DNA of 48,298 nucleotides from Methylocystis sp. (GTDB lineage: Bacteria > Pseudomonadota > Alphaproteobacteria > Rhizobiales > Beijerinckiaceae), in contig JALHNQ010000023.1 of NCBI GenBank assembly GCA_022843405.1, forward strand, positions 1 through 48,298. Direction: 5' to 3'. Positions 1-48,298 of the stretch are shown here, in pieces (the first letter of the stretch is position 1; each line of letters begins with the position of its first letter). The position numbers and the translations under genes are program-made. Under the pieces are notes generated by a model. That model was not told the origin of the DNA, searched no databases, and was given only the letters and a program-made list of their open reading frames with translations.

Positions 1-15
1 AGGCTTCGCCTGCCG

Positions 16-38
16 ACCTCCCCCATCAAGGGGGAGGT
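16..38. repeat. Palindromic hairpin repeat at window edge
   Basis: A 9-bp perfect stem (ACCTCCCCC / GGGGGAGGT) encloses a 5-base loop. It covers the last codons of the DUF805 gene and sits at its 3' end, so it could act as a transcription terminator. From memory, very similar CCTCCCCC/GGGGGAGG hairpins are dispersed through Rhizobiales genomes, so I treat it as one copy of an interspersed repeat. That identity is not tested here. Confidence 0.55.
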
Positions 39-520
39 GAAGCGCGGCGCGTCATCGACTCTTCCCGCCAGCCCAATTCATAGACGGACCAGAGCGCGGC
101 GGCGACAAAGAGCGCGTCGACGCCCCAGACATACCAGCGGGACATGACTTCGGCGACGTAAGGCTGCACAAAATGCGCGGCGCCGGCGATGAGCGCCAAG
201 AGCGGCGCAAGGCTCGCGAGGCCGAGCGGCGGCTCAAGGCCGCGGTCGCGAAAGCGCTTGGCCGAAAGATTGATGAAACTCACCACGGCGAGCATGACGG
301 CGAAGGCGTAAAAGATGACATAGGCGTAAGCGAGAATCGTCATCGGCGCGAAGAAGGGCGTCGTCGCCAGATCATGGGCCGAATAGGGCTGAAGCGCGAA
401 CCAGATCAGCGTCAGCGGCGCGAGCGCCGCGAGAAGCGCGCCCGCGCTGCGCCGCCAGGTCGCGCGATCGATGCGGCCCTGTTCGGTTTGATAGAGAAAG
501 CGCAGGCGCGCGGCGTCCAT
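26..520 (-). CDS. DUF805-like small membrane protein
   Basis: A 164-residue protein with about four hydrophobic segments and the layout of DUF805 inner-membrane proteins: a short N-terminal region with FLYQTEQGRIDRATWRR, then membrane helices, and an AKRFRDRG loop after the second helix. In DUF805 members the sequence GR-x(n)-FW and a later R-x-x-D-x-G are typical; here GRIDRATWRR and KRFRDRGL fit. The ATG at 520 overlaps the dapD stop codon (TGATG on the minus strand), so the gene is probably translated by coupling with dapD. A longer reading frame starting at 595 runs into dapD and is rejected. The cellular function of the family is unknown. The 3' end runs into a hairpin repeat, so the last residues may be repeat-derived. 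Confidence 0.75.
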   Translation of the reverse strand: MDAARLRFLYQTEQGRIDRATWRRSAGALLAALAPLTLIWFALQPYSAHDLATTPFFAPMTILAYAYVIFYAFAVMLAVVSFINLSAKRFRDRGLEPPLGLASLAPLLALIAGAAHFVQPYVAEVMSRWYVWGVDALFVAAALWSVYELGWREESMTRRASPPP

Positions 521-1377
521 CAGTCCCTCAGAAGTTCGTTGATGCCGGTTTTGCTGCGCGTCTGCGCATCGACCGTCTTGACGATGACCGCGCAATAGAG
601 CGAGGGCCCTGGCGCGCCGTTCGGCAAGGGCTTGCCGGGCAGGCTACCGGAGACGACCACCGAATAGGGCGGCACATAGCCGACATGGATCTTGCCCGTG
701 GCGCGGTCGACGATTTTGGTCGAGGCGCCGATGAAGACGCCCATCGACAGCACCGAGCCCTTGCCGACGACGACGCCTTCGACGACCTCGGAGCGCGCGC
801 CGATGAAACAATCATCCTCGATGATGGTGGGATTGGCCTGCAAGGGCTCCAGCACGCCGCCAATGCCGACGCCGCCAGAAAGATGCACATTCTTGCCGAT
901 CTGCGCGCAGGAGCCGACGGTGACCCAGGTGTCGACCATGGTCCCGCTATCGACATAGGCGCCGAGATTGACGAAGGACGGCATCAGAATCGCGCCGGGC
1001 GCGACATAGGCGGAATGGCGCACAATCGCGCCCGGCACGGAGCGAAAGCCCGCCGCCGCATGCTCGCCCGAGCCCCAGCCGACGAATTTCGAGGGGACCT
1101 TGTCCCACCAGGTCGCGCCGCCGGGCCCGCCGGCGATCACCGCCATGTCGTTCAAGCGGAAGGACAGCAACACGGCTTTCTTGAGCCACTGATTGACCTG
1201 CCAGCTCTCGGGGCCGTCCTGGCCTTCGATCTTCTCGGCGACGCGCAGTTTGCCGGCGTCGAGCAGGCGCAAGGCGCTGGCGACGGCGCGACGGACGTCG
1301 CCCTGGGTCTCGGCGGTGATATTGGCGCGATCTTCGAAAGCGGCGGTGATGAGCGTCTCAAGTCCGGTGTGCGGCAT
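520..1377 (-). CDS. dapD: 2,3,4,5-tetrahydropyridine-2,6-dicarboxylate N-succinyltransferase
   Basis: DapD transfers succinyl from succinyl-CoA to tetrahydrodipicolinate in the succinylase branch of lysine and diaminopimelate synthesis, in the cytosol. The 285-residue protein has the family's N-terminal helical domain and then a left-handed beta-helix of hexapeptide repeats, visible as runs such as [39 protein letters not shown] and [12 protein letters not shown]. Length matches the family. I chose the ATG at 1377 ([10 protein letters not shown]) rather than 1443, because the first 22 residues of the longer frame do not resemble the family and the region before 1377 offers a GGGAA ribosome-binding sequence. 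The downstream DUF805 gene overlaps its stop codon. Identification is secure. Confidence 0.95.
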
Positions 1378-1614
1378 GAAATTCCCGAGATGATGCGGTG
1401 ATTGCTGGCGCGGTTGTACGGGTCTGGCGAGGGGAGTCAACAAGGGGCGGTGGCGAGCAGGAAAGGCGGCGCGGTTCTAACCCCTCACGCTGAGGACCAA
1501 GGAGCCGCCGAAGGCGGCGTCTCGAAGGGCCAGGACTGCAATGCATTGATGGGCGGACCACCGGATTTGACGATGATCGGGCGCTACGAAGAGAGACCTG
1601 GCGCAAACTTTCAG

Positions 1615-1722
1615 CGTCATGCCCGGCCTTGTGCCGGGCATCCACGCGGCGCCGTTACGCAAGTCCCGCGGCATTGACGCAACGTCGCGGCGTGGATGGC
1701 CGGGACAAGCCCGGCCATGACG
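1615..1722. repeat. Paired-hairpin intergenic repeat, copy A
   Basis: A 108-bp element bounded by inverted CGTCATG / CATGACG ends. The left half is a hairpin with a 9-bp stem (1619-1641, loop CTTGT) and the right half its mirror (1696-1718, loop ACAAG). The same architecture recurs at 3816-3953 and 19899-20036. It fills part of the roughly 390-base gap between dapD and the DinB gene; in the rest of that gap (1378-1614) I see no gene and no clear signal. Confidence 0.85.
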
Positions 1723-1770
1723 CGGGAAACCATAAGAAAGCACCGCAGCGCAAGGGGGCAAGACAGTCAC

Positions 1771-2277
1771 ATGATACGCTCAACATTTGTACAGACCATG
1801 GCGCGCTACAATCGCTGGCAAAACGGCAGCCTTTACGCCGCCGCCGACAGCCTGTCGGACAATGAGAGGCGCAAGGATCGCGGCGCTTACTTCAAATCAA
1901 TTCATGCGACTTTCAGCCATCTACTTTGGGCGGATCATATGTGGCTGAGCCGCATTGCCAACGCCCCGAGGCCTTCCACGCCGCTGAGCGAATCGGCTTC
2001 CTATCGCGATGATTGGGACAGCTTGAAACAGGACCGTCTCGCCTGCGACGACAGGCTGATCGCCTGGGCGGACGCCATTACCGACGACTGGCTCGCCGGC
2101 GATCTCATCTGGCGTTCAAGCCTAATGCAATCGGATGTCGCCAAGCCGAAGTGGCTCGTCGTCAGCCACATCTTCAATCACCAGACCCATCATCGGGGCC
2201 AGATTCATGCGATGTTGACGGCCGCCGGCGCCAAGCCGCAAGACACCGATCTGATGTTGGAACAGATTACGATCTAA
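1771..2277 (+). CDS. DinB family protein
   Basis: A 168-residue protein of the DinB/YfiT four-helix-bundle superfamily, which usually binds a divalent metal through three histidines and includes thiol-dependent transferases. Family features visible are the start FVQTMARYNRWQN, H50 and H56 in HLLWADHMW, and the C-terminal HQTHHRGQIH motif with MLTAAGA after it. The length is normal. The frame is open upstream to 1696, but that part is repeat copy A translated; the ATG at 1771 follows a GGGGG sequence and gives the family's usual N-terminus. The stop codon overlaps that of the convergent HAD gene. The substrate cannot be inferred. Confidence 0.88.
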   Translation: MIRSTFVQTMARYNRWQNGSLYAAADSLSDNERRKDRGAYFKSIHATFSHLLWADHMWLSRIANAPRPSTPLSESASYRDDWDSLKQDRLACDDRLIAWADAITDDWLAGDLIWRSSLMQSDVAKPKWLVVSHIFNHQTHHRGQIHAMLTAAGAKPQDTDLMLEQITI

Positions 2278-2978
2278 TCCCCGATCAATCCCTCCAAGAA
2301 CCCCACCAAATCGTCGGTCACGAAATCCACATGCGGCTCGTCGCCGGTGGCGATTTCCCATGTCTCCCGCTCCGGGCCTTGGTCATGGGCCGGCAGCACC
2401 AGCACCGTCGTCATGCCGCGCGCATGCGGCACGGCGAGATTGCGAACGATGTCCTCGAAAATCGCCGCGCGCTTGGGCTCGATCTTCAGCTTCTCGAAAA
2501 AGCGCATATAGGCGCCCTCATCGGGCTTAGCGATGAAATCGGCTGCGATGATGTCGAAAATATCCTCAAAAACATGATCGATGCCGAGCTGCTTCGCCGT
2601 TTCGATCGCGTGATGACGCGAACCATTGGTGAGGATGAGCTTGCGTCCGGGCAGCGCCGCGATCGCCTCCGCCAGAGAATGATTATGCGCCAGCGACGAG
2701 CGGTCGATGTCGTGCACATAGGCAAGATAAGTCTCCGCGTCGATCCCATGCTCGGTCATCAGCCCGCGCAGCGTCGTGCCATATTGGCGATAATAATGTT
2801 TCTGCAGCGCGCGCAGCGAAATCGCGTCGAGGCCGAAGAGCCGCATCATGAAGAGGGTGATGCGCGCGTCGATCTTGGGCCAAAGATCGGCGGTCTGCGG
2901 ATAGAGCGTATTGTCGAGATCGAACACCCATGTATCGATTCCGGCGAAGCGCGATTTGTCGAACTGGGGTTTGGTCAT
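2274..2978 (-). CDS. Pyrimidine 5'-nucleotidase-like HAD hydrolase
   Basis: A 234-residue haloacid dehalogenase superfamily enzyme of the SDT1/pyrimidine 5'-nucleotidase subgroup, expected to dephosphorylate nucleoside monophosphates in the cytosol. All four HAD motifs are present: motif I VFDLDNTLYP near residue 19 (nucleophile and acid-base aspartates), motif II LILTNGS, motif III lysine in AKPDEGAY and motif IV IFEDIVRN. The DLDNTLYP form with a helical cap region after it is typical of this subgroup in alphaproteobacteria. The start ATG at 2978 is the first of the frame. Its stop overlaps the DinB stop on the other strand. The upstream gap to the sirtuin holds repeat copy D. Exact substrate is an inference. 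Confidence 0.88.
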   Translation of the reverse strand: MTKPQFDKSRFAGIDTWVFDLDNTLYPQTADLWPKIDARITLFMMRLFGLDAISLRALQKHYYRQYGTTLRGLMTEHGIDAETYLAYVHDIDRSSLAHNHSLAEAIAALPGRKLILTNGSRHHAIETAKQLGIDHVFEDIFDIIAADFIAKPDEGAYMRFFEKLKIEPKRAAIFEDIVRNLAVPHARGMTTVLVLPAHDQGPERETWEIATGDEPHVDFVTDDLVGFLEGLIGD

Positions 2979-2994
2979 CGCATCGATCGCCGCG

Positions 2995-3086
2995 CGTCAT
3001 TCCCACGAAAGCAGGAATCCAGAGCAACGCCAATGATTGTTTGGCCGCTCTGGATGCCCGACCGCGCTTCGCGCGTCGGGAGTGAC
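2995..3086. repeat. Cruciform-type intergenic repeat, copy D
   Basis: The element begins CGTCATTCCC and ends GGGAGTGAC, as an imperfect inverted repeat. Inside it TCCAGAGC (3018-3025) pairs with GCTCTGGA (3047-3054), and GCCAA pairs with TTGGC within the loop. It sits in the gap between the sirtuin and the HAD hydrolase. It resembles the GTCATTCCC...GGGAATGAC repeats dispersed in many proteobacteria, and is a different sequence family from copies A to C although it has the same two-facing-halves design. Confidence 0.7.
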
Positions 3087-3096
3087 ACGGGCCTAC

Positions 3097-3792
3097 TCAT
3101 GACCTCAATATCTCCTCCACCCATGACGGGACGATTTCGCTCGCCGGACCGTAGCGCCTGTCGTCGAATTCGTCGGCATTCTCGGAAGGCTCGAGGTTGA
3201 GTTCGCAGCAGCGCAAGCCTTTCGCCCGCGCCTCGCGCACAAAGCCCGCCGCCGGATAGACCGCGCCCGACGTGCCGACGGCGACGAAAAGATCCGCCAG
3301 TTCGAGCGCGGCATAGATCTCGTCCATATAGAGCGGCGTCTCGCCAAACCAGACGACATGCGGCCGCAGCGCGCCGGCGCAGTCGCAGTGCGAATTGGTT
3401 GAAAGGTCTTCGCGGCAATCGCGCGCGGCGCCGCATGACGCGCAACGCGCTTTCAGCAATTCGCCGTGCATGTGGATGACGCTTGCCGAGCCGGCGCGTT
3501 CGTGCAGATCGTCGATGTTCTGCGTCACCAAAGTCAGCGCGCCGCCGCGCTGCGCAAGGCCAGCTTCGAGCCGCGCGAGAGCGACATGAGCGGCGTTGGG
3601 CGAAGCGGCCAAGAGATTGCGCCGCCGCGCATTGTAAAACTCATGCACGAGCGCCGGATCGCGGGCAAAGGCTTCGGGCGTCGCGAGCTGCATCGGATCG
3701 TGGCGCTTCCAGAGCGCGGCGCCCGGTCCCCGAAACACGCCGAGACCGCTTTCAGCGGAGACGCCAGCGCCGGTGAGGATGAAGATGTTCAT
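3097..3792 (-). CDS. cobB: Class III sirtuin (NAD-dependent lysine deacylase, CobB-like)
   Basis: A 231-residue Sir2-family enzyme that removes acyl groups from lysine using NAD, releasing nicotinamide. The Rossmann NAD motif TGAGVSAESGL starts at residue 7, followed by TQNIDDLHERAG (about 90-101), the catalytic histidine H109 in HMHGE, and a zinc site from C117/C120 and C136/C138. Y53 and R56 in FYNARR match the Tyr-x-x-Arg pair that lets class III sirtuins (SIRT5, E. coli CobB) accept succinyl and malonyl lysine. I chose ATG 3792 (MNIFILTGAG). The frame extends to 3846, but the extra residues lie in or beside repeat sequence and do not fit the family. Residues C136-x-C138 replace the common C-x-x-C spacing, which also occurs in this class. 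Confidence 0.93.
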   Translation of the reverse strand: MNIFILTGAGVSAESGLGVFRGPGAALWKRHDPMQLATPEAFARDPALVHEFYNARRRNLLAASPNAAHVALARLEAGLAQRGGALTLVTQNIDDLHERAGSASVIHMHGELLKARCASCGAARDCREDLSTNSHCDCAGALRPHVVWFGETPLYMDEIYAALELADLFVAVGTSGAVYPAAGFVREARAKGLRCCELNLEPSENADEFDDRRYGPASEIVPSWVEEILRS

Positions 3793-3815
3793 CGAAGCGC
3801 CCGCCCTCATCCAGC

Positions 3816-3953
3816 CGTCATGCCCGCGCTTGTCGCGGGCATCCACGCCGCGACATTGCGAGCGGCCGGAGCGTCAAACGGGATCGTGCAGCATCCTCAT
3901 ATTGCGTGCGCGGTTTCTCGGCGCGGATGGCCGGCACAAGGCCGGCCATGACG
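3816..3953. repeat. Paired-hairpin intergenic repeat, copy B
   Basis: A 138-bp element bounded by CGTCATG / CATGACG. Left hairpin 3820-3842 (9-bp stem ATGCCCGCG / CGCGGGCAT, loop CTTGT), right hairpin 3927-3949 (ATGGCCGGC / GCCGGCCAT, loop ACAAG). It lies between argB and the sirtuin gene. The loops are the same as in copy A while the stems differ by compensating changes. Confidence 0.85.
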
Positions 3954-4011
3954 GAGAAATAGCGAGGACTGGCGTTAGGCAGTATGACGTTCATTAGCGG
4001 CGAAGAGCGCG

Positions 4012-4881
4012 TCACCTCGTAATCAGCGTGCCCGCGCCGTGGTCGGTGAGCAATTCGATCAGCACGGCGTGCGGCAATTTCCCGTCGAGAATGACGACGC
4101 CCTCGACCCCGCGCTCGATGGCGTACATGCAAGTCTCGACCTTGGGGATCATGCCCCCGGTGATCACGCCTTCGGCGATGAGGCCGGGAATGTCCTGGAC
4201 CTTCAGCTCCTCGATGATGTTCTTGTCCTTGTCGAGCACGCCCGGCACGTCGGTCAGAAAGATGAGGCGCTTGGCGTGAAGCGCGCCGGCGATGGCCCCA
4301 GCGAAAGTGTCGGCGTTGACATTATAGCTCGCGCCGTCGGGGCCCTGCGCCACCGGCGCCAGCACCGGAATGAGCTCGCGTCCCAACACCTGATCGAGCA
4401 CGGTGGTGTCGACCTTGTCAGGCTCGCCGACAAAGCCGAGATCGACGCCGTCGGGGCGCTCCAGCTTTTTGGCGGTGACCATGCGTCCATCCTTGCCGGT
4501 TAGGCCGATGGCGCGCCCGCCCTCGGAATTGATAAAGCCGACGATTTGCTTGTTGATGGCGCCGGCGAGCACCATTTCGACGACGTCCATCGTCTCTTCG
4601 TCGGTGATGCGCAACCCGTCGGCGAAGCGCGACTCGACGCCGAGCCGCTTCAGCATCGCGCCGATCTGCGGCCCGCCGCCATGCACCACGACGGGATTGA
4701 CCCCGGACTGTTCGAGCAGAACCATGTCGCGCGAAAAATCGCGCGCTACCTGATCGTCGCCCATGGCGTGGCCGCCGTATTTCACCACGACGATGGCGTC
4801 GTCATAGCGCAGCATATGCGGCAGCGCCTGCATGAGAATGCGGGCCTGCTGGAGCGCGGTGTCGGCGGCGTCGGTCATCAT
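4012..4881 (-). CDS. argB: Acetylglutamate kinase
   Basis: ArgB phosphorylates N-acetylglutamate with ATP, the second step of arginine synthesis. The 289-residue protein shows the amino acid kinase fold: [10 protein letters not shown] near residue 31, [11 protein letters not shown] for substrate binding, the [14 protein letters not shown] loop and [10 protein letters not shown] near the C-terminus for ATP binding. The N-terminal helix ([16 protein letters not shown]) is typical of arginine-sensitive hexameric forms, so feedback control is likely. The start at 4881 (first of two adjacent ATGs) follows GAGG at proper distance; the frame extends to 4932 without family similarity. It is the last gene of the minus-strand rpmH-rnpA-yidC-engB-argB run, with 74 bp separating it from engB. 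Confidence 0.96.
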
Positions 4882-4955
4882 GGAGCCTCGCATGGGCTGC
4901 CCTCTCCACAGGGGAGAGCGTGCTGCGCCCAACTAGCCCGCCGCGCCCGTCGCAT

Positions 4956-5618
4956 TCAAGCGTTTCGTTCGGCGATGAGCCTTGCGATCGCAGCGCGCAG
5001 TTCGGCGATTCCCTCGCCGCTTTGCGCCGAGGTGAATATCAGCTCGGGAAACGCCGCCGGCCGTTTCGCCAACGCCTTCATCGTCGCGGCGAGGACCTCG
5101 TCACGCTCGGCCCGCTTCAATTCGTCATGCTTGGTCAGAATCGCTTGATAAGAGACGGCCGACTGATCGAGGAGATCGAACATTTCTTCGTCCAAGGGCT
5201 TCACGCCGCGGCGCCCGTCGACGAGCACGAAGACGCGGGCGAGACTCGCCCTGCCCTTCAGATAATCGCGCATCAGCTGCGACCAGTTCGCGACCTTTTC
5301 CTTGCCGACGGCGGCATAGCCATAGCCCGGCATGTCGACGAGGCGCAGGCGCTCCGCGTCCGGCGCGCCGCCGAGCGCAAAGAAATTGAGCTGTTGCGTG
5401 CGGCCCGGCGTATTGGAGACGCGCGCCAGCGTCTTGCGATTCGTCAAGGCGTTGAGCAGCGACGATTTGCCGACGTTCGAGCGCCCAGCGAAGGCGACCT
5501 CCGGCGGGCCGATCGGCGGTAGATCGCTCGCCTTGGCGCTCGCGAAGATAAAGTCGCAGGGGCCAGCGAAGAGAAGGCGGCCCTGCTCGGAAAAATCGGT
5601 TTCTGTTGTGTCTTGCAT
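4956..5618 (-). CDS. engB: Ribosome biogenesis GTP-binding protein EngB/YihA
   Basis: EngB is an essential small GTPase that acts in assembly of the large ribosomal subunit. The 220-residue protein carries the G-domain motifs in order: P-loop GRSNVGKSS (about 45-53), the switch region NTPGRTQQLNFF, DMPGYGYA (G3), TKHDE (G4) and FTSAQSGEG (G5). The IFASAKASDLPP segment before the P-loop is the usual EngB N-terminal signature. ATG 5618 is chosen; the frame continues to 5651 through short GGCAGTCGGC-like repeats that are unlikely to be coding. It sits between yidC and argB, all on the minus strand. Confidence 0.95.
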   Translation of the reverse strand: MQDTTETDFSEQGRLLFAGPCDFIFASAKASDLPPIGPPEVAFAGRSNVGKSSLLNALTNRKTLARVSNTPGRTQQLNFFALGGAPDAERLRLVDMPGYGYAAVGKEKVANWSQLMRDYLKGRASLARVFVLVDGRRGVKPLDEEMFDLLDQSAVSYQAILTKHDELKRAERDEVLAATMKALAKRPAAFPELIFTSAQSGEGIAELRAAIARLIAERNA

Positions 5619-5639
5619 GAGATCGGCAGTCGGCAGATC

Positions 5640-5675
5640 GGCGGTCGGCAATCGGCTTATCTGCTGCCGACCGCC
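5640..5675. repeat. Inverted repeat between yidC and engB
   Basis: An 11-bp perfect inverted repeat (GGCGGTCGGCA at 5640-5650 and TGCCGACCGCC at 5665-5675, 14-base loop) is embedded in short direct repeats of ATCGGC(A/G)GTCGGCA between 5621 and 5655. It lies in the 75-bp gap inside the yidC-engB gene run and would form a hairpin in the shared transcript. There is no T-tract, so it is more likely an mRNA-processing or stability element, or a mobile repeat, than a strong terminator. Confidence 0.6.
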
Positions 5676-5693
5676 TAAGCCCGACCGCCGCCT

Positions 5694-7475
5694 TTACGCG
5701 CGCTGAAACGTCTTGCGCAGATTGTCCCAGAACTCAAACTTCACGCCGGCGCGCTTCATGATAACGCCCTGCTGAACGATGGACAGGAGGTTGTTCCATG
5801 TCCAGTAGATCAGCAGTCCCGAGGCGAAGCCGCCCATGGTGAATGTGAAAATCACCGGCATCCAGGCGAACATCGTCTTCTGAATTTCGTCGGCGGGCTC
5901 AGGGTTCATCTTCATCTGCAGCCACATCGAGACGCCCATCAACAGCGGCCAGACGCCGAGCGCCAGATAGGGGCCGAAAATCGCGACATGGGTGGGATCG
6001 AAGGGCAGCAGGCCGAACAGGTTGAACACATTGGTCGGGTCCGGCGCCGAAAGATCCTTGATCCAGCCGAAGAAGGGCGCGTGACGCATTTCGATCGTCA
6101 CGACCAGAACCTTGTAAAGCGAGAAGAAGACGGGAATCTGCACGATCACCGGCAGGCAGCCGCTCGCGGGATTGACCTTCTCGCGCTTGAACAGCTCCAT
6201 CTGCTCCGTGTTGAACTTGTGCTTGTCGTCGCCGTATTTTTCCTTCAGCTCTTTAATTCTTGGCTGAATCGCCTTCATTTTGGCGATCGACTGATAGCTC
6301 TTGTTGGCGAGCGGCAGGAAGGCGAGCTTGACGATCACCGTCACCGCCAGAATGGCGAGGCCGAAATTGCCCAAGAGCTTGTAAAGGAAGTCGATCAGCC
6401 GGAACATCGGCCTCGTGATGAAATAGAACCATCCCCAGTCGATCAGTAGATCGAAGCGTTTGAGGCCGGGATTCTGCTTATAGGCGTCAAGCACGTCGAC
6501 GACTTTGGCGCCGGCGAAGACATATGACGTGGCCTCAGCGGATTTCCCGGGCTCGACTGTGGCGGGGTCGCTGACCGTATCCGCCTGATAGGTTTTCACC
6601 GCGCCGCCCATTGCGGCGTAGCGCGCCTCCATCGGCGCATTCTGATTGGGAGCGACGACGGCGGCCCAATATTTGTCCGTCAATCCGACCCAGCCGCCGA
6701 CGCCCTTGAAGGTCTTGGCCGCATCGGTCTCCTTCTCGATCTTATCGTAGGTGACTTCCTGTCCGGCGTCCCCGACGACGCCGACGAAGCCTTCATGCAA
6801 AGCGGCATAGCCTGCTGACGGCGGATGGCCGACGCGGCTCACGCGCGCGTAATTGTAAAGCGTAACCGACTTGTCCGCTTTATTTGCGACGCTGTCCTTG
6901 ACCGTGAAAAGATATTCGTCGTCGACTGAGATGACGCGTTTGAAGACGAGACCCTGGCCGTTGTCCCAGGTGAGCGTCACCGGGTTCGTCGTGGTCAGCC
7001 TGTCGGAATCGGCCGTCCATAGCGTCTCGGTGGTCGGCAGAAGAGGCGCGTTCTGCGTTTCGGCGGTCAGATAGCCGAGTTCGGCGTAATAGGCGCCGGG
7101 CGCATCCTCGGGCGAAAGCAGCGTGATGATCGGGCTCGAGGGGTCGACGGTCTCATGATAATTCTTCAAGGAGACATCGTCGATGCGCCCGCCCTTCAGC
7201 GCGATCGAGCCGGAAATCGACCTGGTGTCGATGTCGATGCGTGGGCTGAGCGCCAAAGCCTCAGCGCGGGTCTTGACCGCCGCCGTGGCTGTAGGCGCCG
7301 CCGTCGCCTTTTTCTCGGGCGCCCCAAGCTTGGGAACCTGCGCGAGCCGCGCCTGCTCCGTCTGCGCCCGGCGTTGCTTGTCCATCTCCGGGAAGGCGTA
7401 GAAATAATCCCACAGGCCGATAAAGATCATCGACACGGCCGCGGCGAGGAGCATGTTTCTGGTGTTCTCGGTCAT
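5694..7475 (-). CDS. yidC: Membrane protein insertase YidC
   Basis: YidC/Oxa1 family insertase of the inner membrane; it helps SecYEG and also inserts small proteins alone. The 593-residue protein has the Gram-negative layout: an N-terminal membrane anchor ([20 protein letters not shown]), a large periplasmic P1 domain up to about residue 345, then the conserved insertase core beginning [31 protein letters not shown], a cytoplasmic hairpin rich in charges ([16 protein letters not shown]), and [22 protein letters not shown]. It starts 7 bp after the rnpA stop, so rpmH, rnpA and yidC are surely cotranscribed. The small yidD gene that often lies between rnpA and yidC is missing here. Confidence 0.97.
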
Positions 7476-7482
7476 GGCCGCG

Positions 7483-7911
7483 TCAGCCTGTCTTCCTGTT
7501 TGCGTCTTGGACTTTGCCTTTTGGACCCGCCGCGCCGCGATCGTTCAATCTGGCGAGTCCCTCGGTCATCTGCGCGAGCAGTTCGGGAAACGGCGCTAAG
7601 AGAGCGGCGCGCCGCGCGACGAAGACGTAGTCGCGACCGGCCTTTGCGCCAAGGGCGCCGCCGAGCCGCAGGGCCTCGCGAAGCCTGCGGCGAATGCGGT
7701 TGCGCTCCACCGCGCCGGCGACCTTCCGCGTGACGGTGAGGCCGAAACGGGCCGGCGCGTGCGAGTCCGCTTGCTCCCGCGGCGCCATCTGCACCGTAAA
7801 GGCCGGCAGAGCGATGCGCGCGCCGCGCGACGCCCGCACAAAATCGCCGCGCCGGCGCAGAATCTCCGGGCGCGGAGACGCCTTCACTTCGGCGGGGACT
7901 TGCGCCTTCAT
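7483..7911 (-). CDS. rnpA: Ribonuclease P protein component
   Basis: The protein subunit of RNase P, which with the catalytic RNA trims the 5' leader of pre-tRNAs. The 142-residue product has RRRGDF near the N-terminus, the [28 protein letters not shown] segment with the RNR signature, and [10 protein letters not shown]. It is slightly longer than usual because of a charged, probably disordered C-terminal tail ([17 protein letters not shown]). It lies 33 bp after rpmH and 7 bp before yidC. A 262-residue open frame overlapping it on the same strand is a shadow of codon bias. Confidence 0.93.
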
Positions 7912-7944
7912 GCAGCCATCCGCCTCGTCCGCCCAGCGCCGGAT

Positions 7945-8079
7945 TTAAGCCGAGAGTCGCTTGCGTCCACGTGCGCGACGCGCGGCGATGACGTTGCGAC
8001 CGCCGACCGTGGCCATGCGGGCGCGAAAGCCGTGACGCCGCTTGCGTACGATCTTGCTGGGCTGAAATGTCCGTTTCAC
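7945..8079 (-). CDS. rpmH: 50S ribosomal protein L34 (GTG start)
   Basis: L34 is a 44-residue basic protein of the large ribosomal subunit. The sequence [20 protein letters not shown] followed by [23 protein letters not shown] matches the family over its whole length. The start is a GTG at 8079: the codon before KRTFQPSK is GTG and no ATG lies at the right place, while a longer frame reaching 8184 adds residues foreign to L34. It is the first gene of the rpmH-rnpA-yidC-engB-argB run and has a predicted promoter at 8258-8287, leaving a 5' leader of roughly 170 bases. Confidence 0.97.
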
Positions 8080-8225
8080 CGTTGTTCTCCGCTCGGCAAG
8101 GCTGGCGGCGAAGCCGTCCGGCCTTTCTATTCCCGCGCCGACGCAGCCCGAGGTCACGCGACGCATTTTCAAAACTGTCGGCAAGCTCGCCTCGCCCGAC
8201 CGGCGTCAGGGCGAATAAAAGCGAT

Positions 8226-8246
8226 CGTCGCCCTTTTGGGGCGACG
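8226..8246 (-). promoter_or_regulatory. Hairpin at the start of the rpmH leader
   Basis: CGTCGCCC (8226-8233) and GGGCGACG (8239-8246) form a perfect 8-bp stem with a 5-base loop. With the predicted promoter at 8258-8287 this hairpin would be at the very 5' end of the rpmH mRNA, a place suited to stabilising the transcript. On the minus strand it is followed by ATCGCTTTTATT, so early termination is an alternative reading. Confidence 0.5.
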
Positions 8247-8257
8247 CCGAGTGAGCG

Positions 8258-8287
8258 CATATAGGAGTAAGCGCCGATTCAAGTCAA
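8258..8287 (-). promoter_or_regulatory. Sigma-70 type promoter for rpmH-rnpA-yidC
   Basis: On the minus strand TTGACT (8287-8282) is followed after 18 bases by TATATG (8263-8258), close to the TTGACA/TATAAT consensus with acceptable spacing. A start near 8250 would give the five-gene run a leader of about 170 bases. No other pair this good is seen before rpmH. Confidence 0.55.
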
Positions 8288-8348
8288 TGACGCGGGGCGC
8301 GGGTTTTGCGCCGATTTGACGACGGATTTCGCCAATTTTTTCAGTCGC

Positions 8349-8389
8349 GACCGGTGCCGTTTGACATTCTAGACGACCGGTCGCATTGT
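8349..8389 (+). promoter_or_regulatory. TetR-gene promoter and operator region
   Basis: TTGACA at 8361-8366 and a weak CATTGT at 8384-8389 are 17 bases apart. GACCGGT occurs twice (8349-8355 and 8375-8381), the second inside the perfect palindrome CGACCGGTCG at 8374-8383, which lies between the -35 and -10 elements. This is the expected place for autorepression by the TetR protein encoded just downstream. Transcription would start at or next to the ATG at 8397, suggesting a leaderless mRNA, in line with the missing ribosome-binding sequence. Confidence 0.45.
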
Positions 8390-8396
8390 GACCGTC

Positions 8397-8993
8397 ATGT
8401 CAGACCGCAATGCGACCGACGCGACGAAGAAACGCCTGCTCGACCATGGCGTCGCGCTGATGCTGCAAAACGGCTATCACGGCACCGGACTCGCCGACGT
8501 CCTCTCCGCGGCGAAAGTGCCGAAGGGCTCGTTCTATTATTATTTCCCCAGCAAGGAGGAGTTCGGCGCGCAGGCGATCGAACATTACATCGCGCCATTC
8601 ATCCAGCGCCTGGGCGAACATCTGGCCGCGCCCGGCCATGGCGGCCTCGAAGCGCTCTCAGATTATTTCCGCGAATCGATCAGCGAGCTGGAGGCGAATG
8701 ATTTCGCCGGCGGGTGCCTGCTCGGTAATCTCATGGGCGAGATCGGCGACAGCAGCGCGCCGGCGCGCGAGGCGCTCAAGAAAGCCGTCGACCGCTATCG
8801 CGACCTCCTCGCCAAGGGTCTCGCCCGCGCGCAAGCCGAAGGCGCCGTGCGCCAGGACCGCGACGCGCGCGCCATCGCGGACTTGCTGGTCAATGGCTGG
8901 CAGGGAGCGATGCTCCGCATGAAGCTCGAGCGCTCCGCCGCGCCGCTTCGCGCCTTCGTCGACGACATGCTGCTCGGCTACTGCCGCGCGTAG
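8397..8993 (+). CDS. TetR family repressor, NemR/AcuR-like
   Basis: A 198-residue one-component repressor. The N-terminal helix-turn-helix domain is visible as ATKKRLLDHGVALMLQNGYHGTGLADVLSAAKVPKGSFYYYFPSKEEFGAQAIEHY, in which VPKGSFYYYF is the recognition-helix region. The C-terminal half (FAGGCLLGNLMGEIGD ... VNGWQGAMLRMKLERS) resembles the NemR/AcuR branch, whose members sense reactive electrophiles or acrylate through a cysteine in the conserved GGCL(L/V)GN motif. Here that cysteine is present in AGGCLLGN. I start at ATG 8397; a GTG at 8388 is possible. Operator-like sites occur before this gene and before the beta-propeller gene, so it probably represses both. The inducing ligand is not known. 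Confidence 0.85.
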   Translation: MSDRNATDATKKRLLDHGVALMLQNGYHGTGLADVLSAAKVPKGSFYYYFPSKEEFGAQAIEHYIAPFIQRLGEHLAAPGHGGLEALSDYFRESISELEANDFAGGCLLGNLMGEIGDSSAPAREALKKAVDRYRDLLAKGLARAQAEGAVRQDRDARAIADLLVNGWQGAMLRMKLERSAAPLRAFVDDMLLGYCRA

Positions 8994-9035
8994 AACAATA
9001 AGGAATTAAGAGCCGCCCTTTACGCGGCCGAGATA

Positions 9036-9050
9036 TAGCCGACTGGTCTA
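9036..9050 (+). promoter_or_regulatory. Possible TetR operator before the beta-propeller gene
   Basis: TAGCCGACTGGTCTA is a dyad matching at five of seven arm positions, and shares the TAG...GGTC core with NemR-type boxes and with the site in front of the TetR gene. It lies 26 bases before the start codon of the secreted protein, overlapping where its promoter should be. This is an inference from similarity of the two sites. Confidence 0.35.
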
Positions 9051-9076
9051 ATATAAAAGCAAGGGAGCATCGCAAA

Positions 9077-10240
9077 ATGAGGAAATGTCTCGCACCGCTC
9101 ATTCTCGCCGGCCTGTGCTGCGCGGCGCCTGCAGGCGCTGAAATTCTCGCGGCGATGAATTACGAGACCAAAGCCGGGATAGCGCCGCGCCGCGAAGGGA
9201 TCGCCATCGTCGACATTGATCCCGCCTCGCCGAGATTCAACACGATTGTGAAGGACGCGCCTCTGCCGCCCGATTTCATCGCGCATCACATCTATTTCAA
9301 CAAAGGCCAGACCAAGGCCTATGTCACTTCGCTCGGCCGCAGCGCCATCGCCGTCTATGATCTTTCGACCTTCCCTGAAAACGTCGCGATCATCCCCGTC
9401 CCCGACTGCAAGGTCGGCGAGGACATGGTCTTCTCGAACGATCGCAAGCGCTGGTTCCTGAGCTGTATGGGGTCGAGCAACGTCATCATGGGCGATGCGC
9501 AAAGCGATGCGACGCTAAAGGTGATCGCCACGCCGCAATCCGGCGCCGCGGAGGCGAAGCCCTTCATCAAACATCCGCACGGTCTGACGCTGAACGAAAA
9601 TCTCGACCTATTGATCGCGACGAGCACCGTCAATCCAAGCGACTTCAAAGAGGCCGGCGACACCATTGCATTTATCGAAGCCTCCACCGGTACGCTGCGC
9701 GCAACGCACAGAGTGTCAAACAAGCCCTCGCCCGCAGCCGAAGCGCCGGTCGAGACCGCCTTCATTCCCAATCGAGAGCCGCAGATCGCCTATATCACCA
9801 ACATGCTCGGCGGGACGCTCTGGTCGGCGGCCTGGCGGCCGGATGGAGGCGTCGAGCTGCAACAAGTCTACGATTTCGCGCCGATTGGACAGGGCGTTCC
9901 GCTGGAAATGGAATTCAGCGAAACGGGCGATCGGCTTTACGTCACGACGGCGAAGCCGGGCGCGCTCAATGTCTTCGACATCGTCGACCCTCGAAAGCCG
10001 AAACTTCTCGCCAGCACGCCGACGGCGGCCGGCGCGCATCATTTCGTTTTCTCGCCGGATCGCCGCTACGCCTTCGTGCAGAATAGTTTGCTGAACCTGC
10101 CCGACATGAGCGACGGCTCGGTGAGCGTCGTCGATCTTGCGAGCGACAAGCTCGTCGCCAAGATCGACGTGCTCCAGAAGGCGGGGCTCAATCCCAATTG
10201 CATCATCTTGATGCCGAAATGGCGCCGCGCGGAGGATTAG
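9077..10240 (+). CDS. Secreted YncE/YVTN-like beta-propeller protein
   Basis: A 387-residue exported protein with a clear signal peptide (MRKCLAPLILAGLCCAAPAGA, cleavage after residue 21) and a run of beta-propeller blades, each containing patterns such as GQTKAYVTSLGRSAIAVYDL, DRLYVTTAKPGALNVFDIVDP and DRRYAFVQNSLLNL...VSVVDLAS. These are typical of YVTN/YncE repeat proteins; some members are lactonases or bind metals, cofactors or cell-wall components, but the activity here is unknown. An AAGGGAG ribosome-binding sequence precedes the ATG. It lies just after the TetR gene and probably under its control through the dyad at 9036-9050. A GC hairpin at 10261-10283 follows it. Confidence 0.8.
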   Translation: MRKCLAPLILAGLCCAAPAGAEILAAMNYETKAGIAPRREGIAIVDIDPASPRFNTIVKDAPLPPDFIAHHIYFNKGQTKAYVTSLGRSAIAVYDLSTFPENVAIIPVPDCKVGEDMVFSNDRKRWFLSCMGSSNVIMGDAQSDATLKVIATPQSGAAEAKPFIKHPHGLTLNENLDLLIATSTVNPSDFKEAGDTIAFIEASTGTLRATHRVSNKPSPAAEAPVETAFIPNREPQIAYITNMLGGTLWSAAWRPDGGVELQQVYDFAPIGQGVPLEMEFSETGDRLYVTTAKPGALNVFDIVDPRKPKLLASTPTAAGAHHFVFSPDRRYAFVQNSLLNLPDMSDGSVSVVDLASDKLVAKIDVLQKAGLNPNCIILMPKWRRAED

Positions 10241-10260
10241 TTTGCTGCGCGCCCCCGCCC

Positions 10261-10283
10261 GGCGGCGCCCATCCGGCGCCGCC
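10261..10283 (+). terminator. Hairpin after the beta-propeller gene
   Basis: A perfect 9-bp GC stem (GGCGGCGCC / GGCGCCGCC) with a 5-base loop, 20 bases after the stop codon. No T-tract follows, so termination would be of the incomplete type common in GC-rich bacteria. Confidence 0.45.
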
Positions 10284-10318
10284 GATCCGGCCCCTGCGCA
10301 CGCCCGCCGCCTCCCCCT

Positions 10319-10538
10319 GATTCTTGTCATTTGCCCACCGGACTCGCGACGGCGTATAGATTGAAAACGACGTGATTCGCGTCGCTGTCCGTGTCCTTCC
10401 AGACGTAGCGTGACGCGTCCGCCTCGCTTGGCTCCCATGATTAAGACTTTGGGCCGCGTTTGAGGCGTAAGTGAAGGTTTATTAACCAATTCCGCTTACC
10501 TTCGTGGAAGGTCGGTCAGGTCGCAGGGGCGAAGACTC
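10319..10538 (+). promoter_or_regulatory. ctrA upstream control region (GANTC sites, CtrA half-site)
   Basis: The 366-base gap before ctrA has no gene. It contains four GANTC sites (10319, 10341, 10374, 10534), the target of the cell-cycle methylase CcrM, and a TTAACC half-site at 10482-10487 inside TTTATTAACCAATTC, like the CtrA box TTAA-N7-TTAA. In Caulobacter ctrA is controlled by GANTC methylation and by CtrA itself, so the same logic is plausible here. I could not place a trustworthy -10/-35 pair. Confidence 0.5.
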
Positions 10539-10606
10539 GCCGGCCCGCCGGCGCGCGTCCTTCGCGCGAGCCGGTCGCGGACGATTGAGCTCGGTGGGGA
10601 ACCAAA

Positions 10607-11308
10607 ATGCGCGTTTTATTGATCGAGGATGACAGCGCGACGGCTCAAAGCATCGAGCTGATGCTCAAATCCGAGAATTTCAACGTCTATACGACCGATC
10701 TCGGCGAAGAGGGCATCGATCTCGGCAAGCTTTACGACTATGACATCATCCTTCTCGACCTCAATCTGCCCGACATGTCCGGCTATGAGGTTTTGCGCAC
10801 GCTGCGCGTCGCCAAGGTGAAGACCCCGATCCTGATTCTCTCCGGACTCGCCGGCATCGAAGACAAGGTGAAGGGCCTGGGATTCGGCGCCGACGACTAT
10901 CTAACGAAGCCCTTCCACAAGGACGAACTCGTTGCGCGCATCCACGCGATCGTGCGCCGCTCCAAGGGCCACGCCCAATCGGTCATCATCACCGGCGAGC
11001 TCGTCGTCAATCTCGATCAGAAGACGGTAGAGGTCAGCGGCGCCCGCGTGCATCTCACCGGCAAAGAATATCAGATGCTCGAGCTGCTCTCGCTGCGCAA
11101 GGGCACGACGCTGACCAAGGAAATGTTCCTCAATCATCTCTATGGCGGGATGGACGAGCCGGAACTGAAGATCATCGACGTCTTCATCTGCAAATTGCGC
11201 AAGAAGCTCGCCAACGCCAGCGAAGGCCGCAATTATATCGAAACCGTCTGGGGCCGCGGCTATGTGCTGCGCGAGCCGAGCGAAGCCGCCGAGCGGATCA
11301 CGGCTTGA
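10607..11308 (+). CDS. ctrA: Cell-cycle response regulator CtrA
   Basis: CtrA is the OmpR-family master regulator of the alphaproteobacterial cell cycle, activated by phosphate from CckA through ChpT. The 233-residue protein has a receiver domain with acidic pair D8/D9, phosphoacceptor D51 in [16 protein letters not shown], and K in [14 protein letters not shown], then a winged-helix DNA-binding domain ([54 protein letters not shown] cut here as several blocks) nearly identical to known CtrA proteins. A GGGGA ribosome-binding sequence precedes the ATG. chpT lies 2.3 kb downstream on the other strand, beyond an accessory island. The intrinsic terminator appears to be the palindrome at 11341-11358. 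Confidence 0.97.
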
Positions 11309-11332
11309 GTCGCGCCGTGCGACATGACGCCA

Positions 11333-11641
11333 TCACGTTTCCCGCAAAAATTTGCGGGTGATTTTGCGCCGACCGTGAGCAATCCGCATAATCATCACAG
11401 TGTGGTCGGCGGCTATATGCTCGTAGATCACAACGTAAGGGGAGATCACGCCAATTCGGACATGCTTCCCGATGGCGCGGCGGGGCGCCCCACTGTCGGG
11501 ATGCTGCATCAGGCGTTCATAGAGTTTTTCAAAAGCGGCGGCGTATGCGCGAGAGACGGAGCGCCCCGCCTTGTCTCGAAGATCGGTGAGAATGTCGGCC
11601 GTGTCGGCTTGCGCCAGTAAGGAAACGATGAGCCGCGCCAT
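11333..11641 (-). CDS. ParE/RelE superfamily toxin
   Basis: A 102-residue protein of the ParE/RelE fold: YAAAFEKLYERLMQHPDSGAPRRAIGKHVRIGVISPYVVIYEH and the terminal basic stretch IMRIAHGRRKI match ParE-type toxins, which poison gyrase or, in RelE relatives, cleave mRNA on the ribosome. The ending IAHGRR is the signature that most favours this family. Its ATG overlaps the antitoxin stop (TAATG), the classic antitoxin-first operon. The last codons contain a palindrome that would serve as the ctrA terminator on the other strand. The target is not predictable from sequence alone. Confidence 0.87.
   Translation of the reverse strand: MARLIVSLLAQADTADILTDLRDKAGRSVSRAYAAAFEKLYERLMQHPDSGAPRRAIGKHVRIGVISPYVVIYEHIAADHTVMIMRIAHGRRKITRKFLRET
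11341..11358 (+). terminator. ctrA terminator inside the toxin gene 3' end
   Basis: CCCGCAAA and TTTGCGGG form a perfect 8-bp inverted repeat around AA, followed on the plus strand by TGATTTTGC. It lies 32 bases after the ctrA stop and within the last coding codons of the convergent toxin gene. It is the only hairpin near the ctrA end. Confidence 0.5.
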
Positions 11642-11904
11642 TAATCCTTGAGAGACGCAAGGAGCGCCGCGTTATGCGCTTTGTGTTCCTCAAGGGAAAC
11701 AAATTCGCCCCGCGCTATCGCGGTACGCGCTTCATCGACCAAAGGCTTCGCCCATGCCATATCATCGTCGTCGTCTTCGGCGGCGAGTTCGGCAATGCGG
11801 TCGTCGATTAACCGGCGGGCCGCCTCTTCAATCGAAGCGAAATCGCCAGTCGCAATGTGGGCTTTAATCCAAGCCTCTTGTTCGGGGGTGAGCGTGATTG
11901 ACAT
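11641..11904 (-). CDS. ParD-like antitoxin
   Basis: An 87-residue antitoxin-type protein. The N-terminal part MSITLTPEQEAWIKAHIATGDFASIEEAARRLIDDRIAEL, shown here in pieces, has the ribbon-helix-helix pattern of ParD/CopG antitoxins: a short strand, then helices with (S/T)xxExxRxxID. An acidic stretch (AAEDDDDD) and a C-terminal arm (FVSLEEHKAHNAALLASLKD) would wrap the toxin. The start at 11904 is chosen; the frame continues to 12027 through sequence unlike the family and through the predicted promoter. Such antitoxins repress their own operon. The toxin follows with a TAATG overlap. Confidence 0.85.
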   Translation of the reverse strand: MSITLTPEQEAWIKAHIATGDFASIEEAARRLIDDRIAELAAEDDDDDMAWAKPLVDEARTAIARGEFVSLEEHKAHNAALLASLKD

Positions 11905-11911
11905 AGCTTTT

Positions 11912-11942
11912 TTATACCACAGAACGTCCCTGTTTTGACAGG
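11912..11942 (-). promoter_or_regulatory. Toxin-antitoxin promoter and operator
   Basis: On the minus strand GGTATAAAAAAGCTATG places a TATAAA-like -10 element close to the antitoxin start. Upstream, CCTGT and ACAGG (11929-11933 and 11938-11942) form an inverted repeat over four bases, at the position expected for the -35 region and thus for autorepression by a ribbon-helix-helix antitoxin. Confidence 0.4.
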
Positions 11943-12122
11943 AAAAAGCCGGACCGCTTTCGCACGTCATTTTCGCACAAAGAAGCCCTTGAAAATCAAG
12001 GGCGTGGTTTTGTGCATAATTTTGCATGCCTTATAGGTCGCCGGTCTTACTCGAGATACGACAAGGAGGGGCCATTGACCGTTTTCAGAAGGCGGCCAGT
12101 CTTGCAGCCCATACGTTGTGCA

Positions 12123-13226
12123 TCATCGCCCCGACCGCCAGTTCAACCCGAGTTTGTCAGCCATATCCGGGTCAAATTTTACGCGACCATTCGGTGGCAC
12201 ATAGAGGATCGAACTAAAAACTAGCTTGGCCTTTGCTAAATCCGACAGCGGTATTCTCTCAATTTCTGGCTGAGACGTCGGATAGGGAGATGCGTGGTAC
12301 AAAACCACTTCGTGGTCGGCCCCATAGTACTCAGTCAAGTAACTTGACAACAGTGGGAGGCGCTCACGCACGGCAAGATGCGGAGGATTCCACAAAACCT
12401 CGCCCAGGACTCCGACTTGCCAAAGGATTAAACCCGCTGAGGGATCAAAATTGATTTTGTTGACTAAGAACGATGTCGCTTCATAGCTTTGCAGACCAGA
12501 TTGGCCAGGATCGATACCAAGGTCAGCAATCAGATTATCTTCTGCAGAAATGCCGGGCAGCATTCTAGCCTCGAATCCGTTTACGCGAGCGCGTTTGATA
12601 GATTCCCGCGCTGGATTGGAAAAAACGCCCGGGTGTCCGTAAAAAACTACGCAGACATCTCCACTCTCCTGAAGGCAGGACAAGATTCTGTCGACCATTG
12701 CTTCATACGCAACGAGCCGATGCTTTCCTTTTAGGTAGAGAGGAGCCATTGACTCCGCTGTCGGATTAAGTTCTTGAACCCATGTCTCTGAAATTGGGTC
12801 CGCCAAAAGGTACAGCACTTTCGTGGCCTGTACGATGCACACACGAGCCTCAGCTGTCGTCTGAAGACCTCCGCGAATTCCTGTTCCCACAATTGTGAGA
12901 CCGCTTCGTTTCCAGAGCGAGTCGGGTTCTCCCCAGGCTGTTGCAGGTGGGCTAACTGATTTGGCGATCGGACCTGAAACGACCACGTCATACTGGGGGG
13001 GCGGAGGCGGCAGGGTAATGGTCAGGTCCAAATCTTTAGATGCTAAGTGATCAGGTAATTCATGAAAAAGAAGTTGTGACAGATTTTCCTCCCTACCCGC
13101 TAAAATGGCTTCGCACTGGTCTGAGGAAAGCCCGGCGTCCTTCATCGCGGCTTCTGGCTCACGCCGAAAACGTGCGTAGACCTCCGTTGAAGTAGCGAGC
13201 GCATAAAAAAAATCACGCAATTTCAT
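12123..13226 (-). CDS. Borosin-type peptide N-methyltransferase with fused N-terminal precursor-like domain
   Basis: A 367-residue protein. Residues 109-367 are a tetrapyrrole-methylase-fold SAM methyltransferase closely resembling borosin alpha-N-methyltransferases such as Shewanella SonM: LTIVGTGIRGG (110-120), YGHPGVF (196-202), LPGISAEDNLIADLGIDPG (223-241), and the pattern Y164-x5-R170-x3-Y174 in LYLKGKHRLVAYEAM, where borosin enzymes have catalytic Tyr/Arg residues. Residues 1-58 (KLRDFFYALATSTEVYARF, then EPEAAMKDAGLS, then QCEAILAGREENL) resemble the LigA-like helical domain of split-borosin precursors such as SonA. A linker, 59-108, contains PPPPP and QYDVVVSGP. These enzymes methylate backbone amides of a core peptide. 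ATG 13226 follows GGAGAG; a longer frame to 13286 lacks such a signal. GC content is clearly below that of its neighbours, suggesting transfer. No separate precursor gene is seen. Confidence 0.85.
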   Translation of the reverse strand: MKLRDFFYALATSTEVYARFRREPEAAMKDAGLSSDQCEAILAGREENLSQLLFHELPDHLASKDLDLTITLPPPPPQYDVVVSGPIAKSVSPPATAWGEPDSLWKRSGLTIVGTGIRGGLQTTAEARVCIVQATKVLYLLADPISETWVQELNPTAESMAPLYLKGKHRLVAYEAMVDRILSCLQESGDVCVVFYGHPGVFSNPARESIKRARVNGFEARMLPGISAEDNLIADLGIDPGQSGLQSYEATSFLVNKINFDPSAGLILWQVGVLGEVLWNPPHLAVRERLPLLSSYLTEYYGADHEVVLYHASPYPTSQPEIERIPLSDLAKAKLVFSSILYVPPNGRVKFDPDMADKLGLNWRSGR

Positions 13227-13330
13227 ATTTCGCTCTCCGGTAGGTCGAGTACGGAGCATAAGCCTTGAATGCCCTGTCATACCCAATTGGTCAAATTAGC
13301 ATCACGCTCCATTGCCCATTATGGAAACAC

Positions 13331-13356
13331 AAAAGCCCGCCCTTCGGCGGGCTTTT
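13331..13356. terminator. Strong bidirectional terminator
   Basis: AAAAGCCCGCC and GGCGGGCTTTT form a perfect 11-bp stem with a 4-base loop, with A-tract on one side and T-tract on the other, so it can stop transcription in both directions. It lies 105 bp upstream of the borosin-like start and 214 bp past the chpT stop. On the minus strand it would end chpT transcription and insulate the borosin gene. The stretch from 13357 to 13569 holds no gene I can support. Confidence 0.85.
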
Positions 13357-13569
13357 GCATATTCCGACATCTCTCAAAAGGGTGCGATTTTTTCGGGCTA
13401 AATCCGCGCTGCGAAATTGTTGATTTTTGCACGCAAGACCGTCGCGATGATCCCATACGGCCTTGGCCTCGCCGAGACCGGGGTCGCTAGCTGCCAAGGG
13501 GGAATCCGCGCGACGCCCGTCTACTCCGGCGCGGAGCCGCGAAAAGCCGCTTCCCCGCCGGGCGCCTTC

Positions 13570-14259
13570 TCAGGCGGCGGCGCTTTCCGCCGAGCCGTCC
13601 GACTCCGCCGTCTGCGCTTGCATCGGGACCGCCTCGATCGTCACGAGTTCGGGCTCGCCCGACACGACGACCCGCATTCCGCACGCCTTTGAAACAAGCC
13701 CAGCGTAATAGGCCTGGACCGCGCGCGCGTCGATCGCGCCCTCTTCCGATTCGCCTTCGAGCAGACGGGGCACGTTCGACGCGACGCGGGCATTGACGCC
13801 CTTCGCCTCGATCTTGAACGCCAGCCCCTCGTCTTCGCCCGAGCAGCTCACGGAAATGACGCCGCCGCGCGGAATCGCCGCGTCGGCGAGAACGCAGAGG
13901 TTCAGCAGCAGTTTAACCTTGTTCTTCGACATCAACACGCGCGGAATGCTCCACGCGAGCTGCGTGCGTTCGTCGGCGATCAGTTGACGCGTCACCAGTT
14001 CCGCGTCGCCCGTGTCGATCGACGCGCCCTTGGAGCCCGCCGCGCCGAAGGCGAGCCGGCAGAATTGCAGCCGCGCCGAGGCCTCATTGGCGCTCGACTT
14101 GATCAGCGCCAGCGCATGGCCGCGCATTTCGGCGTCCTTTTCCTCTTCAAGGACTTCAAGGCCGTTGACGATCGCGCCGACAGGCGAGATGACGTCGTGG
14201 CAAACCCTCGACGACAGGAGCGCGGCGAGATCGAGTGGGTCGAGCGAGAATTTGGTCAT
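13570..14259 (-). CDS. chpT: Histidine phosphotransferase ChpT
   Basis: ChpT carries phosphate from the hybrid kinase CckA to CtrA and CpdR. The 229-residue protein begins with the dimerising DHp-like domain containing the phospho-histidine H21 in LSSRVCHDVISPVGAIVNGLEVL, then a degenerate ATPase-like domain (VLMSKNKVKLLLNLCVLADAAIPRGG). The motif CHDxISPVGAI is diagnostic. I start at ATG 14259, 4 codons inside a frame opening with TTG at 14271, since GGATGGGG precedes it. It is convergently placed relative to ctrA with an accessory island between. The C-terminus ends in an alanine/serine-rich tail. Confidence 0.93.
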   Translation of the reverse strand: MTKFSLDPLDLAALLSSRVCHDVISPVGAIVNGLEVLEEEKDAEMRGHALALIKSSANEASARLQFCRLAFGAAGSKGASIDTGDAELVTRQLIADERTQLAWSIPRVLMSKNKVKLLLNLCVLADAAIPRGGVISVSCSGEDEGLAFKIEAKGVNARVASNVPRLLEGESEEGAIDARAVQAYYAGLVSKACGMRVVVSGEPELVTIEAVPMQAQTAESDGSAESAAA

Positions 14260-14446
14260 GGCCCCATCCAAAACGGGCGAAGGCGGCGATGTCTTAGGGA
14301 GGTTCGGTCGAACTTCCTTTAAGAATGCGCGACGGATGGCGCGTCGCGCGAATCACCGCATTCAGGCTCATCGAAACTAGCGGGCGCGGCGCGGATTGCA
14401 AATGACGCGCGGCTCAATTGTAAAACGAGCGCGGAGAAATCGAGCA

Positions 14447-15304
14447 ATGATGGAAGATAGGTCTTCGCGTTCAGCGGCCGACTCCGACGAGATCGACAAT
14501 CTCGCCCGCCTGTTCGCGAATCTCGCGATCGCCGCCGGCGCGCTGGCGATGGAGGTTCTGGACAATTTAAGCATCGAGTCGCGCCTCAAGAGCGATGCGT
14601 CGCCGGTGACGGAGGCTGACGAGCGCATCGAGGCTTATTTGCTCCGCGAACTCGAACGATCGCTGCCCGGCGTGCCCTTTTTGGCCGAGGAGAGCGCGGC
14701 GCGCGGCATGACGCTCGGCGCCGAGCAGTCGTTCCTATTGATCGATCCGATTGACGGCACGCGCGAGTTTCTCGCCCGCAGCCCTGATTTCACTGTCAAT
14801 GTGGCGCTGGCGGAACAGAGCGCGCCACGGGTAGGCGCCGTCTACGCCCCGGCGCAAGGGCGCATCTGGTTCGCCGGCGCGCGCGGTTATGAGGCGGACG
14901 CGGCCCCGGGCCAATCCTTGCCGCCTGCGCAGGACTGGCGTTTGCTGCGGTCGCGGTCGCGGCCCCAAGACGGGCTGGTCGCGCTGATTTCAAAATCTCA
15001 CCTCGACGAGGAGACGAAGGCGTTTCTGTCTACTCAGCGAATTGCGCGCAGCGTGCCCGCCGGCTCCTCGCTCAAATTCTGCCTGCTGGCCAGGGGCGAA
15101 GCGGACGTCTATCCACGCTTCGGCCCGACGATGGAATGGGACACCGCTGCGGGCGACGCGGTGCTGCGCGCGGCCGGCGGGGCGACGCTCGATCCGCAGG
15201 GCGCGACGCTGCGCTACGGCAAGGCGGACGCCGGCTATCGCAACGGCCCGTTCATCGCCTGGGCGGACGCAGCCGCGCGCGACGCCGCCGCAACGCTTCC
15301 TTAA
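14447..15304 (+). CDS. cysQ: 3'(2'),5'-bisphosphate nucleotidase CysQ
   Basis: CysQ removes the 3'-phosphate from PAP and PAPS, byproducts and intermediates of sulfate assimilation. The 285-residue inositol-monophosphatase-family protein has the metal-binding elements in order: KSDASPVTEADERIE, PFLAEES, LIDPIDGTREF (motif A) and the second motif WDTAAGDAVLRAAGG near the C-terminus. I chose ATG 14447 (first of two adjacent ATGs), preceded by GGAGAA; a TTG and an ATG farther upstream give N-terminal residues foreign to the family. It is divergent from chpT. Its stop codon overlaps a TTAACC sequence discussed separately. Confidence 0.92.
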   Translation: MMEDRSSRSAADSDEIDNLARLFANLAIAAGALAMEVLDNLSIESRLKSDASPVTEADERIEAYLLRELERSLPGVPFLAEESAARGMTLGAEQSFLLIDPIDGTREFLARSPDFTVNVALAEQSAPRVGAVYAPAQGRIWFAGARGYEADAAPGQSLPPAQDWRLLRSRSRPQDGLVALISKSHLDEETKAFLSTQRIARSVPAGSSLKFCLLARGEADVYPRFGPTMEWDTAAGDAVLRAAGGATLDPQGATLRYGKADAGYRNGPFIAWADAAARDAAATLP

Positions 15305-15306
15305 CC
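15301..15306 (+). promoter_or_regulatory. Possible CtrA half-site before eipA
   Basis: TTAACC overlaps the cysQ stop codon, 123 bases before the eipA start. Brucella eipA is activated by CtrA, which binds TTAA-N7-TTAA or TTAACCAT half-sites. A single 6-base match is weak evidence. Confidence 0.25.
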
Positions 15307-15428
15307 GCGATGCGCGAATTTGAGGGGAGCAACGCCGGGCGTCGCCTTTACGACGCGGCTGCGCCGCGCGTCGGCCATGGTTCGCGCCGACGCTTGCCCT
15401 GACATTCGGGTTCCGGAGTTTCGTCGCC

Positions 15429-16025
15429 ATGAGCAAATCTTCGTTCAACGCCGCCTCGCGTCGCGACCTCATTCGCCTCGCCGCCGCTTCGGCCTGCGCA
15501 TGGGCGGCGCCACGGTCTTTCGCGCGCGCCGCTCAGCGTCCCGAATCCTTTTCGAGCGGCGAAATCGTCGAGAACGGCCACCGCTTTTTCGGCTCGATCT
15601 CCCGCGGGCTCGCCGAGGGCGTCGAACGCGCCTCACGCCAGTGGGGCGCCCCGAACGCCTATATCCTCGGCCAGGAGGCGAGCGGGGCGTTCGTCGGCGG
15701 ACTCCGCTATGGCGAAGGCACGATGTATACGCGCAACGCCGGCCAGCAGCGGGTCTATTGGCAGGGGCCTTCGATCGGGCTCGACGCCGGCGGTGACGGC
15801 GATCGGACGATGATGCTCGTCTATAATCTTCCGTCGGTCGACGCCATTTATCGGCGGTACTCGGGCGCCAATGGCTCGGCCTATCTCGTCGGCGGATTCG
15901 GCTTCACCGCGCTCAACAATGACGAGGTCGTCGTCATGCCCGTGCGCTCCGGGCTCGGCGCGCGGCTTGGCCTCAATCTCGGCTATCTGAAATTCACGCC
16001 GGAATCGACCTGGAACCCGTTCTGA
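15429..16025 (+). CDS. eipA: Envelope integrity protein EipA (DUF1134)
   Basis: A 198-residue periplasmic protein of DUF1134. The N-terminus has a Tat-like export signal (SRRDLIRLAAASACAWAAP). The mature part carries the family pattern: GHRFFGSISRGLAEGVERA, GAPNAYILGQEASGAFVGGLRYGEG, GGDGDRTMMLVYNLPSVDAIY, and the end LGYLKFTPESTWNPF. In Brucella, EipA is a small beta-barrel-like envelope protein needed for envelope integrity and virulence and directly activated by CtrA. A GGAG sequence lies at good distance before the ATG. It follows cysQ and overlaps the end of a convergent cysteine-rich gene. Confidence 0.9.
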   Translation: MSKSSFNAASRRDLIRLAAASACAWAAPRSFARAAQRPESFSSGEIVENGHRFFGSISRGLAEGVERASRQWGAPNAYILGQEASGAFVGGLRYGEGTMYTRNAGQQRVYWQGPSIGLDAGGDGDRTMMLVYNLPSVDAIYRRYSGANGSAYLVGGFGFTALNNDEVVVMPVRSGLGARLGLNLGYLKFTPESTWNPF

Positions 16026-16404
16026 GTCGATCGGGAGACGGCTCCAGCGGCTCTCTCGCGACGAAGCCGCAAATCCCGCAGGCCTCGTCGCCGCGCTGCC
16101 GGCGCCAGCGGCAGTCCTGACGAATGCCGCAGTCGTAAGCCGCGCTCGGTCTGACCGGCGCGCGCGCCTCCGCCAGCAGCTGCGCGATTCGGCCGAGCAG
16201 CTCGCATCCCTCGCCGCGCCAATGCGCGCAGTCGCTCTCGACGCAAGCTGGCGCGAATCGCATACGTGCAGCCGTGGCGTCCTGCTTCTGCGCTGCCGCC
16301 AGAAGGCCTTCATCAGCGACAAAAGTCGTCGCGAAGACTCCTGCGCTCGAGCGGACGCCGCCGGCGGCTAGCGCGGGAACGCTGGGACAGCGTAAGGCGC
16401 TCAT
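15994..16404 (-). CDS. Cysteine-rich hypothetical protein
   Basis: A 136-residue protein I do not recognise as a named family. It has seven cysteines in the second half: C54, C59 and C67 within ACVESDCAHWRGEGC, then C92 and C98 in DCGIRQDCRW, and C109/C112 in ACGICGF. The spacing with conserved-looking Trp and Gly residues suggests zinc or iron-sulfur binding, or disulfides. Nothing like a signal peptide is clear. It runs convergent to eipA and overlaps its last 32 bases. It could be a small redox or metal protein; a spurious frame is possible because high-GC DNA is rich in long open frames, but regular cysteine spacing argues against that. Confidence 0.55.
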   Translation of the reverse strand: MSALRCPSVPALAAGGVRSSAGVFATTFVADEGLLAAAQKQDATAARMRFAPACVESDCAHWRGEGCELLGRIAQLLAEARAPVRPSAAYDCGIRQDCRWRRQRGDEACGICGFVAREPLEPSPDRLRTGSRSIPA

Positions 16405-16702
16405 CGACTAAGACGCGCGAATCGCGGCGCGATGCGCGCGCACCCGCCGCTGAAAAAATGTCGGGCGGATAAAGTCATGGGGCGTCTCTCCTATTCGTCC
16501 GCGAGCGGCGCGACTTCTGCGCGTTCTGCCGCGCTCTGGCGGAGAAGTCCTCATCCATACAGAGGAAGCCGCAATCCGCACGGCGGACCTATCTCGCGGC
16601 GATGGATGGCGCGAGTCGCCCGGCGCGTTTTGCGTTCAGCGTCATTACGTGGCAAAATCAACAGCGCCGTCCGCATTGAGACGGATCAAGGATTGCTGCG
16701 TC

Positions 16703-17749
16703 TTGATCGAACAAGCGATGTATTTTGCGCTCGGCTTTCTCGTCGCCGGGCTTTTCGCCTTGATGTTCCTGCCCGCTTTCTGGCGGCGCGCGCTTCGGCT
16801 GTCGATGCGGCGGCTGCAGATGCTTGCGCCGATGACGATGGAGGAGGTCTTCGCCGAGCGCGATCTGCTGCGGGCCGAATTCGCCGTCCGAGAGCGGCGA
16901 TTCGAACAGTCGATGGAGGCGGTTCAGACCTCGCGCGCGGAGGATCTAGCGACGATCGGCCGTCACGTCGCGCGAATCAACGATCTCGAAACGCAGCTGA
17001 AGCGAGCCGCAGCCGACAATCGCGACATGAACCTTCGCGTCGGCGAAGCGCAAAAGGCGTTGGCGGAGCGCACCGGCCTTCTGCACGCCACAGAGCAGGC
17101 GCTGCAGGAGATGACCGACCGCGCCGAAGCTCGTGTCGCGCAGATGCGCCTGATTCGATCGGAGACGGCGCAGCTCAATGAAGAGGCCGGCGAGCAGCTG
17201 GAAGGACTCGTCGCCGCCTATGAGGCGCGCGTCGCGGCGCTGCACCAGCACAATGCCGATTTGCAAGGCGTGCTGGAGAATTTGCGCGAGGAACAGGCGC
17301 GGTCCGGCCTGCCGGACGCGCGGGCGACCGAACTCGAACATCAGCTCACGCATATTTCGGGCGAGCTCGCGGCGACCCGCACGCTCGGCGAGACGCTTTC
17401 CTCCGAACTCGATGTGGCGCGGGCGAAGCTCAAAGACGCCGAGCAGCGGCAAAAAAGCGAAGCTGAACAATGGGAAGGCGCACTGCGCGTCGCCCGCGCC
17501 GAGGCGAGCGACGCCGCTGGCAAGCTCGAATCGGCGCGCGCCGACAACGCCATGTTGCAAGGCGCGGTGGAAGCGTTGCGCGCCGACCGGGCCAATCTGC
17601 GTCGCGCCGCCACCGGCGGGGCCAAGGGACTTTCCGTCGTTCCCGTCGCGGCGAGCGACGCCGAAATCGCAACCCTACGGGAAGCGATTGTTGAATTCGG
17701 CGACCGGGTGGTCGAGCAGGATTTTCAGGCGCCGGCCAAGCGCGCCTGA
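16703..17749 (+). CDS. Membrane-anchored coiled-coil protein (TTG start)
   Basis: A 348-residue protein with one N-terminal membrane helix (MYFALGFLVAGLFALMFLPAFW) then MRRLQMLAPMTMEEVFAERDLLRAEFAVRERR, and a long alpha-helical coiled coil (ERDLLRAEF...LETQLKRAAADN...LEHQLTHISGEL...) up to about residue 310. Similar proteins are common and uncharacterised in Rhizobiales and I recall their N-terminus as (M)IEQALYFALGFL, which fits a TTG start at 16703 with AAGGA before it. A GTG at 16649 and the ATG at 16718 are alternatives. Function unknown; topology suggests a structural or scaffold role at the inner membrane. The preceding 298 bases (16405-16702) show nothing else. Confidence 0.7.
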   Translation: MIEQAMYFALGFLVAGLFALMFLPAFWRRALRLSMRRLQMLAPMTMEEVFAERDLLRAEFAVRERRFEQSMEAVQTSRAEDLATIGRHVARINDLETQLKRAAADNRDMNLRVGEAQKALAERTGLLHATEQALQEMTDRAEARVAQMRLIRSETAQLNEEAGEQLEGLVAAYEARVAALHQHNADLQGVLENLREEQARSGLPDARATELEHQLTHISGELAATRTLGETLSSELDVARAKLKDAEQRQKSEAEQWEGALRVARAEASDAAGKLESARADNAMLQGAVEALRADRANLRRAATGGAKGLSVVPVAASDAEIATLREAIVEFGDRVVEQDFQAPAKRA

Positions 17750-17871
17750 GCGCCGCCCTACTCTGTCCCCAAGACTTTCGCTAGAAAGCGAAATTCGTTT
17801 CGCGCGCTGTTGACCGGCGGCGCGCGCTTTGGAACAAGTTGCGCCTTCGTCCGTCTCACGCGAGGCCGCCC

Positions 17872-18153
17872 GTGCTGTTCGTCGCCCTTTGCCTGGATAA
17901 GCCCGACAATGTCGACCTGCGCCTGTCGACGCGGACCGCGCATCTCGCTTTCCTCGAAAAGCATGCGGCGCGGGTGAAGCTCGGCGGCCCCTTTCTCGAC
18001 GGCGAAACGCCTGTCGGCTCGCTGCTTATTCTCGACTGCGAAGATGAGGCGGCGGCGCGCGCGCTGCTTGGCGAGGACCCTTACGCCCTCGCCGGTCTCT
18101 TCGCCTCGGTGGAATTAAAACCCTGGAAACGCGTGGTGGGAGCGCAGCTCTGA
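17872..18153 (+). CDS. YCII-like domain protein (GTG start)
   Basis: A 93-residue protein of the YCII superfamily, a small dimeric ferredoxin-like fold with a presumed catalytic His-Asp pair. The family core is seen as LFVALCLDKPDNVDLRLSTRTAHLAFLEKHAARVKLGGPFLDGETPVGSLLILDCEDEAAARALLGEDPYALAGLF in blocks: CLDKP, HLAFLEKH, GGP, GSLLILD and DPYALAGLF. The start is GTG 17872 with GAGG seven bases before it, giving the normal (M)LFVALC N-terminus; an upstream ATG at 17839 adds unmatched residues. It overlaps the EVE gene by TGATG, so the two are cotranslated. The substrate is unknown. Confidence 0.86.
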   Translation: MLFVALCLDKPDNVDLRLSTRTAHLAFLEKHAARVKLGGPFLDGETPVGSLLILDCEDEAAARALLGEDPYALAGLFASVELKPWKRVVGAQL

Positions 18154-18572
18154 TGGCGCATTGGCTGCTAAAGAGCGAGCCGTCGAGCTGGTCCTGGGAT
18201 CAGCAGGTCGCGGCGGGCGCCAAGGGCACCTTCTGGAACGGCGTGCGCAACCACTCCGCCAAACTCAATCTGATGGCGATGAAGAAGGGCGAGCGCGGCT
18301 TCTTCTATCATTCGAACGAGGACAAGGCGGTCGTCGGAATCGTCGAGATCATAAAGACCTATTATCCGGACCACACCGACGAGACCGGCAAATTCGGTAT
18401 GGTCGACGTGAGGGCGATCAAGGCTCTGAAAAAGCCGGTGACGCTCGCCGAAATCAAGTCCGAGCCGCGCCTCAAGGACATGGTTCTCGTCAACAACTCC
18501 CGCCTCTCCGTGCAGCCGGTGACCGACGAAGAATGGCGGGTCGTGCTGGAGATGGCCGGCGAGACGGCGTAG
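18153..18572 (+). CDS. EVE domain protein
   Basis: A 139-residue EVE domain protein (thymocyte-nuclear-protein-1 family), a PUA-like fold that binds modified cytosine or other bases in DNA or RNA. Signature blocks are HWLLKSEPSSWSWDQ at the start, GTFWNGVRNHSAKLNLMAMKKGERGFFYHSNEDKAVVGIVEI (in parts WNGVRNHSAK and FFYHSNE) and the end VQPVTDEEWRVVLEM. Length matches the bacterial family. ATG 18153 overlaps the YCII stop (TGATG). This YCII-EVE pair recurs in alphaproteobacteria, suggesting linked function, not known in detail. Confidence 0.93.
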   Translation: MAHWLLKSEPSSWSWDQQVAAGAKGTFWNGVRNHSAKLNLMAMKKGERGFFYHSNEDKAVVGIVEIIKTYYPDHTDETGKFGMVDVRAIKALKKPVTLAEIKSEPRLKDMVLVNNSRLSVQPVTDEEWRVVLEMAGETA

Positions 18573-18608
18573 GGCGAGAAGCTGTCGGCACGCCCATCTG
18601 TTGCAAAT

Positions 18609-18637
18609 TTGGCACATCGATCGGGAAACGGCATAAA
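18609..18637 (+). promoter_or_regulatory. Sigma-70-like promoter for the outer-membrane gene
   Basis: TTGGCA (18609-18614) and CATAAA (18632-18637) are 17 bases apart. A start near 18644 would leave a leader of about 95 bases before the ATG at 18740. The match is fair, not perfect. Confidence 0.4.
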
Positions 18638-18739
18638 CGCTCCGTTTCAATGTTAGGTTCGGATTGCGAAAAGCCTTTCGCCTTGCTCAGTTGCGCTCAG
18701 ACTTCTTGAGTCGTTCGCAGCGGCGAGGACAAAGCGGTG

Positions 18740-19642
18740 ATGAATAAATTCTTCGCGGGCGCGATCATGACATTGGCGCTCGCAGCCGGATCGGCGCACG
18801 CCGCGGATCTGCCGTCCCACAAGGCGCCGCCGGCCTATGTTCCGCCGCCGCCGCTGTGGACCGGAGTCCATGTCGGATTGAACGCTGGCGGCGCGTGGGC
18901 CGCGAGCAACGTGACCAACTACGCTTCGACGCCCTTCGTCATCAATGGCGCCGACAATGTCCCCTGGGCCGTGGGTGCCGCGATCGCGGGCACGGGCGTC
19001 CTCTCAACCAATGGCGCCGGCTTCATCGGCGGCGGACAAATCGGCTATGATTGGCAGTTCGCCGGCGGCTTCCTCGCTGGATTGGAGACCGACGTCCAGG
19101 GCCTCGCCGGTTCCAGCGCCAACGCCGGCTCGGTGACGCTAGCGCCGACGCCCTTGGCGGCGCTGGGGCTCAACTTCCTGACGAGCGTTTCGGGCGGCAA
19201 ATCGCTCGATTTTCTCGGCACGGCGCGGGCGCGCCTTGGCTATCTCATCACGCCGACCCTGCTCGCCTATGCGACCGGCGGCCTCGCCTATGGCCAGGCG
19301 ACCTCGACCACGAGCTTCTTCCAGCACGTGCCCAATGACACGCCGGGCTTCCTGCTGCTTGGCGTCAGCCAGGGCCGCTATTCGCAAATGCGCGTCGGCT
19401 GGACCGCGGGCGGCGGGCTGGAATGGCTGTTCTGGCCGCAGTGGAGCGCCAAGGTCGAATATCTCTATTATGATCTTGGCGCCGCCTCCTATCCGGTCGC
19501 GATCACCGGCGATTGGCAGCTGACAAATCTCCTGGCAGCCAACGCTACTCAGGCGCGCGCCCGCTTCGACGGCCATGTCGTCCGCGTCGGCCTGAACTAT
19601 CACTTGAACTGGGGCGTCGCGCCGATCGTCGCGAAATACTGA
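18740..19642 (+). CDS. Outer-membrane beta-barrel protein (Omp25/Omp31-like)
   Basis: A 300-residue outer-membrane protein of the 8-stranded beta-barrel family found in Rhizobiales (Omp25/Omp31, heat-resistant agglutinin-like). A signal peptide ends at AHA-ADLP (about residue 21), followed by the proline-rich lead YVPPPPLWTGVHVGLNAGGAW, characteristic of this family. Repeated alternating hydrophobic strands such as GFIGGGQIGYDWQFAGGFLAGLETD, FLGTARARLGYLITPTLLAYATGGLAYG, and the end ARFDGHVVRVGLNYHLNWG support the barrel; it lacks a final C-terminal Phe but ends AKY, after added residues. GAGGA lies 11 bases before the ATG. A promoter is predicted at 18609-18637 and a hairpin lies downstream. 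Confidence 0.88.
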   Translation: MNKFFAGAIMTLALAAGSAHAADLPSHKAPPAYVPPPPLWTGVHVGLNAGGAWAASNVTNYASTPFVINGADNVPWAVGAAIAGTGVLSTNGAGFIGGGQIGYDWQFAGGFLAGLETDVQGLAGSSANAGSVTLAPTPLAALGLNFLTSVSGGKSLDFLGTARARLGYLITPTLLAYATGGLAYGQATSTTSFFQHVPNDTPGFLLLGVSQGRYSQMRVGWTAGGGLEWLFWPQWSAKVEYLYYDLGAASYPVAITGDWQLTNLLAANATQARARFDGHVVRVGLNYHLNWGVAPIVAKY

Positions 19643-19651
19643 CCTTCGGCC

Positions 19652-19681
19652 AAAAAAACGCCCGGCCAGGTTGGTCGGGCG
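19652..19681. terminator. Hairpin after the outer-membrane gene
   Basis: CGCCCGGCC and GGTCGGGCG (19659-19681) form a 9-bp stem with one G-U pair and a 5-base loop. Seven A residues (19652-19658) precede it, so it is a good terminator in the minus direction and a plausible one for the plus-strand gene. Confidence 0.6.
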
Positions 19682-19898
19682 CAGTGCGAGGGGGGAGGGG
19701 GAGCTCCGTGCGGGCGGAACCCGCCGGGGGAGGAATTGTTCCGGCCGCCGCTCGAAACTCTGCTTGGTAACGCAGCCTTTACAATAACATCCAGCGCATG
19801 AGCCCCGGTCGCTGGGCGCGCATTGTCGCCGCCTCTTGCCCCGCTCCTGCCTCGACTCTCGGGCTCCGAATCCAGGGTAACGAAGCGTCATCTCACCG

Positions 19899-20036
19899 CG
19901 TCATGACCGCGCTTGTCGCGGCCGTCCACGCGAACGACGCGCGGCGAATTTAAAAGGTGAGCCGGACATGCCGCCTCTGTTCGAAGCGTTGCGCGATGTC
20001 CCGGCGTGGATGGCCGGGACAAGCCCGGCCATGACG
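19899..20036. repeat. Paired-hairpin intergenic repeat, copy C
   Basis: A 138-bp element starting CGTCATG and ending CATGACG. The right hairpin (20010-20032, ATGGCCGGG / CCCGGCCAT, loop ACAAG) is the same as in copy A; the left one keeps loop CTTGT but its stem has decayed (one mismatch, one G-U). It fills part of the 485-base gap before the pentapeptide-repeat gene, where no other gene is seen. Confidence 0.8.
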
Positions 20037-20127
20037 GCTGCAAGCAAGCTGAAATTAGCCCGACCTTTGACCTCTTGCCGACAGCGGCGCCTTCGGCGCA
20101 AAATGCGTTTGATTGCGAGTATGGACG

Positions 20128-22428
20128 ATGGCGTCGGACGAATTACGCAAATTGCGATTGCGGCGGGCGAAGGCTCTCACCGAGCGCCATCGATCGAATT
20201 CGAGCGCCAATATCTCTTCCGACGAACTCGCCGCCATAAAGAAAAAGGCGGACGATCTCGACGCCATTCAAAAATCCGTTTCCGACGCCGCGGCGGTCGG
20301 CGCGCCGCTCTGGCTTTCCTATATCTTTCTGCTGTTTTATGTCGCCATCGCCACAAGCGGCGTCACGCATACGCAATTGCTACTCGAAAGCCCGGTCGAT
20401 CTTCCTTTCCTCAACATCAAGCTGCCGCTGAAAGCCTTCTTTATCCTCGCGCCCATTCTCTTTCTTATAGTCCATGCTTACGTGCTCGCGCATTTCGCCA
20501 TGCTGTCGGATAAGGCGAAGGCCTTTCACGACCGCCTCACGGCGAAGGTCACCACAGAGGTCGAAAACGATCATGCGATCCGCGAGGGGCTGCGCCAGCA
20601 ATTGCCGATCAATGTCTTCGTGCAGTTTCTCGCCGGGCCGGCGGATATTCGCGAAAGCGCCTTCGGCGTCATGCTCTGGGTCATCGCCTGGACGACTCTG
20701 GTCGGCGCGCCGGTCGCCGTCCTGCTGCTTCTGCAATTGCAGTTCCTGCCCTATCACGACACGCGCGTGACCTGGCTGCACCGCGTGATTCTTTGCGCCG
20801 ATCTCGCCATCATCTGGTGGCTGTGGATGAAAATCCTCGCCGACCGGGACAGAAGCTGCCCGAAGCATCAAAGCCGCTGGATGAAAGGCTGGGACGATTT
20901 TCTGTGGTTCTTCCGAAAATTCGGCGCTCCGATTGCGACGGCGGTGGTCGTTATATTTTCTATTCTCTTCGCAACATTTCCGAGCGAGTGGGACGAATTG
21001 CCGTTTCGTTGGGCGAAGTGGGCGGAGCCGACCGAAGCGACCGAATTCATATTCGGCAAGGTCGACGCCAAAAATCAGCGTGTTACTGGAAGCTGGCCCG
21101 TCAATACGTTACGGCTGCGCGAATTCGACATATACGCTGCGCTGGGGGTCGAAGGCCCCGAAAAACTTCGATGGAAACCATACAGCTTCAGCCTCAAGCA
21201 TCGTCGTCTCGAACAGGCCGATCTACGGGACGCGCGGCTCGACAACATCGATCTGCGCGGGGCAAGTCTCGACGGCGCACTGCTCGATGGGGCTAAGCTG
21301 CAAAAAGCCGATCTCGACAGGGCTTGGGTGCCGAACGCGTCGCTCTCTGGAACGGAGCTTCAGGGCGCGTCGCTTAATTCGGCTTGGCTTCAGGGCGCGT
21401 CGCTTAATTCGGCGTGGCTTCAGGGCGCGACTTTTAAGAAGGCGCAGCTTCAAGGAGCGACGCTCGACTACGCGCAGCTTCAGGGCGCGACTTTTAAGGA
21501 GGCGCAGCTTCAAGGCGCGTCGCTCGAATACGCGCAGCTTCAGGGCGCGGTTTTCAATGAGGCACAGCTTCAGGGCGCGTCGCTCGTTGTGGCGGAACTC
21601 CAGGGCGCGTCGCTCGATGGAGCCCATCTTCAGGGCGCTTCGTTCCGCTACGCAAACCTCCAGGGCGCCTCACTCCGTTACGCTCAGCTTCAGGGTGCAG
21701 CGCTCCTTAGGGCAGAGCTTCAGGGCGCATTGGTCGGTGAGGCGGAGCTCCAGGGCGCGTCTCTAGAACGTGCCTATCTTTGGCGCACGAATTGGGAGGG
21801 ATTGATCCTTGAGGAAACTAAGCCGATCCGATTAGGACAGGCGAAATGGGAGGCCGTGTATTCTTGGACGGACGTGTCCTATGGCGAATTGCGGAAGATT
21901 ATTGAGACGCTTCCGAAAGGAAGGCTGCGCGATGATGCATTGCTGCGCATCGCGCGCCTTGACTGCAATGCGAAAGAAGACGATCTCGCCCCTTGCGTGG
22001 CGAACGAAGATCCGCCGCCCGCCGTAACACAATGGCGCGAGCTTCTCGAAGCCGCGCAAACCGACGAAGCGACATATGCGAAGGCGCTTGCAGAGCGCCT
22101 GCGTGAGCTGGTTTGCGGTTCCGACGCGAATGCGATCCATATTCTGCGCGGGGTCAGCAAACATCCGCTTTCTCGATCTCGTCTCGCGGCCACAGGCCGC
22201 GAGACGCCGGCGTTGATTGACGATATTCTCGAGGGAAAAGATTGCCCAGTCTCGTCCGTGCTGACCTACGCCGACAGGGCGAGGCTGCAGGATATCAAGA
22301 CCGTGGCTCTGATGAGCAATACGGAGTCGCCCGACGCGGGGAAGCCTCTACTCTTCCCCGCTGTGCCGGCCGAAACACCCACCAAAGGCAAACGCCGCCG
22401 CTCCCCCCGCGTCCTCCCGCCGCCTTGA
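20128..22428 (+). CDS. Membrane-anchored pentapeptide-repeat protein
   Basis: A 766-residue protein in three parts. The N-terminal third holds five hydrophobic helices (for example LWLSYIFLLFYVAIATS, AFFILAPILFLIVHAYVLA, GVMLWVIAWTTLVGAPVAV, VILCADLAIIWWLWM and IATAVVVIFSILFATF). The middle is a pentapeptide-repeat region, which folds as a right-handed quadrilateral beta-helix; residues 411-550 are 14 near-perfect ten-residue units of the type LQGASLxxAQ. The C-terminal part (about 560-766) is a helical, soluble region with a basic, proline-rich tail. I chose ATG 20128 (MASDELRKLRLRRAK); a TTG at 20113 is weaker. The N-terminal topology points to a membrane anchor with the repeat helix outside the membrane plane. 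Function unknown; no gyrase-protection motif is evident. Confidence 0.85.
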   Translation: MASDELRKLRLRRAKALTERHRSNSSANISSDELAAIKKKADDLDAIQKSVSDAAAVGAPLWLSYIFLLFYVAIATSGVTHTQLLLESPVDLPFLNIKLPLKAFFILAPILFLIVHAYVLAHFAMLSDKAKAFHDRLTAKVTTEVENDHAIREGLRQQLPINVFVQFLAGPADIRESAFGVMLWVIAWTTLVGAPVAVLLLLQLQFLPYHDTRVTWLHRVILCADLAIIWWLWMKILADRDRSCPKHQSRWMKGWDDFLWFFRKFGAPIATAVVVIFSILFATFPSEWDELPFRWAKWAEPTEATEFIFGKVDAKNQRVTGSWPVNTLRLREFDIYAALGVEGPEKLRWKPYSFSLKHRRLEQADLRDARLDNIDLRGASLDGALLDGAKLQKADLDRAWVPNASLSGTELQGASLNSAWLQGASLNSAWLQGATFKKAQLQGATLDYAQLQGATFKEAQLQGASLEYAQLQGAVFNEAQLQGASLVVAELQGASLDGAHLQGASFRYANLQGASLRYAQLQGAALLRAELQGALVGEAELQGASLERAYLWRTNWEGLILEETKPIRLGQAKWEAVYSWTDVSYGELRKIIETLPKGRLRDDALLRIARLDCNAKEDDLAPCVANEDPPPAVTQWRELLEAAQTDEATYAKALAERLRELVCGSDANAIHILRGVSKHPLSRSRLAATGRETPALIDDILEGKDCPVSSVLTYADRARLQDIKTVALMSNTESPDAGKPLLFPAVPAETPTKGKRRRSPRVLPPP
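21358..21777 (+). repeat. Coding tandem repeat, 14 x 30 bp
   Basis: Fourteen contiguous 30-bp units, each starting with CT(T/C)CAGGG(C/A/T)GC and encoding LQGA plus six residues. The first two units differ at only one position. Most units end in Gln or Glu codons before the next LQGA. High DNA identity means recent expansion by slippage or unequal exchange. Confidence 0.9.
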
Positions 22429-22505
22429 CGAAACCGTTCCGCCTATGCCCATTGGGCGCGATTTCGACCGCGCCGGCGCGCCATTGCGCCAGGGAGACAT
22501 AGCCC

Positions 22506-23702
22506 ATGAACATCCACGAATATCAGGCCAAGGCCGTTCTGCGCGCATTCGGCGCGCCCGTCGCCGACGGCGTCGCCGTGCTGCGCGCCGAGGACGCCCG
22601 CGCGGCGGCCGAAAAGCTCCCCGGCCCGGTCTATGTGGTGAAGGCGCAGATCCATGCGGGCGGGCGCGGCAAGGGCAAGTTCAAGGAGGCGTCCGCTGGC
22701 GACAAGGGCGGCGTGCGCATCGCCAAATCGATCGACGAGGCCGAGGCCTTCGCCAAAGAGATGCTTGGCGCGACGCTGGTCACGCAGCAGACCGGCGAGG
22801 CCGGCAAGCAGGTCAACCGCCTCTACATCGAGGACGGCGCCGCGATCGACAAGGAATTCTACCTCTCGATGCTGATCGACCGTTCGACCTCGCGCATCGC
22901 CTATGTGGTCTCGACCGAAGGCGGCATGGATATCGAGAAGGTGGCGCATGACACGCCCGAGAAGATCGTGACCTTCTCGGTCGATCCGGCGACCGGGCTG
23001 ATGCCGCATCACGGCCGCCAGGTCGCAGCGGCGCTCGGCCTCACCGGCGATCTCGCCAAACAGGCGGGGGAGCTGACCGAAAAGCTCTATGCCGCCTTTG
23101 TGGCCAAGGACATGGAGCTTCTCGAAATCAATCCGCTGATCGTCACCAAGGACGGGAAGCTGCGCTGCCTCGACGCCAAGGTCAGCTTCGAGAACAACGC
23201 TCTCTATCGCCACCCCGACATGGTCGAGCTGCGCGACAAGAGCGAAGAGGACGAGAAGGAAATCGAGGCGTCGAAATACGACCTCGCCTATATTTCGCTG
23301 CCCGGCAATATCGGCTGCATGGTCAATGGCGCCGGCCTCGCCATGGCGACGATGGACATCATCAAGCTCTATGGCGAGTTTCCGGCGAACTTCCTCGATG
23401 TCGGCGGCGGCGCCACGACAGAGAAGGTCACGGCCGCGTTCAAGATCATCACCGCCGATCCGAACGTGAAGGGCATTCTCGTCAATATCTTCGGCGGCAT
23501 CATGCGCTGCGACACCATCGCCGAAGGCGTGATCGCGGCGGTGAAGGAAGTGGGCCTCAAAGTGCCGCTCGTCGTGCGGCTCGAGGGCACGAACGTCGAT
23601 CTCGGCAAGAAAATCATCAATGAATCGGGCCTCAACGTCATTCCCGCCGACGATCTCGACGACGCCGCGCAAAAAATCGTCGCGGCGATCCGGGGGGCGT
23701 GA
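22506..23702 (+). CDS. sucC: Succinyl-CoA synthetase beta subunit
   Basis: SucC, with SucD, interconverts succinyl-CoA and succinate with substrate-level phosphorylation in the citric acid cycle. The 398-residue protein has the ATP-grasp N-terminal domain ([19 protein letters not shown], then [17 protein letters not shown]) and the C-terminal CoA-ligase domain ([39 protein letters not shown], shown as [11 protein letters not shown] and NFLDVGGGA) with [14 protein letters not shown] at the end. GGGAGA precedes the ATG. sucD, normally next, is absent; a TPR gene follows. A malate-CoA ligase beta subunit (MtkA) is a related alternative, but the sequence reads as SucC to me. Confidence 0.9.
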
Positions 23703-23987
23703 GCTTTCCGGCCGAGGCCGCGTGCTCCTGTCGATCACGCGGGCGACGTGTTGACGCCCCCTCCCCGCTTGCGGGGAGAGTCTACGGTGAAGGGACTGGG
23801 GGGGGGGTGTTGCGGCCAGGAATGCCCAAGCGCATTCGACCCGGCCCGATTCTCCCCTCTTTCGCCTTGCGGGACCGGCGCAAAAGGGCCATGTTTGGCG
23901 GCGACTTTAGCCCTTCCCGGCGGCCGCGCCGCGAGCGCAGCCAATTTTTGCGCCTCGCTCGGCCCGCCGCCCTTTAGGAAAGCGCCA

Positions 23988-25772
23988 GTGCCCAAATCAG
24001 CCTTGTTGCCTGCGTCCTCCGCCAGCCGCGCGAGACGCGCTCTGGCGCGCCTGTCCTTCGCCCTGATCGCCGGAACCGGCGCCTTCGCGCTCTCCTGCGG
24101 CAGCAGCCTCGCGGCGCGGGAAAACATCGTCATCGCCCGGCCCTTCGAGGTCGGCTCCAGCCTCTCGGGCAATTATCTCGCCGCGATCGTCGCCGGCGCG
24201 CAGCGCGACACGCTGGCCGCCTCGACTTTTTTCCGCGAGGCGCTGCGCGACGATCCCAAGAACGCCGATCTCGCCGACCGCGCCTTCGTCGCGGCGCTCG
24301 CCAATGGCAATATGGCCGAGGGCCTCGCGCTCACCGGCCGCGTGCTCGCGCATGACCGCGCCAACGGCCTCGCTCATCTCGCGCGCGGCGTCGACATGAT
24401 CAAGAACCGGAAATACGCCGCCGCGCGCGCCGAACTCGCGAAAGGCGGCGGCGACCGGCGCCGCGACATCACCTCGACCCTTCTCTCGGCTTGGAGCTAC
24501 GCCGGCGCTAAGGATACGCGTCGTGCGCTCGCGACGCTCGATACGCTCACCGACGACGCCTTCGTGGTGTTCCGCGACTATCATGCGGGACTGATCGCCG
24601 ATCTTGGCGGCGACAAGGCCGAAGCTGAAAAGCGCTTCAAATCGGCGTATAGCGCCGAAAAGAACACGCTGCGGCTCGTCGACGCCTATGCGCGGTTTCT
24701 CGCGACGCATGGACAGCGCGACGAAGCCAAGAATCTTTACCTCGCCTTTGACGAGGTCGCGCCCAATCACCCGATCGTCGTCGCGAGCCTTGCGGCGCTC
24801 GATGAGGGCAAGCCGCTGCCGCCTTTCGTGCGCAGCGCCAATGAAGGCGCGGGCGAAGTGCTCTACGGGCTCGGGGCCGTCGGCGGGCGGCAAGGCGACG
24901 AACTCGCCTCGCTCATTTATCTGCGCCTGTCGCTGCATCTTGCGCCGGATAATGCGCTCGCGCTCGTCACGCTTGGCGACGTCTATGAGCGCATGAAACA
25001 GGAAGAGGCCGCGATCGATCTTTATCAAAGCGTGGCGAAGGACGATCCGCTGCGGGTCAACGCCGACGTGCAGGCGGCGCTTCTCCTCGAAACGCTCGGG
25101 AAATCGAAAGAGGCGACCGACGCGCTTTCCGCCATCGTCGCCGCACATCCGCAGAATCAGGAAGCTCTAACCGCGCTCGGCAATCTTCAACGCTCGCGCA
25201 AGGCCTTCGCCGACGCCGCGGCGACCTATACGCGCGTGCTGGATTTGCGCACGCAGCACGACAAGAGCCAGTGGCTGCTCTATTACTATCGCGGCATCGC
25301 CAATGAGCGGCGCAAGGATTGGCCGGCGGCCGAAGCCGACCTCAAGAAAGCCTTGGAGCTCAACCCCGATCAGCCGCTGGTGTTGAACTATCTCGGCTAT
25401 TCATGGGTCGATCAGGGCGCCAATCTCGACGAAGCCTTCAAGATGTTGCGTCGCGCCGTCGATCTGCGGCAACGCGATGGCTATGTCGTCGACAGTCTGG
25501 GCTGGGCCTATTACCGCCTCGGGCGTTATGACGACGCCGTGCGCGAATTGGAAAAGGCGATCGACCTTAAGCCTTCCGACCCGGTGATCAACGATCATCT
25601 CGGCGACGCCTATTGGCGCATCGGCCGCAAGCTCGAAGCGCATTTCCAGTGGAACCATGCGCGCGATCTCAATCCGGATCCGGACGACCTCCCGAAGATT
25701 CTCAATAAGATCAAGAACGGCATGGCGGAGAAGCCCGAGATCGCCGGCGACAACGGCAAGACGGGCGGCTAG
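23988..25772 (+). CDS. Exported TPR repeat protein (GTG start)
   Basis: A 594-residue protein with an N-terminal export signal (RRALARLSFALIAGTGAFALSCGSSLAA) and many tetratricopeptide repeats. Clear units are ALVTLGDVYERMKQEEAAIDLYQSVAKDDP, ALTALGNLQRSRKAFADAAATYTRVLDL, YYYRGIANERRKDWPAAEADLKKALELNPDQ and SLGWAYYRLGRYDDAVRELEKAIDLKPSDP. Such proteins scaffold multi-protein assemblies, often at the envelope. The start GTG 23988 is preceded by AGGAAA; the open frame extends to 23748 across repeat-like DNA that is probably non-coding. Similar TPR proteins in related genomes often neighbour ispE, not seen here. No partner can be named. Confidence 0.85.
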   Translation: MPKSALLPASSASRARRALARLSFALIAGTGAFALSCGSSLAARENIVIARPFEVGSSLSGNYLAAIVAGAQRDTLAASTFFREALRDDPKNADLADRAFVAALANGNMAEGLALTGRVLAHDRANGLAHLARGVDMIKNRKYAAARAELAKGGGDRRRDITSTLLSAWSYAGAKDTRRALATLDTLTDDAFVVFRDYHAGLIADLGGDKAEAEKRFKSAYSAEKNTLRLVDAYARFLATHGQRDEAKNLYLAFDEVAPNHPIVVASLAALDEGKPLPPFVRSANEGAGEVLYGLGAVGGRQGDELASLIYLRLSLHLAPDNALALVTLGDVYERMKQEEAAIDLYQSVAKDDPLRVNADVQAALLLETLGKSKEATDALSAIVAAHPQNQEALTALGNLQRSRKAFADAAATYTRVLDLRTQHDKSQWLLYYYRGIANERRKDWPAAEADLKKALELNPDQPLVLNYLGYSWVDQGANLDEAFKMLRRAVDLRQRDGYVVDSLGWAYYRLGRYDDAVRELEKAIDLKPSDPVINDHLGDAYWRIGRKLEAHFQWNHARDLNPDPDDLPKILNKIKNGMAEKPEIAGDNGKTGG

Positions 25773-25821
25773 ACCGCGCTGCATTTTGCGCAATCGCCCG
25801 TTGAGCGCTGATCGCCCCGCC

Positions 25822-27390
25822 CTAATGCGGCATCTCCGGCGCGCGATTCCACCAGCCGCCGCCGAGCGCCATGAATAGCGCCGCCGTATCGGCGAGTCGC
25901 GTGGCTTCGGCCTGCACCCGCATGAGCGACGCCGAGAAATAGATGCGCTGCGCGGTAAATACGGCGATCTGAGATACTTGGCCGTATTTCAATTGCATGC
26001 GCACGATATCAAGGCTGCGTTTTGCGGCGTCTTCGCTCTTGCGCCCAGTTTCGACCGCCCTTGCGTCCGACTGTAGGGAACGCAGCGCATCCGTCACGTT
26101 CTGAAACGCGTTGATCACCGTGCTGCGGTACTGAGCATCGGCCTGCTCCAGCGCGGCGACAGCTGAACGCTCCTTGTTCAGAAGCGTCATGCCGTCGAAA
26201 AGCGGCTGCGCCGCATTCGCGGCCAATGTATAGAACCCCGTGCCCGGCGCGAAGAGCTGCGCGACATGAAAAGCGCTCGCGCCAAGATTGGCGGAGAGCG
26301 TGATGTTGGGCAACCGAGAGGCGCGCGCGACGCCGACCGCCGCGGTCGCCGCATGAAGATTTGCCTCGGCGGCGCGAATGTCCGGACGTTGTTCGACCAG
26401 CATCGAGGGCACGCTGACGGGAACCGTCACGGGCAGCTTCAGTTGCGAAAGTCTGAATTTCTGCTCGATCTGATCAAAAGAGAGGTGGCCGGCCAAAGCG
26501 GTGAGGAGGTCGCGCTGGAGCGCGAGTTGCTTTTCCAGCGGTGGCAGCGCCTGCTCGGCTTGCGCGAGCGCCGCCTCCTGCGCGACGACATCGGCTTTGG
26601 CGATCGAGCCGAAGGAATATTGTCGATTGAGGATTTCGAGCGAGTCCTTGAGAATCGCGATGATGTTCTTCGTCGCCTCGATCTGTCCTCTAATCGACGC
26701 CTCCTGAATGGCGGCGACGACGACGTTGGCAGTGAGCGCCAGCCGGGCCGCCTCCATCTGAAACGCCGCCTGTTCGGTCTGCGCCTCAAGCGACTCCAGC
26801 CCTCGCCGGTTCAGACCCCAAATATCCGGCGCGTAGCTGATCGAGAGCTGCTTCAAGAACAGGCCGTAAGGCGCGTTCGGATTGGTCGTCCACGGGCTCG
26901 GAGTCGCTTGTCCCGTGATGATGTTATAGGGGCTCGGGAAATACTGGTTGAAGAGCGACTGGTTGATCGCGCCAAGCGCGCGGTTGTTCGACAGAAGGTT
27001 CTGACTTTCGTTGGCGAGTATGCCGACCTGAGGCAGGAGCGTTCCCCTCTGCGCTTCGGCGGTGAAATAAGCGACGCCAATCGCCGCCTCCGCAGATTCG
27101 AGCGACGGATTATGTTCGAGCGCCTCGCGCACCAGCGCGTCGAGCGGCTTTGAGCGATAGAGCGTCCACCAGTCCTCCGGAATGTCGCGTCCTTCGGCAA
27201 AGCGCTGGCCCAACCCCGGCGACGCCGTCTTTTCCGGCGTGAAATGCGGGGCGTCGGGCGTGGGCGGCTGGATGAAGTCAGGACCGACCATGCAACCGGA
27301 AAGCGACGCGGCAAGGCACGCAACTCCCGCGGCGCGCATCATCCGCGCTGCGCCGGTCCTTTGCCTCGAAAGGTCGCTCGTCTCGTTCAT
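25822..27390 (-). CDS. RND efflux outer-membrane lipoprotein (NodT family)
   Basis: A 522-residue outer-membrane channel of the OprM/NodT type that lets an RND pump expel its substrate through both membranes. The lipobox LSGC (residues 30-33) follows a signal region, so the N-terminus is lipid-anchored. Two OEP repeats are present: the first about residues 80-280 (LEHNPSLESAEAAIG, ... QAAFQMEAARLALTANVVVAA), the second about 320-510 (VEQRPDIRAAEANLHAATAAVGVARASRLPNITLSANLG, in parts). EQRPDIRAAE is the NodT signature. The gene is last in a three-gene operon, starting 9 bp after the pump gene stop. Confidence 0.93.
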   Translation of the reverse strand: MNETSDLSRQRTGAARMMRAAGVACLAASLSGCMVGPDFIQPPTPDAPHFTPEKTASPGLGQRFAEGRDIPEDWWTLYRSKPLDALVREALEHNPSLESAEAAIGVAYFTAEAQRGTLLPQVGILANESQNLLSNNRALGAINQSLFNQYFPSPYNIITGQATPSPWTTNPNAPYGLFLKQLSISYAPDIWGLNRRGLESLEAQTEQAAFQMEAARLALTANVVVAAIQEASIRGQIEATKNIIAILKDSLEILNRQYSFGSIAKADVVAQEAALAQAEQALPPLEKQLALQRDLLTALAGHLSFDQIEQKFRLSQLKLPVTVPVSVPSMLVEQRPDIRAAEANLHAATAAVGVARASRLPNITLSANLGASAFHVAQLFAPGTGFYTLAANAAQPLFDGMTLLNKERSAVAALEQADAQYRSTVINAFQNVTDALRSLQSDARAVETGRKSEDAAKRSLDIVRMQLKYGQVSQIAVFTAQRIYFSASLMRVQAEATRLADTAALFMALGGGWWNRAPEMPH

Positions 27391-27399
27391 CGTCGGATA

Positions 27400-30300
27400 T
27401 CAGACCTGAAGAGCTTCTTTCGCGCCGCCGCTCATGCGCCTATCGATAAAGCGTTCGATGACGAAATGCAGCGTGGGAATGACAAAGAGGATCAAACCCG
27501 TCGCGGCGAACAATCCGCCGACGATGACCGTGCCGAGGCCGCGCTGAACGTCGCTGCCGACGCCTGTCGCCAGCGCTGCGGGGAGCATGCCGACCATCGG
27601 CACGGCCGAAGTCATCAGCACCGAGCGGAAACGCTCCGCTGCGCCGTCAAGAACCTGATCGCGGAAGTTCGCTTGATCGTCGCCAATGATGTCATCATCT
27701 ATCGAGTCCACCCCCAGACGGCGCGAGCGGGCTGACGCGACATGCACTGCGGTGACGCGATTGAGATGCGACACCATGATGATGCCGTTTTGTACCGCGA
27801 CGCCAAACAGCGCGAGAAAGCCCACGCCTGTCGCCACATTCAGGGTTTCGCGCGTCATGATCAGCAGGATCAGACCTCCCAGTGCCGACAACGGCACCAC
27901 TCCCAGGATGAGCAGCGCGTTTCGCAGCTTGGCGAAGCCGATGTAAAGGATCAATAGCATCAACAGCAGCACGACGCCGACGATGATCGCGAGCCGCGCC
28001 TGCGCGCGTTGCTGGTTTTCGAATTTTCCGCTCCAGACGACGCTGTTCGCCTGCTTGTCGTACGAAACGGCCTCCGCGACCTTCTTTTGCGCCTCCGCGA
28101 GATAGGAGCTGAGATCCCGGCCGGCATAGTCGAGACGAACGGTCAGCACGCGTTTTGTCTTCTCGTGCGAGATGGCGCTCTCTCCGTTCTGCAGCGTGAT
28201 TTTTGATATTGCGGACAGAGGAATCTGCGCGGTAGAGGAGGAAGATTTCACCAAAAGATCGCTGAGTTCCTCCGGACTGCTGCGCGACTGCAGAGGAAAG
28301 CGCACCGTCATATCGTAGCTGCGGTCGTTCACGTAAACTTGGCCGATGGAGGCGCCGCCGACTCCGATCTGAATCATGTTCGAAACGTCGGCGACGTTAA
28401 TGCCATAGCGGGCGGCTGCGGCGCGATCGATATGAAAGGCAATCTGCGGAATCGGCGGCTCCTGCACGATCGACGTCTGGGTCGTGCCGTTCACCGTCTT
28501 CAGCGCAGCGACGATCTCGTTTCCGATACGGCGCGTCTCCTTGAGGTCTTCTCCGAAAATCTTGACCACCATCGCGCTGTGCGCGCCGCTGACCAGATCA
28601 TTGACGTTGTCGATAATCGGTTGGCTCACGCCGACATCCATTCCGGGAAGCTGACTGAGGCGCTTTGTCAACTTGGCGATGAATTGCTCTTTCGTCTCGC
28701 GTCCGGGCCATGAATCATAGCGGTTCAGCCCGATCGGCGCTTCGATATGACTCGTCGTCCAGGGATCCGTGCGATCGTCGTTTCGACCGATCTGCGTGAT
28801 GACGTAAGAGACCTCCGGAAACTCCATCACGGCGGCGCGCAAATCGCTCGCCATGTCTGATGCTTTTTCGAAGGATATGCCGCTCGGCAGTTGCACTTGC
28901 AGCCAAAGCGAGCCCTCGTCGAGATTGGGAAGAAAGTCTCGTCCGACCGCGCCGCCGGCCATGACGAGGCCCCAGATCGCCAGCGCTGTCGCGACATAGA
29001 TGATCGACGGCTGCTCAAGGCACCGACCGAGCAGTTCCTTGTAGCGGCGCTCCATCCATTCGAGCACACGATTGTGAAAGGGCTTCGACGGATGGCGCAG
29101 CGCCATATAGGCGAGGCCGGGCACGAGCAACAGCGTGCAGAGAAGAGCGCCAATCAGCGCGTAGGCGATCGTATAGGCGACGGGCGCAAACAATCGGGCC
29201 TCGACGCGCTCCAGTCCCAACAGCGGCACATAGCTGGCGATGATGATAATGGTGGCGAAAAAAATCGGCCGCACGACTTGGCCGACGACGAATTGAACAT
29301 CGACGACCTGAAGCTCGCGTTCTGGATTGTGCTCCCGCAGCCTGATAATCGATTCCGTTACGATGATCGCGCCGTCGACGATAATGCCGAAGTCGATCGA
29401 CCCAAGTGACAGAAGATTTGCGGGCAGCTTGGTGAAATTCATCAGGATAAAAGCGAAAGCCAGCGACAGCGGAATTGTCGCCGCGACGACGAGCGAACTG
29501 CGCGGGCTGCCGAGAAAAAGCATCAGCACCACGAGGACCAGAACAATGCCTTCCGTCACTGTGTGCGCGACTTTTGAGACCGTGAGCTGCACCAGCTCGT
29601 TGCGGTCCATGTAGGGAACGATTTTCACCTCTTGCGGCGCAAGCTGCGCATTCAGCTCGTCAATTCTATCGTGCACCGCCTTCAAAACCACCGTGGCGTT
29701 CTCGCCTTTCAACATCTGTACGACGCCCTGGATGGCGTTTGAGTTGTAGTCCTTGCCGAGCATGCCTTCGCGCTCTTGCGCGCTATAACGCGGGGTCCCG
29801 ACGTCCTTGGTCAGCACCGGCACGCCGCCGTGTTCGGCAATGACAATATTTCCGAGGTCTTCTTTCGTGCGCACAAGACCGATGCTGCGGATGACATAAG
29901 ATTGTTCGCCGCGCGTGATGCGGCTGCCGCCGGCGCTGGCGCTGTTTGCAACGATAGAATTGGTGACGTCGGTCAATCCAAGCCCATAGCGCTGCATCGC
30001 GACCGGATCGAGCTGAAGCTGGAACTGACGCGTGACGCCGCCGAAATTGGCGACGCTTGCGACGCCGGCGACCTGGTTGAGCGCCGGGATGACGATCCAG
30101 CGCTGGATTTCCGAAAGGTCTTCGGTGTTTTTCGCGTCGGACTCCAGCGTGTATCTGAGGATTTCGCCGGTCGGGCCGGTCAACGGACCGAGCGCAGGTT
30201 GAATATTAGGAGGAAGCGAGACTTGCGTGATGCGCTCCAACGCGCGTTGGCGCGCCCAATAGTCCTCGACGCCATCCTTGAACACCATTGTAATGAGCGA

Positions 30301-30570
30301 TAGCGCGAAGGTGCTCGTCGAGCGTATCGTCAGCAGGCCCGGCGTGCTCGCCAGCGCGCGTTCCAAGGGTATGGTGATTTGCTGTTCCACCTCCTCGGCG
30401 GCGAGGCCCGTGGCCTTGGTCGTGACGATCACCGTAACGTCGCCGATTTCGGGATAGGCTTCGATCTTGAGTTGCGTCCATGAATAGACGCCGAAGGCGA
30501 AGAGGATCGCCGTCGCCAGTATCACCGCGACGCGATGCTTGAGGCAAAACTCGACGATGCGCTCAATCAT
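27400..30570 (-). CDS. CzcA-like RND heavy-metal efflux pump
   Basis: A 1056-residue inner-membrane pump of the heavy-metal efflux (HME) RND subfamily, exporting divalent or monovalent metal ions by proton antiport. Twelve membrane segments surround two large periplasmic loops. The fourth helix contains DFGIIVDGAIIVTE, where Asp, Asp and Glu have the spacing of D402, D408 and E415 of CzcA, the proton-relay residues. Repeated GxxxD loops and TIPLERALAS...IRSTSTFALSLIT at the start also match HME pumps. Its start overlaps the adaptor stop by 8 bases. A gene label czcA would be by similarity; the metal (Co/Zn/Cd, Ni or Cu/Ag) is not deducible. Confidence 0.93.
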   Translation of the reverse strand: MIERIVEFCLKHRVAVILATAILFAFGVYSWTQLKIEAYPEIGDVTVIVTTKATGLAAEEVEQQITIPLERALASTPGLLTIRSTSTFALSLITMVFKDGVEDYWARQRALERITQVSLPPNIQPALGPLTGPTGEILRYTLESDAKNTEDLSEIQRWIVIPALNQVAGVASVANFGGVTRQFQLQLDPVAMQRYGLGLTDVTNSIVANSASAGGSRITRGEQSYVIRSIGLVRTKEDLGNIVIAEHGGVPVLTKDVGTPRYSAQEREGMLGKDYNSNAIQGVVQMLKGENATVVLKAVHDRIDELNAQLAPQEVKIVPYMDRNELVQLTVSKVAHTVTEGIVLVLVVLMLFLGSPRSSLVVAATIPLSLAFAFILMNFTKLPANLLSLGSIDFGIIVDGAIIVTESIIRLREHNPERELQVVDVQFVVGQVVRPIFFATIIIIASYVPLLGLERVEARLFAPVAYTIAYALIGALLCTLLLVPGLAYMALRHPSKPFHNRVLEWMERRYKELLGRCLEQPSIIYVATALAIWGLVMAGGAVGRDFLPNLDEGSLWLQVQLPSGISFEKASDMASDLRAAVMEFPEVSYVITQIGRNDDRTDPWTTSHIEAPIGLNRYDSWPGRETKEQFIAKLTKRLSQLPGMDVGVSQPIIDNVNDLVSGAHSAMVVKIFGEDLKETRRIGNEIVAALKTVNGTTQTSIVQEPPIPQIAFHIDRAAAARYGINVADVSNMIQIGVGGASIGQVYVNDRSYDMTVRFPLQSRSSPEELSDLLVKSSSSTAQIPLSAISKITLQNGESAISHEKTKRVLTVRLDYAGRDLSSYLAEAQKKVAEAVSYDKQANSVVWSGKFENQQRAQARLAIIVGVVLLLMLLILYIGFAKLRNALLILGVVPLSALGGLILLIMTRETLNVATGVGFLALFGVAVQNGIIMVSHLNRVTAVHVASARSRRLGVDSIDDDIIGDDQANFRDQVLDGAAERFRSVLMTSAVPMVGMLPAALATGVGSDVQRGLGTVIVGGLFAATGLILFVIPTLHFVIERFIDRRMSGGAKEALQV

Positions 30571-31753
30571 TCAAGAGGACCCCGCCGCGCACAACGATGC
30601 GCCGGCCGGCGTTCAGTCCCAAGACGACGGTAACGCCATCGACGTCGGCGTCAGGCTGGACCGGCCGTCGCTCGAAGGTCCAAGGCGCGACTTCAACAAA
30701 AACGCTTGACGTGTCGTTGACCATCATCAGCGCCGACGCCGGGACCACGACGCGCGGCGTCGGCGGCGAAAAAAAGCGCACCGTCGCGAACATGTTCAAT
30801 TTGAATATGCCGTTCGGATTGTCGAAGGCGATGCGGACCTTATTGCGGCGCGTATCGGCTTCGAGCAATTGGCTGATGATTTCGACTTTGCCGGCAAACA
30901 CCTCGCTCGGATAGGCCACTAGCGAAACTTCAACGCGCTCGCCCTTTTGCACAAAGGAGAGATCCTTCTCCTGAACGCTCGCCGTAACCCATACGCGATC
31001 GAGGTTGGAGATGGTCATCATCGGCGAGGTCGTATTGTCGATGAAATCGCCGGGCGCGGTGTCGAGCGCGGTGATGGTGCCGTCGATCGGCGCATTAAGG
31101 GTAATCTTGCGCTGGCCGGTGACCTTGCTGTTGTCGCCGATCACGTCGAGCCGCGCTTCGGCGCGCTTCAGTTCCGAAGTCGCCTGCAGATAGTCGTTCT
31201 GCGCCTGCTCCAATTCTCTTAGCGCAAGGCCGCCCGCCTTGTTCAATCCGGTGGCCCGATCCAGGGCGCTCTTGGTCAGCTTTGCCGAGGCGCGAGCTTT
31301 TTCCGCGTCGGCCACAGCCTGCGCCAGATCGCCCGAATCAATGGTCGCCAGGGGCTGGCCCCTTTTGACATTGTCGCCAAGCTCAACGTCGAGTTCGCTG
31401 ACGCGTCCGTTGACCGGCGCCAACACTCTCACCGTCCGGGCCGGATCGGCTTCGACCGCGCCCGGCACGACCCGACTGAGGCTGAGATTGCGCGTTTCGA
31501 CTGGCGCCATGACGATATGGGCGCGATAGGGCGAACCCTCGGGAATGAAGATCGTTTTTCCCTTGCGCACGAGCGGTGGGAGGCGCCGGCCATCCGACGC
31601 CTTTCCTACCCCTTCGCGGGCGAGATTTCCTTCGGGACTCATCCGATAAAACAGCGCGACGCCCAGCGCCAATGCGGCAAACGCCGATGCCGCAATGAGA
31701 ATTTGGCGTCGGCTTAATGAGATGCGGCCTGCGAGGTCCAACGCCTGTTTCAC
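30563..31753 (-). CDS. RND periplasmic adaptor protein (CzcB/membrane-fusion type)
   Basis: A 396-residue membrane-fusion protein joining the RND pump to its outer-membrane channel. The order is an N-terminal membrane anchor (ILIAASAFAALALGVALFY), a barrel-sandwich hybrid domain (VRVLAPVNGRVSELDVELGDNVKRGQPLATIDS), an alpha-helical hairpin (about 150-210, ALDRATGLNKAGGLALRELEQAQNDYLQAT), the lipoyl half-motif PIDGTITALDTAPGDF, and a beta-barrel domain ending in GRRIVVRGGVLL. It lacks a histidine-rich N-terminus, unlike true CzcB. It is the first gene of the operon, overlapping the pump by 8 bases. The region upstream of its start (31754-32058) has no gene. Confidence 0.92.
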   Translation of the reverse strand: MKQALDLAGRISLSRRQILIAASAFAALALGVALFYRMSPEGNLAREGVGKASDGRRLPPLVRKGKTIFIPEGSPYRAHIVMAPVETRNLSLSRVVPGAVEADPARTVRVLAPVNGRVSELDVELGDNVKRGQPLATIDSGDLAQAVADAEKARASAKLTKSALDRATGLNKAGGLALRELEQAQNDYLQATSELKRAEARLDVIGDNSKVTGQRKITLNAPIDGTITALDTAPGDFIDNTTSPMMTISNLDRVWVTASVQEKDLSFVQKGERVEVSLVAYPSEVFAGKVEIISQLLEADTRRNKVRIAFDNPNGIFKLNMFATVRFFSPPTPRVVVPASALMMVNDTSSVFVEVAPWTFERRPVQPDADVDGVTVVLGLNAGRRIVVRGGVLLND

Positions 31754-32058
31754 TTCCCGATCGCCGCCCAGCCGACCAGTTCCACAGAGATGCCTCCGCT
31801 TTGTGTCACGAGCGCGAGAGCTTGATCAAGACACTACTCTAAGGGCAGTGAACTGCGACTGAATAGTGACAGCAAACACACGCCAACAGCTTCGCTGTGA
31901 ACGATTTGTTTCTCAATTATTGCTAAGTCAGATGGCGCGCCGTTCAAAAATCGACCGCCGGCGTCATGGCTCCGGCGCTAATGCTCCAACGCAGCGGCTG
32001 GAGTCATGGCGAACCCGCCAATCGTCGGGCGGGTCATCGAGCGAAATAAGCTCAACAG
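31754..32058. other. Intergenic region between the efflux operon and the stress protein
   Basis: About 305 bases without a supportable gene. It contains the upstream region of the efflux operon and, at 32013-32034, a hairpin. I found no regulator gene or clear metal-responsive operator (no MerR-type dyad) in it. Confidence 0.5.
32013..32034 (-). terminator. Hairpin after the stress-type membrane gene
   Basis: ACCCGCC and GGCGGGT form a 7-bp stem with an 8-base loop, 24 bases past the stop of the minus-strand gene. No T-tract follows, so it is a modest candidate. Confidence 0.35.
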
Positions 32059-32625
32059 CTACACCGTCACGACAGGCACGTCATGCGCATGCACGTCGCG
32101 GCCCGAATGCTGGGCGAGAATGCGCTTCGCCTTTTCTTCCTGCGCTGAATCTCGTGTTCGCACCCAGAGCAGCAGACCGCCATGGTCCAGTTGCTCCTGG
32201 AGAGATTTCGCGTGACGCTCCTCCATAAATTCGCCAAGGACAGCGCCGATCAGCCCGCCGACTTCGGCGCCGACGACGCCGCTCACGAGAAGCATCGCGA
32301 GCGCTCCGCCCGATACGAGCGCCGCTCCCGCCGCCAGCGTCGCGCCCACATAAACGAGCGCGCCAACGAGCGCGCCATCTTTGACGCCCCGAGATTCTCT
32401 GGGCACATAGGCGACACGGGGCGCCTTGTCGTCGTCTTCGACGTCTTCGACCTTCTCGTATTTGTGGCCAAGCTTGGCGACGACGGCTTCTTCGCCTGCG
32501 AGCAGGCTGATATCGCCGAGGTCAAAACCTGAATTCAGCAATTCGTTGACTGCGCTTTCAAGCGCATAGCCGTCTGAGAAAACGCCGACCACCTCTCGCC
32601 CTCGCCGCCCGTCCGCACCGCTCAT
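32059..32625 (-). CDS. General stress protein-like membrane protein
   Basis: A 188-residue protein. The start VVGVFSDGYALESAVNELLNSGFDLGDISLLAGEEAV has the alternating strand-helix of general stress protein 17M / DUF1269-like domains. A central glycine/alanine-rich region (GALVGALVYVGATLAAGAALVSGGALAMLLVSGVVGAEVGGLIGAVLG, in part) forms glycine-zipper membrane helices. The end HSGRDVHAHDVPV is typical of Rhizobiales homologues. The protein is small, inner-membrane, and likely linked to envelope or general stress; no catalytic motif is seen. It is convergent with nothing; its neighbours are the efflux operon and agmatinase on the same strand. Confidence 0.7.
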   Translation of the reverse strand: MSGADGRRGREVVGVFSDGYALESAVNELLNSGFDLGDISLLAGEEAVVAKLGHKYEKVEDVEDDDKAPRVAYVPRESRGVKDGALVGALVYVGATLAAGAALVSGGALAMLLVSGVVGAEVGGLIGAVLGEFMEERHAKSLQEQLDHGGLLLWVRTRDSAQEEKAKRILAQHSGRDVHAHDVPVVTV

Positions 32626-32765
32626 GCCGCCCTCCCTACCCCCGCGATCGCCTCGATTCGCGCCGAAGCTGACCCGCCATATCGAGGCTGTTCAAGGCAG
32701 AGTGCTGCCGAAGGACGGCCTTGGCAAGAGCCGCATTGACGCTGGCAGGTGAAGCTCAGGATAGG

Positions 32766-33671
32766 CTAGGCGGATGACGCGCCGGCCGAGGTCGCCAAAA
32801 GGCAGAGGTATTCCCACGCCATCGTCGCGCCGGCGAGCGCGGTGATTTCGGAGACGTCATAGGCGGGGGCGACTTCGACGACGTCCATGCCGACGAAGTT
32901 GAGACCCGCAAGCTTGCGGATGATCGACTGCGCCTGCCAGGTGGCGAGGCCGCCGACTTCCGGCGTCCCCGTTCCGGGAGCGAAAGCCGGATCAAGCGCA
33001 TCGACGTCGAAGGTCAAATAGACCGGCGCGTCGCCGACGCATTCGACGATCATCGAGGCGATGGCCGCAGGACCGATTTCATGCGCCTCCTGCGCGGCGA
33101 CGATCGTGACGCCTTGCGCCAGCGTCCAGTCGTAGACCTCGCGCTGCACGGGCGAGCGGATGCCGATTTGAATCATCCGGCGCGCATCGACGACGCCTTC
33201 ATTGATGGCGTGATAGAACATCGAGCCATGCGCATAAGGCTGGCCGAAATTATCCGGCCATGTGTCGACATGCGCGTCGAAATGGATCAGCGCCAGCGGG
33301 CCCCGGCTTCTTGCGCAGGCGCGCAGCAGCGGCAGCGTGACGCCATGATCGCCGCCAAGCGTGACGAGATGCGCGTAGTTTGACGCCTGCGCCTCGATGA
33401 GTTTCAGACTTGCGGCTATATCGCCGAGCGCAATCGCGAAATCGCCGACGTCGGCGAGCGAAAAATCGACTGGCGACGTCCAGTGTAAGGGATGTGCGCC
33501 GTCGATCAGCATTCGGCTGGCGTAACGAATCGCCTGCGGCCCAAAGCGCGCGCCGCTGCGATTAGTCGTGCCTATGTCGAAAGGAACGCCGGCGACGACG
33601 ACCGCCGCATCGGCGCGCGCTTCGACGCCGAGGAACGTCGGTCTCGCGGCGAATGTCGGCGTATCGCTCAT
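32766..33671 (-). CDS. speB: Agmatinase
   Basis: SpeB hydrolyses agmatine to putrescine and urea. The 301-residue ureohydrolase has the binuclear manganese ligands in order: GGDHGVTLP, HFDAHVDTW and TFDVDALDPAFAPGTGTPE. The beginning FAARPTFLGVEARADAAVVVAGVPFDIGTTNRSGARFGP is the usual agmatinase N-terminus. ATG 33671 overlaps the end of the upstream arginine decarboxylase gene by four bases (ATGA), showing a two-gene arginine-to-putrescine unit. A longer frame to 33722 runs into that gene and is rejected. Related guanidinobutyrase or proclavaminate enzymes are less likely in this context. Confidence 0.93.
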   Translation of the reverse strand: MSDTPTFAARPTFLGVEARADAAVVVAGVPFDIGTTNRSGARFGPQAIRYASRMLIDGAHPLHWTSPVDFSLADVGDFAIALGDIAASLKLIEAQASNYAHLVTLGGDHGVTLPLLRACARSRGPLALIHFDAHVDTWPDNFGQPYAHGSMFYHAINEGVVDARRMIQIGIRSPVQREVYDWTLAQGVTIVAAQEAHEIGPAAIASMIVECVGDAPVYLTFDVDALDPAFAPGTGTPEVGGLATWQAQSIIRKLAGLNFVGMDVVEVAPAYDVSEITALAGATMAWEYLCLLATSAGASSA

Positions 33672-34237
33672 GTCGTAGCGTCCAGTTTGGCGAAGCGGAA
33701 CACCGCCGCGGCGATCGCGCAAGTCCAGCCGCCGCCCGGAGCGCCTTGCGCCGCCGCGGTCAGCGACAGGCTTTCGACGATCAGCTCGCTCGTTTCGTAA
33801 ACCTTCTTGCGCTCATTCCAGGTGGCGTCAGGATCGAATTCGATTCCGAGCGATGACGCAAGCATCGTCGCGGCGAGATCTTCGGCGTAATCTCCGCTGT
33901 CGCGTTCCGTCACGCCATAGCCGTGATGTTCCGAAATATAGCCATAGAGCGTGGGCTCTCTCGGCCGCGCCAGGCCGATGCTCGCCGCGATGCGCCGTCC
34001 TGGTTCATCGGTCTCGGCGCGCGCGAGCACGGTGAAGGTAATTTCGCCGGGCTGAAGCGTTGCGACTCCTCTCTCAACAGGCACGAGGTCGCACCCAGCC
34101 GGCAGAATCGACGAGACCGCCACGAGGTTTTGCTGTTCGATGTCCGCATCGCGCAGCGCATATTCGAACGCTGTGAGTCGATGACGATGCTGGCCGACGC
34201 CGCGCGTCAGGAAAACGCATTGTGGAATGGGAAACAT
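33668..34237 (-). CDS. Pyruvoyl-dependent arginine decarboxylase
   Basis: A 189-residue PvlArgDC that decarboxylates arginine to agmatine with a self-made pyruvoyl group. The family core is seen as VFLTRGVGQHRHRLTAFEYALRDADIEQQNLVAVSSILP in blocks, with the self-cleavage pair S42-S43 in AVSSILP, and YGYISEHHGYG carrying the catalytic glutamate region. Cleavage would give a small beta chain (1-42) and an alpha chain starting with pyruvoyl. I start at ATG 34237 (MFPIPQCVFL); a farther ATG at 34276 adds unmatched residues. The agmatinase gene overlaps its end. This enzyme is common in archaea and chlamydiae and scattered in bacteria. Confidence 0.92.
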   Translation of the reverse strand: MFPIPQCVFLTRGVGQHRHRLTAFEYALRDADIEQQNLVAVSSILPAGCDLVPVERGVATLQPGEITFTVLARAETDEPGRRIAASIGLARPREPTLYGYISEHHGYGVTERDSGDYAEDLAATMLASSLGIEFDPDATWNERKKVYETSELIVESLSLTAAAQGAPGGGWTCAIAAAVFRFAKLDATT

Positions 34238-34400
34238 CTCGCGCGCTCCATAGCGAAAGGAAGGCCACTGCCTCAATTAGAACGAGAAGACCGCTTTGCC
34301 ATAAGCATGTATGCAAGCTACGTCTATGGCCTCGCGCACGCGAACCGGCGAGCATTATGCGAGCTGCGGCCCGTTACCCTTGGCAAGATATCTCTACGAC

Positions 34401-35447
34401 ATGAAAATTTTGCTGCTCGGCGGCTCCAACGCCGGAATCAGAGATGGATGGGCCTTCCAGTTTCAACGGCAGGCGTCGGCGCACGAAGTCGAGAATCGAT
34501 TTCTCGGCGCGGTTGGATCGCTCTATGGTTTGCTGGCGCTCCTTAAAATGGAGCGCGAGGGGGCGACTCATCCGGAGATCGTCATATTCGAATATTGCTT
34601 GAACGACATTCTGCTATTCGCGGCCAACTGCCTGCGCCAAAAGCTCGTCGCCGATACGCTGGAGGGTATCGCTGCCTGCTGCGCGCGGCGCGGAATCCGG
34701 TTGATGTTTCTTTGCCTCGACCCTTGTCAGACGACGTCCAAAGAGCTACGCGGCGCAAGGCGGCGCGCGCACCGACTCTACGCGGAAGCGGCGACACGTT
34801 ATGCGACGCCTGCCATCTGGCTCGACGACATTTTTCCCGGCGGACCGGCGGCGGCGCATTATCAGGATCAAAATCACCTTACGGTCGAGGCCTCGGTGGC
34901 GGTGGCCGCCGCCGTCTTAAGCAAATTGGGCGACGCCCGAATCCCCAAGGTGCATGACGCGGAAATCCGCTTCGACTATGTCGACGCCACGCGCGCGCAG
35001 GCGAGCGGCGCGTGCGAGCGGCGTCACATTCAATCAAAGGTTTTCGAAGGCGCGTTCATCCGCCTGACGCGACCGAGCGAAAGCCATTGGCCCGGAAGCG
35101 GCCGGCTCGCTGGGTTAATGCTGCATTCCGACGATACGAGCGGAGAATATCTCATTCGCGCGCCGCGATGCGCTCGTCGTAAGAATCCACGCTCGAAAAT
35201 GCAGGAAATCGTCGCCAATCTCATGCTGCTGCATTACGTGTCGGGCACGATCGCCACCGACCGCGGCGTCGCCATCGCAATGCCCGACGATGAAGCGGCG
35301 CTAAGACGCGCTCCTGAGGATGCGACGCTCCTTGCTATGCCGCCGACAGCGCCTTTCCTGGATCAGACCCTCGATATTCACGCCGTGATTTTCTGGCGGC
35401 CGCGATCAATCGCCAACCGCATCGCGGCGATGTTGCGGCGCCGGTGA
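34401..35447 (+). CDS. SGNH/GDSL hydrolase-like protein
   Basis: A 348-residue protein with an SGNH fold in the first half. The catalytic blocks are recognisable: block I GGSNAG near residue 8 (Gly-Gly-Ser in place of the usual Gly-Asp-Ser), block II GAVGSLYGL, block III EYCLND, and block V DQNHLT with Asp and His. Members deacetylate polysaccharides, lipids or peptidoglycan. The C-terminal half (about 185-348) is unlike known SGNH proteins and may be a carbohydrate-binding or beta-rich region. ATG 34401 (MKILLLGG) was chosen; the frame opens at 34311 without homology. It is divergent from the arginine decarboxylase gene. Substrate unknown. Confidence 0.75.
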   Translation: MKILLLGGSNAGIRDGWAFQFQRQASAHEVENRFLGAVGSLYGLLALLKMEREGATHPEIVIFEYCLNDILLFAANCLRQKLVADTLEGIAACCARRGIRLMFLCLDPCQTTSKELRGARRRAHRLYAEAATRYATPAIWLDDIFPGGPAAAHYQDQNHLTVEASVAVAAAVLSKLGDARIPKVHDAEIRFDYVDATRAQASGACERRHIQSKVFEGAFIRLTRPSESHWPGSGRLAGLMLHSDDTSGEYLIRAPRCARRKNPRSKMQEIVANLMLLHYVSGTIATDRGVAIAMPDDEAALRRAPEDATLLAMPPTAPFLDQTLDIHAVIFWRPRSIANRIAAMLRRR

Positions 35448-35463
35448 GCCGCCGAACGCCATT

Positions 35464-36285
35464 CTATTTCTTGCACGCCGGCGTCGGCTGCAGGACGAGA
35501 TCGGTCATATCGCCGCGCAAGACGAAGTCGCCATAGTCGAGTTTCAATGCGCGCGAGACGCCGTTTTCATAAAGGTCGAAAGACAGCACGTAAATCGGCT
35601 GGCCATCCTTCTTGCCGAGGTCGAAATAGGAAATGGCCACCGGCCAGCGGCGTAAATCCTTGAGTTCGTTGACGCGCGCGGCCTTTTCCTGTGGCGGCTC
35701 GGTCGCCGGCTTGCCGATCACCGTCAAGGTGTCGAACGCCTTTTCGCCGTCTCCCGTGCCGTCGAAGACCCGTGCTTCAAGCAGATGTTCGCCGGCCATG
35801 GCCGTCACAACGATTTTGCGCAAATGTTCGGTCGGAAAAAGCATCGGACCGGCGAGCTCCACGCGCGCGCGTTTGGGCTTGGAGAGATCGACGGCAAGCC
35901 GGGCGTCGCTCGCTTTCTTGGCTTTTCCGTCGACTTCCTCGGCCCGCGAATTGTCGACCTTTGTTTCCACCTTGAATCGGAAATCGGCGCCGTCGCCGCC
36001 CTCAAAAGTCGCCGAGCGCATGTCGGAAAGCTTCGTCGCCCCCTCCGAGGGCTGCAGCTCGGTAATCTGGCGGAAGTTCTGGACATAGCCCTCGCAAGCC
36101 GATCCGGAAAAGTCGAAGGCGATACGGCCGCGCGCCTGGGCCGGCGCCTTGGCGCCGCTCGTCTTCAAGAGGCTCAGCTCATATACAGCACGATGGTTGG
36201 CGAGCGCGGGGGCGCGCTCCGCCAACGCATCGCCAAGCGGCGTTCCCACGCAGATCGCGGCGGCCAGCGCGCGTAACCAAATCAT
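35464..36285 (-). CDS. eipB: Envelope integrity protein EipB (DUF1849)
   Basis: A 273-residue periplasmic protein of DUF1849, beta-spiral in fold and shown in Brucella to protect the cell envelope and assist LPS- or OMP-related stress survival. A signal peptide is present (MIWLRALAAAICVGTPLGDALAE). The two cysteines of the family's disulfide are conserved: one in GSACEGYVQNFRQ and one in the C-terminal TPACKK. Blocks such as NHRAVYELSLL, DARLAVDLSKPKRARVELAGPMLFPTEH and VAISYFDLG match the family. ATG 36285 follows AGAGG; a longer frame to 36321 is possible. It is divergent from ridA. Both EipA and EipB occur in this window. Confidence 0.92.
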   Translation of the reverse strand: MIWLRALAAAICVGTPLGDALAERAPALANHRAVYELSLLKTSGAKAPAQARGRIAFDFSGSACEGYVQNFRQITELQPSEGATKLSDMRSATFEGGDGADFRFKVETKVDNSRAEEVDGKAKKASDARLAVDLSKPKRARVELAGPMLFPTEHLRKIVVTAMAGEHLLEARVFDGTGDGEKAFDTLTVIGKPATEPPQEKAARVNELKDLRRWPVAISYFDLGKKDGQPIYVLSFDLYENGVSRALKLDYGDFVLRGDMTDLVLQPTPACKK

Positions 36286-36394
36286 CGGACCTCTTTTCAG
36301 TGGCGGCGAATTCGACGCCATTGCGCCGCATGGAGTAGGAAACTAGGGTCGCGCTTCCTTGGGAGCAACGACTTTTTCCTAATAAAGAGGCGCC

Positions 36395-36874
36395 ATGACC
36401 GCATCGTCCGATACGCCGCTTGCGCGGCTGAAAGAACTGGGACTGATCCTCCCCAAGGCGGCCGCGCCGGTCGCCAATTATGTTCCTTTCGTACGCGCGG
36501 GCGCTTTGCTGTTCATATCGGGACAGCTGCCGCTCGGCGCCAATGGCGTCGACCCGGCGCATCAAGGCAAACTCGGCGCCGGCGTTTCGCTCGAAGACGG
36601 GCAGTCCGCGGCGCGTCAGGCGGCGCTCAACGTCCTCGCCCAAGCCAACGCCGCCGCCGGCGATCTCTCCAAACTACGCGCGGTCCGGCTTGGCGGCTAT
36701 GTCAATAGCGCGCCGGATTTCGGCTCGCTGCCGCAAGTCGTCAACGGCGCTTCCGATCTCATCGCTACGGTGCTCGGCGAGAACGGCAAACATGCGCGCT
36801 TTGCCGTCGGCGTTGCGCAATTGCCGCTCGACGCCGCCGTCGAAGTCGAGGGGATTTTCGAGATTCTGCCGTGA
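36395..36874 (+). CDS. RidA/YjgF family deaminase
   Basis: A 159-residue protein of the RidA family, whose members hydrolyse reactive enamines/imines formed by PLP enzymes. The core motifs are [37 protein letters not shown], and [23 protein letters not shown]; the arginine-containing RFAVGV and the glutamate in EGIFE match the active site. The N-terminal form ([28 protein letters not shown]) is that of a larger subgroup. It overlaps the next gene by four bases (GTGA), so the two are coupled. Confidence 0.9.
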
Positions 36875-37638
36875 ATAAGCCAGATCTTTCATGGCTGACG
36901 GCGCGACCGATCGCCCACCGCGGCCTGCATGATGCGTCGCGGGGCGTGATTGAAAATTCGATTTCGGCCGCCCGCGCGGCGATCGCGGGCGGATTTAGCG
37001 TTGAATGCGACGTGCAGCTATCAGCCGACAGCGACCTTGTCGTTTTTCACGACGACACGCTTGAGCGCCTGACCGAAGGCGCCGGCGCAGTCGCAACGCA
37101 CAGGGCGGATGAGCTGAGACGTCTCAAGCTGCGCGGCGGAACTGAAGCTATTCCGAGCTTTTCCGAGTTTCTCGGCGCAATCGGCGGACGAACTCCAATC
37201 GTCGTCGAAATCAAGAGCGCGTTTAATGGCGATACGACCGCCGCGCTGCGCGCCGCGCTTGCGCTTGCGCATTACGACGGGCCTGTCGCCGTCGAAAGCT
37301 TCGATCCAGATCAGATCGCTTTTCTTCGCGCCCGCGCCGCGGCGCTGGGGATTGCGCATCGGCCGCTCGGCGTAGTGGGCGAAGCGCATTACAGCCAAGA
37401 GGATTGGCCGCAGCTATCTGCCGCGCAGCGCGCTGAACTCACGCATTTCCTGCATTACAAGCGAACGCTGCCGGATTTCCTGTCATGGAACGTGCGTGAT
37501 CTGCCGCACGCGATTCCGTTGCTGATGCGCGACGCGCTCAGGATGCCGGTGACCGCCTGGACCGTGCGTTCGCCGGAAATGGCGGCGCGGGCGCGAGAAT
37601 GGACCGACCAGATCGTGTTTGAAGGCTTTGCGCCATAA
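36871..37638 (+). CDS. Glycerophosphodiester phosphodiesterase (GTG start)
   Basis: A 255-residue GDPD enzyme that hydrolyses glycerophosphodiesters to glycerol-3-phosphate and an alcohol. The motif [21 protein letters not shown] starts near residue 13 with His-Arg-Gly, then [24 protein letters not shown] gives the metal and catalytic residues (Glu-Cys-Asp, His-Asp-Asp). EIKS is conserved later, and the end [28 protein letters not shown] is typical. The start is GTG 36871, sharing GTGA with the ridA stop. It is cytosolic by lack of a signal. Followed by repeat DNA that also ends the convergent sulP gene. Confidence 0.9.
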
Positions 37639-37711
37639 AACGGCGGCGAGGCGCGAGGCGTCCGCTCCTGCGCCTTCGCCTCACATGTGCGAGCGCGTTA
37701 GAGCGCGGCTC

Positions 37712-37810
37712 GCGAAAAAGTTGGAACCGGTTTTTTTCGCTTAGAGCGCGCTCTACACTTTTGGAATTGATCAATTTAGCTGCATTTGGGCGATTCCGCC
37801 CAAATGCAGC
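37712..37810. repeat. Three consecutive palindromes between gdpd and sulP
   Basis: Three palindromes in tandem: GCGAAAAA...TTTTTCGC (37712-37740), AGAGCGCGCTCT (37743-37754), and the long hairpin 37779-37810. From memory the first resembles a palindrome widely repeated in Rhizobiales, so this is probably a mosaic repeat also used as a terminator. Confidence 0.65.
37779..37810. terminator. Convergent terminator hairpin
   Basis: A perfect 14-bp inverted repeat (GCTGCATTTGGGCG / CGCCCAAATGCAGC) with a 4-base loop between the stops of the glycerophosphodiesterase gene (+) and the SulP gene (-). It can serve both directions. Confidence 0.65.
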
Positions 37811-37815
37811 GTGAT

Positions 37816-39387
37816 CTAGTGGACGGGCGCCAATCCGTTGACCGGTTCGAGCCCGCGCATCTCCTTAAGTTCGACGCGAATGTTGTAGTCGCTCGCGGCC
37901 TTTATGAAGTCCTGAATCGTTTCCATGATGTCCTGATCGATAAAGCCGGCGCGCGTGCCGTCGATCATGAGAAAACTGTTCTCGTCGATGTCCTCGAGCA
38001 AGCTGCGCAGCTGCGCCTTATTGAGGAAGGACACGTCCTTTTGCAGGCGCAGAAGGTAGTTTCGGCCGTCGCGCGTCAGCGTGAACGCCGAGTGATAATT
38101 GGCGCGCAACACGAAGAAGAGGCCCACAGCCATGCCGATGGCCATGCCTTTGAGAAGATCCGTCATAAGAATCGCGCCGACCGTCACCGCGAAGGGCGCA
38201 AATTGGTTGAAGCCTTTTTCATATTGCTGAATGAACAGCTTTGGCTTTGCGAGCTTATAGCCGGTTAAGATGAGCACCGCCGCCAGACAGGCGAGCGGAA
38301 TCATATTGAGCATGCTCGAGAGGAACATTGCGCTGAGCAACAGCAGGAGACCATGAAAGAAGGACGCCGCCTTGGTGTGCGCGCCTGCATCTATGCTGGC
38401 GGAGCTGCGCACGATCACCGCAGTGATCGGCAGGCCGCCCAACATTCCGCTCACGAAATTGCCAACTCCTTGCGCCTTGAGCTCCTGATTGGTCGGCGCG
38501 ACGCGCTTGAGCGGATCGAGCTTATCGACCGCCTCGAGACTGAGCAGGGTTTCAAGACTGCCGACCAGCGCCAAAGTCGCGGCTGTCACATAGACATGAA
38601 CGTCGATCAGCCGGGTAAAATCCGGAAAGCTGAATTCGCGCGCGAAATCTATCGGTCCGAAGATCGCCGGAACGTTGACGAGATGCTGCGGTGCGATCGC
38701 CAGTGCGGGTAACAGCGTCTGAGCGACGATATTATAGCCGACGCCAAATAGCACCGCAGCCAGCGGGCCGGGGGCCAGCGAAAGGTAGCGGTGTTTTTTG
38801 ATATACGGAGTGTCCCAAAAAAGCATGATCGCCACGGAAACGAGGCTGACGATCACTGCTCCTGTCGAAATGGAATGAAAGGCGTCCCAGAGAAAGGACA
38901 GACGCGTGTGGCTGTCGTCCTCGAGAAAGGACAGATCGGTCTCAGCGTCGGCGTCATAGCCGACGGCGTGCGGCAGCTGCTTCATGATCAGGATCAGACC
39001 GATCGCCGCAAGCATGCCCTTGATGACCGCGGACGGAAAAAACGCGCCGATGACGCCGGCGCGCAAAAAGCCCATCGCCACTTGCAGCAGACCCGCCAGC
39101 GCCACGGCGAGCAGCATGGCGTCGAAGCCAAGCTTCTCGACCGCGGTCGCGACAATGACGGTAAGGCCTGCGGCGGGGCCCGAGACGCTCAACTGGGAGC
39201 CGCTGAGAACCGAGATGATGAGACCGCCGACAATCCCCGCAATGATTCCGGAGAACGGCGGCGCGCCGGAAGCGACCGCAATGCCAAGGCACAGCGGCAC
39301 CGCGACGAGGAACACAACGACGCCTGCCGGAATGTCGCGATCGAGATAGCGGTAGTAGTAGTCGAAATGCCTCCTGAACACGCCCAT
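37816..39387 (-). CDS. SulP family anion transporter (likely bicarbonate)
   Basis: A 523-residue SLC26/SulP inner-membrane transporter with about a dozen hydrophobic segments and a shortened C-terminal STAS region (about residues 420-523). The SulP signatures GVVVFLVAVPLCLGIAVASGAPPFSGIIAGIVGGL and LSGSQLSVSGPAAGLTVIVA are at the N-terminus, and SLETLLSLEAVDKLDP in the middle. Marine and freshwater BicA-like relatives take up bicarbonate with sodium. The neighbouring beta-carbonic anhydrase 36 bp upstream on the same strand supports a bicarbonate or carbonate role. Sulfate transport is the alternative. Confidence 0.88.
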   Translation of the reverse strand: MGVFRRHFDYYYRYLDRDIPAGVVVFLVAVPLCLGIAVASGAPPFSGIIAGIVGGLIISVLSGSQLSVSGPAAGLTVIVATAVEKLGFDAMLLAVALAGLLQVAMGFLRAGVIGAFFPSAVIKGMLAAIGLILIMKQLPHAVGYDADAETDLSFLEDDSHTRLSFLWDAFHSISTGAVIVSLVSVAIMLFWDTPYIKKHRYLSLAPGPLAAVLFGVGYNIVAQTLLPALAIAPQHLVNVPAIFGPIDFAREFSFPDFTRLIDVHVYVTAATLALVGSLETLLSLEAVDKLDPLKRVAPTNQELKAQGVGNFVSGMLGGLPITAVIVRSSASIDAGAHTKAASFFHGLLLLLSAMFLSSMLNMIPLACLAAVLILTGYKLAKPKLFIQQYEKGFNQFAPFAVTVGAILMTDLLKGMAIGMAVGLFFVLRANYHSAFTLTRDGRNYLLRLQKDVSFLNKAQLRSLLEDIDENSFLMIDGTRAGFIDQDIMETIQDFIKAASDYNIRVELKEMRGLEPVNGLAPVH

Positions 39388-39423
39388 ATTCTCCTACTGG
39401 CGGCTTCGCGCCGAAGCGGCGGA

Positions 39424-40071
39424 TCAGAAATCCTCGCCGCCGTGTTGCTGATAGATGGCGTCGACGTCGCTGCCCGGCGGCAAGGTGATGAGCTGATGCA
39501 GAATGCCGTCGTCGAGCCCGAACACCCAGCCATGCAGCATCGGTCGCTGATCCTCTTTCCAGGCGGTCTGTACAATGGAGAATTGCGACAGACGCATTAC
39601 CTGCTCGATGACGTTGATTTCGACCAGTCGATTGGCGCGCTCGGTCTGAGAGTTGAGCGCATCGATCTCATCTCTATGGATCCGATAGGTGTCTTTAATG
39701 TGCATCAGCCATTTATTGAGCAGCGTCAGCTCGGGACGCTGGCGGTCGAGAGCGGCGCGAACGCCGCCACAGTTATAATGACCGCAGACGATGACATGCG
39801 GAACCTTGAGCACCTGCACCGCATATTGAATGACGCTGAGACAATTGAAGTCGGTCGCGATCACCTGATTGGCGATGTTGCGATGCGCAAATATCGCCCC
39901 CGGACGCGCGTTAACGATAATGTCGGCGGGAACGCGGCTGTCGGAACAACCGATCCAAAGAAATTCCGGCTTCTGATTGGCCGCCAGGCGCTCGAAGTAG
40001 CCGGGATCGCGTTCCCGAACCTCTTCGGCCCAGGCCTTGTTCTCGAGTAGCAATTTTTCGAAGGCTTTCAT
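39424..40071 (-). CDS. can: Beta-carbonic anhydrase
   Basis: A 215-residue beta-class carbonic anhydrase interconverting CO2 and bicarbonate in the cytosol. Zinc ligands appear in LWIGCSDSRVPAD (Cys and the Asp-Arg dyad) and VCGHYNCGGVRAA (His and Cys). RPGAIFAHRNIANQV and LVEINVIEQVMRL also fit. It is transcribed first, 36 bp before the SulP gene. Together they would supply or balance bicarbonate for carboxylation reactions, relevant in serine-cycle methylotrophs, but that link is inference. Confidence 0.95.
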   Translation of the reverse strand: MKAFEKLLLENKAWAEEVRERDPGYFERLAANQKPEFLWIGCSDSRVPADIIVNARPGAIFAHRNIANQVIATDFNCLSVIQYAVQVLKVPHVIVCGHYNCGGVRAALDRQRPELTLLNKWLMHIKDTYRIHRDEIDALNSQTERANRLVEINVIEQVMRLSQFSIVQTAWKEDQRPMLHGWVFGLDDGILHQLITLPPGSDVDAIYQQHGGEDF

Positions 40072-40330
40072 CCGAGGCCCGATGGTTTCTTAGCCGCCGC
40101 GATGAGAAGCGTTGCGGCTGCGACAGCAATATGACAGCGACGCCAGCCGCCTGGAACGGGAGTGCGAACCAAGACGAATTGCACCGGCGTTGAGAGTCGC
40201 CCTCGCTCAAGCACGACTGACTCTACGAAGGTCCGATCGTCACGACAAGGCCGCCGGCTAACATTCGAGTGGCGCCACGCTGACGCCGGCCGCGCTGAAA
40301 GCCAAATCGCTTCAAGCGATTACTCTTTGG

Positions 40331-41860
40331 CTAGATGGCGCACAGCTCCCGCCAGACCTGCGGCAAGGCGGCGATGATGTCGTCGGCGATCAGACCGGGA
40401 CCAAAAATTTCTGCCGCACGCGCATGCATCCAGGCGGCGCAGGACGCGGCGAGAAAGCCGTCCATGCGCTGCGCCAGCAAGCCGGCGATGATTCCCGTCA
40501 ACACGTCGCCCGAGCCTGCGGTGGCGAGCCAGGGCGTCGCATAAGGCAGGATCGAGGCGCGTCCGTCGGGCGCGGCGACGACCGTGTCGGGCCCTTTGAA
40601 CAGCACGACCGCGCCGCTCGCCTGCGCGGCGGCGCGCGCCTGGTCGAGTTTCGAACGGCAGTCGCAATTGGTCTCGCAGGCGGCGAAAAGGCGGGCGAAT
40701 TCGCCGGCGTGCGGCGTCATCACCACCGGGCCAGGCGCCGCGCGCGTCGCGCGCCACAGTCGCTCCGGGTCGCCGGCGAAGCTCGAGAGCGCATCGGCGT
40801 CGAGCACCGCGGCGCGGCGATAGGCCTGCGGCGCAAGCGCGGCTTCGACTTGCGCGCAGCTTTCGTCGCTCACGCCCAGCCCCGGGCCGATGGCGACGGC
40901 GTTCTTGCGCTCGTCGGCGAGAACCGTGGCGAGGCCTTTTGCGCCGTCGGATGGCCGAACCATGACCGACGTCAGCGCGCTGGCGTTGACCGCGAGCGCT
41001 TCCGTGGGACTAGCGAGCGTGACGAGGCCGGCGCCGGCGCGCAGCGCCGCAGCCGCCGAAAGCCGCGCGGCGCCTGTGAAGGAGGCGCCGCCGGAGACGA
41101 CCAATGCGTGGCCGCGCGAATATTTGTGGCCGTCGATCTGCGGCAGGGGCAGCGCGGCGCGCCAGAGCTGGGGCATATTGACGAAAGTCGACACGCCGAT
41201 CGACTCGATCGCCGAAGATCGAATGCCGATATGCGCGCAAATGAGTTCGCCGCAATGAAGACGGCCCGGCAGCATCAAATGGCCGGTCTTCACGCGGAAG
41301 AAAGTGACGGTCGTATCGGCCTCGACCGCCGCGCCGCGCACCGCGCCCGTGGTGCCGTCGACTCCGCTCGGAATGTCGACGGCGAGGACATTCTGCCCGC
41401 TTTCGCGACGCCAGCGGTTGAGGCGGCGGACGAGATCGCAGGCGTCGGGGTCGAGATCGCGCGCCAGCCCCGTGCCGAACAGCGCATCGATGACGAGATC
41501 GACGCCGTCGAAGCTGCACGCGAGCGCGGAAGCGACCGGACAGGGCCAGGAGGCGGCGGCCCGCGCCGCCTCGCCGCGCAATTTGTCGAGCGGCGTCAGC
41601 GAGGCGACGCGAACCTTGTAGCGCTGCGCGCGAAGCAGCCGCGCCGCGACAAAACCATCGCCGCCATTGTTGCCCGGCCCGCAAAGCACCAACACGCGCC
41701 GCCCGCTGGTGCGCTGGAGAATTTGGCCGCTCGCCCGCGCGATCGCCGCGGCGGCGCTTTCCATCAGCGTCATCGCCGGCACGCCGCTCTCGATCGTCAG
41801 GCGGTCGGCGCGCGCCATTTGATCTGTCGTAAGGATTTCGAGCGGGAGCGTAGAGGGCAT
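40331..41860 (-). CDS. nnrD/nnrE: Bifunctional NAD(P)H-hydrate epimerase/dehydratase
   Basis: Repairs NAD(P)HX: the N-terminal domain epimerises and the C-terminal domain dehydrates the hydrated cofactor (ADP- or ATP-dependent). The 509-residue protein has the epimerase motif LCGPGNNGGDGFVAARLL near residue 56 and VDIPSGVDGTTGAVRGAAVEADTTVTF, then the kinase-like dehydratase with MTPHAGEFARLF and ATAGSGDVLTGIIAGLLAQ. The ATG at 41860 (MPSTLPLEILTTDQMARAD) gives the family's N-terminus; a longer frame to 41953 enters the intergenic part and overlaps the divergent gene. It is the only gene of its transcription unit seen here. Confidence 0.94.
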   Translation of the reverse strand: MPSTLPLEILTTDQMARADRLTIESGVPAMTLMESAAAAIARASGQILQRTSGRRVLVLCGPGNNGGDGFVAARLLRAQRYKVRVASLTPLDKLRGEAARAAASWPCPVASALACSFDGVDLVIDALFGTGLARDLDPDACDLVRRLNRWRRESGQNVLAVDIPSGVDGTTGAVRGAAVEADTTVTFFRVKTGHLMLPGRLHCGELICAHIGIRSSAIESIGVSTFVNMPQLWRAALPLPQIDGHKYSRGHALVVSGGASFTGAARLSAAAALRAGAGLVTLASPTEALAVNASALTSVMVRPSDGAKGLATVLADERKNAVAIGPGLGVSDESCAQVEAALAPQAYRRAAVLDADALSSFAGDPERLWRATRAAPGPVVMTPHAGEFARLFAACETNCDCRSKLDQARAAAQASGAVVLFKGPDTVVAAPDGRASILPYATPWLATAGSGDVLTGIIAGLLAQRMDGFLAASCAAWMHARAAEIFGPGLIADDIIAALPQVWRELCAI

Positions 41861-41979
41861 GGCGCGATGGTGACCGAAGGGCGTCGCCCGCGCAATGGGC
41901 GCCGCCCATAAGATAAACGCAACGCACGTTAATGCGGCGCCGCATTTCGCCACGCGCGCCTTTCCGCTATGTCAGCAAG

Positions 41980-42492
41980 ATGCTCAGCGCTGTTTTGATC
42001 GCCTTCGACTCTCCCAAGGCGCCGCTGCGCCGCGAGGCTGTGGCGCGCAGCCTCGGGTCGCTGATCGAATCATGCTTACAGGGGCTCGTCGCCGACGCCT
42101 TGATCCTCGCCGAACCAACACGAGAGCTGGAAGCAATCGCCGATGAAGCCGGCTGCGCGCTGATCGAAGCGTCGCACGCCGACGGCGTCGCGCAGGCGCT
42201 GAAGGCGGCGCGGCGCGACCATGTTTTCCTTCTCCTCGCGGGATTTGCGGTGGAGCGCGGGTTCGCCGAGGAGGCGCAGGATTTTTTCGCTTATGGCGAT
42301 CGAAGCCGCCCTCGCACGCTTCGCATGGCGCCGGATTCCTTGACGACGCGCCTGGCGCCCGGCCTGGCGCGGCCGGTCGGCCTCATCGCGACCAAAAGCG
42401 CGCTCACCGCGGCAGGCAGCGCGGATTTCGGCCGACTGGCGCGCAAATTACGCGGCGCGGATCTGACGACCCGCGCCCGTCGCGTCTCATAG
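41980..42492 (+). CDS. Glycosyltransferase-like protein (GT2-type, short)
   Basis: A 170-residue protein of unclear activity. The opening MLSAVLIAFDSPKAPLRREAVARSLGSLIESCLQGLVADALILAEP resembles the first strand and helix of family-2 glycosyltransferases and of a conserved group of short Rhizobiales glycosyltransferase-like proteins. After it HVFLLLAGFAVERGFAEEAQDFF fits the metal-binding strand region, but the DxD motif is not seen, so catalysis is doubtful. It is divergent from the NAD(P)HX repair gene. The stop lies 2 bases from that of the convergent zinc peptidase gene. Function not assigned. Confidence 0.6.
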   Translation: MLSAVLIAFDSPKAPLRREAVARSLGSLIESCLQGLVADALILAEPTRELEAIADEAGCALIEASHADGVAQALKAARRDHVFLLLAGFAVERGFAEEAQDFFAYGDRSRPRTLRMAPDSLTTRLAPGLARPVGLIATKSALTAAGSADFGRLARKLRGADLTTRARRVS

Positions 42493-42494
42493 AT

Positions 42495-43388
42495 TCAGTT
42501 CGCGAATGTGTTGCAGGCGTCGACGCTCCCGGTGCGCAACCCTTTCAGCAGCCACTGGGTGCGTTGCGCGGCCGAGCCATGCGTGAAACTGTCCGGCACC
42601 ACATAGCCGCGCGTCGCTCTTTGCATGCGATCGTCGCCGATCGCCTGCGCCGAAGCGACCGCCTGCTCGATGTCGCCTTCCTCAAGAATAGGCTTCTGCT
42701 TGTTGGCGTTGTTGGCCCAAACGCCGGCGAGGCAGTCCGCCATCAACTCCGCCCGCACCGAAAGCGCATTGGCTTCGGACCGGCTGCCCGCCATTTGCTG
42801 CGCGCGCTGGATCTTCGGCAGAATGCCCATCAGGTTCTGGATGTGATGGCCCATCTCGTGAGAGATCACATAGGCGTAGGCGAAATCGCCGCCGCCGCCG
42901 AACCGGCGCTGCATGTCGTGGAAGAAGGTAGTGTCCAGATAGATGCGCTGGTCGAGCGGACAATAGAACGGCCCCATCGCCGACTGCGCCGCTCCGCAAC
43001 GCGACTGCGTGTAGCCGCTATAGAGGACGAGCCGCGGCGGCTGAAAACGCACCCCCTTTTGCTGTGGAAGCACCTGCGACCAGACCTGCTCGTTGGAACC
43101 CACCACCTTCGCGACGAAAGTGCCGATTTGATCGGTCGGCGCGCTTTGCCGGGTCGTCTGCTGGCGAGGCGGAGCCGCTTCGCGTTCTTGGCGCATATTG
43201 TTGATCACCTGCGCCCCGCCGATGAGAAGCGCCGGATTGATGCCGAGCGCCCAGCCGATCAGGCCGAGGATCACCATCGTGCCAAGGCCGATGCCGCCGG
43301 CGCCCATACGCGGCCCGCCCGCGATCGTTGGACCCTGGCCGCGCCGATCCTCGATATTTTCGGACGACTGGAGATCTTCCCATTTCAT
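42495..43388 (-). CDS. YpfJ-family neutral zinc metallopeptidase
   Basis: A 297-residue putative zinc peptidase. After MKWEDLQSSENIEDRRG comes one membrane helix (MVILGLIGWALGINPALLIGG) and a periplasmic domain. Its zinc-binding HExxH is in AYVISHEMGHHIQNLMG, and C-terminal features include SVRAELMADCLAGVWAN (third ligand region) and SHGSAAQRTQWLLKGL-like end (here FTHGSAAQRTQWLLKGL). The family has a conserved C...C pair (SRCGAAQSAMGPFYCP). ATG 43388 was chosen over 43403. The biological substrate is unknown. Confidence 0.9.
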   Translation of the reverse strand: MKWEDLQSSENIEDRRGQGPTIAGGPRMGAGGIGLGTMVILGLIGWALGINPALLIGGAQVINNMRQEREAAPPRQQTTRQSAPTDQIGTFVAKVVGSNEQVWSQVLPQQKGVRFQPPRLVLYSGYTQSRCGAAQSAMGPFYCPLDQRIYLDTTFFHDMQRRFGGGGDFAYAYVISHEMGHHIQNLMGILPKIQRAQQMAGSRSEANALSVRAELMADCLAGVWANNANKQKPILEEGDIEQAVASAQAIGDDRMQRATRGYVVPDSFTHGSAAQRTQWLLKGLRTGSVDACNTFAN

Positions 43389-43559
43389 ATTCGCGCGCTC
43401 CAACCGGCGCCCAGGGGCGCTGCGCCTGCTATTTAAGCGAGCTTGCCGGCTCTGGGTAGAGTAGTAAAGAGCCGCGACGCGCGCGGCCTGCCGCCCCAGT
43501 TGGGGTCATGCAAAAGAACATGCGCGTAGACAGCTCCAAAATACCGGCGCCCTCTCGTG

Positions 43560-44606
43560 ATGAACATGCGTGCAGATTCAAGTAAAATACAAATAATCGT
43601 CAGCGTTATTCATCATTATTTCATCTATATTATCGGCGTTTCTTATGTTGCAGCCGCGCTTTGGCCGGCAGTCGGCCTGAAGATTCGCAGCGTCGAATTC
43701 AGTCCGCGCGATCTGCTTCCCGTGCAGTTGAATGTTTCGCTGCCGACGATGATGTTAGCGCTCTTACTCTTCAATGCCGGATTCGCCGCCAGAACCGGCG
43801 ACATCAAAAACCTGCTCAACCGACCGAAGTTGTTGGCGTCTGGGCTGGCTGCGAACATTGTCGTTCCGCTCGCATTTATCGCCGCGATGAGCGCCACTCT
43901 GACCCTTTGGCACAACCCCCAGGAGGTTCAACAAACCCTCGTAGGACTGGCCCTGATCGCCTCCATGCCAATTGCCGGCGCCTCGACAGCCTGGTCTCAA
44001 AACGCCAATGGCAATCTCGCATTGAGCCTGGCGCTGGTGCTGCTGACGACGCTGCTCAGTCCGATCGTGACGCCGTTCGTTTTCCACGGAGTCGGCTACA
44101 TGACGATCGGGGATTATTCCGAAGACCTGCATGAGCTCGCTTCCCGCGGCGCATTCGCCTTTCTCGGCGCATGGGTGATCCTGCCGACGGTTTTGGGGCT
44201 TGCGGTCAACAGACTTGCGGGCCAAGCCCGCGTCGTAGCCGCGAGCCCTTACTTGAAGATCGCCAATATGACTGTCCTGGCGCTCCTCAACTATTCCAAC
44301 GCAGCATTGGCGTTGCCGAATGTCGTCGCTCAGCCCGACCTCGATTTTTTAGGCGCGATTTTGGCGATCGTCGGCGGCTTGTGCTTCGTTATGTTCGGCG
44401 CCGGCTATGGACTGTCGCGCGCTTTAAGCGCCAATCGAGCCGATACGGCTTCGATGATGTTTGGCCTGGGCATGAACAACAATGGCGCCGCGCTGGTGCT
44501 CGCCTCAATGGCCCTAGCCGAACACCCCGAAGTGATGCTGCCGGTCATCTTCTATAATCTGATCCAACATTTTGCAGCGTCTTTCGTCGATCGCGCTGTA
44601 TCTTGA
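43560..44606 (+). CDS. BASS/bile acid:sodium symporter-like transporter
   Basis: A 348-residue inner-membrane protein with about ten hydrophobic segments. It resembles the bile acid:Na+ symporter (BASS/SBF) superfamily: LALLLFNAGFAARTGDIKNLL, ALIASMPIAGASTAWSQNANGNLALSLALVLLTTLLSPIV, and MMFGLGMNNNGAALVLASMALAEHPEVMLPVIFYNLIQHF. Substrates of bacterial members range from bile acids and pantoate to arsenite; it cannot be named here. I start at ATG 43560, next to a GTG at 43557; no good ribosome-binding sequence is seen, and the region before it is AT-richer than the average of the window. Confidence 0.75.
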   Translation: MNMRADSSKIQIIVSVIHHYFIYIIGVSYVAAALWPAVGLKIRSVEFSPRDLLPVQLNVSLPTMMLALLLFNAGFAARTGDIKNLLNRPKLLASGLAANIVVPLAFIAAMSATLTLWHNPQEVQQTLVGLALIASMPIAGASTAWSQNANGNLALSLALVLLTTLLSPIVTPFVFHGVGYMTIGDYSEDLHELASRGAFAFLGAWVILPTVLGLAVNRLAGQARVVAASPYLKIANMTVLALLNYSNAALALPNVVAQPDLDFLGAILAIVGGLCFVMFGAGYGLSRALSANRADTASMMFGLGMNNNGAALVLASMALAEHPEVMLPVIFYNLIQHFAASFVDRAVS

Positions 44607-44634
44607 CAGACTCGCGCGAAATCTTCGCTCCGGC

Positions 44635-45477
44635 TCAGGGCGCGCCCCAATCCTTGGGCCACTCTTCCCGCAAACGGCCGCCGAGCCGCACCGGCGCGAT
44701 CATGGCTGCGAGCCCGTCGGCGCCGATTTCCGCGGCCACGCCACAAAAGGTCGCCTCGCCATTTGCGGGCTCGTAGCGCGCGCCGGGCGTCTTGCGCAGA
44801 AAGCGGCGCAGCGGCTCTTCCTTGTCCATGCCGACGACGGAATCATAATCGCCGGTCATGCCGGCGTCGGTCTGATAGCCGGTGCCGCCCGGCAAAATCT
44901 GCGCGTCGGCGGTCGGCGTATGGGTGTGCGAGCCGACCACCAGGGACGCGCGGCCGTCGACAAAATGCGCCATCGCCATTTTCTCGCTCGACGCCTCGGC
45001 ATGCATGTCGATGATGATCGCGTCGCAGCCGACGCCGAGCGGACAGGCGCCGAGTTCGCGCTCGATCGCCGCGAAGGGATCGTCGAGCGCTTCCATGAAC
45101 ACGCGGCCCATCGGGTTGACGACGAGCGCCTGCTGCCCGCGCGCCGCCGTAAAGAGGCCGGCGCCGCGTCCCGGCGTGCCTGGCGGATAATTGATCGGGC
45201 GCAACAGCCGCGGCTGGCGCTCGATGAAGACAAGCGCCTCGCGCTGATCGAAGGCGTGATTGCCGAGGGTGATGCAATCCACGCCAAGACCCAGCATTTC
45301 GTCGCAAATCGCCTCGGTGATGCCGAAGCCGCCGGCGGCGTTCTCGCCATTGGCGACGACGAAGTCGAGCGCCCATTTTTCACGAAGACGCGGGACAAAG
45401 CGCGACACAGCCGCCCGGCCAGAACGGCCCAGCACGTCGCCGATGAAGAGAATGCGGAGCGGAGCGGTTTTCGACAT
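44635..45477 (-). CDS. YmdB-like metallophosphoesterase
   Basis: A 280-residue TIGR00282-type metallophosphoesterase, related to Bacillus YmdB, a phosphodiesterase of cyclic nucleotides affecting biofilm and stress responses. The dinuclear metal motifs appear in order: IGDVLGRSGR near residue 12, NGENAAGG, LGNHAFD, and GSHTHTPTAD, with HAEASSEKMAM between. The final region GARYEPANGEATFCGV is characteristic. The start ATG 45477 is the first in frame. It is convergent with the BASS transporter and divergent from pabB. The target nucleotide is not known in alphaproteobacteria. Confidence 0.93.
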   Translation of the reverse strand: MSKTAPLRILFIGDVLGRSGRAAVSRFVPRLREKWALDFVVANGENAAGGFGITEAICDEMLGLGVDCITLGNHAFDQREALVFIERQPRLLRPINYPPGTPGRGAGLFTAARGQQALVVNPMGRVFMEALDDPFAAIERELGACPLGVGCDAIIIDMHAEASSEKMAMAHFVDGRASLVVGSHTHTPTADAQILPGGTGYQTDAGMTGDYDSVVGMDKEEPLRRFLRKTPGARYEPANGEATFCGVAAEIGADGLAAMIAPVRLGGRLREEWPKDWGAP

Positions 45478-45600
45478 GGGCTGTCATAGCCCGCGCGCGC
45501 AGCGAGGGCAAAGCGAGAGCCAAGGTTGCGCGACGACGCGGCGTTTCATAACTGGGGCGGCCTGATGTAACATCCCTTTCCATTGAAAGCGCCGCCAAAC

Positions 45601-46785
45601 ATGCAAGACGCCGCCGAACGCCCCGCCGTCCTGACGCAAAGAGGCGCGCCGGCGCGGCCTTACGTTGTTTTCGAAGACGGCCGCAGCGGCGGCGAGGCGC
45701 TGCTGTTCGATGAGCCGGAGGAGATCATCGTCGCGCGCGGCGCGGATGACGTCGCGGCCGCCTTCGAGCGCATGGAGGCTGCCACCGCGCGCGGCCTCTA
45801 TCTCGCCGGCTACGCCGGCTATGAGCTGGGCTACGCCCTGGAGCCGAAATTCGCGAACCAAGCGACGCCGACGGCGCGCACGCCGCTGCTCTTGTTTGGC
45901 GCGTTTCGGGCGCCACGGCCCTGGTCGCTGCCGCTGGCTGAAAGCGCCGCGCCGAACATTCCGCTTTCGCCCGCCTGGACGCAGGAAGACTACACGACAC
46001 GCTTCAACAAGTGCCGCGACTATATTTTCGCCGGCGACGTCTATCAGATCAATCTCACCTTCCCGCTTTACGGACGCTATGACGGCGATCCGCTGTCGCT
46101 CTACCGCGGCCTGCGCAAGCGACAGCCGGTCGCCTATGGCGGCGTCGTCGCGCTGGAGGCTGAAACCGTCGTCTCGCTGTCGCCGGAAGTGTTCTTCGAG
46201 GCGCATGGCCGCGATATCCGCGCGCGCCCGATGAAGGGCACGGCGCAGCGCGGCGCATTGCCGACCGAAGACATGGCGCGCGCGCAATATCTCGTCGAAG
46301 ACGAAAAGTCGCGCGCCGAAAATCTGATGATCGTCGATCTCTTAAGGAACGATCTTTCTCGCCTTGCCGTCGTCGGCACGGTGAAGGTCACCGATCTCTT
46401 CACCATCCAGACCTATCCGACGCTGCATCAGATGACGTCGGGCATCGAGGCGCAGTTGCGCGACGAGGTGACGTTAAGCGATGTGTTTGCCGGGCTTTTT
46501 CCCTGCGGCTCGGTGACCGGCGCGCCGAAGATTCGGGCGATGGAAATTATTCGCGATCTCGAATGCGCCGCGCGCGGCGTCTATTGCGGGTCGCTCGGCG
46601 TGATCGCGCCCAATGGCGACATTCGCTTTAATGTCGCGATCCGCACGCTGACGATCTTTCCCGGCGGCGACCTGGTCTGCAATGTGGGCTCCGCCATCGT
46701 CGCCGATTCCCGCGCGCGCGAAGAGTATGAGGAATGTCTGATCAAGGCGCGCTTTCTGACGGGCGCGAGAACGACTTCGGCCTGA
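45601..46785 (+). CDS. pabB: Aminodeoxychorismate synthase component I
   Basis: PabB aminates chorismate to 4-amino-4-deoxychorismate for folate. The 394-residue protein is a chorismate-binding enzyme: YIFAGDVYQINLTFPL, VSLSPEVFF, RARPMKGTAQRG (the lysine that forms the covalent intermediate in PabB), NLMIVDLLRNDLSRLA, and the PCGSVTGAPKIRAMEII end. Length is near the catalytic core; the N-terminal tryptophan-pocket region is shortened. ATG 45601 is used; a TTG at 45583 is an alternative. It overlaps pabC by 52 bases in another frame. In relatives the two activities are often one fused PabBC polypeptide. Confidence 0.93.
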   Translation: MQDAAERPAVLTQRGAPARPYVVFEDGRSGGEALLFDEPEEIIVARGADDVAAAFERMEAATARGLYLAGYAGYELGYALEPKFANQATPTARTPLLLFGAFRAPRPWSLPLAESAAPNIPLSPAWTQEDYTTRFNKCRDYIFAGDVYQINLTFPLYGRYDGDPLSLYRGLRKRQPVAYGGVVALEAETVVSLSPEVFFEAHGRDIRARPMKGTAQRGALPTEDMARAQYLVEDEKSRAENLMIVDLLRNDLSRLAVVGTVKVTDLFTIQTYPTLHQMTSGIEAQLRDEVTLSDVFAGLFPCGSVTGAPKIRAMEIIRDLECAARGVYCGSLGVIAPNGDIRFNVAIRTLTIFPGGDLVCNVGSAIVADSRAREEYEECLIKARFLTGARTTSA

Positions 46786-47399
46786 TCGAAACGCTGCTGT
46801 GGACGCGCGGCGAAGGCTTTTCTTTGCTGCCCGAACATCTCGCGCGGCTCGCCGCTTCGAGCGCGGCGCTGGGCTTCGCCTATGACGAAGCGCGAATCCG
46901 CGACGCGCTGAACGCCGCCGTGGCGCAAGCTGCGAGCGAGCGCCTTCGCGTGCGGCTGGTTCTTGCGCGCGACGCCGCGATCGAAACCAGCGTCACGCCG
47001 ATCGAACCGATTCCGCGCGACACTGTCTGGCGGGTTTCCGTCACCGAGCGGCGCTTTTCTTCCGCCGATCCTCTGTTGCAGCACAAGACGACGCGGCGCG
47101 CGCTTTACGAAGACGCGCTCGCCGAGGCGGCGCAGCGCTGCGGGGCCGATGAAGTTCTCTTTCAAAACGAGCGCGGCGAGCTGTGCGAAGCGGCGCGCTG
47201 CAACCTCTTCGTTCCGCAAAGCGAGATTTTGCTGACCCCGCCGCTCTTCTGCGGACTGCTGCCGGGAACGCTGCGCGCCGCGCTGATCGCGCAAGCGCGC
47301 GCCCGCGAGTCGATTTTGCGGCTTGAAGATATTTCAGGGTCCGAGTTTTTCGTCGGCAATTCGGTGCGCGGCCTCGTTCGCGCGCGGCTTATCGAGTGA
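46734..47399 (+). CDS. pabC: 4-amino-4-deoxychorismate lyase (class IV aminotransferase)
   Basis: PabC releases p-aminobenzoate and pyruvate from aminodeoxychorismate, using PLP. The 221-residue protein has DFGLIETLLW near the start, LRVRLVLARD, the PLP lysine in LQHKTTRRALY, and the end FFVGNSVRGLVRARL. Typical class IV lengths are about 210-290, so it is short but complete. The start ATG 46734 is the only ATG, GTG or TTG before the conserved DFGLIE region, so the 52-base overlap with pabB is real unless the assembly has a frameshift. The p-aminobenzoate made feeds folate synthesis. Confidence 0.9.
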   Translation: MSDQGALSDGRENDFGLIETLLWTRGEGFSLLPEHLARLAASSAALGFAYDEARIRDALNAAVAQAASERLRVRLVLARDAAIETSVTPIEPIPRDTVWRVSVTERRFSSADPLLQHKTTRRALYEDALAEAAQRCGADEVLFQNERGELCEAARCNLFVPQSEILLTPPLFCGLLPGTLRAALIAQARARESILRLEDISGSEFFVGNSVRGLVRARLIE

Positions 47400-47511
47400 G
47401 GTCTTAAGGCTCGGTTCAGTCTTGGTCCAGTAGCCGGGTTGTCGTTCCACGCGCTGACCACGAGATTTGGCCGCGCTTTTAGGGGGCATTAAAGGGCGCT
47501 TCGTGCTGACT

Positions 47512-47646
47512 ATGAACGACAGCAAGGATACGCGCGCCATCTATCGCGAGACGGGCGGCCGGATCGAGAGGGCGGAACTGACCTATACTGCCGGAAGTGG
47601 CTCGGGCGCGAAGGGGGTGGCCGAGATCATCGTGAGGCGATTGTGA
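47512..47646 (+). CDS. Small hypothetical protein, 44 residues
   Basis: A short open frame (MNDSKDTRAIYRETGGRIE, then RAELTYTAG, then GSGSGAKGVAEIIVRRL). Almost every third codon position is G or C, as in true genes of this genome, and AGGGGG and AAGGG sequences lie 15-25 bases before the ATG (a GTG at 47503 is an alternative start). I do not recognise a family. It may be a small protein or the remnant of a larger one cut off by the AT-rich tail that follows. Confidence 0.4.
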   Translation: MNDSKDTRAIYRETGGRIERAELTYTAGSGSGAKGVAEIIVRRL

Positions 47647-48181
47647 GTGTTGCGACACCGACAGCACATTTGCGCATGTCACAACTATAACCTCCCCCGG
47701 CTAACGCCGAACGGCACGGCGTCATCCTCGACTCTTGACGCAGCACGATGTTTGGCCGAGAAGGCGAGGCAACATGCAATTCAAAATACTTCGGCTTTGA
47801 GACCCAATCGCGGGATTTCGTTAATAATGAAGAAATTAACATACAAGTATCGGAATTGGCTGCGGCATCGTCAGCAGTATTGCGCTAAAAGACGGACTCT
47901 CCGCGTGCAAACTGAATTGATACTTTTGACGCAGCCCATTGGCCCTTCTTGGCGCGCGAGGGCTGCTCGGCACAATCGTTGCATGCCAGAAACGCTATGT
48001 TTCAACGACAACTGCGACGAGAGCTTGTTTGCACTGGCCGACCTTCGCAAGTGGCTTCATCTGCCGATGCGTGGAACGCGTCGGGGCCATCAAGTATCCA
48101 AGCATCGGAATGCTCGAATAAGGCAAGCGGGAGGCTATCGTTCGTTCGAGACCTTGAAATTGGTAACGCCTGCCGCAGCTC
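47647..48181. other. AT-richer stretch without supported gene
   Basis: About 535 bases with lower GC than the rest. Reading frames here have no codon bias or recognisable domain, so I call none. It may be degraded accessory DNA between pabC and the IS-like end of the window. Confidence 0.45.
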
Positions 48182-48298
48182 TAGGGTCCAGACCCATAAA
48201 CTGCTTGGCATGAACCAAGCGTTGTGATTCACGGCTTCCTGAAAGGGGACGCTGATGATTCTGGATCACTTCTGGCTGACGGCGGCGCAGTTTTCGAA
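48182..48298 (+). mobile_element. Left end of an IS5-like element (truncated)
   Basis: The window ends inside an insertion sequence. The ATG at 48255 encodes MILDHFWLTAAQFS, which matches the N-terminus of IS5-family (DUF4096) transposases (FWLTxxQFxxI). A GGGG sequence precedes it. AGGGTCCAGACCC at about 48183 is a short palindromic sequence in the position of a terminal inverted repeat, though its right partner is outside the window. Confidence 0.55.
48255..48298 (+). CDS. IS5-like transposase, N-terminal fragment
   Basis: Fourteen codons (MILDHFWLTAAQFS) visible before the window edge. The FWLT...QF pattern is the start of IS5-family DDE transposases. The rest of the gene lies beyond the window, so completeness cannot be judged. 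Confidence 0.5.
   Translation, partial: MILDHFWLTAAQFS

Follow-up and report, generated by a model that had tools for sequence, protein, structure and literature searches.

The window analysed here, the whole 48,298-nucleotide stretch of Methylocystis sp. DNA, carries on its minus strand a gene for a 367-residue protein (the window protein), in which a borosin-binding domain (BBD) is followed by a linker and a borosin alpha-N-methyltransferase (Table 1). The reading frame in the earlier note is real and intact, with an ATG start, GGAG ahead of the ATG and zero internal stops when read from the DNA. The gene is flanked by what we take to be ctrA (10607-11308) and a chpT-like gene (13570-14271, HPTransfase), and the interval between them also holds a ParE toxin gene and the neighbour of that gene. 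The toxin gene and its upstream neighbour (11333-12027) encode proteins that are 93-95% identical in a congener (L133), which has the toxin pair but gave no match to the borosin gene. Four congener loci show both ctrA and chpT, and the gap between the two genes there is about 190 (L136), 280 (L139), 810 (L132) and 830 (L131) bases, versus 2,260 bases in the window.

Table 1. Coordinates of the fused borosin gene and its parts in the window
Feature	Position	Strand	Basis or remark
Whole ORF, fused borosin protein, 367 aa, stop included	12123..13226	-	AlphaFold mean pLDDT 86.9, pTM 0.84
Borosin-binding domain (BBD), residues 1-56, five-helix bundle, SonA leader type	13059..13226	-	phmmer, profile, model, Foldseek
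Interdomain linker, residues 57-108, mainly disordered in the model	12903..13058	-	pLDDT; length variable in the clade
Candidate core peptide, residues 65-85, DLDLTITLPPPPPQYDVVVSG	12972..13034	-	position like split-precursor tails; without homology support
Borosin alpha-N-methyltransferase domain, residues 109-367 and stop, assigned by sequence	12123..12902	-	SonM/OphMA sequence matches; Foldseek
Y164 codon (= SonM Y58)	12735..12737	-	alignment
R170 codon (= SonM R67)	12717..12719	-	alignment
Y174 codon (= SonM Y71)	12705..12707	-	alignment
Y196 codon (= SonM Y93)	12639..12641	-	alignment

Within the genus the gene was found in only 1 of 39 genomes, its own, and in the family sample 5 of 199 genomes, its own included, had a match. 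At E<=0.001 the order had matches in 8 of 297 genomes and the class in 6 of 385 (own genome included; several of these are weak and near the threshold). The GC content is 49-55% over the gene versus approximately 57-71% farther out, and the gene is probably an acquired low-GC insert. Matches were found in 20 of 72,556 plasmid records, and the three with query coverage of 80% or more are all split in their DNA; phage records gave no match. A sigma-70 consensus promoter was not found, though this search has little power because 1.1 consensus matches are expected by chance. Next to the borosin gene in the window, neither a protease gene nor a transporter gene was recognised, and nothing among the small ORFs listed in 11900-12122 and 13227-13570 looks like a BBD precursor. 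A 33-residue frame at 11935-12036 (plus strand, TTG start) ends in GVVLCIILHAL, a hydrophobic tail resembling split borosin cores; no ribosome-binding site was seen before it, and the frame is probably a product of chance.

The C-terminal part of the protein was read in the earlier note as a borosin alpha-N-methyltransferase, and the database searches bear this out. A sequence search of the PDB matched residues 109-361 to SonM at E=2.7e-50, while OphMA and its relatives matched the domain at 1e-38 to 1e-42 (OphMA at about 1e-41), and all 32 PDB sequence matches at E<=1 were borosin methyltransferases or SonA. The full-length AlphaFold model is a monomer built on an alignment (A3) in which the split precursor rows were misplaced by MAFFT over the second half of their BBD. 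Foldseek matched this model to SonM with E=7.6e-29 and a TM-score by target of 0.89, and the best 50 of 219 matches at E<=0.001 were all borosin proteins. The GTGIRGG and YGHPGVF motifs are present, and Y164, R170 and Y174 lie where the earlier note placed them. In a pairwise alignment numbered by hand, SonM Y58, R67, Y71 and Y93 are conserved as Y164, R170, Y174 and Y196; mutants of these SonM residues are described as having catalytic efficiency lowered to varying extents, least in Y93F (PMC8429565). The only Pfam family above its cut-off was TP_methylase (residues 110-247, 1e-13). Cobalamin and diphthine methylases, with which the domain might instead have clustered, were also considered, but the PDB search at E<=1 returned only borosin proteins, and the NCBIfam matches to YabN and CobI/CbiL were far under their cut-offs. 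With the sequence and fold of SonM/OphMA and four active-site residues in place, residues 109-367 are, judged by sequence, a borosin alpha-N-methyltransferase, and a chance match is excluded because the E-value to SonM is 3e-50.

In the N-terminal domain, a phmmer search with the first 60 residues as query paired residues 3-52 with SonA 4-53 (E=1.4e-4); with the whole protein as query the E-value was 0.0026. A BBD family profile (A2), made from 22 BBDs with the window protein among them, picked up SonA (E=6e-15) and, at about 4e-5, the OphMA clasp. Pfam LigA was sub-threshold at residues 4-45 (0.013; 16 bits versus the required 25.3). The full model has helices at residues 3-12, 14-22, 24-30, 35-43 and 46-54, with the bundle ending near residue 54, and the mean pLDDT of successive ten-residue blocks from the N-terminus is 92, 94, 97, 95 and 90, then 75 at 51-60. 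A second AlphaFold model, of residues 1-89 only, was built on a better alignment (A4) and had a mean pLDDT of 76.5. SonA chains made up 30 of the 43 Foldseek matches to this model at E<=10 and held all the top ranks, with an rmsd of about 1 Å for most, TM-scores by target up to 0.90 and E-values of 0.018-0.16; no E-value passed 0.001. SonA is described as having a BBD of five bundled helices, with homology to a part of the OphMA clasp (PMC8429565). Both the five-helix bundle and the SonA sequence profile were found here, so that residues 3-54 are a SonA-type borosin-binding domain. The earlier note had assigned residues 1-58 to such a SonA-like precursor domain and had given the order of precursor-like helices, linker and methyltransferase in one chain, and both points agree with the single ORF and the model. 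Neither of the outcomes that the note named as refuting its reading was seen.

Relatives of the protein were collected in a scan of genome_contigs that gave 479 confirmed loci, and the best 80 of these, ranked by similarity to the window protein, were inspected. Five have a BBD-first fusion in one frame, in 60 the BBD is encoded by an ORF of its own and 15 show no BBD, though some of the 15 have short flanks and the sorting of the 80 loci into upstream and downstream BBDs is rough. It should be noted that the N-fused share of 5/80 is biased upward because the relatives were ranked by similarity to the window protein. The five N-terminal fusions come from a Terriglobia MAG (L019), one Acidobacteriaceae MAG (L020 and L021), an Eremiobacterota MAG (L085) and Streptomyces melanogenes (L094). 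A tree of 95 rows was made from 98 methyltransferase segments at E<1e-20 by removing the window copy, L002 (the same as L061) and short segments, which included the broken L023, and adding the window protein (P0001). The window protein, L019, L020 and L021 form one clade with support of 100/98, and a split system (L027) adjoins it. L085 and L094 form a separate clade (100/96) elsewhere on the tree and have a short linker without an evident core, and the C-terminal fusions L007, L013, L014 and L018 are placed elsewhere again. The N-terminal fusion label requires two changes on the tree, and 0% of 200 bootstrap trees, in a bootstrap that had not settled, need only one. Therefore the tree shows that, within the sampled sequences, N-terminal BBD fusion arose at least twice. 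The possibility that the fusion is an assembly error was rejected: the flanks of the insert both match congeners and three other proteins carry the same fusion, and an accident is unlikely because the four fused proteins form a clade at 100/98.

The methyltransferase domains of L019, L020 and L021 are 53-61% identical to that of the window protein. The class of one of the acidobacterial genomes (G865) was represented by 399 genomes, of which 11 match at E<=1e-10, and only G864 and G865 of these are N-fused. BBD matches at E<=0.1 in G864 and G865 (Acidobacteriota) were the fused proteins and one match at 0.07, and the genome of L085 has seven more BBD-profile matches with E-values of 3e-5 to 0.09. 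The genes around the three fusions were assigned by Pfam. The neighbours of L019 encode a protein kinase, an aldo/keto reductase, a SurA-like protein and an Omp85 protein; L020 has a short-chain dehydrogenase, a TPR protein and one ORF without a match; and L021 lies near genes for DNA polymerase III alpha and a DUF6496 protein. The Pfam search, which covered ten of the larger ORFs around L019, L020 and L021, recognised no transporter. These surroundings look unlike a dedicated cluster, with one possible exception, a pro-kumamolisin (secreted peptidase) gene about 1.7 kb from L020 on the opposite strand that is cut by the edge of the locus.

In the linker between the two domains, residues 63-90 have pLDDT below 50 in the full model, with short helices at 59-62 and 101-105. 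The 1-89 model places strands of low confidence at 67-69 and 82-84, where the full model has none. Residues 65-85 contain DLDLTITL...QYDVVVSG and are near the position of the hydrophobic tails (e.g. DDINVTIVVVV) of split precursors in related bacteria. The best hydrophobic 7-mer past residue 56 scores 4/7 in the window protein, and at least 5 in 23 of 60 split precursors. In the SonA register (63/65) the window protein has A62 and K64, and its hydrophobic run begins at 66.

The linkers of the fused relatives vary more than the domains on either side of them. They are 73 (L019), 95 (L021) and 139 (L020) residues long and repeated, whereas the window linker has 52 residues without clear repeats. 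The L020 linker has a 108-bp tandem unit in 1.9 copies with 96% matches, the L021 linker repeats a 16-residue unit, MLEEFPQPDPPEEPEE, that was read by eye and missed by the repeat finder, and two stretches of the L019 linker align with each other at a level that only 6 of 2000 shuffles reached. The paralogues L020 and L021 have 64% identity in the BBD, 37% in the linker and 74% in the methyltransferase, and their linkers share one conserved stretch adjoining the enzyme, EPLDxxLDLAQDAVL (0/2000 shuffles). As read from these sequences, a conserved leader, a variable repeated segment and an enzyme are the pattern expected of a precursor. Proline-rich linkers can also repeat and drift while not being substrates. 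The window linker had no significant similarity to those of the fused relatives, as shuffled sequences did as well in 226 (L020), 221 (L021) and 963 (L019) of 2000 trials. Against the tail of the first precursor of L061 the count was 43/2000, which is marginal and uncorrected for nine window comparisons, and likeness was absent against five other split-precursor tails (130, 1306, 1416, 1797 and 1218 of 2000). The core assignment at 65-85 is therefore a proposal only, because the resemblance of the linker to those of its relatives fails the shuffling tests.

Taken as a whole, the protein seems rather likely to be a self-contained borosin that has a BBD leader, a substrate segment and an alpha-N-methyltransferase in one chain and methylates its own linker. 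The BBD would pack on a methyltransferase domain, as SonA does on SonM, and guide the flexible linker (most probably its residues 65-85) into an active site, where Y164, R170, Y174 and Y196 would hold the backbone and S-adenosylmethionine in place while N-methylation proceeds step by step. The active protein would be a homodimer, by analogy with SonM and OphMA, and the linker could enter its own or its partner's active site. Self-modification is plausible, while methylation activity, the core position, dimerisation and product release are points that we infer.

An unlikely but possible alternative is that the fused BBD completes the enzyme and the true substrate is a separate peptide or protein. 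A class in which the methyltransferase and BBD are fused and the core is separate is in print, according to a figure legend (PMC11395268). In the second fusion, L085/L094, the linker is almost lacking, and therefore a BBD can be fused at the N-terminus without a core coming with it. The lack of conservation of the window linker against its relatives also fits a separate substrate, as does the hydrophobic run that ends the 33-residue frame on the opposite strand. However, the small ORFs listed on either side of the gene include none that looks like a BBD precursor, and in the genome (99.98% complete, 2.3% contamination) there is a single borosin methyltransferase and no second convincing BBD. 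In that genome the BBD profile found the fused protein at 2e-19; its only further matches were L100 (0.006) and L101 (0.085). Methylation of the protein's own linker is favoured over a separate substrate. A split (type IV) borosin with a hidden partner was rejected, given the single ORF and, for partners marked by a BBD, the same lack of a second convincing domain.

It is also conceivable, if rather doubtful, that the methylated segment is an internal hinge that is never cut out, so that the product would be a protein with a permanently N-methylated linker. This would suit a gene that stands alone in the window and has clade mates among seemingly unrelated genes, and a leader, repeated variable linker and enzyme that evolve as a unit. 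However, the secreted-peptidase gene near L020 could equally serve release. A protein that is catalytically inert or decaying after transfer, with the linker as a spacer only, is less probable still. The presence of the gene in one genome of the genus, its GC content and the negative promoter search would be in keeping with such decay, but the frame is intact, the four active-site residues are kept, the fold is predicted with high confidence and a clade that extends over two phyla has retained the architecture. A cobalamin or diphthine methylase, or other enzyme of the tetrapyrrole type, joined to an unrelated helical N-terminus is extremely improbable and was rejected on sequence and predicted structure. 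In its favour, no Pfam family but TP_methylase exceeds its cut-off, but all the PDB sequence matches at E<=1 and the best 50 of 219 structural matches are borosin proteins, and the N-terminus is a BBD.

The earlier note implied that this arrangement was unfamiliar, and this does not hold. Type 0 borosins, credited to Lee et al. 2024, are described in PMC11395268 as having N-terminal core peptides and a C-terminal methyltransferase, and because these are in print the order seen here is not unprecedented; in the terms of that description, the BBD-linker-methyltransferase architecture is not new. The window protein and type 0 borosins are both single chains with an N-terminal precursor part and a C-terminal methyltransferase, a likeness taken from that description. 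According to the same account, eleven earlier borosin types, type 0 among them, were counted and a type XI was added, the classes include those with all three parts fused and those with a fused methyltransferase and BBD and a separate core protein, and FpeAM and SkoAM are named among proteins with a C-terminal methyltransferase (PMC11395268). The type XI protein XulAM is like the window protein in having a C-terminal methyltransferase and an N-terminal domain, but that domain is called of unknown function there (PMC11395268) whereas the one described here is a BBD. SonM/SonA of Shewanella oneidensis (type IV, split; PDB 7LTC; PMC8429565) shares its methyltransferase family, BBD and catalytic residues with the window protein. 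It consists of two proteins with the core C-terminal after the SonA BBD, whereas any core in the window protein would be internal. The fungal OphMA/dbOphMA also have a methyltransferase, a BBD-like clasp and a core in a single chain, but in the order methyltransferase-clasp-core. The acidobacterial L019, L020 and L021 have the same fusion. The clade of Alphaproteobacteria and Acidobacteriota and the two origins of the fusion were not met in the literature searched, which did not include the type 0 source paper, and no claim of absence is made.

With the data presented here, the single-chain borosins that end in a methyltransferase gain a lineage from Alphaproteobacteria and Acidobacteriota, in a sample where, by the tree, the BBD-first fusion arose at least twice. 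A solitary protein of this size with a leader, candidate core and enzyme would be a compact test case for methylation of an internal core, with a possible use in the engineering of N-methylated peptides.

Several other loci met in these searches deserve mention. A viral scan with the single protein as query found no relative, and a viral scan with A1 found one IMG/VR contig (L144) with a borosin methyltransferase relative that is 40% identical over residues 105-361. Two of the C-terminal fusions, L013 and L014, have a methyltransferase and BBD followed by long C-terminal tandem repeats (EQHETEQHEAEQHVT; ELNDAA) that resemble multi-core tails. In Rhodoblastus sp. SSC7 (L061) and Rhizobium wuzhouense (L079), two tandem BBD precursors with differing hydrophobic tails stand before one methyltransferase. 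A conjugative plasmid of Bradyrhizobium sp. 155 (L143) has a split borosin locus whose annotation lists two SAM methyltransferases, a prolyl oligopeptidase and a TauD-type dioxygenase. In the genome of the window itself, L101 lies in a region read as fatty-acid synthesis. L100 (G000:C12, about 41-44 kb) is a 192-residue protein beside an MbnB/TglH/ChrH-type RiPP enzyme (Pfam E=2e-84), and it adjoins a protein with a Cys-Gly-rich tail. The N-terminus of L100 is the best match of the borosin BBD profile other than the window protein, and this is perhaps a RiPP locus and perhaps a hint that the partner domains of two RiPP classes share the fold.
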